Part shown: positions 1 to 64,000 of the stretch, piece by piece
How the letters are laid out: each line of letters opens with the position of its first letter
How positions within the stretch are numbered: position 1 is the stretch's first letter
Source: Lentilactobacillus sunkii DSM 19904
GTDB lineage: Bacteria; Bacillota; Bacilli; Lactobacillales; Lactobacillaceae
DNA length: 64,000 bases
Reading direction: 5' to 3'
NCBI RefSeq assembly: GCF_001435575.1
Contig: NZ_AZEA01000003.1
Span: 117,148-181,147 of the forward strand
The notes under the pieces: generated by a model
Databases searched by the model: none
What the model was told of the DNA's origin: nothing
The model's input: only the letters and a program-made list of their open reading frames with translations
Translations under genes and position numbers: made by a program

Positions 1-1067
1 TGCTTGAGCCGGTTGGCGGTTTTTAAGTAGTCAGAAAACATATCGACATGATGATATTTTTTGATGGTTTTCAAACTCAACTGATCAATTTCTTTGAGAC
101 CGTCCCCAGGGATCCGCAAATCGTCATTATGCGCACAGATAAAGTGATGGTCCCTGGTTTCTTGAATATCCATTTCAACAAATGGGAAATGATAACGGCT
201 GTTTTGTTTTAATGCAGCAATCGTATTCCCCTGGGCATTGTGATTGATCACCCCTCGATGGACGATAATTGTTGGCTTTGAAAATGAAGGCAGCAATTGC
301 GCTTGAGTGATGCCCGCAGACAGAGCCGCAAAAAGAACCAGTGCAACTCCATAAAGAGCCAACAAATAAGTACCGGATAACTTCTGGAATTTAACAGCCA
401 ACAAACGACTGACGATCAAAATTTCAGCAAACGGAGCCAAAGTATCAATTAAACCCTGTGAAAGCAAGAAAAGTGCCGTGTTCTCAACATGTTGATTGAC
501 CCACCCCAATCCAATAATAAACAGACAAACTCCCACCAGCATGGCGATCACAATGAAAATCTTATATCCATAGTGTTTGAGGGTTACTAATCGAGCCGTT
601 TTCTTAAAAACTTGAAACGGGTGATCACCGTCTGCTTGAATAACATCACGGGCAAACGCTGAAAAATAAATCCCGATAAACGCCATTACAAAATACACAA
701 CAATAGCCGTAATGGCGATTGGATACCGATTGACAGTAATCCAAGTAAACTGACTGCCTGAAATTGGTACAGAAAACTTGATGTAATTTGAAAAACCAAA
801 TAACCCCAGTGGAATCATCAGCACAAATAAATACACAGCACTTCCAAGTAAAGCCAATAATGACCATGGTCGCCGTTTAATGCCCCTACCTGCTGTTTTG
901 GTAATACCAAAGTAAAAGAGTGCCACCAGCAGCAAAAACATTGTCAGCGAGCAAAATACAACAGTTGTGAAAGTTTGATAGGCATTTAAAAACCTTCTCA
1001 TCAACAACATTAAGCAAATCAAAGCACCTGTCAGATAATAATATAGTTTTGTTTCATCTTTCCCCAT
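1..1067 (-). CDS. Membrane-anchored glycerophosphodiester phosphodiesterase (C-terminus cut by window edge)
   Basis: Predicted to hydrolyse glycerophosphodiesters to glycerol-3-phosphate and an alcohol. The frame opens with MGKDETKLYYYLTG at 1067 and stays open to the window edge. About 250 residues of hydrophobic segments come first, matching the membrane domain of the family with a fused GDPD domain. The catalytic domain starts with a His-Arg-Gly motif at about residue 270 (IVHRGVINHNAQGNT), followed by VEMDIQETRDHHFICAHND, which carries the metal-binding Glu and Asp and the second catalytic His. A modest AGGGAAG lies 6 bases before the ATG. The C-terminal part of the barrel lies outside the window. 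The gene sits downstream of ddl on the same strand, separated from it by a terminator. Substrate preference cannot be read from the sequence. Confidence 0.85.
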   Translation of the reverse strand, partial: MGKDETKLYYYLTGALICLMLLMRRFLNAYQTFTTVVFCSLTMFLLLVALFYFGITKTAGRGIKRRPWSLLALLGSAVYLFVLMIPLGLFGFSNYIKFSVPISGSQFTWITVNRYPIAITAIVVYFVMAFIGIYFSAFARDVIQADGDHPFQVFKKTARLVTLKHYGYKIFIVIAMLVGVCLFIIGLGWVNQHVENTALFLLSQGLIDTLAPFAEILIVSRLLAVKFQKLSGTYLLALYGVALVLFAALSAGITQAQLLPSFSKPTIIVHRGVINHNAQGNTIAALKQNSRYHFPFVEMDIQETRDHHFICAHNDDLRIPGDGLKEIDQLSLKTIKKYHHVDMFSDYLKTANRLK

Positions 1068-1086
1068 GTTAAGCTTCCCTGCATGC

Positions 1087-1118
1087 AAAAAAACCGGTGG
1101 CAATTGGTTGCCCCAGTT
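1087..1118 (-). terminator. Rho-independent terminator after ddl
   Basis: On the minus strand an imperfect stem (ACTGGGGCAA / TTGCCACCGGT, one bulged A) is followed by seven T residues. It lies just beyond the ddl stop codon. Confidence 0.75.
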
Positions 1119-1127
1119 TATTTTTGC

Positions 1128-2264
1128 TTATTTATTTTTATTGATATCTTGATCACGCGGTGGCAATGGTTTGAAATCATACAAAATTTTAGACTGGCGT
1201 TCAAATTCATCAATTGCCAGCTGAATCAGCCGATCAATCAATTCAGAGTATGAAATGCCGGATGCCGCAAAGAGTTGTGGATATAAACTAATATTGGTAA
1301 ATCCTGGTAAAGTGTTAACTTCACTCATATATGGTTTGCCGTCCTGAGAAACAAGGTAGTCAATTCTCGCCATCCCTTTTAATCCCAAAGCACGGTATGT
1401 GGTTAACCCCATTTCCGTGATTTGTTGGGCCAGCTCGTCAGAAATATCAACGGGTACGTCGAACTGAACCTGACTGGCGTCGACAAATTTATTGTCATAG
1501 GTGTAAAAAGCATCATTGGCGGGCACTTTGATTGCCCCAATCTTTGAAGCAATCGGATGGTCATTACCCAAAATGGAAATTTCAAGTTCTTCCGGCCCTT
1601 CAATTGCTTCTTCAACCAGAACCTTGCTGTCATAACGGAAAGCATCCCGAAGGCCTTCAGAATATTCATCCTCATTTTCAACCTTGTGAATTCCAACCGA
1701 GGAACCCTGGTTAGCGGGTTTGATGAACAAGGTAGTTCCTAATTCATCGCTCAGATTTTGATAGGAATATTGTTCAGCAGTCAACGGTGTCACAACTTTA
1801 TAACGGGTTGTGGCAACTCCGGCAAGCGACACAATCTTCTTGGTGATGTCCTTATCAAATGACATCGCAGAGCCTAATATCGGCGTTCCAACGTATGGCT
1901 TGTGGAGTAGTCGCAGCAAGCCTTGAATTGTTCCGTCTTCACCCAAATTACCATGAATGATTGGGAAGAAAACATCAATATCGGATTCTTCAGCTAAGTT
2001 GATAATTCGAGCCAATGGATTCTTGGTATCCAATTTTGCCAATTCTTCCTTGGCGACTTCATCTTCGGGCTCACCGTCGAAAACTCGAGAAGATGCATCA
2101 TGATCCAAAAAGAAACCATTCTTCGTCATTAAAAATAAGCTGACGTCGTAACGATCCTTGTCCATGGCATCATAGATATTATGTGCGGAACGCTTGGAGA
2201 CGTCATGTTCTGAGGAGTTACCACCGAAAATCAAGCCAATATGAAGCTTTTTATTTTTTTCCAT
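1128..2264 (-). CDS. ddl: D-alanine--D-alanine ligase, F-type (predicted D-Ala--D-Lac ligase)
   Basis: ATP-grasp ligase that makes the terminal dipeptide or depsipeptide of peptidoglycan precursors in the cytoplasm. The 378-residue length is normal. Visible motifs are the N-terminal LIFGGNSSEHDVS, the HGNLGEDGTIQG segment near residue 104, FIKPANQGSSVG near 180 and the C-terminal MSEVNTLPGFT. In the omega loop the sequence reads YTYDNKF, so the residue matching Tyr216 of E. coli DdlB is Phe260. In Leuconostoc and many lactobacilli this Phe goes with D-lactate as second substrate and intrinsic vancomycin resistance (established for the family). It has its own promoter and terminator and is therefore probably monocistronic. 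Function call is firm; substrate preference is inferred. Confidence 0.96.
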   Translation of the reverse strand: MEKNKKLHIGLIFGGNSSEHDVSKRSAHNIYDAMDKDRYDVSLFLMTKNGFFLDHDASSRVFDGEPEDEVAKEELAKLDTKNPLARIINLAEESDIDVFFPIIHGNLGEDGTIQGLLRLLHKPYVGTPILGSAMSFDKDITKKIVSLAGVATTRYKVVTPLTAEQYSYQNLSDELGTTLFIKPANQGSSVGIHKVENEDEYSEGLRDAFRYDSKVLVEEAIEGPEELEISILGNDHPIASKIGAIKVPANDAFYTYDNKFVDASQVQFDVPVDISDELAQQITEMGLTTYRALGLKGMARIDYLVSQDGKPYMSEVNTLPGFTNISLYPQLFAASGISYSELIDRLIQLAIDEFERQSKILYDFKPLPPRDQDINKNK

Positions 2265-2308
2265 GAATTCTCATCCTTTTATAAATTCGTATAGTTTCCA
2301 GAAACCTA

Positions 2309-2337
2309 AGTATATCACGGATATTAAAAGTTGAAAA
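2309..2337 (-). promoter_or_regulatory. Promoter of ddl
   Basis: Minus strand TTTTCA, 17-base spacer, TATACT. The -10 is preceded by TGA, giving an extended -10. It lies about 45 bases before the ddl ATG. Confidence 0.6.
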
Positions 2338-2388
2338 CATTTACAATTGCTTCTCATGGGATTGTTAGTTTGCCCTCATATTACCAAA

Positions 2389-3162
2389 TTATTCGCGTTT
2401 TAACTGCTTCTTACTGAAAAGATAGCGAACAATCAGCAGCATAATCGCCGACACAACAACCATGGCGACAATCATTGGAAATGGATCATAGGAACCGGTT
2501 GAACGGTACCCCAGGACAAACTTGGCGAAGTTGGCAACCCAGGTCATTTCAAAGTCATGATGAAGGATGACCCTGGATGCAGCATACATCAGTGTAATGT
2601 ACCCGACGATCGGGGTCACAATCAAAATAATTCTTTGAATGAACTTGGAAAAGAGCGTCAGAAAGTTTCCGATCACCATCCCTGCTAAGGCGCCAACAAC
2701 CAGCAACAAGCCGCTGAAAATAAAGTTAAACAAAAACGCCACAATTGAATTATGAAAATACCCGGCATAAGATGACATAAAAATATTCGTGTTTCTTGCA
2801 TGGACCAGTGGCATCAAGACCAAATACTGATAGGCAACATTAAAAGTATTCCCGATTAAAATCAATAATCCATTTACAACAATCTGGGAATTAAAGAATG
2901 TCTGCCTGGAAATGCCGTTTTGAATCAGAAATTTAAAGTTTTCATAGGATAAAGTCGAAATGGCAAACATATAGACACCAAAGGCTGCTGTTACCCATGT
3001 TCCACGCATCTGTTCAGCTAACGAATAATCACTCAAGGACCCGGAAATCAGTGAAAAAATGAAAGGCAGTACTAGGAATGCCACGAATAAAAACACATAC
3101 ATTTCTGCCAGACCGATAATCTGTTTTCTAAAGAGAAACTTAGTGACCTTGTTGGTCTTCAT
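2389..3162 (-). CDS. ABC transporter permease
   Basis: Integral membrane partner of the ATPase encoded just upstream. The 257 residues contain about six hydrophobic segments, and a charged tail (FSKKQLKRE) ends the protein. The start is placed at 3162 because AGGGGAG lies 8 bases ahead of that ATG; an in-frame ATG at 3180 has no such site. The gene overlaps the end of the ATPase gene by 23 bases, so the two are translationally coupled. Together with the upstream GntR gene it matches the Bacillus ytrA-type layout (regulator, ATPase, permease). Substrate unknown; wall-stress or peptide export is a guess from that layout. Confidence 0.8.
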   Translation of the reverse strand: MKTNKVTKFLFRKQIIGLAEMYVFLFVAFLVLPFIFSLISGSLSDYSLAEQMRGTWVTAAFGVYMFAISTLSYENFKFLIQNGISRQTFFNSQIVVNGLLILIGNTFNVAYQYLVLMPLVHARNTNIFMSSYAGYFHNSIVAFLFNFIFSGLLLVVGALAGMVIGNFLTLFSKFIQRIILIVTPIVGYITLMYAASRVILHHDFEMTWVANFAKFVLGYRSTGSYDPFPMIVAMVVVSAIMLLIVRYLFSKKQLKRE

Positions 3163-4030
3163 GTTGAGCACTCCCCTCATATTGATTGGTTAGAAAAATG
3201 AACAGTTTCTGTAAATCAAAGTTTGACAACTGGATCGTGTCTGGCAAGACTCGGTCATCTAAATCACCATATACATAATCAGCGCGAATATTTCCCATCG
3301 TATCATGACCAATTACGTTCAGACCTTTGGTATATTGATCGACATCTTTTTGTGGTCCAACCACTGAATGGGTCTTGGCCAAGACATCTTCAACGGGCTG
3401 ATTCAAAATGACCCGCCCTTGGTCAAGAACAATCACGTCACTGATGATATTGGCGACTTCTTCTATCAAATGAGTCGAGACAATAAAAGTACGTGGGTTA
3501 TCAGCGTATGACTGAATCAATTCGGAATAGAACAGTTCACGGTGATTGGCATCCAATCCCAACACCGGCTCGTCCAACAGCACAAACTTAACCGGAAGAC
3601 ATAAAGCCAAAATCAGTTTAAAAATCGAGTTATAGCCTGTCGACAGTTTCCCGAATTTTTGATTGACGTCCAGTCCGAACTCTTTAATTAGGCGGTTCGC
3701 CAATTCATGATCGAAACCACCATAAAGGGATTCAGAATCTTTAATGATCTGCGTCAACTTCCAGCCATTCGCATAAAGATTGACTTCACTCATCAGATAC
3801 ATCAACCCTAATTTGGAATCATTGTCGCTGACATCCTCTGAGTCAATCTTAATCTGACCGCTGTCCGCAAAATTTCGATTGGTCATGATGCTCAGCAAAG
3901 TACTTTTACCAGCACCGTTTCGACCCAACAATCCATATATTTTATTATCTTCAAAAGTTAGGTTGATGTCTGATAAAACCCGCTTTGAACCGAACGCTTT
4001 TGAAATGTGACTGACTTCCAATACGGTCAT
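3140..4030 (-). CDS. ABC transporter ATP-binding protein (YtrB-like)
   Basis: Cytoplasmic ATPase of 296 residues. It shows Walker A GLLGRNGAGKST near residue 34, a degenerate signature region LSTGYNSIFKLILAL in place of LSGGQ, Walker B FVLLDEP and the switch His in VSTHLIEEV. A C-terminal extension of about 80 residues follows. The degenerate signature is common in the GntR-linked YtrB/EcsA-type ATPases. Its ATG overlaps the TGA of the GntR gene (ATGA), and its end overlaps the permease start, so the three are one translational unit. Confidence 0.9.
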   Translation of the reverse strand: MTVLEVSHISKAFGSKRVLSDINLTFEDNKIYGLLGRNGAGKSTLLSIMTNRNFADSGQIKIDSEDVSDNDSKLGLMYLMSEVNLYANGWKLTQIIKDSESLYGGFDHELANRLIKEFGLDVNQKFGKLSTGYNSIFKLILALCLPVKFVLLDEPVLGLDANHRELFYSELIQSYADNPRTFIVSTHLIEEVANIISDVIVLDQGRVILNQPVEDVLAKTHSVVGPQKDVDQYTKGLNVIGHDTMGNIRADYVYGDLDDRVLPDTIQLSNFDLQKLFIFLTNQYEGSAQHEDQQGH

Positions 4031-4395
4031 TTTTGGTAACCTCTTTTCACTAATTCTAATAACTCATCTTCGGAAATATCCAAGTTCTGTGCCTCACGGA
4101 CCAAATTCACAACAAACTCATCAAAAAAGCCATTTCGTTTTTCTGCCAAGATCCGTTTTCTAGCACCCTCTTGAACAAACATTCCCAATCCCCGTCTTTT
4201 TTCGATCAGATTTTTGGAGACAACAATGTTCATCCCTTTAAGGACGGTTGCCGGATTGATGTGAAATTCCTTGGAGATCTCAGTCGTTGAAGGAATTTGG
4301 CCGCCTTCTTCAAATCCGCCGGACGCAATGGCATCCTCAATCTGTTCCGCCACTTGGCGGTAGATGGGCTCTGAACTATTAAATTCAAACTTCAT
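4027..4395 (-). CDS. GntR-family transcriptional regulator, YtrA subfamily
   Basis: Small regulator of 122 residues with an N-terminal winged helix (PIYRQVAEQIEDAIASG, then IPSTTEISKEFHINPATVLKGM) and a short C-terminal helical tail instead of a large ligand domain, as is typical for YtrA-type proteins. The ATG at 4395 is preferred; a TTG at 4404 in the same frame is possible because GGAGTGGG lies directly before it. It sits between the BceAB-like pair and its own ABC pair with only about 30 bases after bceB, and no promoter is visible in that gap. It probably represses its own operon when no inducing antibiotic or wall stress is present (family knowledge). Confidence 0.9.
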   Translation of the reverse strand: MKFEFNSSEPIYRQVAEQIEDAIASGGFEEGGQIPSTTEISKEFHINPATVLKGMNIVVSKNLIEKRRGLGMFVQEGARKRILAEKRNGFFDEFVVNLVREAQNLDISEDELLELVKRGYQK

Positions 4396-4426
4396 TATTA
4401 TCAACCCACTCCATCATGTTTATCAT

Positions 4427-6253
4427 TTATTTTTCCACCTTGGTCTTTGGAACCACGATTCTGGAATAGATCAGAACCGTCACTGCAAAGTAAATCAAAT
4501 ACAATATTAAGAAACCACCTGTGGTTATGGCAAACGTTTGGTAAGCACCGCCGATTAACAAGCCGCTCCGAGAAAACATTTGCAGGCCAAAAGCCACATC
4601 AATGATTCCTAAAATTCCTGGAAGTGTGAATAGTCCCAAAATTTGAACCCAAATCGACCGTTTTAAAACGGATCTTCGAGTACCAATTTTGTTAAGCATA
4701 TCAAATCGAATCTTGTCGCTGGCAGCACCACTCAAAATTTTAAACATCAGGCAGCTGGCAAGCATGGCAAGAAATGCAATTCCCAGGAAGATTCCCATGA
4801 ACTCAAGACTGCCAAAAACACCTTTCAAAAGCTGGTAGGTGGCAAATGACCCGCCAACCAACTGGTTATTTTTAGTGCCATATTGTTTTGCCTGCAGGTT
4901 GGTAATTTTTGTTAAGGTTGTTGTCGCCGCATCCATGTTATTAGCGCGCACCATCAGCAGCTGATTGGTTTTGGCAGTGATCCGATTAAATGAATTTGCA
5001 CTGACCACCTTAATTTTGAAAGCTTTGGCATCTGGGGCCTGTAATCCCCAAAGTTCCTGATAAGCACCGGAATCGTTATGCCGGTACTGCGCAACTTGAG
5101 CCGTTGAAATTTTCGCCTTTAACGTCGCTTTGTCAACGAACTCAGAATATTTAATCGGTTGTTTCTGCAGCTGATCTATCCGATAATAGACACTTTTGGT
5201 TTGGGGATCAATTTTCTGTTGGTACGTAATCGTTGATTTATCCTTGATCTGATCAACCAAAGCATTCATTTTTGAACTTGGATTAGTAATCCCCACCGAA
5301 TAATATCCATTGCCTTGGGCTAATTTGGGAACCATATTTTGAAAGCCGGTTCCGACGGTAATTGCCCCCAATGCCAATGCAAACAAAAGTGAAACAACCG
5401 ACAGAATTTTTGTGTAATCACGGATTCTAAACTTTAATTGGGCCAGGGTAAAGCTGTTCAGCCCTTTTGTATTCATCTTGGAACGTTGAATAACTTGGAG
5501 CAGCATCACAAAGAAGGAATTGAATACAAAATAAGTGCCCAGGACAATTGTTACCAACCCGATGGCAACCGCCATTAGTTTCAGCTGCTTAATATCATAC
5601 ATCGCATAGTAACCGCCGGCCAATAGCAAAATTCCTAAAATTGCCTGCACCCATAAGCTAACCGCTTTAGGTTGTTTCCAGTCACTTTGCTGACTAGACC
5701 GTAACAGTCGCAACGCAGAAGTTTTAACGAAGGTTCTGGCATTCAGAAATCCGGCGATAATGAACAGTACCAAAAACATGATGACTGTCGTCCACATTGC
5801 CGGCATGTAGAAAGCCGAAAAATGGGTTAACGGCATGTGGATCTGACTGGCAAGAAAACGGCTAAGAATTTTGGTGAAGCCAACGCCAACAATCAAACCG
5901 ATGATTGTTGAAATCAACCCGATCACAACCGTTTCCATCGCAATAAGCCTGCTGATGACTCGCGATTTGGCACCCAACATCATAAACAACCCATAGTCGT
6001 GTTTGCGCATACTCATTAAAAAGTTGTTTGCGTAAAAGACATAAACCAATGTGATAATCGCCAATAACACGGAGCCGAAGATAAACACGAACTTGGCACT
6101 CTCGCCCACTGGACTATTGGTGGTAAATTGATCATTGGTTGAAATGGCTTCGAACATATAGAAAATGGCTGTCGTGATAATCATCCCCGAGAAGAGGACT
6201 AGATAATCTTTCCAACGAGCCTTAATTCCTGATGGCGAAATCTTACCTAACAT
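4427..6253 (-). CDS. FtsX-like ABC transporter permease (BceB-type)
   Basis: Membrane permease of 608 residues. The layout is one N-terminal membrane helix, a first FtsX-like block (about residues 60-170), further helices, a large extracytoplasmic domain (about 310-480) and a C-terminal FtsX-like block. This matches BceB/YxdM-type permeases, which sense and detoxify cell-wall-active peptides (family knowledge). It is 20 bases downstream of its ATPase. No BceRS-type two-component genes are adjacent; the nearest kinase is more than 30 kb away at 36280. Confidence 0.88.
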   Translation of the reverse strand: MLGKISPSGIKARWKDYLVLFSGMIITTAIFYMFEAISTNDQFTTNSPVGESAKFVFIFGSVLLAIITLVYVFYANNFLMSMRKHDYGLFMMLGAKSRVISRLIAMETVVIGLISTIIGLIVGVGFTKILSRFLASQIHMPLTHFSAFYMPAMWTTVIMFLVLFIIAGFLNARTFVKTSALRLLRSSQQSDWKQPKAVSLWVQAILGILLLAGGYYAMYDIKQLKLMAVAIGLVTIVLGTYFVFNSFFVMLLQVIQRSKMNTKGLNSFTLAQLKFRIRDYTKILSVVSLLFALALGAITVGTGFQNMVPKLAQGNGYYSVGITNPSSKMNALVDQIKDKSTITYQQKIDPQTKSVYYRIDQLQKQPIKYSEFVDKATLKAKISTAQVAQYRHNDSGAYQELWGLQAPDAKAFKIKVVSANSFNRITAKTNQLLMVRANNMDAATTTLTKITNLQAKQYGTKNNQLVGGSFATYQLLKGVFGSLEFMGIFLGIAFLAMLASCLMFKILSGAASDKIRFDMLNKIGTRRSVLKRSIWVQILGLFTLPGILGIIDVAFGLQMFSRSGLLIGGAYQTFAITTGGFLILYLIYFAVTVLIYSRIVVPKTKVEK

Positions 6254-6273
6254 AACTAAACTCCTTTGATTGA

Positions 6274-7026
6274 TTACTGTTCAAACGTTCCCAACTTTTC
6301 AAGGATTTCTTGATAAAAATTATTTCGACCCTTATCTCCTGATTCAATTTCATCACCAATTTGACCATCTTTAATGAACAAAATTCGTTTACAGAAACTT
6401 GCTGAGAATGGATCATGGGTAACCAATAGGATTGAAACTCCTTGGTTATTAATGCCGCTCAGTGTGTCGAGCAGCTCTCGAGCATTAGTGGAGTCCAGCG
6501 CCCCCGTTGGCTCATCACCAAAGATAATTGAGGGGTTTGAAACCAGCGCCCTGGCTGCAGCAACCCGTTGCTTTTGACCGCCTGACAATTGATTTGGGTA
6601 TTTGTCAAGCAAGTCTTCAATGGCCAATTTAGTTGCTGCAGTCTTCACTGCGGGTTCAATCAAAGCTGCTTTTGTATTTTGCAAAGATAGCGGCAAGGCA
6701 ATGTTTTCCTTAGCAGTCAAGGTTTCCAGTAAATTAAAGTCTTGAAATATGAAGCCCAACTTTTTTGAACGAAAATCTGCCATTTGATTTGAAGAGAAAT
6801 TGGTTACGTCCTGGCCATCAATTTCAACTGAACCGCTGGTTGGTTGGTCAAGGGTCGCAAGGATGTTCAACAAAGTGGTCTTCCCAGATCCGGATGCTCC
6901 CATAATCCCAACAAACTCGCCCTGGTCGACTGACAAGTTGATTCCCTTCAACGCCTCATAAGGCCTAGCGCTGTTCTTATCATAGGTTTTGTGTAAATCT
7001 TTTGTTTGAACAATTTTGGTTGTCAT
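6274..7026 (-). CDS. ABC transporter ATP-binding protein (BceA-type)
   Basis: ATPase of 250 residues with Walker A GIMGASGSGKTTLLN, Q-loop FIFQDFNLL, signature LSGGQKQRVAAARAL, Walker B IIFGDEPTGALDS and a switch His in LVTHDPF. This is the MacB/BceA type that pairs with FtsX-like permeases. A GGAGGAG site precedes the ATG, and it is the first gene of the block after a good promoter. It forms the working transporter with the downstream 608-residue permease. Confidence 0.92.
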   Translation of the reverse strand: MTTKIVQTKDLHKTYDKNSARPYEALKGINLSVDQGEFVGIMGASGSGKTTLLNILATLDQPTSGSVEIDGQDVTNFSSNQMADFRSKKLGFIFQDFNLLETLTAKENIALPLSLQNTKAALIEPAVKTAATKLAIEDLLDKYPNQLSGGQKQRVAAARALVSNPSIIFGDEPTGALDSTNARELLDTLSGINNQGVSILLVTHDPFSASFCKRILFIKDGQIGDEIESGDKGRNNFYQEILEKLGTFEQ

Positions 7027-7044
7027 GATACTCCTCCGTGTATT

Positions 7045-7094
7045 AGTTAATTACTTGTGTAACTAACTATATGGGTAACCAACGTAAAAGTCAA
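7045..7094 (-). promoter_or_regulatory. Promoter and palindromic operator of the ABC/GntR block
   Basis: Minus strand TTGACT (7094-7089), 17-base spacer, TATAGT (7071-7066). A 24-base inverted repeat (7045-7068: AGTTAATTAC, TTGT, GTAACTAACT) overlaps the -10 and the expected start of transcription. Its arms differ at one position. The placement is that of a repressor operator; the GntR protein encoded in the same block is the natural candidate ligand (inference). Confidence 0.7.
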
Positions 7095-7095
7095 G

Positions 7096-7128
7096 AAAAA
7101 AACCAGCAACATTTTCCGGTTGCTGATT
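7096..7128 (-). terminator. Rho-independent terminator after the SPFH gene
   Basis: Minus strand stem CAGCAAC / GTTGCTG with an 8-base loop, then a run of T residues. It ends the SPFH transcript just upstream of the ABC promoter. Confidence 0.85.
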
Positions 7129-7143
7129 TCCATTCAATATCAA

Positions 7144-8013
7144 TTATTTAACGTTGTCCGTATTAATCACGTTTTGAGTCCCACGTTCAGTGATGATTGA
7201 AACCAAAACATTGTTAATCATTTGAATCTTCTTTTCATCCGGAATATCAATACTGATATCATGTTGCAGCTGCGAAACAGCCGCCTTGGATATCTCAACC
7301 GCCCCTTGGACAATGATCTTTCGAGCGGACAAGATCGCAGTAGCTTGTTGTCGCTGAAGCATCGCACTGGCGATTTCAGTTGCATATGCCAAGTGGGTCA
7401 ATCGTGTCTCCAAAATGGTCAATCCGGCAACTTCAAGTCGATCCTGCAATTCGGCAGTGAGTGCTTCAGACACTTCCGTAGCGTTGCCTCTCAGTGTTAA
7501 AATGTCAGTCTTCTCATCAAAACTGTCGTATGGATACTGGCTAGCAATATGCCGAATGGCAGATTCACTTTGAATCTCAACAAATTGTTCATAATCTTCC
7601 ACGTTAAAAATGGCTTTTGCCGAGTCGACAACTTTGTAGACAATTACTGCCGCAATCTCAACCGGGTTACCTTTTGAATCGTTAACCTTGATAATCTGAC
7701 TGTTAAAGTTACGAACACGGAGTGAAATTGTCTGCTTGCTTGTCAATGGCACTGTCATAAATAATCCCGGTGTACGAATAGTCCCGATATAGTTACCGAA
7801 GAAAGTAAGAACCTTGGCTTCATTTGGTTGAATAATTGTCAATGAACTGGCAAACAGCAGATCAAGAATAATAATGGCACTGCCCAGAACAATTGACATA
7901 ACTGAGCCACTTTGACTACCTGCCCAGAGCAGATAACCGCCAACGCCCAACAATAGGATAACCGCAATTAATCCAAGATATCCATTAACATGAAATACAT
8001 TTTTTTCTTTCAA
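7144..8013 (-). CDS. SPFH/Band 7 domain protein
   Basis: Membrane-associated protein of 289 residues. Two hydrophobic stretches near the N-terminus (about residues 12-32 and 38-62) are followed by an SPFH domain (about 63-240; NEAKVLTFFGNYIGTIRTPG is typical of the start) and a helical tail. The start is TTG at 8013, chosen because AGGGGGCGG lies 6 bases ahead. Family members scaffold membrane microdomains or protease complexes; the exact role here is unknown. It stands alone between metQ and the ABC block, with its own terminator. Confidence 0.88.
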   Translation of the reverse strand: MKEKNVFHVNGYLGLIAVILLLGVGGYLLWAGSQSGSVMSIVLGSAIIILDLLFASSLTIIQPNEAKVLTFFGNYIGTIRTPGLFMTVPLTSKQTISLRVRNFNSQIIKVNDSKGNPVEIAAVIVYKVVDSAKAIFNVEDYEQFVEIQSESAIRHIASQYPYDSFDEKTDILTLRGNATEVSEALTAELQDRLEVAGLTILETRLTHLAYATEIASAMLQRQQATAILSARKIIVQGAVEISKAAVSQLQHDISIDIPDEKKIQMINNVLVSIITERGTQNVINTDNVK

Positions 8014-8038
8014 AAAAAGCCGCCCCCTATATAAGCGA

Positions 8039-8059
8039 ATTAGTATTTATACTACTAAT
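8039..8059. promoter_or_regulatory. Inverted repeat upstream of the SPFH gene
   Basis: ATTAGTA, 7-base loop, TACTAAT: perfect 7-base arms about 26 bases before the SPFH start. It could be an operator or a leader hairpin. No convincing -35 could be assigned. Confidence 0.35.
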
Positions 8060-8095
8060 CCAAGTATATAGCGGACGGCCCTTAATTGATATTAA

Positions 8096-8926
8096 TTACT
8101 TAACATTCTTTTCTGGCAAAACTGCACCCTTGTAGTGATGTAAAATCCATTTTTGGGTTTTGGTAGACTGGAGAACCTTAACCAATTTCTTGATGGCAGG
8201 CTTCTTTTGGTCACCTTTACGAGTTGCAATGATGTTAACGTATGGCGAATCACGCTTTTCAATTGCAATTGACTGCTTGATAGGATTCAAACCGGCACCA
8301 ACAGCATAGTTGGCATTGATGACAACCGCATCACCTTCACCGTTCTTATAAATTGTTGGCAAAAGTTTTGGTTCATAACTGTGCTTGAATTTCAGGTGGC
8401 GAGGGTTTGAAGCAATGTCACTGAAATTGGCTGAAGTAATGTTAATGCCCTTCTTAAGTGTAATCAAACCGGCATCTTTGAAGATTTGTAAGATACGGCC
8501 GTAATCGGGAACGTTGCTGCTGACAATAATTGTTGCACCCTTCTTAAGGTCTTGGAGCTTCTTGACCTTCTTTGAAAATACAGCGATTGGTTCCAGATGA
8601 ACACCACCGGCATTCACTAAAGTGCCGTGGTTTTGCTTATTCCATTGTTCCAAGAAAGGAACGTGTTGGAAGTAGTTGGCGTCAAGTTCACCATTGGCAA
8701 GAGCCTTGTTAGGCATTACGTAATCTTGGAATGTGGTGATTTTAAGGTTAACGCCTTCCTTTTTAAGTTCTGGCGCAACATGCCGTAAAATCTGAGCATG
8801 AGGAACTGCGGAAGCACCAATCTTTAAAGTGGTCATTTTTTTGCTGGAGTTGGATGATGATGAACAACCTACCAGTAAAAAGGCGGTAAATACAACTGCG
8901 AATAAACTTAATAATTTCTTCTTCAT
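8096..8926 (-). CDS. metQ: Methionine ABC transporter substrate-binding lipoprotein
   Basis: NlpA/MetQ family lipoprotein of 276 residues that captures methionine outside the membrane. A signal peptide ends in the lipobox LLVGC (lipidated Cys21), then a Ser-rich linker and the binding domain (TLKIGASAVPHAQILRHVAP). The start at 8926 is chosen because GGGAGGG lies 6 bases upstream; the frame extends a few codons further without a site. It is the last gene of the metN-metI-metQ operon, 18 bases after metI. Confidence 0.93.
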   Translation of the reverse strand: MKKKLLSLFAVVFTAFLLVGCSSSSNSSKKMTTLKIGASAVPHAQILRHVAPELKKEGVNLKITTFQDYVMPNKALANGELDANYFQHVPFLEQWNKQNHGTLVNAGGVHLEPIAVFSKKVKKLQDLKKGATIIVSSNVPDYGRILQIFKDAGLITLKKGINITSANFSDIASNPRHLKFKHSYEPKLLPTIYKNGEGDAVVINANYAVGAGLNPIKQSIAIEKRDSPYVNIIATRKGDQKKPAIKKLVKVLQSTKTQKWILHHYKGAVLPEKNVK

Positions 8927-8944
8927 GTGAAACCCTCCCAATTA

Positions 8945-9640
8945 TTATAATGTCCGTTTGTCAGTGATCTTAACGAAAACATCACCAACAAATTGGACGA
9001 TAAACACAAATAAACAAATAATGACTGTGGCAACCAAAGTAACGGTGTTATTGCTGGCTTGGAAGCCGTCTTGGTAGGCAAGATTTCCAAGTCCACCAGC
9101 TCCAATGGCACCAGCCATCGCGGTATAACCGATCAACGAGATGGTTGTAACGGTTGCTCCGGCAATTAAAGCCGGTTTGCTCTCTGGCAGCAGAACTTTG
9201 GTAATGATTCCCCAAGTGGTTGCGCCCATTGACTCAGCGGCCTCTAAAACGCCTGAATCAACCTCACGGAAATATGACTCAACCATCCGGGCATAAAATG
9301 GTGCAGCTGAGATGATCAGTGACGGTAACGCAGCCCGCGGTCCAATAATCGTCCCAGCCAACTTCATGGTAATTGGCAGTAACAGAATAATCAGGATAAT
9401 AAACGGAATTGAACGGAAGATGTTAACAAACAATCCGACAATCCAATTGAGAATTCGAAAACCAATTCCAGATTTATTACGCGTCTCGTATAAGATGAGC
9501 CCTAAAATAATTCCTAAAATAACAATTGCAACCATTGATAACAGGGTCATCCAAACCGTTTCCCAAGTTGCCGACATCATTGCACCCCAGTCGACATTAT
9601 GAAACTGAAAATAAGACTTGAATCCAGTTGTGTTAGCCAT
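8945..9640 (-). CDS. metI: Methionine ABC transporter permease
   Basis: Membrane permease of 231 residues with five to six helices and the EAA-type loop (EAAESMGATTWGIITKVLLPE) that contacts the ATPase. The ATG overlaps the end of metN by 8 bases, showing translational coupling. With MetN and MetQ it imports methionine. Confidence 0.93.
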   Translation of the reverse strand: MANTTGFKSYFQFHNVDWGAMMSATWETVWMTLLSMVAIVILGIILGLILYETRNKSGIGFRILNWIVGLFVNIFRSIPFIILIILLLPITMKLAGTIIGPRAALPSLIISAAPFYARMVESYFREVDSGVLEAAESMGATTWGIITKVLLPESKPALIAGATVTTISLIGYTAMAGAIGAGGLGNLAYQDGFQASNNTVTLVATVIICLFVFIVQFVGDVFVKITDKRTL

Positions 9641-10667
9641 GATGAATCACCTCCGTTCCGACACGCAACTTCTTGAGGTATTCAAGCGCTTCATTAATTT
9701 GGCTGTCGTCACCGACAAGCTGAAGATCAAGGGATCCCAACGCCCCTTCCTGAGTTTGATGAATAGCACCGGAAATAATGCTGATCGTCAAGTCCGGGAA
9801 GCGTTTGACAACATCGGAGACAATTGGTAACTCAGCTTGTGGCCCATGGAATACCAATCGGATAATTTGGCCATCCGGATATTTTTTTACCAACTCTTCA
9901 AGCGTCATTGTGTTGTCACTTTGTTGAGGTGTGAACTCTTCACTGACAAATTTCTTGGTAATTTCCTTTTGAGGATGACGAAAGACCTCAAACACTGATC
10001 CGGTTTCAACAACCTGGCCACTGTCCATCACGGCAACCCGCTCACAAGCCTTGGCAATTGCATGCATTTCATGTGTAATCAGCAAAATTGTCAAATTCAT
10101 TTCCTTGTTAATCTTCAACAGCAGATCCAGGACTTCGTTGGTTGTATCCGGGTCCAAGGCACTGGTTGCTTCGTCGGAAATTAAAATTGTTGGTTCATTG
10201 GCTAACGCCCTGGCAATCCCAACCCGTTGCTTTTGACCGCCGGATAATTCAGATGGATAGGAATGCTCTCTGCCTTGCAGCCCAACTAGCTTAATCAGTT
10301 CTTCAGCCCGTTGTTTACGCTTGGCTTTTGGAACTTTGGCGATCTCCAATGGTAGGGCAATGTTGTCCAAAACCGTTCTGGACCACAACAAGTTAAAATG
10401 TTGAAAGATCATACCAATCTTTTGTCGCTGCTTTCTCAACTGACTTCCATGAAGCTTGGCAACATCAGTACCATTAATGTCAATTTCACCAGTCGAGGGC
10501 GCTTCAAGCCCGTCCAACATTCGAACCAAGGTACTTTTTCCAGCCCCGGAATAGCCGACAATGCCAAAGATTTCGCCATCGTTGATTTCAATGTTGACAT
10601 CATTGACAGCTGTCAGGCCGCCATCCTTCGTGCTGTATTGCTTAGATACGTTGTTAAATCGAATCAA
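9633..10667 (-). CDS. metN: Methionine ABC transporter ATP-binding protein
   Basis: ATPase of 344 residues with Walker A GIVGYSGAGKST, signature LSGGQKQRVGIARAL, Walker B ILISDEATSALD, switch His in LITHEMH and a C-terminal NIL domain (about residues 260-340) that binds methionine and inhibits transport in the family. The start is taken as TTG at 10667 (IRFNNVSKQY) because AAGGGGTG lies 6-8 bases before it. A GTG at 10676 would lie directly on that site. Expression is controlled by the T-box leader upstream. Confidence 0.93.
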   Translation of the reverse strand: MIRFNNVSKQYSTKDGGLTAVNDVNIEINDGEIFGIVGYSGAGKSTLVRMLDGLEAPSTGEIDINGTDVAKLHGSQLRKQRQKIGMIFQHFNLLWSRTVLDNIALPLEIAKVPKAKRKQRAEELIKLVGLQGREHSYPSELSGGQKQRVGIARALANEPTILISDEATSALDPDTTNEVLDLLLKINKEMNLTILLITHEMHAIAKACERVAVMDSGQVVETGSVFEVFRHPQKEITKKFVSEEFTPQQSDNTMTLEELVKKYPDGQIIRLVFHGPQAELPIVSDVVKRFPDLTISIISGAIHQTQEGALGSLDLQLVGDDSQINEALEYLKKLRVGTEVIHHG

Positions 10668-10687
10668 TCTGTTCACCCCTTAAATAT

Positions 10688-10978
10688 AAAAAAAGCTTTC
10701 CATCTTTTTACAAGTAACTGATTACTTATAAAAGGACGAAAAGCTTCGCGGTACCACCTTTATTCGTTACTGTTTTTCAACAATAACCTCAAGAGTTTAT
10801 AAAACTCAACGAAATAATGGTCGTTACCCATTACCGGCTTGCTTGTGCTCACCGATCCATTTTTAATCAAGACCATATTCAACAGTTGCAACCAACCCTT
10901 TCTCACCAACTTCGGGCTCTCTGAATGATTTCTAATTGTCTACTCATCTTGTCATTTTTCTATCATTAAACTATTAGT
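10688..10978 (-). ncRNA. T-box leader (tRNA-Met sensing) of metNIQ
   Basis: The minus strand holds the conserved T-box GGTGGTACCGCG (10758-10747), which pairs with the NCCA end of uncharged tRNA. A long terminator hairpin follows (AGCTTTTCGTCC..., T-run at 10694-10688). The Stem I region carries AGAGAG and GGTGAG-type conserved bases, and a candidate AUG specifier sits in GAATATGGTC (10880-10871). By family rule, uncharged tRNA-Met would favour the antiterminator and allow transport genes to be read. The specifier assignment is from context only. Confidence 0.9.
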
Positions 10979-10979
10979 T

Positions 10980-11008
10980 AGTCTACCTAAAAAAGGTTCA
11001 ACCGTCAA
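10980..11008 (-). promoter_or_regulatory. Promoter of the metNIQ T-box transcript
   Basis: Minus strand TTGACG (11008-11003), 17-base spacer, TAGACT (10985-10980), directly after the stop codon of the lipoyl-protein gene. Confidence 0.65.
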
Positions 11009-11014
11009 GCGCTT

Positions 11015-11311
11015 TTACTTTTGAATTTTAGCAATCCATGAAGTTGCTTTGTCTGAACCGTTCAAAACTGAAGGATCATTAACTGCGTTACTGTTAACTG
11101 CAGTTACTTTTCCGGCTACTGGGCTGGGAATATCTGAAACAGCTTTGTCAGCTTCAACATTCAATAAAGTGTCACTAGTTGTCAGTTGAGCACCAACTTT
11201 AGGAAGAGAAACAAATGTGATATTTCCCAACTCGTTTTTGCCTGCTTCAGTCAAACCAACAGTAACTTCCCCGTTATTGTCTTCAGTCCAGTAATATTTT
11301 GTATCCATCAT
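11015..11311 (-). CDS. Glycine cleavage H-like lipoyl carrier protein
   Basis: Lipoyl-domain protein of about 98 residues. The hairpin that carries lipoate is VEADKAVSDIPSPVAGK; its central Lys fits the attachment site (ESVKA in classical GcvH). The start is one of two adjacent ATGs (11311 or 11308) behind AAGGTGG; the upstream in-frame codons overlap rodA and lack a site. No other glycine cleavage genes are in the window, so a role as free-standing lipoate carrier or relay protein is possible (inference). It follows rodA by 22 bases on the same strand. Confidence 0.82.
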   Translation of the reverse strand: MMDTKYYWTEDNNGEVTVGLTEAGKNELGNITFVSLPKVGAQLTTSDTLLNVEADKAVSDIPSPVAGKVTAVNSNAVNDPSVLNGSDKATSWIAKIQK

Positions 11312-11333
11312 TAATTCCACCTTTGTATTTTTA

Positions 11334-12536
11334 TTAAGAAAATTCTTTGTCTTCTCCAAACATGTAACTCTTATTATGATACTGCATCGACATAATTAAT
11401 CCAATTCCAATCATATTTCCAATCAACGCCGAACCACCGGCACTGACAAATGGCAATGGAATACCGGTCAATGGTAACAGACCAATACTCATCCCGACAT
11501 TTTCAAAAACATGAAATAAGATCATCATAATAACGCCAGTTGAAATGTAAGCATAAAAAACATTTCTCGTATCGAATGTAACCTTAATCATCTGATAAAT
11601 CAACAGAAAATACAGCAATATTAAGATACAGCTGCCAATGAAGCCAAAGTTTTCGCCAATGACTGAAAATATCATATCAGACTCTCGAACCGGAACATAA
11701 ACGTGAGACTGATTAAACCCGGTACCAAATATCCCACCGGATCCAATTGCCTTCATGCTTTGCCAGAGCTGATATCCCTGGTTGGACGTATCCGCGGAAG
11801 GATTAAGCCAGGTGTCAACTCGAGCAAATTGGTATGCTTGAAACCCGAATTTCTCCAGCAAATGGCGTCCGGATTCCGGCACAACCAGTGCCAATACGGT
11901 ACCCGCCAATCCAAATATTGTGATCACCGATGGCAAAATAATTCTCCAAGTAACCCCGGAAACAATAATCAAGCCTCCAAGAATGGCAAAGAAAACCAAC
12001 ATGGTTCCAAAGTCATTTTGCAGCTTCAGCAAAACAGCAATTGGAATCGTCCACAACAGCATTTTCCCAATCAACAGAAAATCACTTCTAACTGTTCGGA
12101 TTGGGTAGTTGTCATTATGTTGCACGATCACCCGGCCCATCATTAAAATGTAGGCTGGCTTCATGACCTCAGACGGCTGAAATGTCAGTCCAAATAAGGA
12201 GAACCAGCTCTTGGCACCTGTGTTGGCAAAATATGTTCGACTATATAAAACCAGCACACTGGCCAAAAGTGCAATCCCCAACCAATAGGTAATTGGTGCC
12301 ACTTTCCATAATTGCTCGGAATCAAACTGCATGATGATGACAACCGCCACAATTCCGATCACATACCAAACCAATTGGGAAACAACCTGTCTCAAAACGC
12401 TGGTAGAACTTGAATCATGAGTTGCAGCAACATAAATCGATGCCAGCCCAATCAAAGCCAACATTAAAACGCAGAAAATAATTCCCCAATCGATTCGAGA
12501 TTGGTCATCCTTAGAGGTTCTTCGACTGGTATCCAA
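11334..12536 (-). CDS. rodA: RodA/FtsW/SpoVE family peptidoglycan glycosyltransferase
   Basis: SEDS-family membrane protein of 400 residues with about ten hydrophobic helices. It polymerises lipid II glycan chains together with a class B PBP (family knowledge). Conserved stretches include FQPSEVMKPAYILMM and the C-terminal GIPLPFVSAGGSALIGNMIG. The start is TTG at 12536 with GAGGAGGG 6 bases ahead. Clustering with an mreB-like gene, yidD and murA supports an elongasome role, so rodA is preferred over ftsW. Confidence 0.88.
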   Translation of the reverse strand: MDTSRRTSKDDQSRIDWGIIFCVLMLALIGLASIYVAATHDSSSTSVLRQVVSQLVWYVIGIVAVVIIMQFDSEQLWKVAPITYWLGIALLASVLVLYSRTYFANTGAKSWFSLFGLTFQPSEVMKPAYILMMGRVIVQHNDNYPIRTVRSDFLLIGKMLLWTIPIAVLLKLQNDFGTMLVFFAILGGLIIVSGVTWRIILPSVITIFGLAGTVLALVVPESGRHLLEKFGFQAYQFARVDTWLNPSADTSNQGYQLWQSMKAIGSGGIFGTGFNQSHVYVPVRESDMIFSVIGENFGFIGSCILILLYFLLIYQMIKVTFDTRNVFYAYISTGVIMMILFHVFENVGMSIGLLPLTGIPLPFVSAGGSALIGNMIGIGLIMSMQYHNKSYMFGEDKEFS

Positions 12537-12566
12537 ATTAGACCCTCCTCATTCACAATCGCCAAC

Positions 12567-12791
12567 TTAATGGTGAAGATGAAAATCTTTTATTAATTGT
12601 GTCACACCCTCATCGAAGGTCTTAACGTGAAAGGCCTCGTTGTGGGTATTAACGGCTTGAAACTTATCCTCACTCAGCTGCTTAACTGAGCCGATCATTT
12701 TTTTGCCGATAAATAATTCAGAGATACTATCTCCGTTGGAATCTGTTCGATCTTTAATTTCAACATTAATACTTTTATTTGCTTTACTCAT
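12567..12791 (-). CDS. DUF2969 family protein
   Basis: Small soluble protein of 74 residues, conserved in lactobacilli between rodA and yidD. The start at 12791 (MSKANKS) is favoured because AAGGAG lies 6 bases ahead; an adjacent ATG at 12794 is only 3 bases from that site. Function unknown. Position suggests a link to envelope growth, but that is only context. Confidence 0.75.
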   Translation of the reverse strand: MSKANKSINVEIKDRTDSNGDSISELFIGKKMIGSVKQLSEDKFQAVNTHNEAFHVKTFDEGVTQLIKDFHLHH

Positions 12792-12812
12792 CATTTTCTC
12801 CTTGTTCAAAGA

Positions 12813-13088
12813 TCATTTAAGATGCATCGACTTTCGGTATTCATCTCTTGCATCCTTGTTCCTAAAAATCGTGAAGTGATCAGGAACAGGATCGAAGCCG
12901 CCTTTAACAAACGGGTGGCAGCGAAGTATCCGGGCAATGCCCATAATGGCTCCCTTAAGCGCCCCATGCTTATTTAGCGCCGTGACCATATAACTGCTGC
13001 ACGTTGGATAATAACGGCACGTGGGCGGAAATAAAGGCGAAATGAACCGCTGGTACCCATGAACAAGACTAATCAGAATATTTTTCAC
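12813..13088 (-). CDS. yidD: Membrane protein insertion efficiency factor YidD
   Basis: Protein of 91 residues with the family hallmark [19 protein letters not shown] (three Cys) and the [13 protein letters not shown] segment. YidD proteins are small, amphipathic and help YidC-dependent membrane insertion. The gene starts 11 bases after the mreB-like gene and ends 21 bases before the DUF2969 start, so it lies inside one operon. Confidence 0.93.
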
Positions 13089-13099
13089 TTTGACTCCTG

Positions 13100-14110
13100 T
13101 TATTTTTGATCTTTGGCCTTCAATTTAGGGTTTTTAATGTAATGCTCCAAAAGAATTCCGGCACCTTTGGCAACGTTATCCAATGGATTTTCTGAAATAA
13201 TGACTGGAACGGTCAATGCATCTGCAATGACCTGATCAATATTACGAAGCAATGCACCGCCACCGGTCAGCATAATGCCACGGTCGACGATATCCGAAGC
13301 CAATTCAGGTGGAATGACTTCCAGGACCTTTTTGGCACCGCTGATAATCAGCTGGACAGTATCATGAATTGCCTCGGCAACTTCATTACTGTCAATCGTA
13401 ACGGCACGAGGCATACCAGAAACGGCATCCCGACCTCGAACTTCCAATGTTTTGACATCAGAATCATCCTTTTTGGCGGTTCCAATTTCAATCTTAATTT
13501 TTTCTGCAGTATGCTCACCAATAATCAGGTTATGTTTCTGCTTGATATAACCAGCAATCTCAGTGTTCATCTTGTCTCCGGCTACCCGAATGGACTTGCT
13601 GGCAACGATATCACCCAATGAAATAATTGCAATATCACTGGTACCGCCACCCATGTCAATAACCATATTGCCTCGTGGCTGAAAAATGTCCATTCCAGCA
13701 CCAACAGCAGCAACTTTAGGTTCTTCTTCCAAATAAACCTGACCGCCGCCAGCTTTTTCAGCAGCTTGCATGATCGCATTGCGTTCAATCTCAGTAACGT
13801 TCGTAGGCGCACAGATCATAATCTTTGGCTTTGACATGAACCCTTTAACATCCAATTTGTTGATGAAATAGGTCAGCATTTCCTCAGTAATGTCGAAATC
13901 CGAAATGACGCCGTCTTTTAATGGGCGGATTGCACGAATATTGCTTGGCGTTCTTCCAACCATCCGATATGCTTCAGAGCCGACAGCCAATGCCTTGCCA
14001 GTCCGAGTGTCAATTGCGACAACTGATGGTTCGTTTAATACTATTCCCTTCCCGGCAACGTAAATGAGTACGTTGGCAGTTCCTAAATCGATTCCAATGT
14101 CTTTTGCCAT
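13100..14110 (-). CDS. Rod-shape determining protein, MreB/Mbl family
   Basis: Actin-like ATPase of 336 residues. Phosphate 1 motif [19 protein letters not shown], phosphate 2 motif [14 protein letters not shown] and adenosine motif [12 protein letters not shown] are all present. It forms membrane filaments that position the wall-synthesis machinery. There is no mreCD next to it, which fits an mbl-like second copy rather than the mreBCD locus. An extended -10 promoter and AGGAGG precede it, and it leads the operon with yidD, the DUF2969 gene and rodA. Confidence 0.93.
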
Positions 14111-14150
14111 CTGTGTACATCCTCCTGAAAAACTTTAATCTCAAAAAATA

Positions 14151-14182
14151 ATTATACCACATAAAAGTTGCGTTTCTAATAA
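14151..14182 (-). promoter_or_regulatory. Promoter of the mreB-like operon
   Basis: Minus strand TATAAT at 14156-14151 with TGG before it (extended -10). The -35 17 bases upstream is weak (TTAGAA). Confidence 0.65.
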
Positions 14183-14199
14183 GCTTCCAAACAATAAAA

Positions 14200-14226
14200 G
14201 GTTGAGATCAAGTAACGATCCCAACC
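14200..14226 (-). terminator. Rho-independent terminator after murA
   Basis: Minus strand GGTTGGGATC / GATCTCAACC with a 7-base loop, followed by a T-rich tract. Confidence 0.8.
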
Positions 14227-14235
14227 CCCAAAAAA

Positions 14236-15546
14236 TTATGAATGATTCTTAAGCGATTGATTCAAAACAATTGAATCCTGTTCAACATTAACTCGTTTAA
14301 TTTCAGCACCTAAATTGGCCAGTTTTTTGTGAAAATCATGATATCCACGGTCAAGATACTGCAGGTTGGTAACAGTTGTATAACCACTTGCTGCCAAGCC
14401 GGCGATAACCAATGATGCGGCAGCACGAAGATCTGTGGCAGCAACTTCGGCGCCATTAAAATCGGTAGGCCCTTCCATCACGACAGTGCGACCGGAAATC
14501 GTGTATTTAGCATTCATTCGGCGCAATTCTTCCATGTGCATGAAACGATTCTCAAAAACCGTTTCGGTCATTGAACTGCTCCCGTTAGCGGTTAACTGAA
14601 GGATCGTCATCTGCGGCTGCATATCGGTTGGGAAGCCTGGATGCGGCATTGTCTTAACATCAACGGGTTTCAGATTATCATGACCGATGACGCGGATCCC
14701 GTCATCGCTTTCGTCGATGGTAACACCCATTTCACGCATCTTTAAGATGAGTGGCTTGTTGTGTTCGGGAATAGCACCGGCAATCATGACGTCACCACGT
14801 GTAACAGCGGCAGCAATCATGAATGTCCCAGCTTCAATCCGATCTTGAACAACTGCGTGTTCAGTTCCATGAAGTTCTGGAACCCCTTCGACTCGGATTT
14901 GCTCAGTTCCGGCACCAATGACTTTGGCCCCCATTTTGTTCAAAACGTTTGCCAAATCAACAATTTCAGGTTCACGAGCAGCATTTTGAATAACTGTCCT
15001 GCCCTTGGCCAAGGTGGCAGCCATCATAATATTCTGAGTAGCCCCAACACTTGGGAAATCCAAATAGATTTCGGCTCCAGTCAAGCCATCCGGTGCATAA
15101 GCTTCAACATAGCCGTCATGCTGTTCAATTTTGGCACCCAAAGCCTCAAAACCCTTTAAATGCAGATCAATTGGTCGCGAACCAATCGCACACCCACCGG
15201 GTAACGCAACCTTGGCATGGCCAAGTCTTGCCAGAAGCGGGCCCATTACAACAATTGATGCACGCATTTTCGAAACGTATTCAAAAGGCGCTTCACTCGA
15301 AATGTCTTTTGAAGCATCGAATGTGATTTCATTATTCGCTTCATCAAAATCAACCTTTAAATTCAAAAAACGTAATACTTTGTTCATCGTATACACGTCA
15401 GACAATAATGGCACGTTTGAAATAACCGTCTTTCCTTCACCGGCAAGAATTGTTGCGGCTTGAATTGGTAAAACAGCATTTTTAGCGCCATCAATATGTA
15501 CTGTCCCGTGAAGTGGTTTACCACCATGTACAATAATTTTATCCAC
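14236..15546 (-). CDS. murA: UDP-N-acetylglucosamine 1-carboxyvinyltransferase
   Basis: First committed enzyme of peptidoglycan synthesis: transfers enolpyruvate from PEP to UDP-GlcNAc. The 436 residues have the usual two-lobed EPSP-synthase-like fold signals, [10 protein letters not shown] at the N-terminus and the active-site loop [18 protein letters not shown]. The catalytic Cys is present (Cys119), so this is the fosfomycin-reactive form. The gene lies 16 bases downstream of the DUF1146 gene and just after the ATP synthase operon, a common lactobacillar arrangement. Confidence 0.95.
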
Positions 15547-15562
15547 AAGAACGCCTCCTACA

Positions 15563-15793
15563 TCACTTAATTAGGTACATCAAATTCTGAATGTTAAATA
15601 TTACAGAGAGGAAAAATGAACTGCATGCGTACCCGATTGCAATAGAAACGAGCACGATTAGCAACTTCCCCGGCATTGCCCTCAATGGGATATAACGCTC
15701 GATGTGGATTTCTTGAACGGTCCAAAACGCCATTGCGATAAACAAAAAATATGTAATCAACGTGATCAGCGCTTGAATGCCAATTGTATTCAT
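15563..15793 (-). CDS. DUF1146 family membrane protein
   Basis: Protein of 76 residues with two hydrophobic helices (about residues 5-25 and 42-65). The ATG at 15793 is preferred because GGGGGAG lies 6 bases ahead. DUF1146 (YwzB-like) genes commonly sit between atpC and murA in Firmicutes. Function unknown. Confidence 0.8.
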
Positions 15794-15818
15794 TTGAGTC
15801 TCCCCCAATTCACAGACA

Positions 15819-15827
15819 ACTATATCA
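15819..15827 (-). promoter_or_regulatory. Extended -10 promoter of the DUF1146-murA unit
   Basis: Minus strand TGATATAGT about 26 bases before the start codon. No clear -35 is seen. The rest of the 15828-16035 gap holds only a ten-codon ORF on the plus strand and no convincing gene. Confidence 0.45.
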
Positions 15828-16035
15828 TAAAGACGCGAACTTGTCTTAACATTTCGGTTTCTTTTTACAAATTGTAAGCATAAATTGCTATAGTATCCTC
15901 TTAAGGCATAAATAGAGGTGAATAATATGCAATTTTCGTGGGAGAAAACGGAAACATAAATACATCATTCACAAATAACGATAAGGGAATTTTACCGCGA
16001 TTACATCAATAGTTCAAGAATAAAAACTAGACATC

Positions 16036-16070
16036 AAAAAAGCTGCAACCTCAGTGGGTTGCAGCTTTTA
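16036..16070 (-). terminator. Rho-independent terminator of the ATP synthase operon
   Basis: Near-perfect hairpin AAAAGCTGCAACC / GGTTGCAGCTTTTTT, T-run on the minus strand after atpC. Confidence 0.9.
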
Positions 16071-16120
16071 AAATATCTTAATGGTTCCCGGAAACCGCAA
16101 TCAGACAATGTCGTGATTGA

Positions 16121-16537
16121 TTACTTTCCGGCAACGTTGATACGGTTAACTGCTCGGCGAAGAGCAATTTGAGCACGATCAAGAGCAGCTTTATCCTGTC
16201 GTTGACGGGCATCGGCAATTCTCTGTTGCGCGTTCTTTCTTGCTTTTTCAGCACGGGCAATATCAATATCATTTTGAGTTTCGGCACTATCAGCAACAAT
16301 CGTTGCAACGTTGTTGGAGAATTCAATAAAGCCACCGTTGACAGCAATATCGTCTTCTTTTTCGTCGTATTTGACTCGCGTCTCATCAACGTCAAGCGTT
16401 GCAATAATTGGAACGTGATTAGCCATAATTCCTAGTTGTCCCGACTGTGTTGAAACAACTATCATACTAGCAGTATGCTCGTAAACTTTTCCATCGGGAG
16501 TAACGATACTAACGGTAATAACTGAATTATCAGCCAA
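16121..16537 (-). CDS. atpC: ATP synthase F1 epsilon subunit
   Basis: Rotor-stalk subunit of 138 residues. The N-terminal beta-sandwich (VSIVTPDGKVYEHTASMIVV, LGIMANHVPIIA) is followed by a C-terminal helical hairpin rich in Ala, Arg and Gln. The start is TTG at 16537 behind AAGGAGGG. Last gene of the atp operon, 13 bases after atpD. Confidence 0.95.
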   Translation of the reverse strand: MADNSVITVSIVTPDGKVYEHTASMIVVSTQSGQLGIMANHVPIIATLDVDETRVKYDEKEDDIAVNGGFIEFSNNVATIVADSAETQNDIDIARAEKARKNAQQRIADARQRQDKAALDRAQIALRRAVNRINVAGK

Positions 16538-16550
16538 TTAGAATCCCTCC

Positions 16551-18005
<1,455 letters not shown>

Positions 18006-18016
18006 TCAAATCTTTT

Positions 18017-18928
18017 CTAATGACTAAGAGCTTCTTGACCACCAGTGATTTCAGTAATTTCGGTCGTAATTGCTGCTTGTCGAGCCCGGTTATACTTCAG
18101 CTCCAACGATGAAATCAGGTCGTCCGCATTATCAGATGCCGACTTCATTGCTGTAGAGCTTGAAGCATGTTCTGAAGTTTTGGCATCAAGGATTGCCCCA
18201 TATACCAAGCTTTCAGAATATTGAGGCAAAATGACATTCAAGACTTCTTTTTCAGAAGGTTCAACATCATATTCAGCACTCATTGGCTTAACCACAATGT
18301 CCTGACTGGCAGCCGATGCAATTGCTTCGTCATCGATTGGAAGCATCTTTTCTGCTCGGAATCGTGAAATAAGACGGTTAACGAAATGCTCGTAACAAAC
18401 ATATAATTCATCAAATTGATCTTTATCATACATTGATGTGACCATCTTAACAATTTGACGAACCTCATTAAATGTTGGCACATCGCTAACACCACGATAT
18501 TCATAAGAAACGTTATCGCCGCGCTTCTTATAAAAGTCTGATCCAGTTCCACCAACGGCCAAAATTTGAAAATCGTTCGAACCCGAATGCTTTTCAATAA
18601 ATTCGTTGGCTTCACGGATAACGTTGCTATTGTAACTACCAACCATCCCACGATCGGATGTGATAATTAAATATGCGCTTCTCTTAGTCTTAGACTGATC
18701 TTTATCAGCTGAATGACCTGAGGATTTGTTTAGCCCATCTAAGATGTGAGATTGGGCTAAATGCAATACAACAGATTTGATTTGGCTTGCATATTCCGCA
18801 TAACTAACCGTATGCTTTTGGATTTGGTTTAGTTTTGCTTGAGAAACCATTTCCATGGCATTGGTAATTTGCCGCGTCTTCTTAGTAGAAGTAATCCGAT
18901 GTTTAACATCGTTTAGCGAAGCACCCAT
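18017..18928 (-). CDS. atpG: ATP synthase F1 gamma subunit
   Basis: Central rotor shaft, 303 residues. The N-terminal helix [22 protein letters not shown] and the C-terminal helix [19 protein letters not shown] pair as a coiled coil in the F1 core. AAGGAGGGTGAG precedes the ATG. Between atpA and atpD as expected. Confidence 0.96.
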
Positions 18929-18949
18929 GTAATCTCACCCTCCTTAAAA

Positions 18950-20533
<1,584 letters not shown>

Positions 20534-21076
20534 TTAATTCAACAATAATTCTTTGACTTTATTAATTCGAGTTTGAACACTTCCATCAATAATGACATCT
20601 GATGATCGGATAACAACCCCACCAATCAGTGACTTATCAACTTTCGTATCAAAAATGGCTTTAACCGCACCAACTCGTTTTTCAAAAGCTTTTGCCAAGC
20701 GATCGAGCTGATCGTCGTTAAGCGGGGTTGCAGAAACAACCTGTGCTCGAACAATCTTCTTATCGTTTTCGTAAATCTTCTGGAACTGATCAATAATGTC
20801 CAAAATTTGTGGAAAACGTCGATAACTGGCAACAACCTTGAGAAAATTATTAATAAAATCTGATGCACTTTTGGTGATAGGAGCCAGGACTGACTTTTTT
20901 TCGTCATCTGAAACTCGAATATCATCGAGAATATCAATCAACTTCGGATTAGCAGCAAAAATCTTACGTAGTTCAATCAAATCAGCATAACCAGTCTCAA
21001 GTTCATCAGAATCACTTAGAACTTCAAACATGGCTTTTGCATATTTTTTTGAAGCGCTAATATCATCTAATGTCAT
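20534..21076 (-). CDS. atpH: ATP synthase F1 delta subunit
   Basis: Peripheral-stalk subunit linking F1 to the b dimer, 180 residues. The helical N-domain is followed by the conserved C-terminal [20 protein letters not shown]. The ATG overlaps the end of atpF by 4 bases, indicating coupling. Confidence 0.95.
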
Positions 21077-21582
21077 TTCTGCTTACCCAACCCTTCAATA
21101 TAAGAATCAACAAGTCCTTTTTGATCATCTTCGTTTAATTCTTTTGAAATAATCTTGGATGCAATATCAATAGAAAGGCTTGCCACATCTTTTCGAGAAT
21201 TAGCCAAAGCTTCCTGTCGCTGTTGTTCAATATCCTTTTCAGCAGAACTCTTAAGATTAGATGCTTCATTTCTGGCATCTTCAACGATTTGATCCCGTTG
21301 TCTTTGTCCATTCTGTTTGGCATTGTTAATAATACCGTTCGCGTCATCACGCGTTTTATCTAATTCAGCCTGACGTTTTTGTGCAAGTTCAGCTGCTTTG
21401 GTACGTGATTCCTTTGCAGAATCAATATCATTAACAATTTTATCTGAACGGTCTTGCATCATCTTCGTAATTGGCTTCCACGCAACGATCTTGACCAACC
21501 ACATTAAAACAAGGAATGTGATCATGACAAACAGCATATCACCAACATAAAGCTGAGCTCCAACTACTGAATATGAAAACAT
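21073..21582 (-). CDS. atpF: ATP synthase Fo b subunit
   Basis: Peripheral-stalk subunit, 169 residues. One N-terminal membrane helix ([15 protein letters not shown]) is followed by a long charged helix rich in Lys, Glu, Gln and Arg that forms the right-handed coiled-coil stator. AAGGAGGTG precedes the ATG at 21582. Confidence 0.95.
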
Positions 21583-21624
21583 CAATCGGCACCTCCTTCT
21601 CTGTGTATTTGACTAAACCAGTTA

Positions 21625-21852
<228 letters not shown>

Positions 21853-21876
21853 TTAATAGTCTCCAAAATATTTTTG

Positions 21877-22590
21877 CTAATCTTCAAGTTCGAGCTTTCG
21901 TGAAATATATACTGATGATAAAACCACAAAAACATAGGCTTGAATACATCCAATAAAGACTGAGAAGCCTGTCCAGGCCAGCTCAAGGATGAATGAAACA
22001 ATCCACATTACCGCTCCACCATGCGACATACCAAGAATTATTCCAAGAAGCATTTCACCCGATAGGATATTACCAAACAGTCGCAAACCTAACGTTAAGA
22101 AATTAGTAAACTCCTCGAACAAATTGATTGGCAGGAAAAATACGAATGGTTTCAGGTAATTCTGAAAGTGTCCCTTGTAACCTAATTTACGAATTCCCAA
22201 AAATTGGGCAAGCGTCAAAGTCATAAGAGCCAAAGTCATCGTAATCACCGGATCAGAAGTTGGACTTTTGACATATGTTACACCGGAAATATCGATATGC
22301 AAGAAGAGTCCTTGCAAGTTCGCGATAATGATGAACATAAACAGCGTAAAGCCCCATAAGCCTAAGGTTCTACTTGTTTCTCCGGAAATTGAGCTTCGAA
22401 CAATACCATTAGTAAAGTCTACCGCATATTCTAAAACATTCTGTGCTTTGCCCGGCTTTAAAGTTAAATGCCTCGACAACGCATAAACAAGGACTAAAAC
22501 GACAACGCAGGCTAGTGATATTGAAATCATATTACCAACATTAAATGTCAGTCCTAAGAATTCAAAAGTAGAAGCAGCAGAATCTCCCAC
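21877..22590 (-). CDS. atpB: ATP synthase Fo a subunit
   Basis: Stator channel subunit, 237 residues with five to six helices. The essential Arg lies in LTLGLRLFGNILSGE. The start is GTG at 22590 with GAGGTGA ahead. First certain gene of the operon. No intact atpI is found in front of it. Confidence 0.95.
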   Translation of the reverse strand: MGDSAASTFEFLGLTFNVGNMISISLACVVVLVLVYALSRHLTLKPGKAQNVLEYAVDFTNGIVRSSISGETSRTLGLWGFTLFMFIIIANLQGLFLHIDISGVTYVKSPTSDPVITMTLALMTLTLAQFLGIRKLGYKGHFQNYLKPFVFFLPINLFEEFTNFLTLGLRLFGNILSGEMLLGIILGMSHGGAVMWIVSFILELAWTGFSVFIGCIQAYVFVVLSSVYISRKLELED

Positions 22591-22598
22591 AAAATCTC

Positions 22599-22880
22599 AC
22601 CTCTTTCCTCGACATAATCACGCATGCAAATCAATCTGGTTTTGGTCCAGAAGACATTAATACCAAAGTGAAACATTGCGATGGTAATGAACACAGAACT
22701 GCGTTCAAATACAATTGAAATCATACCACCATTCATTACAAAATTCAAAACAATATTGACATGGCAACTCCCCTTTAGCAGTAGCGTTGAAGGCCATGTT
22801 GGACACCTGTATGATATGTCCAAAGTGAACAACCTGTTAATCTATAACGAAATACGCATCAAAATGAAAACATTTTCCAA
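22599..22880 (-). other. Leader region of the atp operon without a convincing gene
   Basis: About 280 bases separate the likely promoter from atpB. The frame 22832-22554 is open and partly hydrophobic, but it runs into atpB in another frame and has no ribosome-binding site. Other frames are broken. This is where atpI sits in many bacteria, so a decayed atpI or a long untranslated leader are both possible. I could not recognise an AtpI motif. Confidence 0.35.
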
Positions 22881-22919
22881 ATTATATGGGATAACCGCAT
22901 TTTGTGGGTTCCACAAAAT
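22881..22919 (-). promoter_or_regulatory. Putative atp operon promoter with palindrome over the -35
   Basis: A minus-strand TATAAT (22886-22881) is the best -10. Where a -35 should be there is instead a perfect inverted repeat, ATTTTGTGG-GTT-CCACAAAAT (22899-22919), 13 to 33 bases upstream of the -10. This suggests an operator for an activator or repressor. Confidence 0.5.
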
Positions 22920-22944
22920 TCAGACCAATTGTCGGAAACGTTCC

Positions 22945-22988
22945 AAAAAATAGGGCTGAGACAAAACATAAGTTTTGTCTCAGCCCCA
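22945..22988 (-). terminator. Rho-independent terminator after upp
   Basis: Perfect hairpin GGGCTGAGACAAAA / TTTTGTCTCAGCCC with a 6-base loop and TATTTTTT on the minus strand. It separates upp from the atp promoter. Confidence 0.92.
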
Positions 22989-22993
22989 TCTCA

Positions 22994-23623
22994 TTACTTC
23001 GTACCAAACAAACGGTCACCAGCGTCACCGAGTCCAGGTACAATATAACCTTTGTCATTTAATTTTTCATCAAGTGCAGCTGCATAGATATCAACATCTG
23101 GATGAGCCTTTTCAAGTGCTTTTACACCTTCAGGTGCGGCAACTAAACAAACAAACTTAATGTTTGATGCGCCACGCTTCTTCAAGGCATCGATTGCCAT
23201 GATTGAAGAACCACCAGTTGCAAGCATTGGATCAACAACAAAAATCTGGCGCTGATCAATATCTGATGGGAGCTTAACAAAATACTCGTGAGGCTCTAAC
23301 GTCTTTTCGTCACGATACATGCCAATGTGACCAACCTTGGCTGCTGGAATTAAATCGAGAATTCCGTCAACCATTCCGATTCCGGCACGCAAGATGGGAA
23401 CAATGGCAACTTTCTTTCCGGAAATTTGCTTAGCGTGGGCAATACCTTCAGGTGTCTCAATATCAACATCTTCCAGCGGCATATCACGAGAAACTTCGAA
23501 TGCCATTAAAGTGGCGATTTCGTCAACAATTTCTCGAAATTCCTTTGTCCCACAATTCTTATCTCTGATCAATGACAACTTGTGTTGAATCAACGGATGA
23601 TCCATTACTTGAAACTTACCCAT
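22994..23623 (-). CDS. upp: Uracil phosphoribosyltransferase
   Basis: Pyrimidine salvage enzyme making UMP from uracil and PRPP; 209 residues. PRPP loop [19 protein letters not shown] and the C-terminal uracil-binding [16 protein letters not shown] are clear. The start at 23623 ([10 protein letters not shown]) lies behind AAGGAG; the frame stays open upstream but overlaps the promoter and glyA terminator. It has its own extended -10 (TGATACAAT, 23664-23656). Confidence 0.97.
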
Positions 23624-23655
23624 TATATTCCAACTCCTTTTTATATTCCGAAATA

Positions 23656-23664
23656 ATTGTATCA
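23656..23664 (-). promoter_or_regulatory. Extended -10 promoter of upp
   Basis: Minus strand TGATACAAT between the glyA terminator and the upp ribosome-binding site. The -35 is weak. Confidence 0.5.
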
Positions 23665-23689
23665 CATATAGGGCTGGGAAATTCACACA

Positions 23690-23722
23690 AAAAGGGCTTG
23701 AAGCCACAATTAGTTTCAAGCC
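23690..23722 (-). terminator. Rho-independent terminator after glyA
   Basis: Minus strand GGCTTGAA / TTCAAGCC with a 12-base loop, then CTTTTT. Confidence 0.85.
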
Positions 23723-23744
23723 TTCAATTATATAATGATTTAAT

Positions 23745-24986
23745 TTAATCTTTTATTGGATGGTCGGCAGTTAATTGTTCAACCTTGGCAGCAACATCCT
23801 TCAAGTTGCTTTCATCAGTCGGATTGTCAATCACTTGTAAAATCAAATTGGCAACTGCTCTAGCATCGTCTTCTTTGAATCCACGAGTTGTAATAGCAGG
23901 TGTTCCAAGACGCAAGCCACTTGTCTTTGAAGGTGGCAGTGGGTCATTAGGAATTGACTCTTTATTGGTGGTAATGTGAACGGAGTCCAAAATGTTCTGT
24001 AAATCTTTTCCATTTAAGGAAGTCTTAGTGAGGTTGATAGTCATCAAATGATTATCAGTTCCACCAGTCAGAACAGAAACGGTCTTGGAATTCTGGAATA
24101 CTTCGGCCATTGCTTTGGCATTCTTGATAATTTGCTCACCATATTCTTTAAATGCAGGCTGCAAATCTTCATAAAAGGCAGCTGCCTTTCCGGCAATGAC
24201 GTGTTCAAGCGGGCCGCCTTGGCTTCCAGGGAAAACAGCTGAATTGATCTTCTTGGCATACTTTTCTTTGGCCAAAATCAAACCGCCACGGGGGCCTCGC
24301 AAAGTCTTATGGGTAGTAGTTGTGACAACATCCGCCACTGGAACTGGACTTGGATGTAACCCAACGGCCACCAATCCGGCAATGTGAGCCATGTCGACCA
24401 TTAAATATGCACCAACAGAGTCGGCAATATCACGGAATTTCTGCCAGTCAATAATTCGGCTATATGCAGATGCGCCGGCAATGATCAGCTTTGGTTGAAC
24501 GATTTGAGCAATTCTTGCAACCTCATCGTAATCAATCAGCTGGGTCTTCGGATCAAGACCATATGAAAATGAATCATACAACTTACCTGAAAAACTTACC
24601 TTCGCACCATGGCTTAAATGGCCACCGGCATCCAGTCCCATTCCCAAAATTCGATCGCCCGGCTTAAGAAATGCTGCATAAACCTCTTGATTTGCTTGGG
24701 AACCTGAGTGAGGCTGCACATTGGCATATTCGGCACCAAATAATTCTTTAGCGCGATCAATCGCCAATTGTTCAACGACATCAATATACTCACAGCCGCC
24801 ATAGTATCTTCGGCCAGGATATCCTTCAGCGTACTTATTGGTAAGTACGGATCCCTGGGCAGCCCGAACAGCATTTGAGACGATATTCTCAGATGCAATC
24901 AGTTCGATATTATGTTCCTGACGGTTCTCTTCGTTGGCAATGGCATCCCAAAGTTCTGGATCCTGTTGTTTATAATCGTAGTTCAA
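23745..24986 (-). CDS. glyA: Serine hydroxymethyltransferase
   Basis: PLP enzyme interconverting serine and glycine with tetrahydrofolate as one-carbon acceptor; 413 residues. The PLP-lysine motif [16 protein letters not shown] is intact, as is the N-terminal [10 protein letters not shown]. The start is TTG at 24986 ([12 protein letters not shown]) with GAGGTG 6 bases ahead. Last gene of the tdk-prfA-prmC-sua5-glyA run. Confidence 0.96.
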
Positions 24987-25022
24987 CTGCTCCACCTCAC
25001 TAATTTATTTGGTACAAATAAA

Positions 25023-26045
25023 TTATAACTGGTTAAAATGCATTTGCCCAGCAGATTTGTTCAATCTATTCATGTAAGCCTCTCCAATTCCTTCTGGGCT
25101 TATCCCCTGGGTAAAAATAATTTTATATGCAGGGTGATTGTCAAAATCACGAAGTTCTGCGAAAAGGTCGTGGGCAGCAGAAGCGGCGTTTTTACCAAGT
25201 GAAATCACGTCCACATTGTCGGGCCAACTGATTGACTTAACAACATCGTCAAACGCCATCACACCAGTCGGCTGAGGATTTTTTTGAATCCAAGCGACAA
25301 CATCATGCCAATCATCATCAGGGTCAACGATATAAACCTGGGCATTCGGCGCGTAATGTTTATACTTCATCCCCGGAGCCTTCGGTGTTTGCTTTGCGCC
25401 AACATGGTGAAGCTCATCAATGACAGGGCGGTGAATGACCGCCTCAACGTCCTCTTTGGTTACAGCACCAGGACGCAGAATTGATGGAGTTGTCACAGAC
25501 ATATCCAAGATAGTTGATTCAACCCCGACAGACGTTGGACCGTCATCGACAATCGCAGCAATCTTGCCATTCAAGTCATGATAGACGTGTTGAGCTGTGG
25601 TGGGGCTTGGCTTTCCCGATGTATTGGCCGAGGGGCCGACAATCGGAACACCGGCTTTGGAAATCAAATCAAGTGTCATCTGATTGTTTGGAAATCTGAA
25701 AGCAGCTGTATTCAGTCCACCGGTCACCGTTTTTGACAAGGCATTTGGTTTCAATTTAAAAATCATCGTTAATGAACCCGGCCAAAACTTTTTCATAAGA
25801 GCCTTCGCTTCATCTGAAAACGGCTCAGTATATTTTTCGACCATGGCAATGTTAGATACGGTCACGATCAATGGGTTGTCACTGGGACGGCCCTTGGCTG
25901 CATAAACCTTCTTAACTGCTGCTTCGTTAGTAGCATCGGCGCCCAATCCATAAACTGTTTCAGTTGGGAAAGCGACTAACTCACCCTGTCGGATAAACTC
26001 GGCGGCCTTGTCCAACTGACTGCCTTTTAAAATTAAAGTTTCCAT
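25023..26045 (-). CDS. Threonylcarbamoyl-AMP synthase (Sua5/YwlC type)
   Basis: Makes threonylcarbamoyl-AMP for the t6A37 modification of ANN-decoding tRNAs. The 340 residues contain the N-terminal YrdC-like domain (FPTETVYGLGADATNEAAV, KGRPSDNPLIV, VGPSANTSGKPSPT) plus the C-terminal Sua5 domain that distinguishes Sua5 from short TsaC. The gene is 12 bases after prmC. Confidence 0.95.
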   Translation of the reverse strand: METLILKGSQLDKAAEFIRQGELVAFPTETVYGLGADATNEAAVKKVYAAKGRPSDNPLIVTVSNIAMVEKYTEPFSDEAKALMKKFWPGSLTMIFKLKPNALSKTVTGGLNTAAFRFPNNQMTLDLISKAGVPIVGPSANTSGKPSPTTAQHVYHDLNGKIAAIVDDGPTSVGVESTILDMSVTTPSILRPGAVTKEDVEAVIHRPVIDELHHVGAKQTPKAPGMKYKHYAPNAQVYIVDPDDDWHDVVAWIQKNPQPTGVMAFDDVVKSISWPDNVDVISLGKNAASAAHDLFAELRDFDNHPAYKIIFTQGISPEGIGEAYMNRLNKSAGQMHFNQL

Positions 26046-26057
26046 ATTATATAGCCT

Positions 26058-26906
26058 TCATTTCTTTACTTGAATCATTCGTTGATGTCCAGCCACATCG
26101 TGTTTGGGAATCACTTGAGCAGTGGGGATTGCCCATTTAAAAATCGAACTGACAGGGGATTCCTGCCTGAAACCAATCTCCATATATAGCTTGCCGGAAG
26201 TGTTAAGGTGGTCTTTCAAGTCTTCCGCAATTTTCCTGTATACGGCAAGTCCTTCATCTTCAGCGTATAGTGCCAAATCAGGCTCGTTGTTGATCACACT
26301 TCGGTCCATATACGCTTGCTCATCCTTTGCAATATAGGGTGGATTTGACACGATGATGTCAAATCCACCAGTGATTGAATCGAAGACGTCACTGAGGACA
26401 AAGTTAATTGCGGTTTTATTGGCAAGTGCATTGTCTTTCGCAACCTCAATTGCCTTTTCGGAAATGTCACTTGCAGTCACATTCCACTGAGATCGAAATT
26501 TTTTTAGGGCAATTGCAATTGCACCGCTGCCTGTCCCAATATCCAGGACCTTCAAACCATTCTTGGAGTTTTCGGATAAAACCCAATCAACCAATTCCTC
26601 AGTTTCAACCCTGGGAATGAGTACATCGGGCGTGACCGTTAACGTTAAACCATAAAAATCGGCTTTGCCAACAATATATTGAGGAGGAACTCCCGCCATC
26701 AGCTTCCCAACTGCAGATTGAAACTGCTGCCATTGGTCGTCAGGCATCCTGGATTGATACTTAATCAACAGTTCCGTGGCTGATAAATTAAATAATTTTT
26801 CGAGTAGAAAGTCAACATCGTACATGTCTATGTCAGATGCATCCTTAACACGAAAAGAAGCCCACTTCCGGGCTTCAAAGTAGGTCATTTTTGTTTGGTT
26901 ATTCAT
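26058..26906 (-). CDS. prmC: Release factor glutamine methyltransferase
   Basis: SAM-dependent methylase that modifies the GGQ glutamine of release factors; 282 residues. SAM site [16 protein letters not shown] and catalytic [13 protein letters not shown] are present. The start at 26906 overlaps the prfA end by 8 bases. Placement right behind its substrate gene prfA is typical. Confidence 0.96.
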
Positions 26907-27984
26907 TGGTTAAATTCTCAAGTTTCTTCGCCTGATCTGAAACGATCAGCGCGTCGATGATTTCATCAAGTTCACCATTCATAATTCGATCCAACTTGTT
27001 CAAAGTTAAGCCGATTCGATGGTCAGTTACTCGGTTTTGGGGATAATTGTAAGTCCGAATCCGTTCTGATCGATCACCAGTTCCAATCGCTGACTTACGT
27101 TCAGCGTTGTATTGGTCTTGTTCCTGCTGAGCATAGTAATCATACACTCGAGCCTTTAAAATCTTCATAGCTTTTTGACGGTTTTGCTGCTGTGAACGCT
27201 CATCCTGCATCGCAACCACAATTCCGGTTGGTAAATGAGTCATTCGAACAGCGGATGACGTCTTGTTGATATGCTGACCACCGGCACCGGATGATCGATA
27301 AACATCAACCCGGATGTCCTTTGGATCAATATCAATATCAACATCTTCTTCTTCAGGCATCACACCAACTGTCGCAGTCGATGTATGAACCCGTCCGGCG
27401 GATTCAGTAACTGGTACCCGTTGAACACGGTGGGCACCATTTTCATACTTCAGCTTTGAATAAACCTTATTACCGGTAATCATCAAAACGATTTCCTTAA
27501 AGCCGCCGACTTCAGTTTCATTCTTATCGATGATTTCAACTTTCCAGCCCTGACGTTCAGCATACTTTGAATACATACTAAATAAATCAGCAGCAAACAA
27601 ACTTCCTTCATCCCCACCGGCAGCACCATGAATTTCCATGATGATGTTTTTTTCATCATTCGGGTCTTTGGGAAGCAGCATGACCTTCATTTGATCTTCC
27701 AATTTTGCTTTTTGATCAGTCAAACTGGAAATTTCATCTTTAACCATTGTTTCCAAATCAGAATCATCAATCTTTTCACGGAGCATTTCTTTATCGTCAT
27801 CCAGTTGCTTGCTGACTTTTTGATACTTTTTAAATGCAGCAACCGTGTCTCTCAGATCAGCTTCTTCTTTAGATAGCTTCATAAATTTCTGAGTGTCGGC
27901 AATCACCTCTGGATCACTGATTAACTCATTTAACTCATCATAACGATCAACGACTGATTGTAATTTGTCGAAAATTTCGTCCAT
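26899..27984 (-). CDS. prfA: Peptide chain release factor 1
   Basis: Recognises UAA and UAG and triggers peptide release; 361 residues. The GGQ motif lies in [20 protein letters not shown], and the anti-codon-like region ([17 protein letters not shown]) is RF1-like. GAGGAA precedes the ATG. Co-transcribed with tdk and prmC. Confidence 0.97.
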
Positions 27985-28002
27985 TTAATATTCCTCACTT
28001 TG

Positions 28003-28575
28003 TTACTTGATTGGTGGATTATAGTAATGCTTTCTACAAACGGGATAATAGGATTCATTACCGCCCATTTGAATCTGCTCACCTTCATAAACCGGTTCGC
28101 CGTCATGGAAGCGAAGGTTCATGATGGCTTTTTTACCACAGAACCAGCAGATCGTTTTCATTTCTTCTATTTTATCCGCGTACAACAATAAATATTTTGA
28201 ACCTTCAAACAGGTTGTTCTGAAAATCGTTTTTAAGGCCAAATGCCATCACCGGCACATTTAATTCATCAACGATCTTGGCCAGTTCCATAACATGCTTC
28301 TTCTTCAAAAACTGGGCCTCGTCAATTAATATACAACTGGCATGAGGATTCAATTCCTGAACCAAATCGAATACATTGGTATCTTCATGAATGGGTTCTG
28401 CTTTTCGTTCCAAACCGATTCGTGATTCGATCATCCCCTGCTTTTCACGGGTATCCAACGCACTGGTCATAATAATAACACTTTTGTGCTGCTCCTCGTA
28501 ATTATGAGCAACTTTGATAATTTCGATTGTTTTGCCGCTATTCATTGCACCGTAACGATAAAATAGTTGAGCCAA
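28003..28575 (-). CDS. tdk: Thymidine kinase
   Basis: Type II thymidine kinase, phosphorylates thymidine for salvage; 190 residues. P-loop [13 protein letters not shown], Walker B-like [10 protein letters not shown] and a zinc site (CWFCGKK and CRKHYY). The start TTG at 28575 ([14 protein letters not shown]) has AAGGTGG 5 bases ahead; GTG at 28584 lies on that site. First gene of the operon; TATAAT at 28615-28610 is its likely -10. Confidence 0.95.
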
Positions 28576-28727
28576 AATATCCACCTTTTTCCTTTAGAGC
28601 TTCTCTTCCATTATACAGAAAAAGATTTGAAAATCGATAATAATGAGAAAATTATCACGGACACTCATCATTACAAATTTGATTTGTTAGTGAAGCCTTA
28701 AGCTGCGAGCTTATGTATGTTCAAAAA

Positions 28728-28771
28728 GTTTGGCATATGCTAAACTTAATGGTTGATTAGTATCATTAAGT
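28728..28771. promoter_or_regulatory. Two inverted repeats upstream of murT
   Basis: GTTTGGCATATGCTAAAC (28728-28745) is a near-perfect palindrome. ACTTAATG (28744-28751) pairs with CATTAAGT (28764-28771). Both lie in the 80 bases before murT and look like operator sites; the promoter hexamers are not clear. Confidence 0.4.
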
Positions 28772-28795
28772 ACTTCATTTAAGGGAGTAAATCTT

Positions 28796-30142
28796 ATGTC
28801 ATTAAAAAGTTCAATTGCTACTGCAGCCGGTAAGTCCTCCTACTGGTTTCTGCACACATTCTTTAAGGGCGGCAGCTCGCTTCCCGGAAAAATTACCAAA
28901 CGACTTGATCCCGATATCTTGGCCACCCTCGGACGGGACTATGATGTCATCGTCATTACCGGGACCAACGGCAAAACATTAACCACTGCGCTGACTGTTC
29001 AAGTGCTAAAAGAAAAGTACGATAATATTTTAACCAACCCAACCGGGTCAAACATGGAACAGGGAATCATTACCACTTTCCTGCATGCTCCAAAATCCAA
29101 AGGAAAGCGGCCGTTGGCAGTTCTTGAAGTGGATGAAGCAAACGTCATCATGGTCACCAAATATATTAAGCCGAAAGCTTTCGTTTTCACCAACATTTTC
29201 CGTGATCAAATGGATCGTTATGGGGAAATCTACACAACTTACAACAAAATTTTAAACGGTGTGGCTTTGGCGCCAAATGCCACAATTATTGCAAATGGTG
29301 ATGCACCAATTTTCCATTCGAAACAATTGCCAAATCCAATTGTCTATTACGGCTTCGACAATCAACCGGATGGAGACATTAAAGCAACCCCCAATACTGA
29401 TGGTGTGCTTTGTCCGCAGTGTCAACACGTCCTTCACTATCACTTCATCAGCTATTCTAATCTGGGCAAGTATTTCTGCCCAAACTGTGGATATGAACGT
29501 CCAGAACTCAACTTTGCCTTGAATAAAATTACCGATCTCACACCCAAGTCATCGAAATTTGAAATTGACGGTGAACCCATCAAAATTGAGATTGGCGGTG
29601 TTTATAATATTTACAACGCCTTGGCAGCGTATTCGGTTGGTCGTTTCATGGGTGTCTCACCCGCCCAGACCAGAAAGGCCTTTGAACAGGGTAAAAGTAT
29701 TTTTGGCCGCCAGGAAGAAATCAACGTCGATGGAAAACTGGTCACACTGATTTTGGTGAAGAATCCCGTTGGATTGAATCAGGTGATTGACATGATTTCA
29801 ACCGATAAGGATCCATTTACATTCATCGGCCTGTTAAATGCCAACTATGCTGATGGAATTGATACCAGCTGGATCTGGGATGGTGATTTTGAACGGCTGC
29901 CAAAGATGAACATCAAACAATTTATCACCGGTGGCGAGCGATACAAGGACATCACTTATCGTCTACAGGTTGCTGGAGTCGATCCAAGCAAACATTTGGT
30001 TGAACCAGACTTGGATAAAGTTGTTGAAATGATTCCAAAGGCGCCAACAAAAAAGGTTTATATCCTCTCAACCTACACAGCTATGCTACACGTAAGAAAA
30101 GTTTTTGCAGCGAAAGGCTTTATCAAAGGAGGCATGGGATAA
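28796..30142 (+). CDS. murT: Lipid II isoglutaminyl synthase, Mur-ligase subunit MurT
   Basis: With GatD it amidates the alpha-carboxyl of D-Glu in lipid II at the membrane, a step needed for efficient cross-linking. The 448 residues show Mur-ligase P-loop VITGTNGKTLTT, LEVDEANVIMV, and a four-Cys zinc insertion (Cys206, Cys209, Cys228, Cys231) typical of MurT, then the DUF1727 C-terminal domain. AAGGGAG precedes the ATG. The stop overlaps gatD by one base. Confidence 0.96.
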   Translation: MSLKSSIATAAGKSSYWFLHTFFKGGSSLPGKITKRLDPDILATLGRDYDVIVITGTNGKTLTTALTVQVLKEKYDNILTNPTGSNMEQGIITTFLHAPKSKGKRPLAVLEVDEANVIMVTKYIKPKAFVFTNIFRDQMDRYGEIYTTYNKILNGVALAPNATIIANGDAPIFHSKQLPNPIVYYGFDNQPDGDIKATPNTDGVLCPQCQHVLHYHFISYSNLGKYFCPNCGYERPELNFALNKITDLTPKSSKFEIDGEPIKIEIGGVYNIYNALAAYSVGRFMGVSPAQTRKAFEQGKSIFGRQEEINVDGKLVTLILVKNPVGLNQVIDMISTDKDPFTFIGLLNANYADGIDTSWIWDGDFERLPKMNIKQFITGGERYKDITYRLQVAGVDPSKHLVEPDLDKVVEMIPKAPTKKVYILSTYTAMLHVRKVFAAKGFIKGGMG

Positions 30143-30846
30143 TGGCTTATTCTTTAAACGTCTGTCATCTTTATGGTGATCTGATGAACACTTATGGTGA
30201 TTTGGGAAATATTTTAGTTTTAAAATACTTGGCAGCCAAAATGGGCGTCGAATTAACCTCTGAAGTTGTCAGTCTGGATCAAAAATTTGACCCGGATAAA
30301 TACGACATTATCGTATTTGGCGGCGGCCAGGACTTCGAACAATCTATCATTTCTAAAGACATTCAATCTAAAAAGCAAGCCTTGACTAATTTTATTGAAG
30401 ATGACGGTTCCGTGGTTGCCATTTGCGGCGGCTATCAACTGCTGGGTCACTACTACATTGGTGCCAACGGCGAAAAGTTGATGGGAATTGGTGCTTTGGA
30501 CCATTACACCGACAAACAAAAAGACCATCGTTTCATCGGCAATGTTGTTATCGAAAATGAAGAAACCGGTGAAAAGTACCATGGTTTCGAAAATCATCAA
30601 GGAATTACCTTCCTCGGTAAGGGTGAACGCCCTCTTGGAAAAGTCCTTGAAGGGCATGGGAATAACGGCCAGGATAAAACTGAAGGTGCGATTTATAAAA
30701 ATGTTTATTGCACCTACTTCCATGGCCCAATTCTCGCCAGAAATAATGATATTGCAAAACACGTTTTGATGAATGCTTTGAAGAGAAAGTATCCAAATGC
30801 AGACCTCGAAAAGCAAGCTGAGCTCAAGGTTGGCGCAACATTTTAG
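30142..30846 (+). CDS. gatD: Lipid II isoglutaminyl synthase, glutamine amidotransferase subunit GatD
   Basis: Class I glutamine amidotransferase of 234 residues that supplies ammonia to MurT. The nucleophile Cys95 is in VVAICGGYQLLG and the catalytic His194 in YFHGPILAR. It shares a TAATG junction with murT, so the two chains are made together. Confidence 0.96.
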   Translation: MAYSLNVCHLYGDLMNTYGDLGNILVLKYLAAKMGVELTSEVVSLDQKFDPDKYDIIVFGGGQDFEQSIISKDIQSKKQALTNFIEDDGSVVAICGGYQLLGHYYIGANGEKLMGIGALDHYTDKQKDHRFIGNVVIENEETGEKYHGFENHQGITFLGKGERPLGKVLEGHGNNGQDKTEGAIYKNVYCTYFHGPILARNNDIAKHVLMNALKRKYPNADLEKQAELKVGATF

Positions 30847-30851
30847 ATCAT

Positions 30852-30887
30852 TAAAGGAGCCATAACAATTGTTATGACTCCTTTTTG
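30852..30887 (+). terminator. Rho-independent terminator of murT-gatD
   Basis: AAAGGAGCCATAACAA / TTGTTATGACTCCTTTTT, strong stem with T-run on the plus strand. It may also stop the converging minus-strand gene. Confidence 0.88.
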
Positions 30888-30897
30888 ATATTTGCAA

Positions 30898-31914
30898 TTA
30901 ATTATTTGTACGAACATTTTCCTGAACAAATGTCCTGATCAGTTCGCTTCGATATGGGAAGAACAATTTGTTGCTGGCATCGGGATGAACACGATTGGAC
31001 AAGAATACCAGCGCTTTATGAGTTTGACGGTCGACGACGATCAAAGTGCCGGTATAGCCGGTGTGGAGAATATACGGATGCCCATCAAAATGACGAAGAA
31101 TCCATCCAAAAGATCGATTCTTCATGTGACCGGGTGTCTGATCGATAAAAAATTGATTCATCCAGTCAGCCGGGAGAAAATCGGGGTATTGAATATCCCC
31201 CAACATCCACTTGGAAAAGTGAATCAGGTCATCCAAAGATGCAAATAGTCCGGCAGATCCACAATCTGCTCCTAAAATCTGTGCTTTGGGGTCATGAACG
31301 GTTCCATGAATCAGGCCTTTCCCCGGTATCAACTCTGTTGGAACCACGTTGTTAATCTGCTGTGGCGAAAACGTTGCATGATTAAGTCCCAGCGGCTGAA
31401 GAACGAGTTCACTGATGAGCTGTTGCACGGGCTCGCCCATGACTTTAGCAGCAACCCAACCCAAAAATATAAAATTGTAGTCTTGGTAGTGAACAACCTT
31501 GCCAATATCCGGACCGCTTTTTAAATTCAGTAATGCCGGTATCAGTTCTGATTTGGACAACTGGTTTCGGTTGGGGATATAGCCGACGATATCTGACGTG
31601 TGAGTCAACAAGTGGCGAATGGTCACTTCTGGTGACTGCCACTGAGGAAAATACTTACTAAACGAATCGTCTAATGAAATCTTGCCTAATACAAGGAGTT
31701 TTAAAACCAAATTGGTTGTTCCGATAACTTTCGTTAGAGAAGCCAAATCATAAAGTTCACCCTCATGAAGCGGCAGCTGGTCAGGAAGAAGTTCCTGCTT
31801 ACCAAAAACATCGGTTTGAACGCCGTCACTATCTACTATTCCGTAGCTTACGCCAGGGACAATTCCCATATGGACAAATTGATGAATCTTCGCGATCGTA
31901 TTGGGATATTTCAT
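30898..31914 (-). CDS. Serine hydrolase, beta-lactamase/class C PBP-like
   Basis: Protein of 338 residues in the penicillin-binding-protein-like hydrolase superfamily. The SxxK motif is in DLASLTKVIGT, the second motif region is HYQDYNFIFLG (Tyr-x-Asn-like) and the third is ILHTGYTGT in place of KTG. No signal peptide is seen with the start at 31914 (MKYPNTIAK, AAAGGAA ahead), so it is probably cytoplasmic or an esterase. The frame is open for another 55 codons upstream but with no site. Substrate unknown. Confidence 0.85.
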   Translation of the reverse strand: MKYPNTIAKIHQFVHMGIVPGVSYGIVDSDGVQTDVFGKQELLPDQLPLHEGELYDLASLTKVIGTTNLVLKLLVLGKISLDDSFSKYFPQWQSPEVTIRHLLTHTSDIVGYIPNRNQLSKSELIPALLNLKSGPDIGKVVHYQDYNFIFLGWVAAKVMGEPVQQLISELVLQPLGLNHATFSPQQINNVVPTELIPGKGLIHGTVHDPKAQILGADCGSAGLFASLDDLIHFSKWMLGDIQYPDFLPADWMNQFFIDQTPGHMKNRSFGWILRHFDGHPYILHTGYTGTLIVVDRQTHKALVFLSNRVHPDASNKLFFPYRSELIRTFVQENVRTNN

Positions 31915-32079
31915 CAACAGGTTCCTTTCGTTATACAAATTGATTGAATTCATTGTACCGCTTTTGTTTTCTTCTTGAAAGTTCCGACGAGCCGTCAACC
32001 CAGCAAATATTTTGGCCGGACAGGACCCATATTTGTTACAATAAGATACGTAGTACTTCAATGACAGGAGGAAAAGCAA

Positions 32080-32409
32080 GTGGCAAGTAACTCAGACACA
32101 ATTTATCATGTACTTTCATATATTAAAGCCCACCCTGACAAAGTAATGAATAAGCCCGCGGCATATGACAATGTCGTAGAAATGTATTTGGACGATACCG
32201 TTAAGCTGGGTAATCCGGAAATTTATTTCCCCAAGCAAAAGCTTGAAGTCAACCGCATGTCAACGGATTTTATGTCGATGTACAGCGATTTGTTAGACTA
32301 TTTCCACGACAAAACGAAAGTCAAAGACGCAAATTACCATGAGTTGTGGATTACAACTTCACATTTAGTTGATCGGCAAAAATACTTAGTCGACCTGTCT
32401 TTTGAATAA
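32080..32409 (+). CDS. Conserved hypothetical protein
   Basis: Soluble, mainly helical protein of 109 residues that I do not recognise. The start is GTG at 32080 with AGGAGG 8 bases ahead. No signal peptide or membrane segment. It is followed after 27 bases by a membrane protein gene, so the two are likely an operon. Confidence 0.7.
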   Translation: MASNSDTIYHVLSYIKAHPDKVMNKPAAYDNVVEMYLDDTVKLGNPEIYFPKQKLEVNRMSTDFMSMYSDLLDYFHDKTKVKDANYHELWITTSHLVDRQKYLVDLSFE

Positions 32410-32436
32410 CCGGCCGTCATAAAGGAGAACAACGCT

Positions 32437-33060
32437 TTGGTTAGTACATTATTTGATGTTATTACAAAATTATCGTCTTATGCGATGGTGATTTTTTTCG
32501 TGATGTTTGCCTATTTTAAAGTGACCGGCAAACATGGCAAATATCCCTACGGCAAATATGCCTTGGTGTCACTGATACTACTTATCGTTTTTGGGACCCT
32601 GTTTTTTAATTCACCAAAAGGAAAACAAGTTATCAAAAAAGGAAATGCAGAGCAGGCAGAACGAACAGAGAAAACTGTTAAACCCACTGCCAAACAGTCA
32701 ACCAAAAGTACTCAAAGCTCCGTTAAACAAACTCTGGATAAGACACATGCCCTTCTATTCAATCATCAAGTTAAGTTCACCACGAACAAGTCCGTTCTGA
32801 CAATCGAAGTAACGGATAAACGTGATACCGTCGGATCATTCAAACTAACTACAGTTGAGATTCTTAAAGCTATTAAGAATTCTAAATACGATCAATATCA
32901 ACAGTTTAATATTATCTTTAATCGCAATGTTGGTAACGGTAAGAAACGAACCATTCTTAAAAGTATGTTCACCAAAAAGACTTTGGAGAAGTTGGACCCG
33001 GAAAAGGCTGGACCAGATCAGCTAAAGGCCAATGCGGATAGTTATTATGAAGCAAAATAG
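32437..33060 (+). CDS. Hypothetical membrane protein with extracellular domain
   Basis: Protein of 207 residues. Two membrane helices (about residues 8-27 and 41-58) are joined by a short GKHGKYPYGK loop. A Lys/Thr/Ser/Gln-rich linker follows, then a globular C-terminal domain of about 110 residues (LLFNHQVKFTTNKSVLTIEV). The start is TTG behind AAAGGAG. Function not recognised. Confidence 0.7.
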   Translation: MVSTLFDVITKLSSYAMVIFFVMFAYFKVTGKHGKYPYGKYALVSLILLIVFGTLFFNSPKGKQVIKKGNAEQAERTEKTVKPTAKQSTKSTQSSVKQTLDKTHALLFNHQVKFTTNKSVLTIEVTDKRDTVGSFKLTTVEILKAIKNSKYDQYQQFNIIFNRNVGNGKKRTILKSMFTKKTLEKLDPEKAGPDQLKANADSYYEAK

Positions 33061-33069
33061 AGAACATTA

Positions 33070-33107
33070 AAGTGGCTGTGAGGAAAATCTCACGGCCACT
33101 TTTTTTG
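33070..33107 (+). terminator. Rho-independent terminator
   Basis: AGTGGCTGTGAG / CTCACGGCCACTTTTTTT, between converging genes. Confidence 0.9.
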
Positions 33108-33109
33108 CC

Positions 33110-33463
33110 CTATTTTCTTGTCAGTTGATAACTTTCATCAATCAAATCCCGAATCTTATTTGAATCCATCTGTCCCAGCCTAATAGATATCCAGTTGTTT
33201 TTGTTCATATGATATGCTGGCAGGAAGCCCGCCATGCCCCGGCGCAGCTCAACTTCTTTGGGATCTAATTTAATATCCATAATCTCTTCAGATCCTTCTC
33301 CTGAAAGGCCTAATTGGTTCTTCTTAACGGTCATGACAAGACCATACCATTTCCGGTTGTCTGTATGTCTGAGAACCGCAAAACTTGGATACTTTTTCCA
33401 TAAATATTCCGGTTGCGTCTGATATTTATCAACCACATACTTCATAACATTGTCACGTTTCAT
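33110..33463 (-). CDS. MmcQ/YjbR family protein
   Basis: Protein of 117 residues with the YjbR/CyaY-like fold signals: LWKKYPSFAVLRHTDNRKWYGLVM near the start and PAYHMNKNNWISIRL near the C-terminus. The family is described as DNA-binding-like but the role is unproven. The start at 33463 is chosen from the family N-terminus; a GGGGG stretch lies 10 bases ahead and the upstream in-frame extension looks non-coding. Confidence 0.8.
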   Translation of the reverse strand: MKRDNVMKYVVDKYQTQPEYLWKKYPSFAVLRHTDNRKWYGLVMTVKKNQLGLSGEGSEEIMDIKLDPKEVELRRGMAGFLPAYHMNKNNWISIRLGQMDSNKIRDLIDESYQLTRK

Positions 33464-33665
33464 TTTAAAAGAGCCCCCAATGTCATTCTCCTTAAAACAA
33501 ACTATACATCCATTATGACCTTTCTTTAAGTTAATGAACAATGATCCACATATTTACTGGAAATCAACAAAGTCGCGTGACAAGCAACGAGAGCTTGTCA
33601 GACGGCTTTATTTGAGATATTGGGCTTGTCATTAATGCAGCAAAGGCTTGCCCACTCAACAATAC

Positions 33666-33688
33666 TTTGGCTTAACTTTTAGCTAACT
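33666..33688. repeat. Integrase-tail-like direct repeat, copy 1
   Basis: TTTGGCTTAACTTTTAGCTAACT. It matches copy 2 (35408-35430) at 22 of 23 bases. On the minus strand it reads GVS-stop-KLSQ, resembling the KVSQKLSQ tail seen in many lactobacillar phage integrases, but with a stop. Confidence 0.7.
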
Positions 33689-33742
33689 CCAAACAAATTT
33701 ATGGGATTGATTTTACATAGCAAAATCAATTAAAATCTACCA

Positions 33743-34051
33743 CTAAATTTTTCGTACATAATCATTGAGACGATTAATAGTGGCTGAATTTACTTTACCA
33801 ATGTGCACATGACCAGAATAATCAATGATGTATGAGTTAGAGATTACTACGTACTCATTCATGACTATATTGATTTCAAAGATCTCTTCTTAATAGAACA
33901 TAGATGCTCCTTGTGAGTGTCTTTTTACAACTATTAATAACTTACAGTCTTTAACTCCAACTGAAAAATTCGAGTTATAATTTAGTTTACCCAAAGTTTT
34001 CACCATACGCGAACAAATTCTAAGAAAATATGCAACAAAGGCTAGGTTCAT
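33743..34051 (-). pseudogene. Interrupted gene, one in-frame stop
   Basis: One reading frame runs 103 codons from an ATG at 34051 (MNLAFVAYFLRICSRMVKTL) to a TAG at 33745, broken only by a TAA at 33892-33890. The part after the stop (EEIFEINIVMNEYVVISNSY...) keeps a protein-like composition. The family is not recognised. Most likely a small cargo gene of a decayed mobile element; chance openness in AT-rich DNA cannot be excluded. Confidence 0.45.
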
Positions 34052-34057
34052 GGGAAT

Positions 34058-34255
34058 ATGAGCTCCGGCGAACAGGTTGAACGACCCAATTTAAAAAGGA
34101 ACGCTGCAATCCTAACTTTTGACAGCAAACTGCTTCCAGAGGAGTATAAAGCATTGCAACAAGCCAACGCCCAAGACTTTATTGACTCGTTCGCAGTTCC
34201 GGCTCACTTAGCAAGCATTGTGAAAGAAGAACCTCAGCACTACTTAGATAATTAA
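34058..34255 (+). CDS. Hypothetical protein, possibly a gene fragment
   Basis: ORF of 65 residues without membrane segments or a clear ribosome-binding site. The sequence (SKLLPEEYKALQQANAQDFI) looks like a real helical protein C-terminus, so it may be the remnant of a longer gene. It lies in the decayed island between the two integrase-tail repeats. Confidence 0.4.
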   Translation: MSSGEQVERPNLKRNAAILTFDSKLLPEEYKALQQANAQDFIDSFAVPAHLASIVKEEPQHYLDN

Positions 34256-34337
34256 AGCAATGAATAACGATTTTGTGTGGCTATGACCAAACGCTGAAGT
34301 CATAAAAAGCTGAAACTATATTGAGGAGTAAAAAGAT

Positions 34338-35273
34338 ATGGCAAGACAATGTGCAATCTGCGGGATTCAAATAAAGATTGGAGACCCACGGCTACAGATA
34401 TACAAAGCGTTTCTTTGCCAGCGTGATGGATATACTTTGTGTAGAGCTCTTGGCTACCAAGTACCACCAACATTTATGGAAGTTGGGAAATTAGCTCTCA
34501 TCACTGCTGAATATGCAAAAGAAACAGTCTCGAATTACAATTCAACACCTCATGAAGAATCACCAATAAATAAGTCAGTGGCTCCGGCCCCTACTTCAAC
34601 AGCTACACATACACCTGTTAATCCAGCACAAATCACATTTAGAAAACAAATTACGTTTGTCACTGGAAAAAAGGAAATTCAAGCACCAGGACTGTTTAAT
34701 CTTGGGAAACTATTCCAGTTGCAAAACGGTACTGTTATGTTCACCACCAAACCGCCTTACCAAACATTCCATATCATTTCAATGAAATTTGATGGCCCTA
34801 ATTACCATGAAGAAACCAAAACACAAACAAAAGGTGAAACAAAGAAAAAGCGCCACGGACTGGCAGGTGCTGTTATTGGTGGCGTCTTAACCGGTGGGGT
34901 CGGGACAATTGCTGGTGGAGTTGTCGGCCACGGAATGGGCAAAGACAAAATTTCATCAAACACTAACTCTCGGACACTTAATGTCGAAGATCCCTCCCGG
35001 CTTACTTTAGAACTGGAAGAACTTTCTACTGGAAACAAATTTGTCATCGTTTTAGCAGCTTATCAAAAAGACTTCGATAAAATGCGTAACCTGCAAATAT
35101 TCCCCAAAGAAGGCCATACAAAGCCAAAGCCACAGCGAAATGCTAAGAACCCAGAACCATCAGACAGCAATAATCTTGAAGAACAACTTGCAAAATATAA
35201 GTCACTCTTGGATAAACAATTAATTACCCAGGAAGATTACGAAGCAAAGAAGAAACAATTACTCGGGTTATAA
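34338..35273 (+). CDS. SHOCT-domain protein with N-terminal zinc-binding motif and glycine zipper
   Basis: Protein of 311 residues. It has an N-terminal Cys cluster (CAICGIQIKIGDPRL then CQRDGYTLC, DUF4428-like), a Pro/Thr linker, a PH-like middle domain, a Gly-rich hydrophobic stretch (VIGGVLTGGVGTIAGGVVG, about residues 177-195) and a C-terminal SHOCT segment (LLDKQLITQEDYEAKKKQLL). GAGGAG lies ahead of the ATG. Such proteins are common cargo of phages and integrative elements; biochemical role unknown. Confidence 0.8.
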   Translation: MARQCAICGIQIKIGDPRLQIYKAFLCQRDGYTLCRALGYQVPPTFMEVGKLALITAEYAKETVSNYNSTPHEESPINKSVAPAPTSTATHTPVNPAQITFRKQITFVTGKKEIQAPGLFNLGKLFQLQNGTVMFTTKPPYQTFHIISMKFDGPNYHEETKTQTKGETKKKRHGLAGAVIGGVLTGGVGTIAGGVVGHGMGKDKISSNTNSRTLNVEDPSRLTLELEELSTGNKFVIVLAAYQKDFDKMRNLQIFPKEGHTKPKPQRNAKNPEPSDSNNLEEQLAKYKSLLDKQLITQEDYEAKKKQLLGL

Positions 35274-35294
35274 AAAAGACACATTTCCTTCTCT

Positions 35295-35347
35295 GAACTG
35301 AACCCCTTGAATTCGAGAAATCTAATTCAAGGGGTTCAGTTCATTTT
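35295..35347 (+). terminator. Strong hairpin terminator after the SHOCT gene
   Basis: Perfect 19-base arms GAACTGAACCCCTTGAATT / AATTCAAGGGGTTCAGTTC with a 10-base loop, then ATTTTT. Confidence 0.85.
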
Positions 35348-35407
35348 TGACAATTGAGGTAACTTTTTTATTTCAAAATACTGCTAATCAAACTCACAGC
35401 TTGATAT

Positions 35408-35430
35408 TTTGGCTTAACTTTTGGCTAACT
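35408..35430. repeat. Integrase-tail-like direct repeat, copy 2
   Basis: TTTGGCTTAACTTTTGGCTAACT. On the minus strand the surrounding frame reads ISSKVSQKLSQNIKL-stop, like the end of a tyrosine integrase gene whose body is missing. It lies 100 bases from the 3' end of tRNA-Gln, as expected for a former integration site. Confidence 0.7.
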
Positions 35431-35468
35431 TTTGATGATATTTCATGACATTCGGTGACAACGCTAAA

Positions 35469-35518
35469 AATAAAAAAGCCCGGTCTCATAGGCTTTTGAC
35501 AGCTTATAAGACCGAGCT
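35469..35518 (-). terminator. Terminator of tRNA-Gln
   Basis: Minus strand AGCTCGGTCTTATA / TATGAGACCGGGCT, followed by TTTTTTATTTTT. Confidence 0.85.
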
Positions 35519-35529
35519 AAGAACAACAA

Positions 35530-35601
35530 TTGGGTATACTGGGGTCGAACCAGTAAATTACGGATTCAGAGTCCGTTGCCTTACCATTTGGCGAATACCC
35601 A
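35530..35601 (-). tRNA. tRNA-Gln (anticodon CUG)
   Basis: Cloverleaf with acceptor TGGGTAT / ATACCCA, discriminator A, GGTTCGACCCC T-arm and anticodon loop CTCTGAA (stem ACGGA / TCCGT). CCA is not encoded. The body closely follows the Bacillus tRNA-Gln pattern but has C34, so it reads CAG only. Confidence 0.92.
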
Positions 35602-35620
35602 ATGAATATCACAACTAAAT

Positions 35621-35649
35621 ATATTATAGATTTTTCGTGGTTTTGTCAA
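35621..35649 (-). promoter_or_regulatory. Promoter of tRNA-Gln
   Basis: Minus strand TTGACA (35649-35644), 17-base spacer, TAATAT (35626-35621). Confidence 0.7.
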
Positions 35650-35671
35650 CTTTATATTTAAGTTTCCTCTG

Positions 35672-35700
35672 TTGACAAACGAGTCTGATTTAGATAAACT
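35672..35700 (+). promoter_or_regulatory. Promoter of tRNA-Glu
   Basis: TTGACA (35672-35677), 17-base spacer, TAAACT (35695-35700), divergent to the tRNA-Gln promoter. Confidence 0.65.
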
Positions 35701-35722
35701 ATTATAGTGAGTTTGATAGCAT

Positions 35723-35796
35723 TGCCCGCTGGTCAAACTGGTTTAAGACGTCGCCCTCTCAAGGCGGAGTTACGGGTTCGAGCCCCGTGCGGGTGA
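35723..35796 (+). tRNA. tRNA-Glu (anticodon CUC)
   Basis: Follows the tRNA-Glu pattern (TGGTCAAACTGGTTTAAGAC D-arm, GGTTCGAGCC T-arm). Anticodon loop CTCTCAA between TCGCC and GGCGG gives CUC, reading GAG only. The acceptor ends in U1-G72 and G2-U71 wobbles, weaker than usual. CCA not encoded. Confidence 0.85.
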
Positions 35797-35822
35797 TAAT
35801 CGTTGATATGACAATGATAAGC

Positions 35823-35858
35823 AAGGATGTTGGTCAATTTGGTCGACATCCTTTTTTT
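35823..35858 (+). terminator. Terminator of tRNA-Glu
   Basis: AAGGATGT / ACATCCTT stem with a T-run. Confidence 0.85.
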
Positions 35859-35975
35859 ATCAGAACTTCTTAGACATTTTCAGTAAATTGTCTAAATAAA
35901 AATGCGAAAACAAAATCAGCCTCCCCATCTGATCAAGGTGGTATTATTAATTCAGAAAATCTAGGAGGTTTCATC

Positions 35976-36209
35976 ATGGAATTGACAGCTACAGATTATG
36001 AAATTTTAAAAGCAATTTATACCGGTCGGGTATCATCAGGGACACCGGTTACTCATTTCGTTGATTATTGTGACAACGTTATTGGTGGCAATCCAAAGCC
36101 ATTGGTTGACGCGGGCTACATTGAAACTGAGCGAAACGAAATTAACGGTCTTACTGAAAAAGGGACTAAAGCTTACGAAGACCATGCCGCCCAAGAGTCG
36201 AACAAATAA
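35976..36209 (+). CDS. Small winged-helix-like hypothetical protein
   Basis: Acidic protein of 77 residues. The pattern TATDYEILKAIYTG, then PKPLVDAGYIETERNEINGLTEKG, resembles a winged-helix wing with the usual 'LT.KG' ending, as in MarR/PadR-type proteins. AGGAGG lies 8 bases ahead of the ATG. No partner gene on the same strand. DNA binding is only a suggestion. Confidence 0.75.
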   Translation: MELTATDYEILKAIYTGRVSSGTPVTHFVDYCDNVIGGNPKPLVDAGYIETERNEINGLTEKGTKAYEDHAAQESNK

Positions 36210-36212
36210 AGT

Positions 36213-36278
36213 AAAAAGCCATCATCTTTAAATCGAATTTGAGAATTTCTCAAATCTGAAATAAGGTGATGGCTTTTA
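36213..36278. terminator. Bidirectional terminator with nested hairpin
   Basis: Outer stem AAAAGCCATCATC / GGTGATGGCTTTT, inner stem ATTTGAGAA / TTTCTCAAAT. It stops both converging units. Confidence 0.85.
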
Positions 36279-36279
36279 T

Positions 36280-37743
36280 TTAACTGTTATCCTGCTCTTT
36301 TTCAGCAGCTGTCGCATCAGGAATAATCACCGTAAAGGTAGTCCCCTTGCCCAACTGTGACGAAACTGAAATCTTACCGCCATGCGACTTAACCAACTGA
36401 TGGACAATTGCCAGCCCAAGGCCCGACTCGCCATACTTGCCGGCTCGCCGTGAAGCATCTGCTTTGTAATAACGTTCAAAAATATTTTTCTGCTGATCCT
36501 GCGACATCCCAATACCAGTATCGGCAACCTTGATAATCGTTTCATTGTACCCACGTTCACCAGTAACCGTGATTGTGCCTTTATTGGTAAATTGAATCGC
36601 GTTGGTAATAATGTTAAAGACAATCTGGACAAACCGGTCATAATCAGCATAAATTGACAGGTCCTTTGGTGCGTTCAAAACAAGCTTGTCCTGCGATTCT
36701 TCCGCTTTACTGGTTAGTTGGTCGGTCACGTTCACAAGGACCTTTGCAGCGTTAAAATGACGCTTATCCAGCTGAATAGAGTTGGAACGAATCTTTTCAT
36801 AATCCAAATTTTCGTTAACCAGCCGAATTAATCGTTGCGTCTCACTACTCATTAAGTCAATACTCTTTGCTCGAGACTCTTGGGGAATCACATCATATTT
36901 AATTCCCTCCAGGATCCCGGAAATCGTTGTCAAAGGCGTCCGCATTTCGTGAGCAGCATTTGCCAAGAATTCTTGACGACGTTCTTCCTGCCGTTGAATT
37001 TCATTGTTGGCTTGTTGAAGTGACTGGGTCATATGATTGAAATCAACAATTAATTCGCCAATCTCATCTTTGCCGCCAGGAGTCAGCCGAATCTGATAAT
37101 TTCCGTTTGACACCTGGTTGGCCGCACTTCTAAGCTTGCTAATTCGCCGATTGAGTCGTCGGGCAATGAAATAACTGACAAACATCGAGATAATCAAGGC
37201 AACAAAAAGCGCCTTCAATAAGTCACGGTTAATCCGGTTAACGTTGGAATTAACGTCGGAAATAAACGCGCCAACCGTTACTGCAGCCACAAGTTTTTTC
37301 TTATAATAGTAAGGCTTGAGGACTTCAATCATTGCCGGTCGCGTTTTACCGTTACTCATCTTGAAGTTTTTATTGTTAACTTTTCGAACGATTTGATTTT
37401 TGCGTAAATGTTTCCAATCGTTTTTGGTAATCCGTGGAGCAACCCCGTTATTGGGATAAATGACTTGATCCCGTGGGCTAAATACCGTGAAATGGACCGA
37501 CTGGTTTTCCAACAAGGCCTCAGAGTTCTTCAGCTTTTCTTCGTCAAAAGCTACTTTAGCTTTGCTTTTAGAACTAATTGTCAATGATTGCTGAATCAAA
37601 CTATCTGAATATTTTTCTAAATTATGCCATGCCTGGTCATAGACGAAAGTTTTTGACATTCGTCCGAAAGAAAATCCAAGTAATAAAATTGTGCAGGCAA
37701 TTACCAGAAAAAACGCCAATAACTGCTGATAAATCATTTTCAT
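36280..37743 (-). CDS. Sensor histidine kinase
   Basis: Membrane kinase of 487 residues: N-terminal helix (about 7-27), extracytoplasmic sensor of about 140 residues, second helix (about 178-193), HAMP, HisKA with phospho-His265 in ANAAHEMRTPLTT, and HATPase with N-, G1- and G2-boxes (DTGIGMSQDQ, GESGLGLAIV). The ATG overlaps the regulator stop (ATGA). Signal unknown; the sensor is PhoR/CssS-like in size. Confidence 0.93.
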   Translation of the reverse strand: MKMIYQQLLAFFLVIACTILLLGFSFGRMSKTFVYDQAWHNLEKYSDSLIQQSLTISSKSKAKVAFDEEKLKNSEALLENQSVHFTVFSPRDQVIYPNNGVAPRITKNDWKHLRKNQIVRKVNNKNFKMSNGKTRPAMIEVLKPYYYKKKLVAAVTVGAFISDVNSNVNRINRDLLKALFVALIISMFVSYFIARRLNRRISKLRSAANQVSNGNYQIRLTPGGKDEIGELIVDFNHMTQSLQQANNEIQRQEERRQEFLANAAHEMRTPLTTISGILEGIKYDVIPQESRAKSIDLMSSETQRLIRLVNENLDYEKIRSNSIQLDKRHFNAAKVLVNVTDQLTSKAEESQDKLVLNAPKDLSIYADYDRFVQIVFNIITNAIQFTNKGTITVTGERGYNETIIKVADTGIGMSQDQQKNIFERYYKADASRRAGKYGESGLGLAIVHQLVKSHGGKISVSSQLGKGTTFTVIIPDATAAEKEQDNS

Positions 37744-38471
37744 TTCTTATTGTCCACTTCACTATCATCAAATTTGTATCCAACGCCCCAGACGGTTTGA
37801 ATCACTTGAGGGCCAACTTTTTCAATCTTCTGACGGAGCTTTTTGACATGGGCGTCAACGGTTCGTTCATCACCGTAATATTCATAGTTCCAAACCATTT
37901 CCAACAGCTGCTCCCGTGAAAATACCTGGCGTGGCTTTTGAGCCAATGTCTTCAATAGATCAAATTCCTTAGGGGTCAAATCGGAGATCCGTTTATCATC
38001 CAAATACGCTTCACGAGTGTTGGTGTTCAACCTAAAATGATCGGTCTCAATATCAAAAGTATTCTTGGCTTTCTCCTCAACTTCTTCATCGCTTTCGCTC
38101 TCAGTATGGGCTCGTCGTTGAAGCGCCTTAATTCGGGCTACCAGCGTAATCGGTGAAAACGGCTTAGTTACATAATCGTCGGCACCCATTTCAAATCCCA
38201 GGACTTGGTCGCTATCCGAATCGCGGGCGGTCAACATAATAATTGGAACAGTCTGTGATTTGGCGCGAATCTCTTTGGCCACTTCCATGCCATCTTTTTT
38301 CGGTAAATTAAGATCCAGTGTAATCATATCCCAGCTGTCGGGATCTTCGTTAAATTTGTCAACGGCCTCAATGCCGTCGTAAGCAAAGGTGACATCCCAC
38401 CCTTCCTTTTGGAAAAACATCTGCATCATTTCAGATACAGACTTATTATCTTCAATCATCAACAATTTCAT
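37740..38471 (-). CDS. OmpR/PhoB-family response regulator
   Basis: Regulator of 243 residues. Receiver domain with Asp53 as phospho-acceptor (ITLDLNLPKKDG), Lys in GADDYVTKPFSP, and a C-terminal winged helix (LTPKEFDLLKTLAQ, VWNYEYYGDERTVDAHVKKL). An acidic Glu/Ser linker joins the two. Operon with the kinase downstream and the C39-like gene 16 bases upstream. Confidence 0.95.
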   Translation of the reverse strand: MKLLMIEDNKSVSEMMQMFFQKEGWDVTFAYDGIEAVDKFNEDPDSWDMITLDLNLPKKDGMEVAKEIRAKSQTVPIIMLTARDSDSDQVLGFEMGADDYVTKPFSPITLVARIKALQRRAHTESESDEEVEEKAKNTFDIETDHFRLNTNTREAYLDDKRISDLTPKEFDLLKTLAQKPRQVFSREQLLEMVWNYEYYGDERTVDAHVKKLRQKIEKVGPQVIQTVWGVGYKFDDSEVDNKK

Positions 38472-38486
38472 TATTAAACCCCGCCT

Positions 38487-39185
38487 TCAATAGCTTATCG
38501 CTTCTAAATTCCCTCGCGTCCAATGTTTTCTTAAATGTTGTTGGGAAATTGATTCTAGTTTCCCGGTCCATGGATCATTGTAATAATACGTTTTTCGATT
38601 AAACCCTGTTAATAAAATTAAGCTGGATTTCAAATTATCCATTCCGGCAACCCTTACCAGAATTGGTCGTCGGCGTAGCAGCTGCTTATCTAATTTTCTA
38701 AAATTAACGCCGTTCAAATCACGAATCGAATGGGTTTTGGAGATGATTAAATCACTTAACTCCATTAACGTTCCAGCTGACCCATGCCACTTTTCAACCT
38801 CGGCTTTTAGCGCAGCGGGTTCGACCATCGCACCTGAACTCTCAAGCAACATCAAAATTGCCGTGCATTGATTGTCAATGTCGGACTGGGTTGCCTGTTT
38901 AATTGGTGCAACATCAAGTCTCCTGAAAGTCTTACGGATATTTCGCTTCGGCAGCCATCCTTCGAGATCTCCACAAGTAAAGTGATACCAAACTAATTTA
39001 TTAAAAAAGCTGATTTCATCAACCAGAAAATCCTGGGCTTTGATGCTGTCTGGAACTTTAATTTTGTTTTTTGGATTAACGTTTTTCTCGTTACCATTCG
39101 CCAAGTACCAATGTTCGCCGGGAATTCTTCTTAACCGGACGAAAAATCGGCTGGTCTTTTCATTTGCAATGGTTGTTTTTTCCAA
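38487..39185 (-). CDS. SH3-like plus degenerate C39-peptidase-like protein
   Basis: Protein of 232 residues. An N-terminal region resembles SH3-type wall-binding modules (about 10-90), and the C-terminal domain follows the C39_2 pattern: Cys107 in IDNQCTAILMLL, Asp204 in YYNDPWTGKLE and the final HWTRGNLEAISY. The usual catalytic His before 'LTGF/Y' is Ser188, so peptidase activity is doubtful. The start is TTG at 39185 with GAGGTG 6 bases ahead. No signal peptide or anchor is visible. It leads an operon with a two-component system. Confidence 0.7.
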   Translation of the reverse strand: MEKTTIANEKTSRFFVRLRRIPGEHWYLANGNEKNVNPKNKIKVPDSIKAQDFLVDEISFFNKLVWYHFTCGDLEGWLPKRNIRKTFRRLDVAPIKQATQSDIDNQCTAILMLLESSGAMVEPAALKAEVEKWHGSAGTLMELSDLIISKTHSIRDLNGVNFRKLDKQLLRRRPILVRVAGMDNLKSSLILLTGFNRKTYYYNDPWTGKLESISQQHLRKHWTRGNLEAISY

Positions 39186-39309
39186 TCGACTCACCTCATA
39201 TATAATCCATTTTAACAATAATTGAAGAAACTTGCTTGGAAACTCGCAATATTGTTATGATAGTAGCGTATATGTTTATAAATTTAATCATGCAAAGGAT
39301 GGCTTACTT

Positions 39310-40083
39310 ATGTATAAAGGAATCGCATTTTTTGACCTTGACCATACTTTATATAATGAACAGACACGTGTCGACCCTGAAGTGGCCGATGCAATGCACC
39401 AATTAAAGGCAAATAACGTTCTCCCAGTGATCTCAACCGGACGAAACCTGTTTGAAATCCCCAACACCATGAAACAAACTGGAATTGACACGGTTGTCTC
39501 CGCAAACGGCAGTTATGTTATCTTTGAAGGCAAACCAGTCTACAAAGCCCTGATCGATAAACAAATCGTTGAAGATTTTGTTGAGTTCGCCAAATCCAAC
39601 CATGAAGCCACGACCGTCATGAACAGTACCGGCGCAAAAATCAATTTCATTAACGATATCGTTCGCGGCAATTACAAGTTCATCAACTCAAGAATGCCTA
39701 ACTTAGGTGTGGAAGATTTCATCAAGAAGCAGGAAGTTGTGATGATGCTGATCAATACCAAAGGGCCAGACGATCATTATATTAACCACTTCAAAGACAG
39801 CCTGACATTTTTCCGAAATACGCCGTTTAGTATGGATATTGTGCACATTGGAAGCTCTAAGAAAAAAGGCATTCAGGAATTAATTGCCAATGCCAAATTA
39901 GATGGGATCCCGACTTATGCATTTGGTGACGGTAACAATGATATTCCGATGCTGGATTTTGTCGATCATCCGGTTGTGATGGAAAACGGATTGCCCCACG
40001 TCAAAGAATACGCTGAATACATCACCACTAAGAATACCGACCACGGAATTGTAAATGGCTTAAAACATTTCAATCTGCTTTAA
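39310..40083 (+). CDS. HAD-superfamily (Cof-type) phosphatase
   Basis: Protein of 257 residues with motif I FFDLDHTLYN, motif II STGRN and motif IV GDGNNDIPML. Cof-type HADs dephosphorylate sugar phosphates, flavin or pyridoxal phosphates; the substrate here is open. The start at 39310 has AAGGATGG ahead; the frame stays open upstream without a site. Confidence 0.92.
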   Translation: MYKGIAFFDLDHTLYNEQTRVDPEVADAMHQLKANNVLPVISTGRNLFEIPNTMKQTGIDTVVSANGSYVIFEGKPVYKALIDKQIVEDFVEFAKSNHEATTVMNSTGAKINFINDIVRGNYKFINSRMPNLGVEDFIKKQEVVMMLINTKGPDDHYINHFKDSLTFFRNTPFSMDIVHIGSSKKKGIQELIANAKLDGIPTYAFGDGNNDIPMLDFVDHPVVMENGLPHVKEYAEYITTKNTDHGIVNGLKHFNLL

Positions 40084-40121
40084 GTCGGAATGCTTCTAAG
40101 TCTACCCCATTTATGATATTA

Positions 40122-40127
40122 TATAAT
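40122..40127 (+). promoter_or_regulatory. -10 of the ssrA promoter
   Basis: TATAAT ends 8 bases before the first tmRNA base. No good -35. Confidence 0.6.
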
Positions 40128-40134
40128 TTGTATC

Positions 40135-40498
40135 GGGGTCGTTATGGATTCGACGGGTATAGGTTGAGTCTGGATTGCGTTTCGTGCAGCGCCACGTTAA
40201 ACCGCCCAGTTTATTATAACTGCAAAAAATAATAACAATTCTTACGCTTTAGCTGCCTAATAAGCGCTTAACGTAGATCCTCCTAACTTCGCCCATGGGT
40301 TAGATCTGGGTCCTAAATTAAATGGGCTCACGCAGTTTGCTCCCACCTGAAGCGGACTGAAGAGACTAATCAGGTTAGCCTGCTGTGGGTGCCTTGATTT
40401 ATGGCGTTTCAGTAGGTGAAATTCAAATAATAGATCTATGAACGTAGATATCTGGGTGGCAATATGCTCGGACGCGGGTTCAACTCCCGCCGACTCCA
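40135..40498 (+). ncRNA. ssrA: Transfer-messenger RNA (tmRNA)
   Basis: Starts GGGGTCGTTATGGATTCGAC and ends with a T-arm and acceptor (GGTTCAACTCCCGCCGACTCCA). The ends pair as GGGGTCG / CGACTCC. The tag frame 40222-40257 reads AKNNNNSYALAA followed by two stops, the usual lactobacillar tag. It rescues stalled ribosomes. The CCA is not encoded beyond the discriminator A. Confidence 0.98.
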
Positions 40499-40508
40499 TT
40501 GAATATAC

Positions 40509-40560
40509 AAAAAGTCAGCCAAATCGATGCCTAATTGCATTGATTTGGCTGACTTTTTTT
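40509..40560 (+). terminator. Terminator of ssrA
   Basis: AAAGTCAGCCAAATC / GATTTGGCTGACTTTTTTT, long stem and T-run. Confidence 0.92.
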
Positions 40561-40698
40561 AAAGTAAATCAATTCGGTCGTTGAACCAAGAAAATAGTAA
40601 AATTAAATGTATGAGAATCTGTTAACTTTAGAGAATGGATATCAACCCGTCTATTCCTATACCGCAACTATATACAATACATGAAGGGAAATAAGCTT

Positions 40699-41109
40699 AT
40701 GAGGAAAATAACAAAGTACGCAATAACCGTTGCATCAGCAATCAGTTTTATGGCAATATCCCCAGCACCAAGCAATGCCGCTTCTTGGCATTATGGTACC
40801 CCAAAGATTCTTCGGGGGACATACCAACGAACTCAATATGCAGGATCAGGAAAATACCGGTTCAAGTTTCAGACAGGTGTTCGTATGACGCCAACAACCT
40901 TTACCGGATTTGGTCTTGGCGATCCCTTTGCATTAAACAGGGTCAGTTATAAACAATATGGCAGATATACTTACCTGATTCGAGGCGTGGAATTTATGTA
41001 CTCCCATAAAGTAAACCATGTAAAAATCGTGGCTACACACTATAAATTAAAATATCGTACAACATATCCATATAACGACAAGCACTACTCCAAAGTGTAT
41101 TATCGTTAG
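40699..41109 (+). CDS. Small secreted protein, WHxGTPxxLRG family
   Basis: Protein of 136 residues with a Sec signal peptide (MRKITKYAITVASA..., cleavage near SNA/AS) and a basic, Tyr-rich, probably beta-stranded domain starting SWHYGTPKILRGTYQ. A second gene in this window (61533) encodes ATWHNGTPTALRGHW at the same place, so these are paralogues; 52605 may be a more distant member. The start at 40699 is preferred over 40681. Function unknown. Confidence 0.75.
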   Translation: MRKITKYAITVASAISFMAISPAPSNAASWHYGTPKILRGTYQRTQYAGSGKYRFKFQTGVRMTPTTFTGFGLGDPFALNRVSYKQYGRYTYLIRGVEFMYSHKVNHVKIVATHYKLKYRTTYPYNDKHYSKVYYR

Positions 41110-41292
41110 AAGCCAAAAATGGGAGACCATTAAATTCTAAAATTCATCGATTTCCAGCTTTTCAATTTCAAACCATTCGGGGATAAATGAACCTGAGGCA
41201 ATTACAATTACTTTTAACCCAATTCAGAATTCCTGGAATAGCATTTAAAGAGAAGCATTATTTTTCATATAACCAGCATCTTTCAAAAAATA

Positions 41293-41321
41293 TTTACATT
41301 GAACTGACAACATGCTATACT
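41293..41321 (+). promoter_or_regulatory. Promoter of the orphan small RNA
   Basis: TTTACA (41293-41298), 17-base spacer, TATACT (41316-41321), with TGC before the -10 (extended). Confidence 0.8.
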
Positions 41322-41325
41322 TTTT

Positions 41326-41404
41326 GTCGGTGCCAAACCACGGTGAGTAAGTAACGATCGGCGCGCAAGCGTTCAGAAGGTCGAAGCTACTTGCCATTTT
41401 TTTA
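41326..41404 (+). ncRNA. Candidate small structured RNA, about 80 nt
   Basis: A near-consensus promoter is followed by about 80 bases with no ORF. Predicted stems are GTAAGTA (41347-41353) with TACTTGC (41388-41394), inside it CGATC with GGTCG, and at the tip GCGC-GCAA-GCGT with a GNRA tetraloop. The 3' stem runs straight into CATTTTTTT, so the fold ends as an intrinsic terminator. The 5' part GTCGGTGCCAAACCACG may be a seed or further stem. It does not match 4.5S, 6S or tmRNA as I know them, and the downstream gene starts 105 bases later with its own -10. Confidence 0.65.
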
Positions 41405-41508
41405 TCTAAAGAAATATTTAAAATCACCTGCAACCCATTCTTCAATACATAGGCTCATAACCAATAATGTTATACTCGACTCGTAAATTCATCGAGGGGG
41501 AATAGTTC

Positions 41509-41994
41509 ATGCAAGATCAAACACCATCACGACAGCAACGAAAACAGACTAAAAAAGCACAGAAGAAATCCAAGCACACCAAATTAATTGTGTTGTTAAC
41601 TGTCTTGGCCATTATCCTGGGTGGCTTTCTGTATGTCGGCCACCAGGTTCATGAATTAACGGACGCGCAACGCCAGACCAACACGATTTTGGATAAACCA
41701 ATTAAAAATACAGTGGTTAAAATTGTTCAGCCAAAATTGCCTGAGGAAGTTCGGCCACAAGTCATTCGAATTATTCAAGAAGAACCGTTATACCGTATTC
41801 AGCAGGCAGCTGACAATCCAGAACTGTTTCAACAAATTGCCGACAAATACCAAGTTCCTGAAAATTACGTCGCACCGGCCAAACAATACTGGTTCAGCCA
41901 GCAAAATGATGCTTTGAGGTCGGACATTTATCATGCTAAGCTGATGCAGATTATTTCGGAACTTCAAGCATTGAATAATTCCAGTCAGTCATGA
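41509..41994 (+). CDS. Hypothetical membrane-anchored protein
   Basis: Protein of 161 residues: basic cytoplasmic tail rich in Lys, Gln and Arg (1-25), one membrane helix (about 26-46) and an extracytoplasmic helical domain. GAGGGGGA precedes the ATG; an extended -10 (TGTTATACT) lies near 41467-41475. It ends next to a secreted-protein gene, giving a likely pair. Not recognised. Confidence 0.72.
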   Translation: MQDQTPSRQQRKQTKKAQKKSKHTKLIVLLTVLAIILGGFLYVGHQVHELTDAQRQTNTILDKPIKNTVVKIVQPKLPEEVRPQVIRIIQEEPLYRIQQAADNPELFQQIADKYQVPENYVAPAKQYWFSQQNDALRSDIYHAKLMQIISELQALNNSSQS

Positions 41995-42011
41995 AATCGG
42001 GGGATATTTAC

Positions 42012-42842
42012 ATGAAATTTAAATCACTTTTTTCAATGATCGTGGCTGGGACAGCTTTGGGAATTGGAATGACAATGACCATGCCCTCCGTGTCCGCTAA
42101 CGGGTATCAAAGAATCAAAACAAGTTGGGAATCTTCACCCACTTGGTTTCAAGTGAAGTCCCAATATAAACATAAAAAAGTGTACATGTGGAATAGTAAC
42201 CACACTAAAAAAATTCTACAATTAAACAATTATCCAAATTCCAACCGGAATCGTAATCATACTTATACCTATAAACACAATGGCAAGTTGTCAGTCTACT
42301 ATGGAATCAATGGCTGGACGCCAAAGAATCATTACACCCGAAAAGGAATTGTTTGGGGCGGGTATCTCCGACCGGGCTACAATACGAACTACAAGGTTTG
42401 GAACAATCTACAACTAGGCAGATTCTCAAACAACCAGGAATATGCCAAGTACATTCAAGAATCACCTTCCCAGCGATTTTCTAAAAAGGTATTAAAGCTG
42501 TTTCCGAACACGCCATTATCTTGGAGACTCAGTAGCGAATGGAGCGCATTCCCTATCCAAACAGATCCAACTACTGGGATTAAATCGTTGCCATCATTTA
42601 CCGATGTTATTGTTTTGCAATCAGTCAACAAATACTTTGACCGTGCCTTTTACAAAAATAACATTTCCGACAGCCAACGATTAAATCTGGTTAAAAAAGC
42701 ACTGGATAAAGCAGGCTACGATCAGGCAAAGCGCAACACTTTAAGCGACTACCAAATTGGCATTTTCTACTACGACAAACATCATCAAGAAGCCGCCGAC
42801 GAATATCCGGGAATTATACTTGCAAAGCCCATTCAAAAATAG
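42012..42842 (+). CDS. Secreted protein with SH3-like region
   Basis: Protein of 276 residues with a signal peptide (cleavage near SVSA/NG). The segment KVYMWNSNHTKKILQLNNY through GIVWGGYLRPGYN looks like the Trp/Gly-rich wall-binding SH3-like modules seen in lactobacillar surface proteins. The C-terminal 120 residues are not recognised. The start at 42012 is behind GGGGGA. Cotranscribed with the preceding gene (17-base gap). Confidence 0.72.
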   Translation: MKFKSLFSMIVAGTALGIGMTMTMPSVSANGYQRIKTSWESSPTWFQVKSQYKHKKVYMWNSNHTKKILQLNNYPNSNRNRNHTYTYKHNGKLSVYYGINGWTPKNHYTRKGIVWGGYLRPGYNTNYKVWNNLQLGRFSNNQEYAKYIQESPSQRFSKKVLKLFPNTPLSWRLSSEWSAFPIQTDPTTGIKSLPSFTDVIVLQSVNKYFDRAFYKNNISDSQRLNLVKKALDKAGYDQAKRNTLSDYQIGIFYYDKHHQEAADEYPGIILAKPIQK

Positions 42843-42860
42843 CTGAAGACTATTCGATCT

Positions 42861-42894
42861 TAGGCAGAGCCAACCAATGGTTCTGCCTTTTTAT
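42861..42894 (+). terminator. Rho-independent terminator
   Basis: GGCAGAGCCA / TGGTTCTGCC stem, then TTTTT. Confidence 0.85.
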
Positions 42895-43035
42895 ATACTA
42901 AATTCAAGCATTAAATAAGCGAATCCAAAGCTCAACAACCAACTCAACTATTTTTGAGTTACTTTTTCGGCATAATCATGTAAAATATTAATAATATTAA
43001 ATTTCAATTTATGAAATCGTATTGGAGACGGGAAA

Positions 43036-43530
43036 ATGAAAAAAGCAATCGTGCTTGTCATGACATTCATCACAGCAATATCTCTTGCAGGCTGCACACT
43101 GGGACAGAGCAAGAAGTCCTCAAACGCTCAAAGCTTCAGCAACAACTCACTGAAAGCCAAAAACTTCCAACTAAAAATTACCAAAACGACGGTCATCCCA
43201 GCCGGTGAAACCGGAAACGAATTTGGTAAAAAGCCAATTTTTGCCATTTGGTATACGATCAAAAATACCAGCAATAAAAAAGTTACGCCGGTTTCCGCAG
43301 CCTCGGTACTGCACGCATACCAACCAGCTAAGTCTAAGAAGCGATTGATTGCTGCCCCACTTCCAGATGAGAAATTAGCATCCAGTTATAAAGTCAACAT
43401 CAAGAAGAATCATTCAGCCAAAGGTTCTATGGCTTGGAATCTATACGACACAAAATCACCAATCAAAATTTATGGCGTCAAATATGGTACAAACCAAACG
43501 ATTGGCATTCGAACTTACAGCATCAAGTAG
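43036..43530 (+). CDS. DUF5067-like lipoprotein
   Basis: Protein of 164 residues with signal peptide and lipobox SLAGC (Cys20). The domain (IFAIWYTIKNTSNKKVTP, then an Ig-like run ending GIRTYSIK) follows the DUF5067/DUF4352 pattern of extracellular sandwich domains. Function unknown. Single-gene unit. Confidence 0.78.
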   Translation: MKKAIVLVMTFITAISLAGCTLGQSKKSSNAQSFSNNSLKAKNFQLKITKTTVIPAGETGNEFGKKPIFAIWYTIKNTSNKKVTPVSAASVLHAYQPAKSKKRLIAAPLPDEKLASSYKVNIKKNHSAKGSMAWNLYDTKSPIKIYGVKYGTNQTIGIRTYSIK

Positions 43531-43559
43531 TATGAATCAGTACCTCATGAACCACAATG

Positions 43560-43617
43560 AAAAACAGCAGAGCTGACATATGCACAAGTTTGCATATATC
43601 AGTCTGCTGTTTTTTTA
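43560..43617 (+). terminator. Rho-independent terminator of the lipoprotein gene
   Basis: AACAGCAGAGCTGACATATGCA pairs almost fully with TGCATATATCAGTCTGCTGTT, then T-run. Confidence 0.9.
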
Positions 43618-43638
43618 CCTCTCTTATTCATGCGTATC

Positions 43639-43670
43639 CAAAAAAGGATTGGAAATAGACTTCCAATCCT
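43639..43670 (-). terminator. Rho-independent terminator of the pyruvate oxidase gene
   Basis: Minus strand GGATTGGAA / TTCCAATCC with a 6-base loop, then TTTTTT. Confidence 0.9.
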
Positions 43671-43683
43671 CTCAAACATATCT

Positions 43684-45438
43684 TTATTGAACACCATGCT
43701 TCTTCAAGAATTCACTTAATGGAATCAATCCCTCTGCGTAGTTACGTTTCTTGAAGTCGTCAATTGTCTTTTGATCGAACTTATCAGGATCCAAAGTCAA
43801 TTTTTCAACCGGAATTGGTCGTTCATTGGTAATTTTGACATCGATCAGCACTGGCTTGCCGGCTTTGGTCTCCTCAACAGCCTTGTCAAATGCTGGTTTC
43901 ATCTGGTCAACGGAAGTTACGGTAATGCCAAGCATCCCTTGAGCTTCCGCAACTTTGGCAAAATCTGTCTGCGGCAAACTGATGCCAAACCATTCATGAT
44001 TGTCATCTTCCTGCTCATCTTCAATGAAACCAAGCGCATCGTTAGAGAAGACAACATTGATGATTGGCAGCTTGTAGCCAACTTCAGTGCTCAAATCCTG
44101 CATCACCATTGCCTGAGCACCATCACCAGCCATGTTAAATACCTGACGATCCGGATAACTCAATTTGGCAGCAAGTGCTCCTGGGAGACCAACCCCCATT
44201 GTCGCAAACAGTCCGGATGTGATCCAAGGCTGGTGGCCATTGGTTTTCAGAAGACGGACCGCGTTTTGAGTGACATCCCCCACATCAATTGAGTAAATGG
44301 CATCCTTTTCAGAAATCCGGTTTATCTCTTTAAACGCCGGTTCAAATCGCAATTTGCCTTCGGTCCGGTTCATCATGTGATCATTGTATTCATGCCAGTT
44401 GGTAACATTGTCAACATTGGCTGCATACCAATCAGATGGTGCAGCTTCCTTACCCATGTCGTTTAATTTCTGCAAGGTCTTCTTGGCGTCAGCTAAAATA
44501 GCCACATCCGTCTTATGACGTTTGCCAAGGACCTGAGGATTGTTATCAATCTGGACGAATTTAACATCCGGCTTGAACATCACCTCTGCAAATGGGTAGT
44601 TGGATCCAACAAACAGCATCAAATCAGTTTGTTGAAGTGCCTCATTGGCTGGCTTTGAGGCAACTCGGGCTGCTGAACCGAGTAATGATTCAAAGTCATA
44701 CGGAATAATTTCCTTACCAAGTGCAGTCGTAATCACCGGAATTTGAAATTTCTTGGCGAATTCCATGACTTCAGCTGCAGCCCCATAAGTGCCTTGACCG
44801 ACATATAATACCGGCTTTTTGGCTTGATAAATGAGGTCAAGCACTTGTTGAACCTGGTCATCTGATCCGGCTGACAGTTCAGGTCGGGCAAAGTTAGCGG
44901 CAGCACTGTAATAACCATCTGCCGGGATTTCTTTATTGGTTAAGTCATTAGGAATTGTGACAAACGCCGGCCCGTGTTGGGCAAATGCTCGGCGAATCGC
45001 TTCATCCAAAATGTGTGGCAGGCTCTCAGCGGTCATAACGGTTCGAGCATAGACGCCCGCATCTTTGAACCAAGGGTTTTCATCAAATTCCTGGAAGAAG
45101 TCCTGGTTCATCATTGCTTGTGGGTTTTGGCCGACAATGAATAAAGCCGGTACTTTATCTGCCATCGCATCGTAACCACCTTGATACAAGTGGGTTGCAC
45201 CGGGTCCGGCTGAGCCAAAGGCCACGCCGATCTTGCCGGTCAGTTTGGTATCAGCAACGGCTGCCAACGCGCCAACTTCTTCGTGTCGGACATGAATATA
45301 TTTGATTTTATCTTTTTCAGCATCTAATGCATACATTAAATTATTAACGGTTCCGCCGGGAATCCCGTAGACATGATCAACGCCCCAACTTTCGAGCGTT
45401 CGTAATGCGGCAATCCCAGAATTAATTGTCTCTGCCAT
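43684..45438 (-). CDS. pox: Pyruvate oxidase
   Basis: TPP-, FAD- and Mg-dependent enzyme of 584 residues converting pyruvate, phosphate and oxygen to acetyl phosphate, CO2 and H2O2. N-terminal YGIPGGTVNNLMYAL with the TPP-activating Glu in VRHEEVGALAA, GSAGPGATHLYQGGYDAMADKVP, and the TPP motif GDGAQAMVMQDLSTEVGY ending VVFSND. AGGAGG precedes the ATG. The annotation as oxidase rather than acetolactate synthase rests on overall similarity to lactobacillar Pox; both share the fold. Confidence 0.92.
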   Translation of the reverse strand: MAETINSGIAALRTLESWGVDHVYGIPGGTVNNLMYALDAEKDKIKYIHVRHEEVGALAAVADTKLTGKIGVAFGSAGPGATHLYQGGYDAMADKVPALFIVGQNPQAMMNQDFFQEFDENPWFKDAGVYARTVMTAESLPHILDEAIRRAFAQHGPAFVTIPNDLTNKEIPADGYYSAAANFARPELSAGSDDQVQQVLDLIYQAKKPVLYVGQGTYGAAAEVMEFAKKFQIPVITTALGKEIIPYDFESLLGSAARVASKPANEALQQTDLMLFVGSNYPFAEVMFKPDVKFVQIDNNPQVLGKRHKTDVAILADAKKTLQKLNDMGKEAAPSDWYAANVDNVTNWHEYNDHMMNRTEGKLRFEPAFKEINRISEKDAIYSIDVGDVTQNAVRLLKTNGHQPWITSGLFATMGVGLPGALAAKLSYPDRQVFNMAGDGAQAMVMQDLSTEVGYKLPIINVVFSNDALGFIEDEQEDDNHEWFGISLPQTDFAKVAEAQGMLGITVTSVDQMKPAFDKAVEETKAGKPVLIDVKITNERPIPVEKLTLDPDKFDQKTIDDFKKRNYAEGLIPLSEFLKKHGVQ

Positions 45439-45493
45439 AATAAAAACCTCCTGTGAGTGAGCAACTTTTTATTGATCATGGTTATATTAGTTT

Positions 45494-45543
45494 TGTACAA
45501 TCAAAATTACAATCAAATCGACTTTTTAATTGTAAACGCTTCA
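45494..45543 (-). promoter_or_regulatory. Pox promoter region with cre-like element
   Basis: Minus strand TTGTAA, 17-base spacer, TAATAT is a plausible promoter. Upstream, TGAAGCGTTTACA (45543-45531) resembles a CcpA cre site one base short of the 14-base consensus. Confidence 0.4.
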
Positions 45544-45672
45544 TTATCAGTGAAAGAAACAACCATGCCAATCTTTAAATTAACCCATTTAAGGTTATTC
45601 ATTTTATGTTATGTAAGAAATGATATTTGTGTTAAAGTAATATTATAATTATTAGAGGGGGAAAATAGCTAA

Positions 45673-46095
45673 ATGCTAAAAGCCTACATAGAATTTTGGA
45701 CAAAGATTGGCGCGCTGAATGCAAAAGCCACCAGAAAACAATTTTGGGTCCCCTTTATCGTCCACAGCATGATTTTATTAATTCTGCTTATTTCGACCCA
45801 TCAAGTCGGCAGCTTTATTCACGGACACGTAATTGCTCTAAATCCAATTATCGGTTATTCTGATTCACTTCCTTCAAACATTTTGTTTTTTGTCATTATC
45901 ACACTGACTTTATTTGTTGGATTGGCAACGTTCACCAGCCTCTGTCGAAGGTTGCACGATGCCGGGTTTTCCGGGTGGTGGGCGGTGGTTGACCTATTGT
46001 TCATACCATTTTGGTGGGGACTGTTGATTCTGATAATCGCCTTGCTGCCATCAAAGGAAGATCCAAGATGGCCGACCAATCAATCAGACTTTTAA
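45673..46095 (+). CDS. DUF805 family membrane protein (first of tandem pair)
   Basis: Protein of 140 residues with three to four membrane helices. It opens YIEFWTKIGALNAKATRKQFW and carries the family motif LCRRLHDAGFSGWWA. GAGGGGGAAA precedes the ATG. Function of DUF805 is unknown. Confidence 0.85.
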   Translation: MLKAYIEFWTKIGALNAKATRKQFWVPFIVHSMILLILLISTHQVGSFIHGHVIALNPIIGYSDSLPSNILFFVIITLTLFVGLATFTSLCRRLHDAGFSGWWAVVDLLFIPFWWGLLILIIALLPSKEDPRWPTNQSDF

Positions 46096-46145
46096 AATCC
46101 ATCCGCTGTATTCATTCCCCCCACAAAATTAAGGAGATATCCATC

Positions 46146-46577
46146 ATGCTCAAAACATATCTGCAATTTTGGACCAAAATGTTTGTTGGTCGTGCCAAAA
46201 CGACTCCTACCCAATTCTGGGTACCGTGGATCGTCAACTTTGCGATCGCATTTTGTACCACTTACCTGATCAAAAATATAACAAACAGTCACGAACTTTC
46301 ATTGATGTTCTTATTCCCGAAAATGAATAGTGTGTTGACCGTTTTGATTAATGGGATTTCACTCATCCTGATCGTTATAGTCTGTACCGCAATGTTCACA
46401 TCCTACTTACGCAGGATGAACGATGCAGGTATTTCAGTTCTGTGGGGGATTCTGCCGCTTGCAATTCTACCGGTCAAGTTAGCCCCTATCGTCCTGGTGC
46501 TTGCCCTTCTGCCATCCAACAAAAGCTCCAAACATCTGATCAATCAATCAGAGACCCACAAAGTATTGTCAAAATAA
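46146..46577 (+). CDS. DUF805 family membrane protein (second of tandem pair)
   Basis: Protein of 143 residues, paralogous to the preceding one (YLQFWTKMFVGRAKTTPTQFW; YLRRMNDAGISVLWG). The start at 46146 has AAGGAG ahead; the open frame further upstream overlaps the first gene. The pair looks like a tandem duplication that has diverged. Confidence 0.85.
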   Translation: MLKTYLQFWTKMFVGRAKTTPTQFWVPWIVNFAIAFCTTYLIKNITNSHELSLMFLFPKMNSVLTVLINGISLILIVIVCTAMFTSYLRRMNDAGISVLWGILPLAILPVKLAPIVLVLALLPSNKSSKHLINQSETHKVLSK

Positions 46578-46587
46578 ATTAGACACT

Positions 46588-46626
46588 AAAAATCCAACCA
46601 TCAATTGATGATTGGATTTTATTTAT
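46588..46626 (+). terminator. Rho-independent terminator of the DUF805 pair
   Basis: AAAATCCAACCATC / GATGATTGGATTTT with short loop, then TATTTATT. Confidence 0.8.
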
Positions 46627-46740
46627 TCTTCAAATAACTTCCCAGCTTTAGGGTCTGGATCCAAAGCCCAAATCTTTTCAATGGTAATGATACCCTCAAC
46701 TTTAAAAACCGACAATTTCCTGTTAGTATAAATCTTGCTC
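46627..46740 (-). pseudogene. Truncated duplicate of the flavin-binding (PNPOx-like) gene
   Basis: The minus strand reads KVEGIITIEKIWALDPDPKA and then GKLFEE-stop, almost the same as the C-terminus of the intact gene at 47911-48309 (KGAGVITIEKIWTLDPGPKA). Nucleotide identity is obvious over about 90 bases. A deletion then joins it to a second homologous piece (ATTTATACTAAC versus ATTTATACCGAT). The first three quarters of the gene are missing. Confidence 0.8.
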
Positions 46741-46785
46741 ATACATAAAATGATATGGAGTCCTGACACAAAGCTTTAATAATGA

Positions 46786-46815
46786 TTGACGGGTGCACTG
46801 TTGTTTAGGTATAGT
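46786..46815 (+). promoter_or_regulatory. Promoter of the zinc-ribbon protein gene
   Basis: TTGACG (46786-46791), 18-base spacer, TATAGT (46810-46815). The leader of about 115 bases contains a GAAATGATT / AATCATTTC hairpin (46865-46883). Confidence 0.65.
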
Positions 46816-46938
46816 TATAAAGTTCGTAATCAATTCATGCAACAAATGCAATGTTTTATGGCAAGAAATGATTCAATCATTTCCATTCTTCCATAACTGA
46901 TGGCATTGAATGCTGAATACATATTTTGGAGGATCACC

Positions 46939-47847
46939 ATGAATGAAGCTACAAAGTTTTGCATAAGCTGCGGGAAACAGATCCCATCTGCCGCTCAGTT
47001 CTGCCCATATTGTGGAAAGGAACAGGTGAGCTTGAGCGATGATAATAGTTCTAAACCCAATCTTATAAAACAATCGACCGCTCCAGAACCGCAGCGTCAT
47101 TCCCCAGCCAATTTGGATCACAAACAACTCTGGTATAAGAATTGGATGATTTGGGCGATTATTATTCTCGGGGTTGGCCTTGTAACTTGTATCGCAATGC
47201 TGAACAATGCTAGAACCACGGTTGTTATGCAGCCAGCAGCGAGTTCGAAAGCCAAGAAGAAAGATATTGCAGTAAAGAAGAAGGATCCAAATGAAATCCC
47301 GTCAGATTCATTAACTCATCCTTCAAAAGTGGGCCAATGGAAAAATAGCCCAATCATTGGGAAAGCAACATTGATTGGTCTTGGGGCTAAACCAAATACA
47401 ACTATAAAAGATGGTCCACTGTCGATTAAGTTTAAGCATGCAGAGGTTGATAAAGTTCATGCAAATACAGAAGATCAGCTTGAGCAAGCCAGTGATACAT
47501 TTAGTAAAGACAATATGCCTAAAGACTATAATCGGATCAAAATTGAATATATCGTAAAGAACAATTCAAATCGGGCAATTCAGTTTGGTGGAATTAAACA
47601 AGTTGTTTACTCAAATGGCTATCAAACCAATTTTGATGATGATTCGATGAGCGATACCGGTTCAACTGACGAAATTTCTTCGAATGCGAAAAGAGTAGAA
47701 TACGCACTTATTTTGCTTGGAAAATCAACGACCGCTCTGAAACCATCCTCAATTAAAATTTTAACCGATGAATCAGAGGATGCAAAATCATATGATACAG
47801 TTGCTGATGGCATTACATTTTCTGAAGATATCTTATATCATGGTTAA
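46939..47847 (+). CDS. Zinc-ribbon membrane protein with extracellular DUF4352-like domain
   Basis: Protein of 302 residues. N-terminal zinc ribbon (FCISCGKQIPSAAQFCPYCGK), one membrane helix (about residues 70-88), a Lys-rich linker and an Ig-like domain (RIKIEYIVKNNSNRAIQFGG). GGAGGATCACC precedes the ATG at 46939. Similar build to other lactobacillar zinc-ribbon surface proteins. Function unknown. Confidence 0.8.
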   Translation: MNEATKFCISCGKQIPSAAQFCPYCGKEQVSLSDDNSSKPNLIKQSTAPEPQRHSPANLDHKQLWYKNWMIWAIIILGVGLVTCIAMLNNARTTVVMQPAASSKAKKKDIAVKKKDPNEIPSDSLTHPSKVGQWKNSPIIGKATLIGLGAKPNTTIKDGPLSIKFKHAEVDKVHANTEDQLEQASDTFSKDNMPKDYNRIKIEYIVKNNSNRAIQFGGIKQVVYSNGYQTNFDDDSMSDTGSTDEISSNAKRVEYALILLGKSTTALKPSSIKILTDESEDAKSYDTVADGITFSEDILYHG

Positions 47848-47860
47848 CAGCATACAAAAC

Positions 47861-47904
47861 AAAAAGCACCGGTTCATCTCAATTAATGAATCGGTGCTTT
47901 ATTT
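47861..47904. terminator. Bidirectional terminator
   Basis: AAAGCACCGGTTCAT / ATGAATCGGTGCTTT between converging genes. Confidence 0.85.
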
Positions 47905-47910
47905 GATTCT

Positions 47911-48309
47911 CTACTCTTCAAATATCTTTCCAGCTTTAGGCCCTGGATCCAGAGTCCAAATCTTTTCAATTGTAATGACCCCTGCGCCTTTAGGAACCGG
48001 GAACTTGCCCTCAGCCCATTTAGCGGCTTGGTCATAATATTCACCATCGGTATAAATCTTGCCAGTTCCGCCAAAACGGAACCCTTTCAAAGCTTTTGCA
48101 TTGGCAACGGCGACAATTGCTTTGCCGTTATCGTTGATGTTGGCTTGAGTTTGGCCGCCCGTCATTTCGTTGTAAATCAGATGTTCATCGTCCAAAACCC
48201 GCATTGAGATCTTTGGACCAACATCTGGATCACCATCCGCATTAACTGTTGAAATATATGATAATTCTCCGGCAATCATATCTTTCATTGCCTGATTCAA
48301 TTTTGCCAT
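47911..48309 (-). CDS. Pyridoxamine 5'-phosphate oxidase-like FMN-binding protein
   Basis: Split-barrel flavin protein of 132 residues. Segments typical for the family are LSYISTVNADGDPDVGPKISM and VITIEKIWTLDPGPKAG. The start is one of two adjacent ATGs (48312 or 48309) behind AAGGGGAG. The true substrate is unknown; PNPOx activity is not implied for this short form. A truncated copy lies at 46627. Confidence 0.85.
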   Translation of the reverse strand: MAKLNQAMKDMIAGELSYISTVNADGDPDVGPKISMRVLDDEHLIYNEMTGGQTQANINDNGKAIVAVANAKALKGFRFGGTGKIYTDGEYYDQAAKWAEGKFPVPKGAGVITIEKIWTLDPGPKAGKIFEE

Positions 48310-48369
48310 CATAACATCTCCCCTTAATTTAAGTAAGCTTATTTTAGAACCAGAAGATTCAAAGGGCAA

Positions 48370-48924
48370 TCATTTACCCTTTTGACGTGGATAGGCAACG
48401 ATTTCAAATCGACTGAGAATTTTCTTCAAAAATGTGTGCATCAACAATTTCAAAACTATCCACCCTACCAAGACGCCAAACGTGTTGGTCAAGACGTCGT
48501 TAATATCAACCCATCTTGACAAACCGACACTCAGATCCAAAACTAATTGTAAAAGCTCAATTGTCACGCTAACCCCAAGGCCTGTCAGGAGTACTTTTCT
48601 CAGGGTAAATTTTGGGAGCAGCAGACCGACATACATGCCCATCGGCAGCATCATGATTACATTTTGATAGAAATCAGCCGTTGTGCTCCAAAATGGGATC
48701 AGATTAATGGGGGCCGTTTCGATCATGATTGGTGACACCTGCTGTGGTCCGACAAACGCATAAGATGTGGGCGCTAGTGTCAAATAGCTGACGACCAATA
48801 TATAGACCATCGCTGAAAGGATTGTGATCAGCTGACACCAGGTTAATCGCCGTAAATTGCCCGACTGCATCTTAACCCAAACCAAAACACCGGTAATATT
48901 TAATAAATACGGAAGCCATTTCAT
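48370..48924 (-). CDS. VanZ-like family membrane protein
   Basis: Protein of 184 residues with five hydrophobic segments. It has the VanZ-type pattern INLIPFWSTTADFYQNVIMMLPMGMYVGLL and IELLQLVLDLSVGLSRWVDINDVLTNTFGVLVG. AGGTGGG precedes the ATG at 48924. VanZ proteins alter glycopeptide susceptibility in some hosts, but most relatives are uncharacterised. Confidence 0.88.
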   Translation of the reverse strand: MKWLPYLLNITGVLVWVKMQSGNLRRLTWCQLITILSAMVYILVVSYLTLAPTSYAFVGPQQVSPIMIETAPINLIPFWSTTADFYQNVIMMLPMGMYVGLLLPKFTLRKVLLTGLGVSVTIELLQLVLDLSVGLSRWVDINDVLTNTFGVLVGWIVLKLLMHTFLKKILSRFEIVAYPRQKGK

Positions 48925-49081
48925 CGTCATTTCCCACCTTTCTTTCGTGAATAATCAGCAAATTATTTGATTTGTTAATTTCATTCTAGAAAGCGCCGGT
49001 TAAGCGAAACTTAAATGTTAAGGGAACATAATCAGCTTTAGAAAAATGTAATTTATGAGTTCTTGTCATTCGTTACAACTA

Positions 49082-49103
49082 ATGATACTTTTAACAGTAT
49101 CAT
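49082..49103. promoter_or_regulatory. Perfect inverted repeat ahead of the small membrane protein gene
   Basis: ATGATACT, 6-base loop, AGTATCAT, 19 bases before the start codon at 49122. It could be an operator or a 5' leader hairpin. Confidence 0.4.
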
Positions 49104-49121
49104 CATTTTTGGAGGCATAAA

Positions 49122-49340
49122 ATGGATATTGTTTTAGCAATTATTTGGATCATTCTAGCAGCTGCAATTTTTGTCATTGTTGCGGGCGCATTTTACTTAA
49201 TCTACAAGAATGCGCGTGGTGAACAAGCCCCGTTTAAATGGCGGCATCTGTTCGTTGCACTGGCAATTCTCAGCTTGCTATTCACCTTATTCGGTGGTCT
49301 ACTATCAATTCTCAACAATCTGCAATACGGCAACCCCTAA
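49122..49340 (+). CDS. Small membrane protein with two helices
   Basis: Protein of 72 residues with helices at about 3-25 and 43-62 joined by a charged loop (NARGEQAPFKWRH). GGAGG lies 8 bases ahead of the ATG. Single gene; function not recognised. Confidence 0.75.
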   Translation: MDIVLAIIWIILAAAIFVIVAGAFYLIYKNARGEQAPFKWRHLFVALAILSLLFTLFGGLLSILNNLQYGNP

Positions 49341-49365
49341 AATAACCGGGTTGTTTATTCATTTT

Positions 49366-49408
49366 TGAAAGCGCTTTACAAGACTTCCATTGCCCAAGCT
49401 GATATAAT
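49366..49408 (+). promoter_or_regulatory. Extended -10 promoter with cre-like site
   Basis: TGAAAGCGCTTTACA (49366-49380) is a near-palindromic CcpA-type site, 12 of 14 positions to the cre consensus. TGATATAATAG near 49400-49408 is an extended -10 for the gene at 49470. Confidence 0.5.
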
Positions 49409-49469
49409 AGAAGTAGGTTATATAAATAAGTAGTTATAACTAATTAAATAACGAAGGAGTGTCCTACTT

Positions 49470-50504
49470 ATGGCAACTATTATTTCTGTTTCTGATTTAG
49501 CGAAGTTACCTGAACTGCAAGCACCGGTGATTACTTTGAATCTTAACTTACGTAAGCTTTCGTTTGACCAAAGTGAACAACTCCGAGTTAAGAACATGCT
49601 TAAAAAGATTCAAAAAGAAATTGGTGCAGGCATTGAACCATTTATTACCGACGTGAACGACCTTACCCGTGAGCAATTGCCTTATGAAGGCATGACTGTC
49701 ATTGCTGATCATCTTGGTAAGAATGTCTATCATCTGATACGAACAAGTGTCGATGAGGCTGACTATCGAATTGAGGACTCAATTGATTTTCTGTTACTAC
49801 TGAGTGAAGCCCCCAACATGGATTACACGTTAATTGAACTTAATCGTGATAACAGTAAACTGTACAGTCTATCCAACAAACGGGTTGCCCCACTCGAGAT
49901 CAAAGATTACCCATCCACCGTTCAAGAAGCTTTGGGTGAGGAGCTCCGTGGCGGTGAATTGAACTTTAGTGCCCGGGGTGGCAACGCACAATATCATGGG
50001 CATAACGAAACAACCCAGGAAAAGAAAATCGACCAGGAACGTTATTACAGAGTCATTATGGACTTCCTGAAGGGTGACCAAGCATTAGCAGCTCACCAAT
50101 TCATTTTGATGGGATTGAGTCAAAATATTAACTTATTCAAAAAAGTTAATAACGGCCTTAATCTTGCAAGGGTTGAAATCGATCAATCAGTTCAAAATCA
50201 ATCGGCTACCGAGATCGCCAATCTCGTAAATACAGCCATTGAGAAAGATAACCGTGAAAACACAGCTGATGCAATTACGAAGACTTTCAAGGACAAATTA
50301 TTTACTGACTTCACCAATATTCAAAATTTATTGAATTCTCAGGATATCAGGCATCTATTTGTTGCATCCCGAGATGAAATTAAGAATAATGATCCTGAGA
50401 TTTACGGCCAGGTTAATCAAATGATCAAACAGGCCTTGTCTCAAGATGCCAATGTCACAGTGGTCAACGAAGATCACAATGCCCCACTTGTTAGTGCGGT
50501 CTAA
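49470..50504 (+). CDS. baeRF family protein (eRF1/Rqc-type release factor homologue)
   Basis: Soluble protein of 344 residues. The middle domain (SIDFLLLLSEAPNMDYTLIELNRDNSKLYSL) and the loop RGGNAQYHGHNETTQEKKID followed by an ERYYRVIMDFL helix resemble the bacterial archaeo-eukaryotic release factor families, in which a Gly/His-rich loop precedes that helix. The C-terminal part (about 260-344) looks like an L7Ae-like domain. AAGGAG precedes the ATG. These proteins are proposed to act on stalled or hibernating ribosomes; not shown here. Confidence 0.65.
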   Translation: MATIISVSDLAKLPELQAPVITLNLNLRKLSFDQSEQLRVKNMLKKIQKEIGAGIEPFITDVNDLTREQLPYEGMTVIADHLGKNVYHLIRTSVDEADYRIEDSIDFLLLLSEAPNMDYTLIELNRDNSKLYSLSNKRVAPLEIKDYPSTVQEALGEELRGGELNFSARGGNAQYHGHNETTQEKKIDQERYYRVIMDFLKGDQALAAHQFILMGLSQNINLFKKVNNGLNLARVEIDQSVQNQSATEIANLVNTAIEKDNRENTADAITKTFKDKLFTDFTNIQNLLNSQDIRHLFVASRDEIKNNDPEIYGQVNQMIKQALSQDANVTVVNEDHNAPLVSAV

Positions 50505-50531
50505 TCTCATATTGTTTTGAAGAATGTAAAC

Positions 50532-50559
50532 AAAAGGAACGGCAGCTGCCGTTCCTTTT
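50532..50559. terminator. Bidirectional terminator, perfect palindrome
   Basis: AAAAGGAACGGCAG / CTGCCGTTCCTTTT between converging genes. Confidence 0.9.
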
Positions 50560-50573
50560 GCGTTTTCCATGAT

Positions 50574-51338
50574 CTATAGACGCTGACGAATATCTTTAGC
50601 AATTTTATCAAGGCGATCATCATTTTGAACCTGCGAAATTTTATACCCGATGAAATACGGAGACGTTGCATAACGAGGAACTACCTTGCAATAAAACTGG
50701 CCGGCCATCTGATAGAAGAATAAATTATACGAAGTCAGTCGGCCACCCATATAATCGTTGAGCAAATATTTGACGACGACTTGAACGGCATCTGCCAGTG
50801 AATCAATTTGAGCAACCCCCGGAATGGCGATGTTGATTTCCACAAATCCAATAATTGGGTTGGTTGACAGCGTCATCTCAACTTGATCATCTTTGACAAT
50901 TTGGACACCAGTAAAATTGGATTCGTCAATATTCTGGTAAACATCATAATTGTTCAACCCAACAATTTGAAAATGAGGATGACGCAAGCTCCCACCCGAT
51001 AACGGACCAAAGCTTTTATACATAATCGTACTGTCATATTTATTGGAAATAATCATCTTGTGCCAGCACTTGAAGGCAAACTCGAATACTTCCCGGTTTT
51101 GTTCGACGGAATATGTTGACGGTCCACCATTATGCTCGCTGGACTCAATCACCACGGTTTGAAACGTGTCTTCCAACGTTCTAAACTTATTGACCAGCCA
51201 GATGCGGTCCTGATCCTGAGCAAGAATATTTGTGAGATGCTCGACATCGCAAAATGGACAGTAGCCTTCAATATGGCGAATATTTTCGGGCTTTCCCTGG
51301 GCAGCCTGATAATCAAAAACAAGCGGTTGATTTGCCAA
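50574..51338 (-). CDS. DUF4931 family protein (HIT/GalT-like fold)
   Basis: Protein of 254 residues. It has a CPFCDVEHL zinc-type pair, WLVNKFRTLEDTFQTVVIE and the HxH-like GGSLRHPHFQIVG, as in galactose-1-phosphate uridylyltransferase and HIT relatives. The start is TTG at 51338 with AGAAGGGTG 6 bases ahead; the GTG at 51347 lies on that site. A nucleotidyl or phosphoryl transferase/hydrolase role is inferred only from the fold. Confidence 0.82.
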   Translation of the reverse strand: MANQPLVFDYQAAQGKPENIRHIEGYCPFCDVEHLTNILAQDQDRIWLVNKFRTLEDTFQTVVIESSEHNGGPSTYSVEQNREVFEFAFKCWHKMIISNKYDSTIMYKSFGPLSGGSLRHPHFQIVGLNNYDVYQNIDESNFTGVQIVKDDQVEMTLSTNPIIGFVEINIAIPGVAQIDSLADAVQVVVKYLLNDYMGGRLTSYNLFFYQMAGQFYCKVVPRYATSPYFIGYKISQVQNDDRLDKIAKDIRQRL

Positions 51339-51512
51339 TACTTTCACCCTTCTTTCTTTTCCAACTTTATGTGTACATTATATTCGAAAACAACCTTCAA
51401 CTGTCAAATAACGGCCATTCTGTCCACAGCTTGGCCAAATGCCTATCATTAATCGTATTTTAGAGCTAATCAAAAATATAGATTTTTTTTGCATTATTGT
51501 CGTTCTGGTCTA

Positions 51513-51540
51513 TTGTTCTCATGCCAAATAAGTATATAAT
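51513..51540 (+). promoter_or_regulatory. Promoter of the lipoprotein gene at 51591
   Basis: TTGTTC (51513-51518), 16-base spacer, TATAAT (51535-51540). Confidence 0.6.
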
Positions 51541-51590
51541 ACATACAAATTCGTTCATCACTTATACATATCAGAGTCAGGGGGCATTCT

Positions 51591-52223
51591 ATGGGAAAAC
51601 CAATCACCGTCACACTTACACTACTCAGCACACTGCTATTATCTGCGTGTGGAACTTCCACATCGTCTAAAAAACAAGTTGATCATCACTTTGACAGTCA
51701 AAAAACGGCTGCGGAATACAAACACGATCGGGAAGCTGAAGGCATCAATCACACTAATTTCAATTCCATCAACATCGGTGACATTAATGACGGTTCATAC
51801 GGCTCAACTGAAGATGAAGTTATCAAACTGTTCGGCACCCCTTCAAAAGTCAGCAGCGTTTCCGTGAGTGGAATCACAAAGAAGACCACCCAATACACAT
51901 GGGAAGATGTTTCCGCAACCTTCCCCGTATCAAAAGTCAAAGTCCAATTTCTGAATCACAAAGCGGTGGGCAAATCTTACACCCCTGCCGCCAAACGTAA
52001 GCAACGGATCATCCCCAAATCAAAAATTGACAAGTTGGGATTGGGAACTACATATCAGGCAGCCATCGATTCCCTTGGTACGCCAAACGGTGAATCGGTT
52101 ACCGGTCAAGGACCAATGTCGGGCAAATACTTACTTTACGTCACTGACAGTAAAGGCACGGCCTATGATTTGACATTTACTGACGATAAGTTAAACAATA
52201 AATTCAAAACTTCGATATACTAG
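51591..52223 (+). CDS. Lipoprotein with two BLIP/DUF3862-like repeats
   Basis: Protein of 210 residues, lipobox LLLSAC (Cys20). Two similar modules follow: GDINDGSYGSTEDEVIKLFG and LGLGTTYQAAIDSLGTPNG, each with the helix-then-GTP turn of the BLIP/SmpA-like fold and followed by beta strands ending in Y/F-rich segments. Likely an extracellular binding protein; the ligand is unknown. Confidence 0.75.
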   Translation: MGKPITVTLTLLSTLLLSACGTSTSSKKQVDHHFDSQKTAAEYKHDREAEGINHTNFNSINIGDINDGSYGSTEDEVIKLFGTPSKVSSVSVSGITKKTTQYTWEDVSATFPVSKVKVQFLNHKAVGKSYTPAAKRKQRIIPKSKIDKLGLGTTYQAAIDSLGTPNGESVTGQGPMSGKYLLYVTDSKGTAYDLTFTDDKLNNKFKTSIY

Positions 52224-52263
52224 AGATGTACATGACCCCAACATTTTATAGGAGGCTACAAAG

Positions 52264-52551
52264 ATGAAAGTCATTAACGTTGAATTGTCAGTGAAACCGG
52301 GAATGCAGAAAGATTATGAAGCATTCATCGATGACCTGGTTACCGGTTCTCGAAATGAAGCTGGAAACATCAGCTATAACCATTTCAAGAAACTGCACAG
52401 TGACACCGAGTACGAAATTATTGAGCATTGGAAGGATGCCGACGCCGTTGAGTCACACAACGGCACCCCCCATTTTCAGAAATTCCTTGCCGGAGTCGGT
52501 GACTTCTTAACTGAGGATCCAGTCATCATCAGAATGGATTATAACGAATAA
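52264..52551 (+). CDS. Antibiotic biosynthesis monooxygenase-like (ABM) protein
   Basis: Small ferredoxin-like-fold protein of 95 residues: VELSVKPGMQKDYEAFIDDL, NEAGNISYNHFK and WKDADAVESHNGTPHFQKF match the ABM family (YgiN-like quinol monooxygenases). AGGAGG precedes the ATG. Probably quinone or stress related; substrate unproven. Confidence 0.88.
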   Translation: MKVINVELSVKPGMQKDYEAFIDDLVTGSRNEAGNISYNHFKKLHSDTEYEIIEHWKDADAVESHNGTPHFQKFLAGVGDFLTEDPVIIRMDYNE

Positions 52552-52604
52552 ATAATCCTAACAGATCAAACTATCAATAAATTTTAAACAACATTGGAGA
52601 AATT

Positions 52605-53039
52605 ATGAATAAAAAAGTAATCGCAACTCTCGCAACGATCACCCTTGCTGTTTCAGCAATGCCAATCTCGGCAACTGCTGTTCAGGCAAGTTCAAAAGTT
52701 CCAAGTAAAATGCGCGGTGCCTGGTACCAAAACCTGGCATCAATTAAAGACCCAACGTTCGTTAAACTAACTTCCCGCTCAATTGACACGGGAACCCGCT
52801 CATCCCATCAAAAATGGAGTGGCAGCAACTTTTCAATCAGCAAAACAAAAAGTGGTTGGTACAAAATGGGCTATAAAAACATTATTACCCATTACTACAA
52901 AGTTAAAAAGATTAAGATCAGTGGTAAATATCGGACCGCTCTTTTGGACAAATACACACCTTCTTCACACTATGCCGAAGTATATGTTCGCAAGAACGTG
53001 ACATTACCATTAGGCGACTCACAATACTTTTTACATTAG
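52605..53039 (+). CDS. Small secreted protein, possibly of the LRG/MRG family
   Basis: Protein of 144 residues with a signal peptide (cleavage near VQA/SS). The mature part starts SSKVPSKMRGAWYQN, like the 'P..LRG.W' start of the proteins at 40699 and 61533, and has the same Lys/Tyr/Ser-rich beta character. Similarity outside that motif is weak, so membership is tentative. Confidence 0.72.
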   Translation: MNKKVIATLATITLAVSAMPISATAVQASSKVPSKMRGAWYQNLASIKDPTFVKLTSRSIDTGTRSSHQKWSGSNFSISKTKSGWYKMGYKNIITHYYKVKKIKISGKYRTALLDKYTPSSHYAEVYVRKNVTLPLGDSQYFLH

Positions 53040-53044
53040 TCATT

Positions 53045-53080
53045 TAGCGGTTCAAGACAACATCTTGGACCGCTTTTTGT
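53045..53080 (+). terminator. Rho-independent terminator
   Basis: AGCGGTTCAAGA / TCTTGGACCGCT, then TTTTTG. Confidence 0.88.
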
Positions 53081-53093
53081 AAGCACCGAATGA

Positions 53094-53121
53094 TTGTGAT
53101 TTTGGTGTAAGCGCTTATAAT
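53094..53121 (+). promoter_or_regulatory. OsmC gene promoter overlapped by a cre site
   Basis: TTGTGA, 16-base spacer, TATAAT (53116-53121). TGTAAGCGCTTATA (53106-53119) fits the cre consensus TGWAANCGNTNWCA at 13 of 14 positions and covers the -10, so CcpA should repress. Confidence 0.7.
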
Positions 53122-53150
53122 ATGGGTTAGAACACTTGGGAGGTATTGAA

Positions 53151-53582
53151 ATGCAAAAAGATGAAAGATGGAATAAGCCAGTGCTGTATCAAACCGAAGC
53201 AGTTAACGATGAAGGCTTAAACGGCCACGCCTACGTCCCCGACGGAATCAAAGTCGAAACCAGCAATCCACTCAATTCAAGGCCTGGCACCAATCCTGAA
53301 CAGTTGCTCGGCATGTCATTGGCAACTTGTTTGGAAGCAACTCTGCAGGCCGTTGAAAGAGAACACGGCGTTCCCCACACCGCCGAAGTACACGTTAAAG
53401 TTGCTTACATCGGTGAAAGAGCTGAATATCAATTTTTAGTTCACGCCCAGATCATGGTTAAAGGTGTCGACTTTGAAACCGCTGATAAATTTGCCCAGGA
53501 AGCTGAAAATCGCTGCCCAGTATCAAAATTATTAAAGAACAGCGGCAACTACACCGCAGAAACAGTCACCAGTTTTGATTAA
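53151..53582 (+). CDS. OsmC/Ohr family peroxidase-like protein
   Basis: Protein of 143 residues with the two redox cysteines of the family, Cys60 (LGMSLATCLEATL) and Cys122 (ENRCPVSKLL). Reduces organic hydroperoxides in characterised members. The start at 53151 is behind GGGAGG. Interesting in a host with pyruvate oxidase, which makes H2O2. Confidence 0.92.
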   Translation: MQKDERWNKPVLYQTEAVNDEGLNGHAYVPDGIKVETSNPLNSRPGTNPEQLLGMSLATCLEATLQAVEREHGVPHTAEVHVKVAYIGERAEYQFLVHAQIMVKGVDFETADKFAQEAENRCPVSKLLKNSGNYTAETVTSFD

Positions 53583-53585
53583 AGT

Positions 53586-53622
53586 TAAAACGCTGGTCTT
53601 GCCTAAGATTAGCGTTTTTTGT
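53586..53622 (+). terminator. Rho-independent terminator
   Basis: AAAACGCTGGTCTT / AAGATTAGCGTTTTTT. Confidence 0.85.
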
Positions 53623-53845
53623 TTGCCGGAATGTTCTTCATTTCACTTAAATAGCTGGTAAAAAGTCCAATTAAGCTGTAATATTTAGTTAAAATAATTA
53701 ATTAATTGGGCAAATTATTCAAGATTATTCGGATATTTAATCTTTTTATTAATTTGGACAATTTTCTAATATTATTTTCAGTTCAACCCGTTTTACTGTA
53801 TAATCATTCTAAATGATTTAACTAAATCTCAGGAGGCATTCTTTT

Positions 53846-55354
53846 ATGGATAGAAAAATCCCTAATATTATGGGTACTCAACATCCAGATAACGCAGGAG
53901 TTCCGTTCTTCAAGCATAGCGATAACGCATTTGTTTCCGCATTTCGTGAAATTGACGAGGCTTACCAAAACTTTTCTAAGCTTGATGCCGACGAATACAT
54001 GTGGGACTGGGAAGGTAAACATGCCGATGCATCAGTTATCGACCGTTTATATTCTGAACACTACGACTATTTTAAAAAGCATCCACTTGGCAAAGACAAG
54101 TTCTTGACTTTCCGTCTGCCAAACATTTGGGAAGAAAAGGGCTACAGCCTGATGCAGGCAATGACAACCATCTTGTCTGCTGAGGATTTTGCTTACGATC
54201 TTGGGTTCAAGGAACGCCCGTTATTCGAAGCAATTTTGCCAATGACTCAATCTGCCGATCAATTGATCGCTATGGAAGACAAATTTGCCAGCCTTTCTCA
54301 CTACAAGTCAACTGAGTTTAACACTGGGCACAAAGATTCAGATACACTTCAAATGATTCCATTGTTTGAAGGCTTTGAATCACAACTCCACGCCCCACAA
54401 ATTTTGAAAAAATATCTTGAAATGTACAAAGACCACTTTGGCCGTGAATTAAATTACATGCGGGTCTTCTTGGCAGGATCCGATTCCGCACTTTCAAACG
54501 GATTCTTAAACAGTATCATTGGTAACAAGTTGGCGTTAACCGGCTTGGCTGAATTTGAGCAGGAAACCGGCATGCCGATTTACCCAATCGCCGGAACAGG
54601 AAGTACCATCTTCCGTGGCGGCTTGTCACCAATGATGATTGACCGTTATCTCGAAGAATTCCCTGGTTTGAAGACCGCAACTATCCAGTCGGCATTCCGT
54701 TATGACTATCCGCTGGACGTTGTTGAGCCAGCCATCATCAAGCTGCGTGAAGGCCTTCAAAAGAGTCAATTTGATATCATCAATCACGATGATCAAGAGA
54801 TGCTGTTGGACATTGCAAAGAAGGCCGCTGGTGAATACCACGAAACCTTGGATCCGCTGATCAACGACTTACAGCCAGTCTTTGATTCATTCCCTAAGCG
54901 TCGGGATCGTCACCAACACGTTGGGATCATCGGTTATTCACGAGATGTCGATGGTTACAAGATGCCTCGTGCGATCACCTTTACCGGTGCTCTTTATTCG
55001 GTTGGTGTTCCACCAGAGTTCCTCGGAACCGGTCGTATCCTCAACAAACTAAGCGAAAAAGAATTAAATACGTTGCTGAAGTATTATCCAAACATCAAGC
55101 ATGATTATGCTCACGTTGCCAAATACTTCAGTAAAGAAGCATTAGACGCCCTTCAAGCAAAGAATCCTGCTTGGAAAGCTGTCGATGAAGATATTGAAGC
55201 TGTTGAGAAATTGTTTGATATCAAAGCCGGCCCTGAAACACCAGAGCAGGAAAAACATGCAAGATTAGCTGCCGATTTGGTTAAGATTTCCGATAAAGAA
55301 ACCAAGACCACTTTGATCGGCCGTCAAGCCATTTTAAGAAAGTTCCTTGGATAA
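53846..55354 (+). CDS. ppcA: Phosphoenolpyruvate carboxylase, archaeal type
   Basis: Protein of 502 residues, the short archaeal-type enzyme (bacterial PEPC is about 900). It begins DRKIPNIMGTQHPDNAGVPF and contains GTGSTIFRGGLSPMM, both typical. It fixes bicarbonate onto PEP to give oxaloacetate, feeding aspartate synthesis. AGGAGG precedes the ATG. TATAAT just upstream (near 53800) with TTTTCA 18 bases before is the likely promoter. In bacteria this form is limited to a few groups such as Leuconostoc, Oenococcus and some lactobacilli, suggesting old transfer. Confidence 0.93.
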   Translation: MDRKIPNIMGTQHPDNAGVPFFKHSDNAFVSAFREIDEAYQNFSKLDADEYMWDWEGKHADASVIDRLYSEHYDYFKKHPLGKDKFLTFRLPNIWEEKGYSLMQAMTTILSAEDFAYDLGFKERPLFEAILPMTQSADQLIAMEDKFASLSHYKSTEFNTGHKDSDTLQMIPLFEGFESQLHAPQILKKYLEMYKDHFGRELNYMRVFLAGSDSALSNGFLNSIIGNKLALTGLAEFEQETGMPIYPIAGTGSTIFRGGLSPMMIDRYLEEFPGLKTATIQSAFRYDYPLDVVEPAIIKLREGLQKSQFDIINHDDQEMLLDIAKKAAGEYHETLDPLINDLQPVFDSFPKRRDRHQHVGIIGYSRDVDGYKMPRAITFTGALYSVGVPPEFLGTGRILNKLSEKELNTLLKYYPNIKHDYAHVAKYFSKEALDALQAKNPAWKAVDEDIEAVEKLFDIKAGPETPEQEKHARLAADLVKISDKETKTTLIGRQAILRKFLG

Positions 55355-55376
55355 TCAAAAATCAATCCAGCGAAAT

Positions 55377-55412
55377 AAGACGGGAAATCAATTCGATTTC
55401 CCGTCTTTTTAC
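55377..55412 (+). terminator. Rho-independent terminator of ppcA
   Basis: AAGACGGGAAATC / GATTTCCCGTCTTTTT. Confidence 0.92.
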
Positions 55413-55466
55413 GTGGGTGAAGTTATATAATTAAGTTTAATGAATTAACTGTCTGGGGGATTGATC

Positions 55467-56447
55467 ATGGAAAAGTTAAAAGTCCGGTTAGATGCATTTA
55501 GTGATGCGGTAATTGCCATCATTTTGACAATCATGGTGTTGGATTTGACGCCCGTGTTAAAAGATAATATGAGTGATTACCTGCTGTTGACAAAGGAAAT
55601 TGGCGTTTACATCATCAGCTTTGCCTTTGTGGCCAACAACTGGTACCAGCATGCCACATTATTCAATGAGATCGATGATATGAGTTATCGGATTATGCTT
55701 TATGATTTCTTATACCTTATTCCGCTGTCCCTTACCCCGTTGGCAACCAACATAATGGCCAGCAACACAACCAGCATCACCGTCGTGGCGTACGGAATCT
55801 TAGTTGCCATTGTCGGACTCTGCTTTAGAATCCTGGCAAAAGCAGTTATTCATTTTCAATATACTGATAAATCACAAATGCGTGAAATTTACACAAAGAT
55901 TTATGGCAAGCACAACATTTACTTTGCATTAATAAATGTTGTACTCATCATATTCGGATATTTCTTCCCACAAATTGTCCTCTGGTTCTTTTTACCCTAC
56001 CCACTCGTCTACATGGTCTTCAGCAGTTCCGACCGTCAACAAATGTATGACGCCGCTCAATTAACGTCGGATCAACGGGAACAATATCTACAACTGCCTA
56101 CCGGTGAATTAAAGAAGTTCAGGCACATGGTTGAAACCCAACCGACTTCTCCCGACACTCAATCTGCGGGTCACTCAAATGCCATCCGTAATCCATATAA
56201 TCATTGGCTTGACCGACCGGTGAATCCTGAAGCCGAAGCCCCGATGTCTCAGGGCCATGCAGATCTTGACGACCTTAGAAAATTGCGCCGTGAGCAGTGG
56301 CAGCAATTTGTTTCCGACACTAAGAAACAGTATGACTTTAAGAACAATCCAGTAGAGGCCTCAAAAAATCTTGCCAACGCTGTAAAAAAGCATGCCCGAA
56401 GTGAACAGGAAAAGCAGCATCAGAACCATAAATCCAACCGGAACTAA
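55467..56447 (+). CDS. TMEM175/DUF1211-type potassium channel-like protein with long C-terminal tail
   Basis: Protein of 326 residues. The N-terminal block has the family's RLDAFSDAVIAIILTIMVLDL motif (FSD selectivity region) and about six membrane helices in the first 200 residues. A hydrophilic tail of about 125 residues, rich in Gln, Asn, His and Lys, follows; it is absent from the minimal family members. The start at 55467 is behind GGGGG. Bacterial relatives conduct K+. Confidence 0.82.
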   Translation: MEKLKVRLDAFSDAVIAIILTIMVLDLTPVLKDNMSDYLLLTKEIGVYIISFAFVANNWYQHATLFNEIDDMSYRIMLYDFLYLIPLSLTPLATNIMASNTTSITVVAYGILVAIVGLCFRILAKAVIHFQYTDKSQMREIYTKIYGKHNIYFALINVVLIIFGYFFPQIVLWFFLPYPLVYMVFSSSDRQQMYDAAQLTSDQREQYLQLPTGELKKFRHMVETQPTSPDTQSAGHSNAIRNPYNHWLDRPVNPEAEAPMSQGHADLDDLRKLRREQWQQFVSDTKKQYDFKNNPVEASKNLANAVKKHARSEQEKQHQNHKSNRN

Positions 56448-56555
56448 CCCTGTAAAAAGTGAGTAAACTTTCTATTATTTTTTAGCATTTAGCTTTATAC
56501 TGAAATTGTAGGTATATCACTTACGTTATATTCATAATTGAAGGAGATAATTCTT

Positions 56556-56984
56556 ATGATTAAGAAAAGTATCATGCTCGCAGTTGCTGCGCTTAGTTTC
56601 GGCGGATTCTTTGCTGTATCACAAGCACCTGCTACAAACGCTGCTGCAGGCGCCAACATGCCTGGCGCAATGACTTATCACAAGACAAAGATGACTGCTA
56701 AGATTGGCAGTAATTACAAGAAGTTTCAATTAACCAACCATGCAAAGAACAGCAGCTTCAAAAATATTAAGACAATCTCATGGAAGAAAGCCGGTTTGAA
56801 GAAGGGCTCAAAGGTAACCATTGATTTATATGCTACCCAAGGCACCCAGTACAACTGGTACAGAATCTCAAAGTACACAACCAAAAAGACTGCTAAAAAA
56901 GCCAAAGTTCAAAAGTACTGGGTATATGGTCAAGCTTTGGTATTGCCAAAGAGTACCAGCAACATCGTTAGTTTTGCTTATTAA
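56556..56984 (+). CDS. Small secreted basic protein
   Basis: Protein of 142 residues with a signal peptide (cleavage near TNA/AA). The mature part is Lys-rich (about 20 percent Lys) with alternating Tyr and Trp, suggesting a beta-rich, wall-binding protein. AAGGAG precedes the ATG at 56556. No family recognised; it lacks the WHxGTP motif of its neighbours. Confidence 0.72.
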   Translation: MIKKSIMLAVAALSFGGFFAVSQAPATNAAAGANMPGAMTYHKTKMTAKIGSNYKKFQLTNHAKNSSFKNIKTISWKKAGLKKGSKVTIDLYATQGTQYNWYRISKYTTKKTAKKAKVQKYWVYGQALVLPKSTSNIVSFAY

Positions 56985-57054
56985 TTAGTTTCAAATCGTT
57001 TTTAATCCCGTAATCAAGTGATACGGCCTACACAAATTAGAAGGAATGATTTAA

Positions 57055-58494
57055 TTGCATAATTTTCAAAATGTTTCAAGTTGTACTGCCTTTTTAGCTG
57101 GTAAGAAGGCAACTGTTGATGGTTCAACAATGATTGCCAGAAATGAGGATGCCGGCGGCGGAATTAATGCCAAACGATTTGTAGCTGTTAATCCCGAGGA
57201 CCAACCTCGGGAATACATATCGACATTTAATCAGTTCAGAACGAAATTACCTGACAATCCACTTCGTTATTCATCAACACCTAACGCGGACGTGAGTGAT
57301 GGTGTTTGGGGAGAATCAGGTATCAACACCGATAATGTTGCGATGAGTTCAACAGAAACCGAATTTACCAATACTACCATGTTGGGACTGGATCCTCTGG
57401 TTCCCGATGGTATCGGTGAAGAAGCCATGTTGACGGTCACCTTGCCATATATTCATAACGCCCGCGAAGGTGTTAAACGCCTTGGTGCTTTTATTACCAA
57501 GTATGGTACCTGTGAAAGTAACGGAATCGCATTTTCCGACTCTGACGAAGTATGGTATTTTGAAACGGTTGGCGGACATCATTGGGCAGCTGAACGCATC
57601 CCCGATGATGCTTATGCGGTTGCACCCAACCAAACCGGCATTCAAGAAATTGATTTTAGTGATCATGATCATTTTATGTATTCCGATGACTTGAAAGAAT
57701 TCGCCGAGAAGAATCATTTAAATAAAGCACGGAACGGTTTTAATTTCCGAGACATCTTCGGGGAAGATACCCAAGCCGATCACTACTACAACACCCCTCG
57801 TGTTTGGTATGGTCAAAAGATGTTCAATCCAGAAATTGAACAGGATCCTGAGAGCCGGACCATGCCATTCACTCGGGTAGCTGATCATTTAATCTCAGTT
57901 GAAGATATTGCTTTCTTCTTGAGCAGCCATTATCAAGGAACTGATTTTGATCCTTATGGCAAAACAGGCACCGAAGAATCCCGTCTTCGTTACCGTCCAA
58001 TCGGCATGAACCGGAACCAGGAAATGCACATTCTCCAAATTCGTCCAGGCTTCCCTGCTGAACACGCAGCTATTCACTGGTTGGCAGAAGGTGTCAATGA
58101 GTTCAACGCGCCAGTGCCATTCTTTGCCAACTGCACGGATACCCCGGACAACTTCAAGAACACCCCATTGCGGACAACCACTGAAAGTTTCTACTGGTTA
58201 AACAAGTTAGTTGCGATGTTAGCTGACCCATTCTTCGCAGAACATGATCTGGAAGCAATGTTTGCTGTTTCAGAAAGCCGCAAATTTGGCTTTGCAAACG
58301 GCCGAGCAGCCGTCGCAACAGCTGATGCTGAATTCAAGAATATTGCAGCCGATAAAGTTCCCGAATGGCATAATCAGGTTAATGAAAAAATTGCCAATAC
58401 CATTACGGAAAACGTCAAGGACCTGCTCCATCAGCTATTATTAATGAGAGCTGAGAAGATGGTGCCAACGTTTGAGAAGGGTGGAGAATTGTAG
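57055..58494 (+). CDS. pepD: C69-family dipeptidase
   Basis: Ntn-hydrolase of 479 residues that cleaves dipeptides in the cytoplasm. Nucleophile Cys10 in NVSSCTAFLAGKKATVDG, followed by RNEDAGGGINAKRF. The start is TTG at 57055 with GAAGGAAT ahead. The Cys is near the natural N-terminus, consistent with little or no propeptide processing. Confidence 0.93.
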   Translation: MHNFQNVSSCTAFLAGKKATVDGSTMIARNEDAGGGINAKRFVAVNPEDQPREYISTFNQFRTKLPDNPLRYSSTPNADVSDGVWGESGINTDNVAMSSTETEFTNTTMLGLDPLVPDGIGEEAMLTVTLPYIHNAREGVKRLGAFITKYGTCESNGIAFSDSDEVWYFETVGGHHWAAERIPDDAYAVAPNQTGIQEIDFSDHDHFMYSDDLKEFAEKNHLNKARNGFNFRDIFGEDTQADHYYNTPRVWYGQKMFNPEIEQDPESRTMPFTRVADHLISVEDIAFFLSSHYQGTDFDPYGKTGTEESRLRYRPIGMNRNQEMHILQIRPGFPAEHAAIHWLAEGVNEFNAPVPFFANCTDTPDNFKNTPLRTTTESFYWLNKLVAMLADPFFAEHDLEAMFAVSESRKFGFANGRAAVATADAEFKNIAADKVPEWHNQVNEKIANTITENVKDLLHQLLLMRAEKMVPTFEKGGEL

Positions 58495-58495
58495 A

Positions 58496-58606
58496 GTGTG
58501 ACGAGCAACGGTTTGACACGTAAAGCTAAGGCCTTTTTTATTGAAATCCCGGGTTTGGATTTTGATAAAAAAGTCTTAGATTGTAGTGTCAGTTGCGTCG
58601 GAACAC
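58496..58606. repeat. Imperfect inverted-repeat intergenic element
   Basis: GTGTGACGAGCAACGG (58496-58511) is roughly complementary to CAGTTGCGTCGGAACAC (58590-58606). The 240-base gap after pepD holds no convincing gene; a 54-codon open frame continuing past the pepD stop looks accidental. Confidence 0.35.
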
Positions 58607-58677
58607 GTTTTGGAAGCCGAAGGGAGCAAGAAAGAAGGTTTCTTCACTTCCTATTATAAATCAAATAACCAACCAAA

Positions 58678-58722
58678 AAAAATGGATTAACCTCTCACTA
58701 ACCCGAGAAGCTAATCCATTTT
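58678..58722 (-). terminator. Terminator of the nitroreductase gene
   Basis: AAAATGGATTA / TAATCCATTTT with an AC-rich interior; the minus strand ends in TTTTTTT. Confidence 0.75.
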
Positions 58723-58731
58723 ATTATCCAA

Positions 58732-59190
58732 TCACTTAACCATATTCGTCTTAATCCGATCCAGCGGAATCTCCCTTGGCGTAAATTTCTCATTTGTCTG
58801 CCCAAGTGTCAATGCAAATGCAGGCTTGAACCCATCCGGAATCACGTCACTTGGGATTGAACCCAAGCTGGCCATATTATAGTTAGCACCTAATCCCTGA
58901 TCTTCGACAGCTAATTCCATGTTGTGGACAATAGCACCGGCAGAGATTTCATCAGCCGCACTATCGGCTTTGATAGAAACGACAATCACAGTTGGTGCTT
59001 CATAAATGCCAGTCATCTTGGATAAAACTTGTGGATCTTGAATCACCGTCAAGCGATAATCGTCATAACGCCCCATCCCAACAGGACCGGCATTTGCGGC
59101 TACCAGAATTTCGTGGAGCTGATTATCACTGATCTGGCCTGAATATTCACGAATTGCTTTACGAGATTGAATCATTTTTAATGTTTCCAT
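58732..59190 (-). CDS. Nitroreductase-family protein (short form)
   Basis: FMN-dependent oxidoreductase of 152 residues; opens with IQSRKAIREYSGQISDNQL typical of the family, and has a shortened middle. GGAGG precedes the ATG. Shorter than classical nitroreductases (about 200), like other small lactobacillar versions. Substrate unknown. Confidence 0.88.
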   Translation of the reverse strand: METLKMIQSRKAIREYSGQISDNQLHEILVAANAGPVGMGRYDDYRLTVIQDPQVLSKMTGIYEAPTVIVVSIKADSAADEISAGAIVHNMELAVEDQGLGANYNMASLGSIPSDVIPDGFKPAFALTLGQTNEKFTPREIPLDRIKTNMVK

Positions 59191-59324
59191 TTACTATTCC
59201 TCCAATTTTGATTCCATCTCTATTGTAACCGCTTTTTTAATAAAATTAACCAATTCATTTCACCTGGAAAATTTACTTTAATTTGATACACTCAAGTTAT
59301 TAATAATCACTCAGGAGGTTTCTC

Positions 59325-60467
59325 ATGACTAACTATAATTTCTTACAACCAACAAAATTACGAAACGGTGTCACCATCAAAAACCGGATTGCCATGTCAC
59401 CGATGACCGAGATGTCCAGCTTTGAAGACGGCTCAATTACCAATGATGAGGTCGACTACTTCCGCCTACGGGCTGGCGGTCCCGGCATGATCATTACTGG
59501 ATGTGCCAACGTTAATGATTTGGGCAAAGGCTTTGAAGGTGAACTCAGTGTTGCGCATGAGAAGATGCTCCCCGGTCTATCTCGTTTAGCTAACGCAATT
59601 AAGATCAACCACACTAAGGCAATCCTCCAAATTTTCAGCGCCGGCCGCATGAGTAACTCGCATGTCCTTCGCGGTCGTCAAACAGTTTCTGCCAGCGCCG
59701 TCGCTCCCGAACGATTAGGAGCCGAAACACCCCGCGCCCTTTCAAGTGAAGAAGTTGAGCAAACCATCAAAGATTTTGCCAACGCCACCCAACTTGCCAT
59801 TGATGCCGGCTTTGATGGCGTTGAACTTCATGGTGCAAATACGTATTTGATGCAGCAATTCTTCAGCCCTCACTCTAACCGCAGAACAGACGACTGGGGC
59901 GGATCATTGGAAAAGCGGATGCATTTCCCCTTGGCAGTCGTCGATGCCTGTGCAGACGTTATTAAGCACTCTGATAACCCTTCTTTCATTCTGGGTTACC
60001 GAATTTCACCTGAAGAAATTGAAGAACCTGGGATCAGGCTGGCTGACACATTAGCATTGGTTAAAAAATTAAACAAAAAACCAATTGATTACTTACACAT
60101 TTCTTTGGCGGATGCCTGGCAAGGATCAATTGTTGACCGCGAGGACAAACAACCGCTATTTGAAAAAATTCAAGAAGTTCTGGCTGATGATTTACCACTG
60201 ATGGTCGTTGGTCACTTGGCATCCCCTGCTCAAGTCGAAAAATTAATCGACTCCGGCGTTCAATTTGCCGCCATGGGCCGTGAGTTAATCCGTGAGCCGA
60301 AGTGGGTTCAAAAGGTCGAGGCTGATGACGAAAAGGCCATTCGCTATACCTTCTCATTGCGCGATTTGGATGAGCTACAAATTACCCCACCACTGTTGAA
60401 TTTCTTGCGAACTGCATTTAAGAAGGGCTTTCCAATTTCCACAGATGAGAAACAGATTCGGATTTAA
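59325..60467 (+). CDS. NADH:flavin oxidoreductase / old yellow enzyme family
   Basis: TIM-barrel flavoprotein of 380 residues: NRIAMSPMTEMSSFEDG, VELHGANTYLMQQFFSPHSNRRTDDWGG with the substrate-binding His/Asn pair, and AAMGRELIREP. The Cys of YqjM-type enzymes (MSPMC) is Thr here. Reduces activated C=C bonds in family members. AGGAGG precedes the ATG. Confidence 0.9.
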   Translation: MTNYNFLQPTKLRNGVTIKNRIAMSPMTEMSSFEDGSITNDEVDYFRLRAGGPGMIITGCANVNDLGKGFEGELSVAHEKMLPGLSRLANAIKINHTKAILQIFSAGRMSNSHVLRGRQTVSASAVAPERLGAETPRALSSEEVEQTIKDFANATQLAIDAGFDGVELHGANTYLMQQFFSPHSNRRTDDWGGSLEKRMHFPLAVVDACADVIKHSDNPSFILGYRISPEEIEEPGIRLADTLALVKKLNKKPIDYLHISLADAWQGSIVDREDKQPLFEKIQEVLADDLPLMVVGHLASPAQVEKLIDSGVQFAAMGRELIREPKWVQKVEADDEKAIRYTFSLRDLDELQITPPLLNFLRTAFKKGFPISTDEKQIRI

Positions 60468-60469
60468 TT

Positions 60470-60646
60470 TCAATTTTGCTTACCCCAATGAGAAGTAATT
60501 TGATAACTACAAATTGCAACTATTACAATGTATCCCACCCAGGCACAAATTAATAACCCGCCAAATAATAATCTGTAGTAATCAATTAGGAACATCACAC
60601 CAGACGCTGCTATGATTAAGCCATACAAACTTCGCAATTGTCTCAC
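60470..60646 (-). CDS. Possible small membrane protein of 58 residues
   Basis: A GTG-started frame (RQLRSLYGLIIAASGVMFLI...) ends at a TGA 3 bases beyond the flavin oxidoreductase gene, convergent with it. Two hydrophobic helices with a Tyr/Arg turn and a polar tail (SHWGKQN) look protein-like. The ribosome-binding site is weak (AAAAGAG); TTG at 60637 is an alternative start. Confidence 0.4.
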   Translation of the reverse strand: MRQLRSLYGLIIAASGVMFLIDYYRLLFGGLLICAWVGYIVIVAICSYQITSHWGKQN

Positions 60647-60790
60647 ACTCTTTTCAAATCATTTTATAAAATCATTCTCCCATAAAAATGTGAATAAATT
60701 ATGATCTCGCAAACCAAACTGTAACATTCCCCCAATCCCAAAGCTGACAAGCAAATCAGCTTTGGGTTTTATTTTTCAATCATGTTCCCC

Positions 60791-60819
60791 TTGACGGTTA
60801 GAACATATGTTCGTATATT
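60791..60819 (+). promoter_or_regulatory. LexA-controlled (SOS) promoter
   Basis: TTGACG (60791-60796), 17-base spacer, TATATT (60814-60819). The spacer holds GAACATATGTTC (60801-60812), which continues into G and fits the Gram-positive LexA/DinR box CGAACRNRYGTTYC almost completely. LexA bound there would block the promoter. Confidence 0.85.
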
Positions 60820-60840
60820 ATAGCCATGGGGGTGTTTAAC

Positions 60841-61206
60841 ATGATTCGAGAAGTTCCACGGGATCAATGGCTTTACAATGACCGCGGTATGATGAAGTGG
60901 CTGGGTTATTTTCTAAGTGACCACAACCAGGATATGACCGACAAAAAAGTCGAGGAGGTCCCGACTCATCGGCTCCCGGAACAGGATCCAGAAGTGATCG
61001 ACCGCATCTTACAAGACAGTTGGCAGAACTCCAAACAAATTACGCTTCAATTAAATGATGACGGCTACTTAAACGTTTATAATATAAGTGGTATTGTAAT
61101 CGGTGCGAATGATAATTTTATCTATCTTCAAACCGATAAGATGGTTACAATAAATGTAAATGATATTCGCCATGCGAAACTCAAAGAAGGAAGTAAGCCA
61201 ATTTGA
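60841..61206 (+). CDS. YolD-like family protein
   Basis: Protein of 121 residues with the YolD hallmark NDRGMMKWLGYFLSDH near the start and a C-terminal OB/SH3-like beta segment (GIVIGANDNFIYLQTDKMVTI). YolD-like genes usually accompany a Y-family DNA polymerase (UvrX/ImuB type), where they are SOS-induced. Here the polymerase gene is missing from the next positions. The start at 60841 has GGGGGTG ahead. Confidence 0.82.
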   Translation: MIREVPRDQWLYNDRGMMKWLGYFLSDHNQDMTDKKVEEVPTHRLPEQDPEVIDRILQDSWQNSKQITLQLNDDGYLNVYNISGIVIGANDNFIYLQTDKMVTINVNDIRHAKLKEGSKPI

Positions 61207-61517
61207 AACAGACCATTAGTGTCCCCTGCACCAACAACGAAATTACGATTATGGTTGACTCAATCAACTACCAGTATCTGGCACTCCGCCGAGCATCATT
61301 AGACATCGCACCACTTGATTCGGTCAACGTCACTTTAACCGATGAGGATGTTGACGGCCATGCCTATTACGAGGTTGCCGGCTTTAGTGTCGCCCAGTCA
61401 GCCCACTTGGAATCCGTTGACCTGGTTCCCGGGGATTACGTCGTCTACCGTGCGCTTCCGGGCAGTGAGCCAAGCATGGTCATTCAGCTGGTAAACAAGT
61501 TTGATCAAGCAAATTAA
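61203..61517 (+). CDS. Hypothetical protein co-translated with YolD
   Basis: Beta-rich soluble protein of 104 residues; not recognised. TTG start overlaps the YolD stop by 4 bases (TTGA), a classic coupling. It therefore shares the SOS promoter. No membrane segment. Confidence 0.7.
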   Translation: MKQTISVPCTNNEITIMVDSINYQYLALRRASLDIAPLDSVNVTLTDEDVDGHAYYEVAGFSVAQSAHLESVDLVPGDYVVYRALPGSEPSMVIQLVNKFDQAN

Positions 61518-61532
61518 TTGGAGATGACAGTT

Positions 61533-61976
61533 ATGAACAAAGGGACTCAATTATTTGTGGCCACGATTGCCTCACTGGGATTTCTTGGAGCAGCCACAAC
61601 AACTCAAGCGGCAACCTGGCATAATGGCACGCCAACCGCGCTTCGCGGTCACTGGAAGAATAAGACGATTAATATCGGCCGATACTTTGGTATGAAAAAG
61701 TTTTATAGTTATGAATCTGTGCGGGTGAAAAAGAACAGTGTCAATGCCTACCTCACCCAATCAGCCGGTTGGCACATCAAGAACACCAAGTGGAAACACG
61801 TTGGCTCCAAAGCCTACACAATTGTTGGCACTAATGAACTGAACGAACTGCGCAAAGCCCGCTTTACATTCAAACGAGTTGGTCACGGTTATGTTCATAT
61901 TTATTATGATGGTATGAATATTGCAAAGGGAACACCGTTTTCACCGTATTTTTATCGGGTATCCAAAAAAGCATAA
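61533..61976 (+). CDS. Small secreted protein, WHxGTPxxLRG family
   Basis: Protein of 147 residues with a signal peptide (cleavage near TQA/AT). The mature start ATWHNGTPTALRGHW repeats that of the protein at 40699. GGAG lies 9 bases ahead of the ATG. It is 15 bases after the YolD partner gene, so it may be read from the SOS promoter, or from its own. Confidence 0.75.
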   Translation: MNKGTQLFVATIASLGFLGAATTTQAATWHNGTPTALRGHWKNKTINIGRYFGMKKFYSYESVRVKKNSVNAYLTQSAGWHIKNTKWKHVGSKAYTIVGTNELNELRKARFTFKRVGHGYVHIYYDGMNIAKGTPFSPYFYRVSKKA

Positions 61977-61987
61977 ATGACAAGTGG

Positions 61988-62026
61988 AATTGCAAGAGAT
62001 CAATTGCAATTCCATTTTTATTTCTA
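61988..62026 (+). terminator. Rho-independent terminator
   Basis: TGGAATTGCAA / TTGCAATTCCA, then TTTTTA. Confidence 0.85.
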
Positions 62027-62131
62027 AATTTAACATTAGCAAAAATCTATATACTTGTTGCAATTCCCCTTTTTTAAAATTACACTATTTAGAGTGCCAT
62101 TTTTAAAAATACATAATCGGAAGTGCTGTTC

Positions 62132-63547
62132 ATGTCGAAAAAAATTAAATATGCCTTATTTATCATGGTGTTCGGGGCATTCTTCGGAATTCTCTGTTCA
62201 ACCCTCATGAACGTTGCCCTGCCGACTTTTATGAAAGTATTCAACGTGCCTTCAGCAACGGTGCAGTGGATTAGTAACGGCTACATGTTGGTTAACGCCA
62301 TCATGATCCCTGTGAGTGCCTACTTCACCAAGAGGTTTACGTTCCGTTCACTTTTTATTGCATTTACCGGCGTTTTCCTGTTGGGAACTCTTGTGGGCGC
62401 CGTTGCCCCTAACTTCTTCATCTTAATTGTTGCCCGGATGATCCAGGCAATTGGTTCAGGAATGATGATGCCACTGGTTAACACCTTGGCAATTCGTTAT
62501 GCTGAACCTGGCAAGAAAGGCGCGGTTATGGGAATAGTTGGGTTGGCATTCAATTTTTCACCAATTATCGGGCCAACCCTTTCCGGAATCATATTGAATT
62601 TCTTTTCTTGGCGATACTTATTCATTTTGGTTATTCCATTCATCGTCATCGATTTAATCTTTGCATTGAAACTGTTGCCCAAAGTGCCAACGAATCAAGA
62701 ACCAGCCTTTAATGTGGAGGGCTTAATCACCGTTAGTTTGGGACTGTTGGGATTACTTTGGAGCTTTTCAAACGTCAGTCAGTACTCAATTGAATCAATC
62801 ACCGTCTGGCTGCCGTTTGTCATCGGTGTTGTCTTGATCACCATCTTTGTTTTGACGCAAAAGGATTCCGATCATCCCTTCGTCAACTTGAATGTTTTTA
62901 AAAATTCGCAGTTTACGACTGCAACCATCGTTAATTCGTTAATCGTTTCAACTATGTATGGAAACACGATTCTCCTACCCCTATTAATTCAAACGATCAT
63001 GGGCCAAAGTCCGATCATTTCCGGCTTGGCATTACTTCCAGGTGCGGTATTAACCGGGTTTATGTCACCAGTCAGTGGCCGATTATTTGACCGATATCCG
63101 GTTCGAATTATCGTCACAACCGGAATTCTGATTGACTGTTTTGGAACCATGATGCAGGCGTTCATTGATGTCAACGCATCGGTGGCTATGTTGACGGTGG
63201 GCCAGACCATTCGACAGTTGGGATTAGTTTTGATTCTCATTCCCATTCAGACTCAGGCACTTTCGTTTCTACCCAATGAGATGATTGCCGACGGTGTCGC
63301 AGCATTTAACACCTTGAGACAAATTGCCGCTTCGTTTGGAACAGCAATTATTGTTGCCACCATTAATATCACAAGTCATGCATTCATGGGCCACGCCCAC
63401 AATCAGCAGATAGGCATCCAGGCAGGCTTTACCATGTGCCTGGCATTCCTGATCATAGCATTATTTATGTCTCGCAAGCTGTACACGCAACATTCGTCAA
63501 CACCAAAAGCGCATAAGCATCCCCATGAAAAATTGTCGCATATTTAG
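62132..63547 (+). CDS. MFS multidrug exporter, DHA2 type (EmrB/QacA-like)
   Basis: Membrane protein of 471 residues with about 14 helices. Motifs: LMNVALPTFMKVFNVPSATVQWISN near the start (DHA2 motif D1-like), GLAFNFSPIIGPTLSGII (motif C, GxxxGPxxGG-like), and a His-rich tail. The start at 62132 has GGAAGTG ahead. Substrate unknown. Followed by a transporter gene 26 bases on. Confidence 0.88.
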   Translation: MSKKIKYALFIMVFGAFFGILCSTLMNVALPTFMKVFNVPSATVQWISNGYMLVNAIMIPVSAYFTKRFTFRSLFIAFTGVFLLGTLVGAVAPNFFILIVARMIQAIGSGMMMPLVNTLAIRYAEPGKKGAVMGIVGLAFNFSPIIGPTLSGIILNFFSWRYLFILVIPFIVIDLIFALKLLPKVPTNQEPAFNVEGLITVSLGLLGLLWSFSNVSQYSIESITVWLPFVIGVVLITIFVLTQKDSDHPFVNLNVFKNSQFTTATIVNSLIVSTMYGNTILLPLLIQTIMGQSPIISGLALLPGAVLTGFMSPVSGRLFDRYPVRIIVTTGILIDCFGTMMQAFIDVNASVAMLTVGQTIRQLGLVLILIPIQTQALSFLPNEMIADGVAAFNTLRQIAASFGTAIIVATINITSHAFMGHAHNQQIGIQAGFTMCLAFLIIALFMSRKLYTQHSSTPKAHKHPHEKLSHI

Positions 63548-63573
63548 TTAGCCCATCAGAAAGGAGCCCTGGT

Positions 63574-64000
63574 ATGACAAACTTTGTATTTGTATTACTT
63601 CCTGCCATCTTGGCTGGGATTGTGCAGGGAATTACTGGGTTTGGCTCAGCAATCGTTTTAATGGTTTTTCTGCCAACTATCCTGCCAATCCCCCAAAGTG
63701 CAGGTGTGGCGTCTCTCATTATGTCAGTTGCCAACATCATGCTGGCTTGGCGGTATCGTCACAGCGTAAAGTTCAAACGGATTATTTGGCCGTTTCTTGT
63801 CTATGCCAGTGTCGCCTTCATGGCGTTAAAATTGGTTGACCAAATTGATGTCCATTTGCTGAAAGCCATGCTTGGCGGCTTACTGGTTGCTTTGTCACTT
63901 TACTTTTTATTCGTTAAATCAGAGACGAAAAAGCACTATCCAATTTACATAGCCATTATTTTCATGGTTGTTTCTGGTTTCTTTAACGGTCTTTTTGGAA
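63574..64000 (+). CDS. TauE/SafE (TSUP) family transporter, C-terminus cut by window edge
   Basis: First 142 residues of a membrane protein: ILAGIVQGITGFGSAIVLMVFLPTILP is the family's signature first repeat, and helices continue to the window end. AAGGAG precedes the ATG. TSUP proteins export sulfite, sulfonates or related anions. Probably co-transcribed with the MFS gene. Confidence 0.85.
   Translation, partial: MTNFVFVLLPAILAGIVQGITGFGSAIVLMVFLPTILPIPQSAGVASLIMSVANIMLAWRYRHSVKFKRIIWPFLVYASVAFMALKLVDQIDVHLLKAMLGGLLVALSLYFLFVKSETKKHYPIYIAIIFMVVSGFFNGLFG

Follow-up and report, generated by a model that had tools for sequence, protein, structure and literature searches.

Comparative evidence for an order-wide family of small structured RNAs, tRNA-linked or free-standing, in Lactobacillales

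Comparison with related genomes indicates that the 64,000-nt stretch of Lentilactobacillus sunkii DSM 19904 DNA that we analysed (hereafter the window) carries a real small RNA gene, and that this locus belongs to a family of small structured RNAs that spans the order and has no counterpart in Rfam 15 by our searches. It is this comparison with relatives, rather than any statistic on the single sequence, that makes the RNA convincing. With moderate confidence, we explain the data as a whole by a structured RNA family found across the order, whose members are either tRNA-linked or free-standing and would act in trans through an invariant 5′ hairpin, HP1. The comparison also lends support to an earlier interpretation made from the letters of the DNA (the sequence-only reading), which had proposed a stand-alone non-coding small RNA gene equipped with a promoter and a terminator of its own.

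In the window, the predicted promoter (41293–41321, + strand) comprises a −35 element, TTTACA (41293–41298), a 17-nt spacer and a −10 element, TATACT (41316–41321), that is extended by a TG before the box (TGCTATACT), exactly as first described. The probable transcript, delimited by homologue comparison, is ~75–78 nt long and occupies 41326–41403 (+), with a 5′ end placed from the −10 box to within ~3 nt (~41326/41329); hence the span originally given to the RNA, 41293–41404, does contain it but begins with promoter sequence. Also present as described is the fold, a small hairpin at the 5′ end and then a long arm with a GCAA loop, followed by the RNA's own T-run. On the + strand, HP1 (GGU-GCCAA-ACC; 41329–41339) is followed by the 5′ strand of P1 (41342–41352), a terminator stem of variable sequence, the 5′ strand of the covarying P2 (41355–41359), P3 (GGCGC-GCAA-GCGTT; 41360–41373), a 3′ bulge, CAGAA (41374–41378), the 3′ strands of P2 (41379–41383) and P1 (41386–41395) and the T-run of the intrinsic terminator (41397–41403, seen in the window sequence), P1 being assigned from the fold and alignment A4, and P2 from alignment A8. 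Two relatives (genomes G060 and G037) have, by eye, a separate terminator-like hairpin after the RNA instead. The statement that the RNA contains no ORF holds in the sense that none has support, but mechanical ORFs do overlap the region on both strands. The promoter scan found six promoter-like sites against 5.7 expected in shuffles, and the RNA's own terminator was absent from the list that the scan gave. The fold z-score was −1.83 for the RNA (equally good in 8 of 200 shuffles) and −1.58 for 41293–41404 (16 of 200). Promoter and single-sequence fold statistics are near chance and weak alone, and we did not use them as proof.

A DNA search of 100 relatives gave a match in 20 genomes, 18 of which (the window's own included) represent the RNA. 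Matches L019 and L020, of 22 and 19 bases and with the rest of the RNA absent by eye from the sequence read, were judged to be chance. Two covariance models, both of which favour copies with intact HP1, were then used, R1 built from 17 loci of this search and R2 trained on 38 diverse copies aligned with MAFFT (A8). With R1, the RNA turned up in 16 of 24 genomes from the genus, in 125 of 397 from the family Lactobacillaceae and in 41 of 395 from the order, and with R2 in 125 of 390 from the order, spread over 30 of 80 genera, so that the 'orphan' of the sequence-only reading proves to be one member of a widespread family. Most genomes with a match have a single copy, and 272 of the 397 Lactobacillaceae genomes have none with R1, which counts against the overall explanation; the R1 filters lose weak matches, and R2 adds a few. 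A class-wide search with R2 yielded matches at E up to 0.1 in 17 of 398 genomes, the five strong ones all lying within the order, and outside the order no match in these 398 genomes was better than E 0.013. Twelve of the matches (E 0.013–0.09, one within the order) were discounted as no more than chance gives. The window locus scored 96.2 bits with R1 and 70.8 bits with R2 over its full length, as it must by construction because the window copy is in both training sets, and untrained loci match too.

The earlier remark that the RNA fits none of the common, recognisable RNAs was borne out by Rfam 15. At cut-off, no family was found for the RNA in the window, where only the tmRNA (40135–40501) and two tRNAs match, and only tRNA exceeded cut-off in 20 homologous loci and in six homologous loci searched at E up to 1. 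With E up to 10, the segment 41100–41520 returned three chance-like families only. Loose-threshold matches (DLEU2_3, SNORD36, StyR-143, a microRNA and others) were far below gathering scores and were rejected. The family is perhaps missing from Rfam 15 because it is hidden behind a tRNA gene.

Covariation across species, which had been named as a check, was assessed by RNAalifold in three alignments: A4, with 17 rows (L005, whose RNA is identical to that of L004, L019 and L020 omitted); A8, with 38 rows chosen from 54 matches (near-duplicates and a weak L118 match at 7635 omitted); and A10, with 29 chosen, mostly tRNA-linked copies, including L218 (no tRNA) and the phage copy L381. Compensatory changes occurred in 7 of 21 pairs in A4, 8 of 14 in A8 and 20 of 27 in A10. 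In A8, 97.0% of cells pair, a share that none of 500 shuffles attained (81.2% there); nor did any of the 500 attain the covariation score of 0.505, which was 0.204 in shuffles and at most 0.148 when the structure was slid. Two weaker measures, eight pairs changed on both sides and 20 further pair types, were reached by 14 and 182 of 500 shuffles respectively. The alignments thus indicate that the structure is under selection.

The architecture common to the family is the HP1 hairpin followed by a P1–P2–P3 arm that often doubles as terminator. P1 is variable in sequence and often the terminator stem, P2 covaries, and P3 takes the form GGYGY-loop-RCRUU with a 3′ bulge of consensus NNGAA. The 11 bases of HP1 (GGUGCCAAACC) do not change in any of the 17 rows of A4 or the 38 of A8, while the next, outer pair covaries; the 5′ GTCGGTGCC segment previously put forward for target prediction thus came close, the invariant segment being GGTGCCAAACC (41329–41339). 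Nearly as invariant is a GG/UU-NN-GAA motif, the GG and UU of P3 being kept in all 38 A8 rows and nearly all of A10, and even in L302 and L305, where P3 has switched to other pairs. The GNRA cap noted at the outset is common (10 of 17 rows in A4 and 29 of 36 four-base P3 loops in A8) but not obligatory. In L057 (5001–5078), P3 is extended to a longer stem (GGTGCAAG...CTTGCATT), which offers natural support for the helix. Two diverged trailers behind tRNA-Lys(CTT) in family f2, L324 (462–533) and L325 (495–568), have both HP1 and the GG motif changed and may be decaying or differently tuned members.

The genomic setting divides the family. A scan of genomes with a pattern demanding HP1 plus core matched at least 119 stretches, a sample and not a census, and one that is silent on HP1 invariance because the pattern demands intact HP1; those among the matches listed all come from Lactobacillaceae, Enterococcus, Vagococcus, Carnobacterium, Listeria or Streptococcaceae MAGs. 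Outside Lactobacillaceae, GGTGCC starts 1–3 nt after tRNA-Lys(CTT) in 17 of 19 loci among the matches listed, the exceptions without tRNA-Lys in front being those of Enterococcus alcedinis and Candidatus Enterococcus avicola (L188 and L218), which may have become detached a second time or been left behind when an element integrated. Sixty further stretches held 51 tRNA genes, 49 of them tRNA-Lys(CTT). Among the matches listed from Lactobacillaceae, no tRNA of any kind was found within 400 nt upstream in any of 100 loci, the best −10-like hexamer ends 6–8 nt before GGTGCC in 92, a hexamer scoring ≥5 occurs in 92 (compared with 30 of 300 control windows) and a TG-extended −10 in 90 (26 of 300 control windows). 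In the window, the nearest upstream tRNA ends at 35797, with only the tmRNA in between, and the tRNA-Lys(CTT) of this genome is on another contig (C67, the window being on C23), followed by a different terminator-like hairpin (by eye). By eye, the tRNA-Lys(CTT) setting is alike in eight relatives within the genus, only four of which have the RNA. In genome G662, which has another copy behind tRNA-Lys, a weak model match (L323, 511–576) lies close behind tRNA-Gln(ctg) and may be a terminator matched by chance or a distant relative.

Neighbouring genes are not constant. In a survey of 39 loci plus the window, from which L087 was left out (no RNA matched by the search expression), no gene kept the same place and strand across genera, which speaks against the suggestion that the flanking small surface-protein genes are targets, and no conserved same-strand downstream gene, as expected of a riboswitch or leader, was found. 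Loci from more than one genus do share protein clusters 6, 10 and 11 within 5 kb, now on one side and now on the other, and eight loci have cluster 0 at varying distances. Around the RNA in the window are small proteins with leader-like N-termini (40681–41109, 41991–42842 and 43036–43530, +), the first two without a Pfam match and the third a DUF5067 protein; the clusters of these three are present in two or three of 40 loci, window included, that of the 40681 protein in the window and one other locus. Also nearby is a tmRNA gene with tag AKNNNNSYALAA (40135–40501, +), ~0.8 kb upstream. Because no neighbour is constant, the RNA most likely acts away from its own locus, and we consider it highly probable that it acts in trans and not as a leader of neighbouring genes.

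These arrangements suggest how the same RNA could be made in two ways. In the Lactobacillaceae sampled, it would be expressed as a free-standing gene, nearly always from behind an extended −10 box. In most other Lactobacillales sampled, it lies directly behind tRNA-Lys(CTT), with no room for a promoter or terminator between them, so that tRNA and RNA would form one transcript from which RNase Z, the tRNA 3′-end nuclease, would free the RNA. Either route, such tRNA processing or its own promoter, would give the RNA much the same 5′ end. HP1, at that end, is in our assessment somewhat more probably than otherwise the contact site, and its likeliest use, for which we put the chances at about even, would be the pairing of its 11 bases with another RNA.

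The leading candidate for such a partner, put forward tentatively, is 23S rRNA. The 11 bases of HP1 are the exact antisense of GGUUUGGCACC, found at 2510 of 2921 in the 23S rRNA of G006 (same genus), 2504 of 2915 in that of E. mundtii (G447) and 2507 of 2918 in that of G110, a site that we take to be the 3′ strand of helix 89, at the edge of the peptidyl transferase ring. These other genomes were used because a search of the draft assembly of L. sunkii with RF02541 found no 23S; RF02541 was present in three of four, G556 being without it. The computed duplex energy of the HP1 segment with 23S, with the folding of 23S itself not counted in, was −22.5 kcal/mol, compared with −3.5 for its own fold. 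A complement of this length in 23S was found for 108 of 200000 composition-shuffled 11-mers and for 44 of 20000 random loops in GGT-N5-ACC (0.05–0.2% over both tests), tests that were not blind because 23S had been chosen beforehand for its known sequence. The match is notable only because it is restricted to the invariant block, since shuffles of the whole RNA also contain a 23S complement of at least 11 nt somewhere (67 of 3000). An invariant stem and loop next to a variable pair agrees with a segment opening to pair over its full length, in this case perhaps with the helix 89/peptidyl-transferase strand of immature or unfolded 50S. The two tRNA-Lys-linked copies with changed HP1 (L324 and L325) count against the overall explanation. 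The 23S reading leaves the GG/UU-NN-GAA motif unexplained; this motif suggests a tertiary fold or a protein site. A further resemblance to 23S, an 8-nt sense match of GUUCAGAA in P3 of the window RNA, is absent in E. mundtii and was dropped.

Pairing with mRNAs and binding of protein carry a weight similar to that of 23S pairing. The RNA could be an ordinary trans-acting antisense regulator whose HP1 opens to pair with several mRNAs, the 23S match being coincidental, a reading to which we give a fair hearing but well below even chances. A free-standing gene with promoter and terminator would suit it, as would the appearance of a pairing segment given by 11 nt that stay unchanged in both stem and loop next to a covarying pair. 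If the seed were shorter, mRNA sites would be numerous; GTTTGGCACC by itself occurs 23 times in G006, including five times in 23S. However, the draft genome of L. sunkii has, besides the RNA, three GGTTTGGCACC sites, all antisense to long ORFs, and the mRNAs of those ORFs therefore carry the RNA's own sequence and not its complement. We rate just as highly, and thus likewise as a minority possibility, a compact protein- or ribosome-binding RNA in which HP1 docks on GG/UU-NN-GAA, so that invariance would reflect a tertiary fold rather than pairing in trans. Two separate invariant motifs, the retention of GG and UU even where the rest of P3 differs (L302 and L305) and the capacity of the loop GCC to pair with GGY inside the molecule all point this way. 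On the other hand, such a loop–GG pairing has both sides invariant in the alignments and so gives no covariation signal, and the diverged L325 has AA for GG yet keeps GCCAA.

Mobile elements have made use of the same tRNA gene. Several genomes from Listeria and the enterococcal family carry extra RNA copies behind only the 3′ half of tRNA-Lys (anticodon loop onward), some of them within a few kilobases of an intact tRNA-Lys locus. They look like attachment-site duplicates, as would be the signature of integration at tRNA-Lys, and tRNA-Lys(ctt) is a reported prophage integration site in Listeria (PMC8386393, PMC6929445). L289 (genome G593, family f3) has three RNA copies in a row (641–717, 3946–4022 and 8891–8967), the second and third behind tRNA-Lys 3′ halves, which are probably stacked integrations at one site. 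Enterococcus phage 4995_2 has the tRNA half plus the RNA, with no complete tRNA in the stretch read, and the annotated attP of Listeria phage A500 (L380, 601–700) has the tRNA half and then a plain terminator-like hairpin, the RNA being absent. A500 lysogeny should therefore separate the host tRNA-Lys from the RNA, and lysogens may live without it, which counts against the overall explanation. Two contigs labelled phage (L382 and L383) were discounted as phage evidence, since a complete tRNA-Lys plus the RNA makes them look like bacterial DNA. A phage or plasmid origin of the window copy was looked for by blastn, which gave no match at E 1e-5. With classes read from the tRNA search, 47 of 49 copies that follow a full tRNA-Lys have an intact HP1, compared with 11 of 16 copies without one outside Lactobacillaceae (the 16 including the doubtful match L323), as expected if only the transcribed copy were under selection.

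Direct adjacency to tRNA-Lys(CTT) in most non-Lactobacillaceae, duplicates behind the tRNA 3′ half and the one phage record with half a tRNA plus the RNA might be taken to mean that the RNA is a mere terminator or maturation element of tRNA-Lys(CTT), retained through the integration of elements there. We regard this as improbable, and for Lactobacillaceae a terminator-only reading is already contradicted: among the matches listed, none of the 100 loci of this family showed a tRNA up to 400 nt upstream and 90 have an extended −10. Moreover, tRNA-Lys(CTT) elsewhere has other terminators behind it, and the covariation and invariant motifs exceed what a terminator stem would need. That the locus is a chance fold or a pseudogene without function, which single-sequence fold and promoter statistics near chance would allow, is very unlikely, being already contradicted by covariation as well as by conservation across the order.

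If the preferred reading of a trans-acting family and the 23S match are combined in full, the RNA would have been born as a tail of tRNA-Lys, been freed in lactobacilli and come to pair through its 11 invariant bases with the helix 89/peptidyl-transferase strand, linking tRNA supply and 50S assembly, hibernation or turnover; this complete scenario is speculative, and we think it rather unlikely as it stands. If true, 23S pairing would mean an RNA aimed at the peptidyl transferase centre. The family itself, absent from Rfam 15 by the searches made, has members in Listeria, enterococci, vagococci and carnobacteria as well as in many lactobacilli. It offers a natural comparison, since the same RNA follows a tRNA gene in some bacterial families and has a promoter of its own in another. 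Moreover, its presence in one phage attachment site and not in another makes its importance testable by lysogeny.

We recognised no description of this RNA in open-access full text, and it is possible that the RNA figures as a number in some sRNA table. Several known systems resemble it in part. The tmRNA (RF00023) upstream in the window is a different RNA, and only the tmRNA itself matches RF00023 there. The 23S-methyl RNA motif (RF01065), whose range is Lactobacillales, is a small RNA with 23S in its name, and is absent from the Rfam matches for the window and 26 homologous loci. One study reports that E. faecalis and E. faecium express it (PMC7724050). In several Streptococcaceae, 6S RNA neighbours tRNA-Lys and is thought to form one operon with it, but in that account 6S precedes tRNA-Lys, whereas the RNA here follows the tRNA (PMC8414754); no 6S exceeded the Rfam 15 cut-off in the window. 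Prophage integration in Listeria involves the same tRNA gene as here, and the RNA behind that tRNA goes unmentioned in the excerpts of the two reports (PMC8386393, PMC6929445). There is also a likeness to tRNA 3′ trailers, a position that the RNA takes in 17 of 19 relatives outside Lactobacillaceae among the matches listed. The window copy is not such a trailer, because it has its own promoter and no tRNA directly upstream. In E. coli, 3′ETS-leuZ, the 3′ external transcribed spacer of a tRNA gene, represents a kind of small RNA that is released by tRNA 3′-end processing and sponges other sRNAs; the RNA described here similarly occupies a tRNA 3′ trailer in the majority of relatives sampled beyond Lactobacillaceae, and could act in trans. 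It differs from 3′ETS-leuZ in being a structured 75-nt RNA with order-wide covariation and its own terminator and in having, in Lactobacillaceae, a free-standing form with its own promoter.
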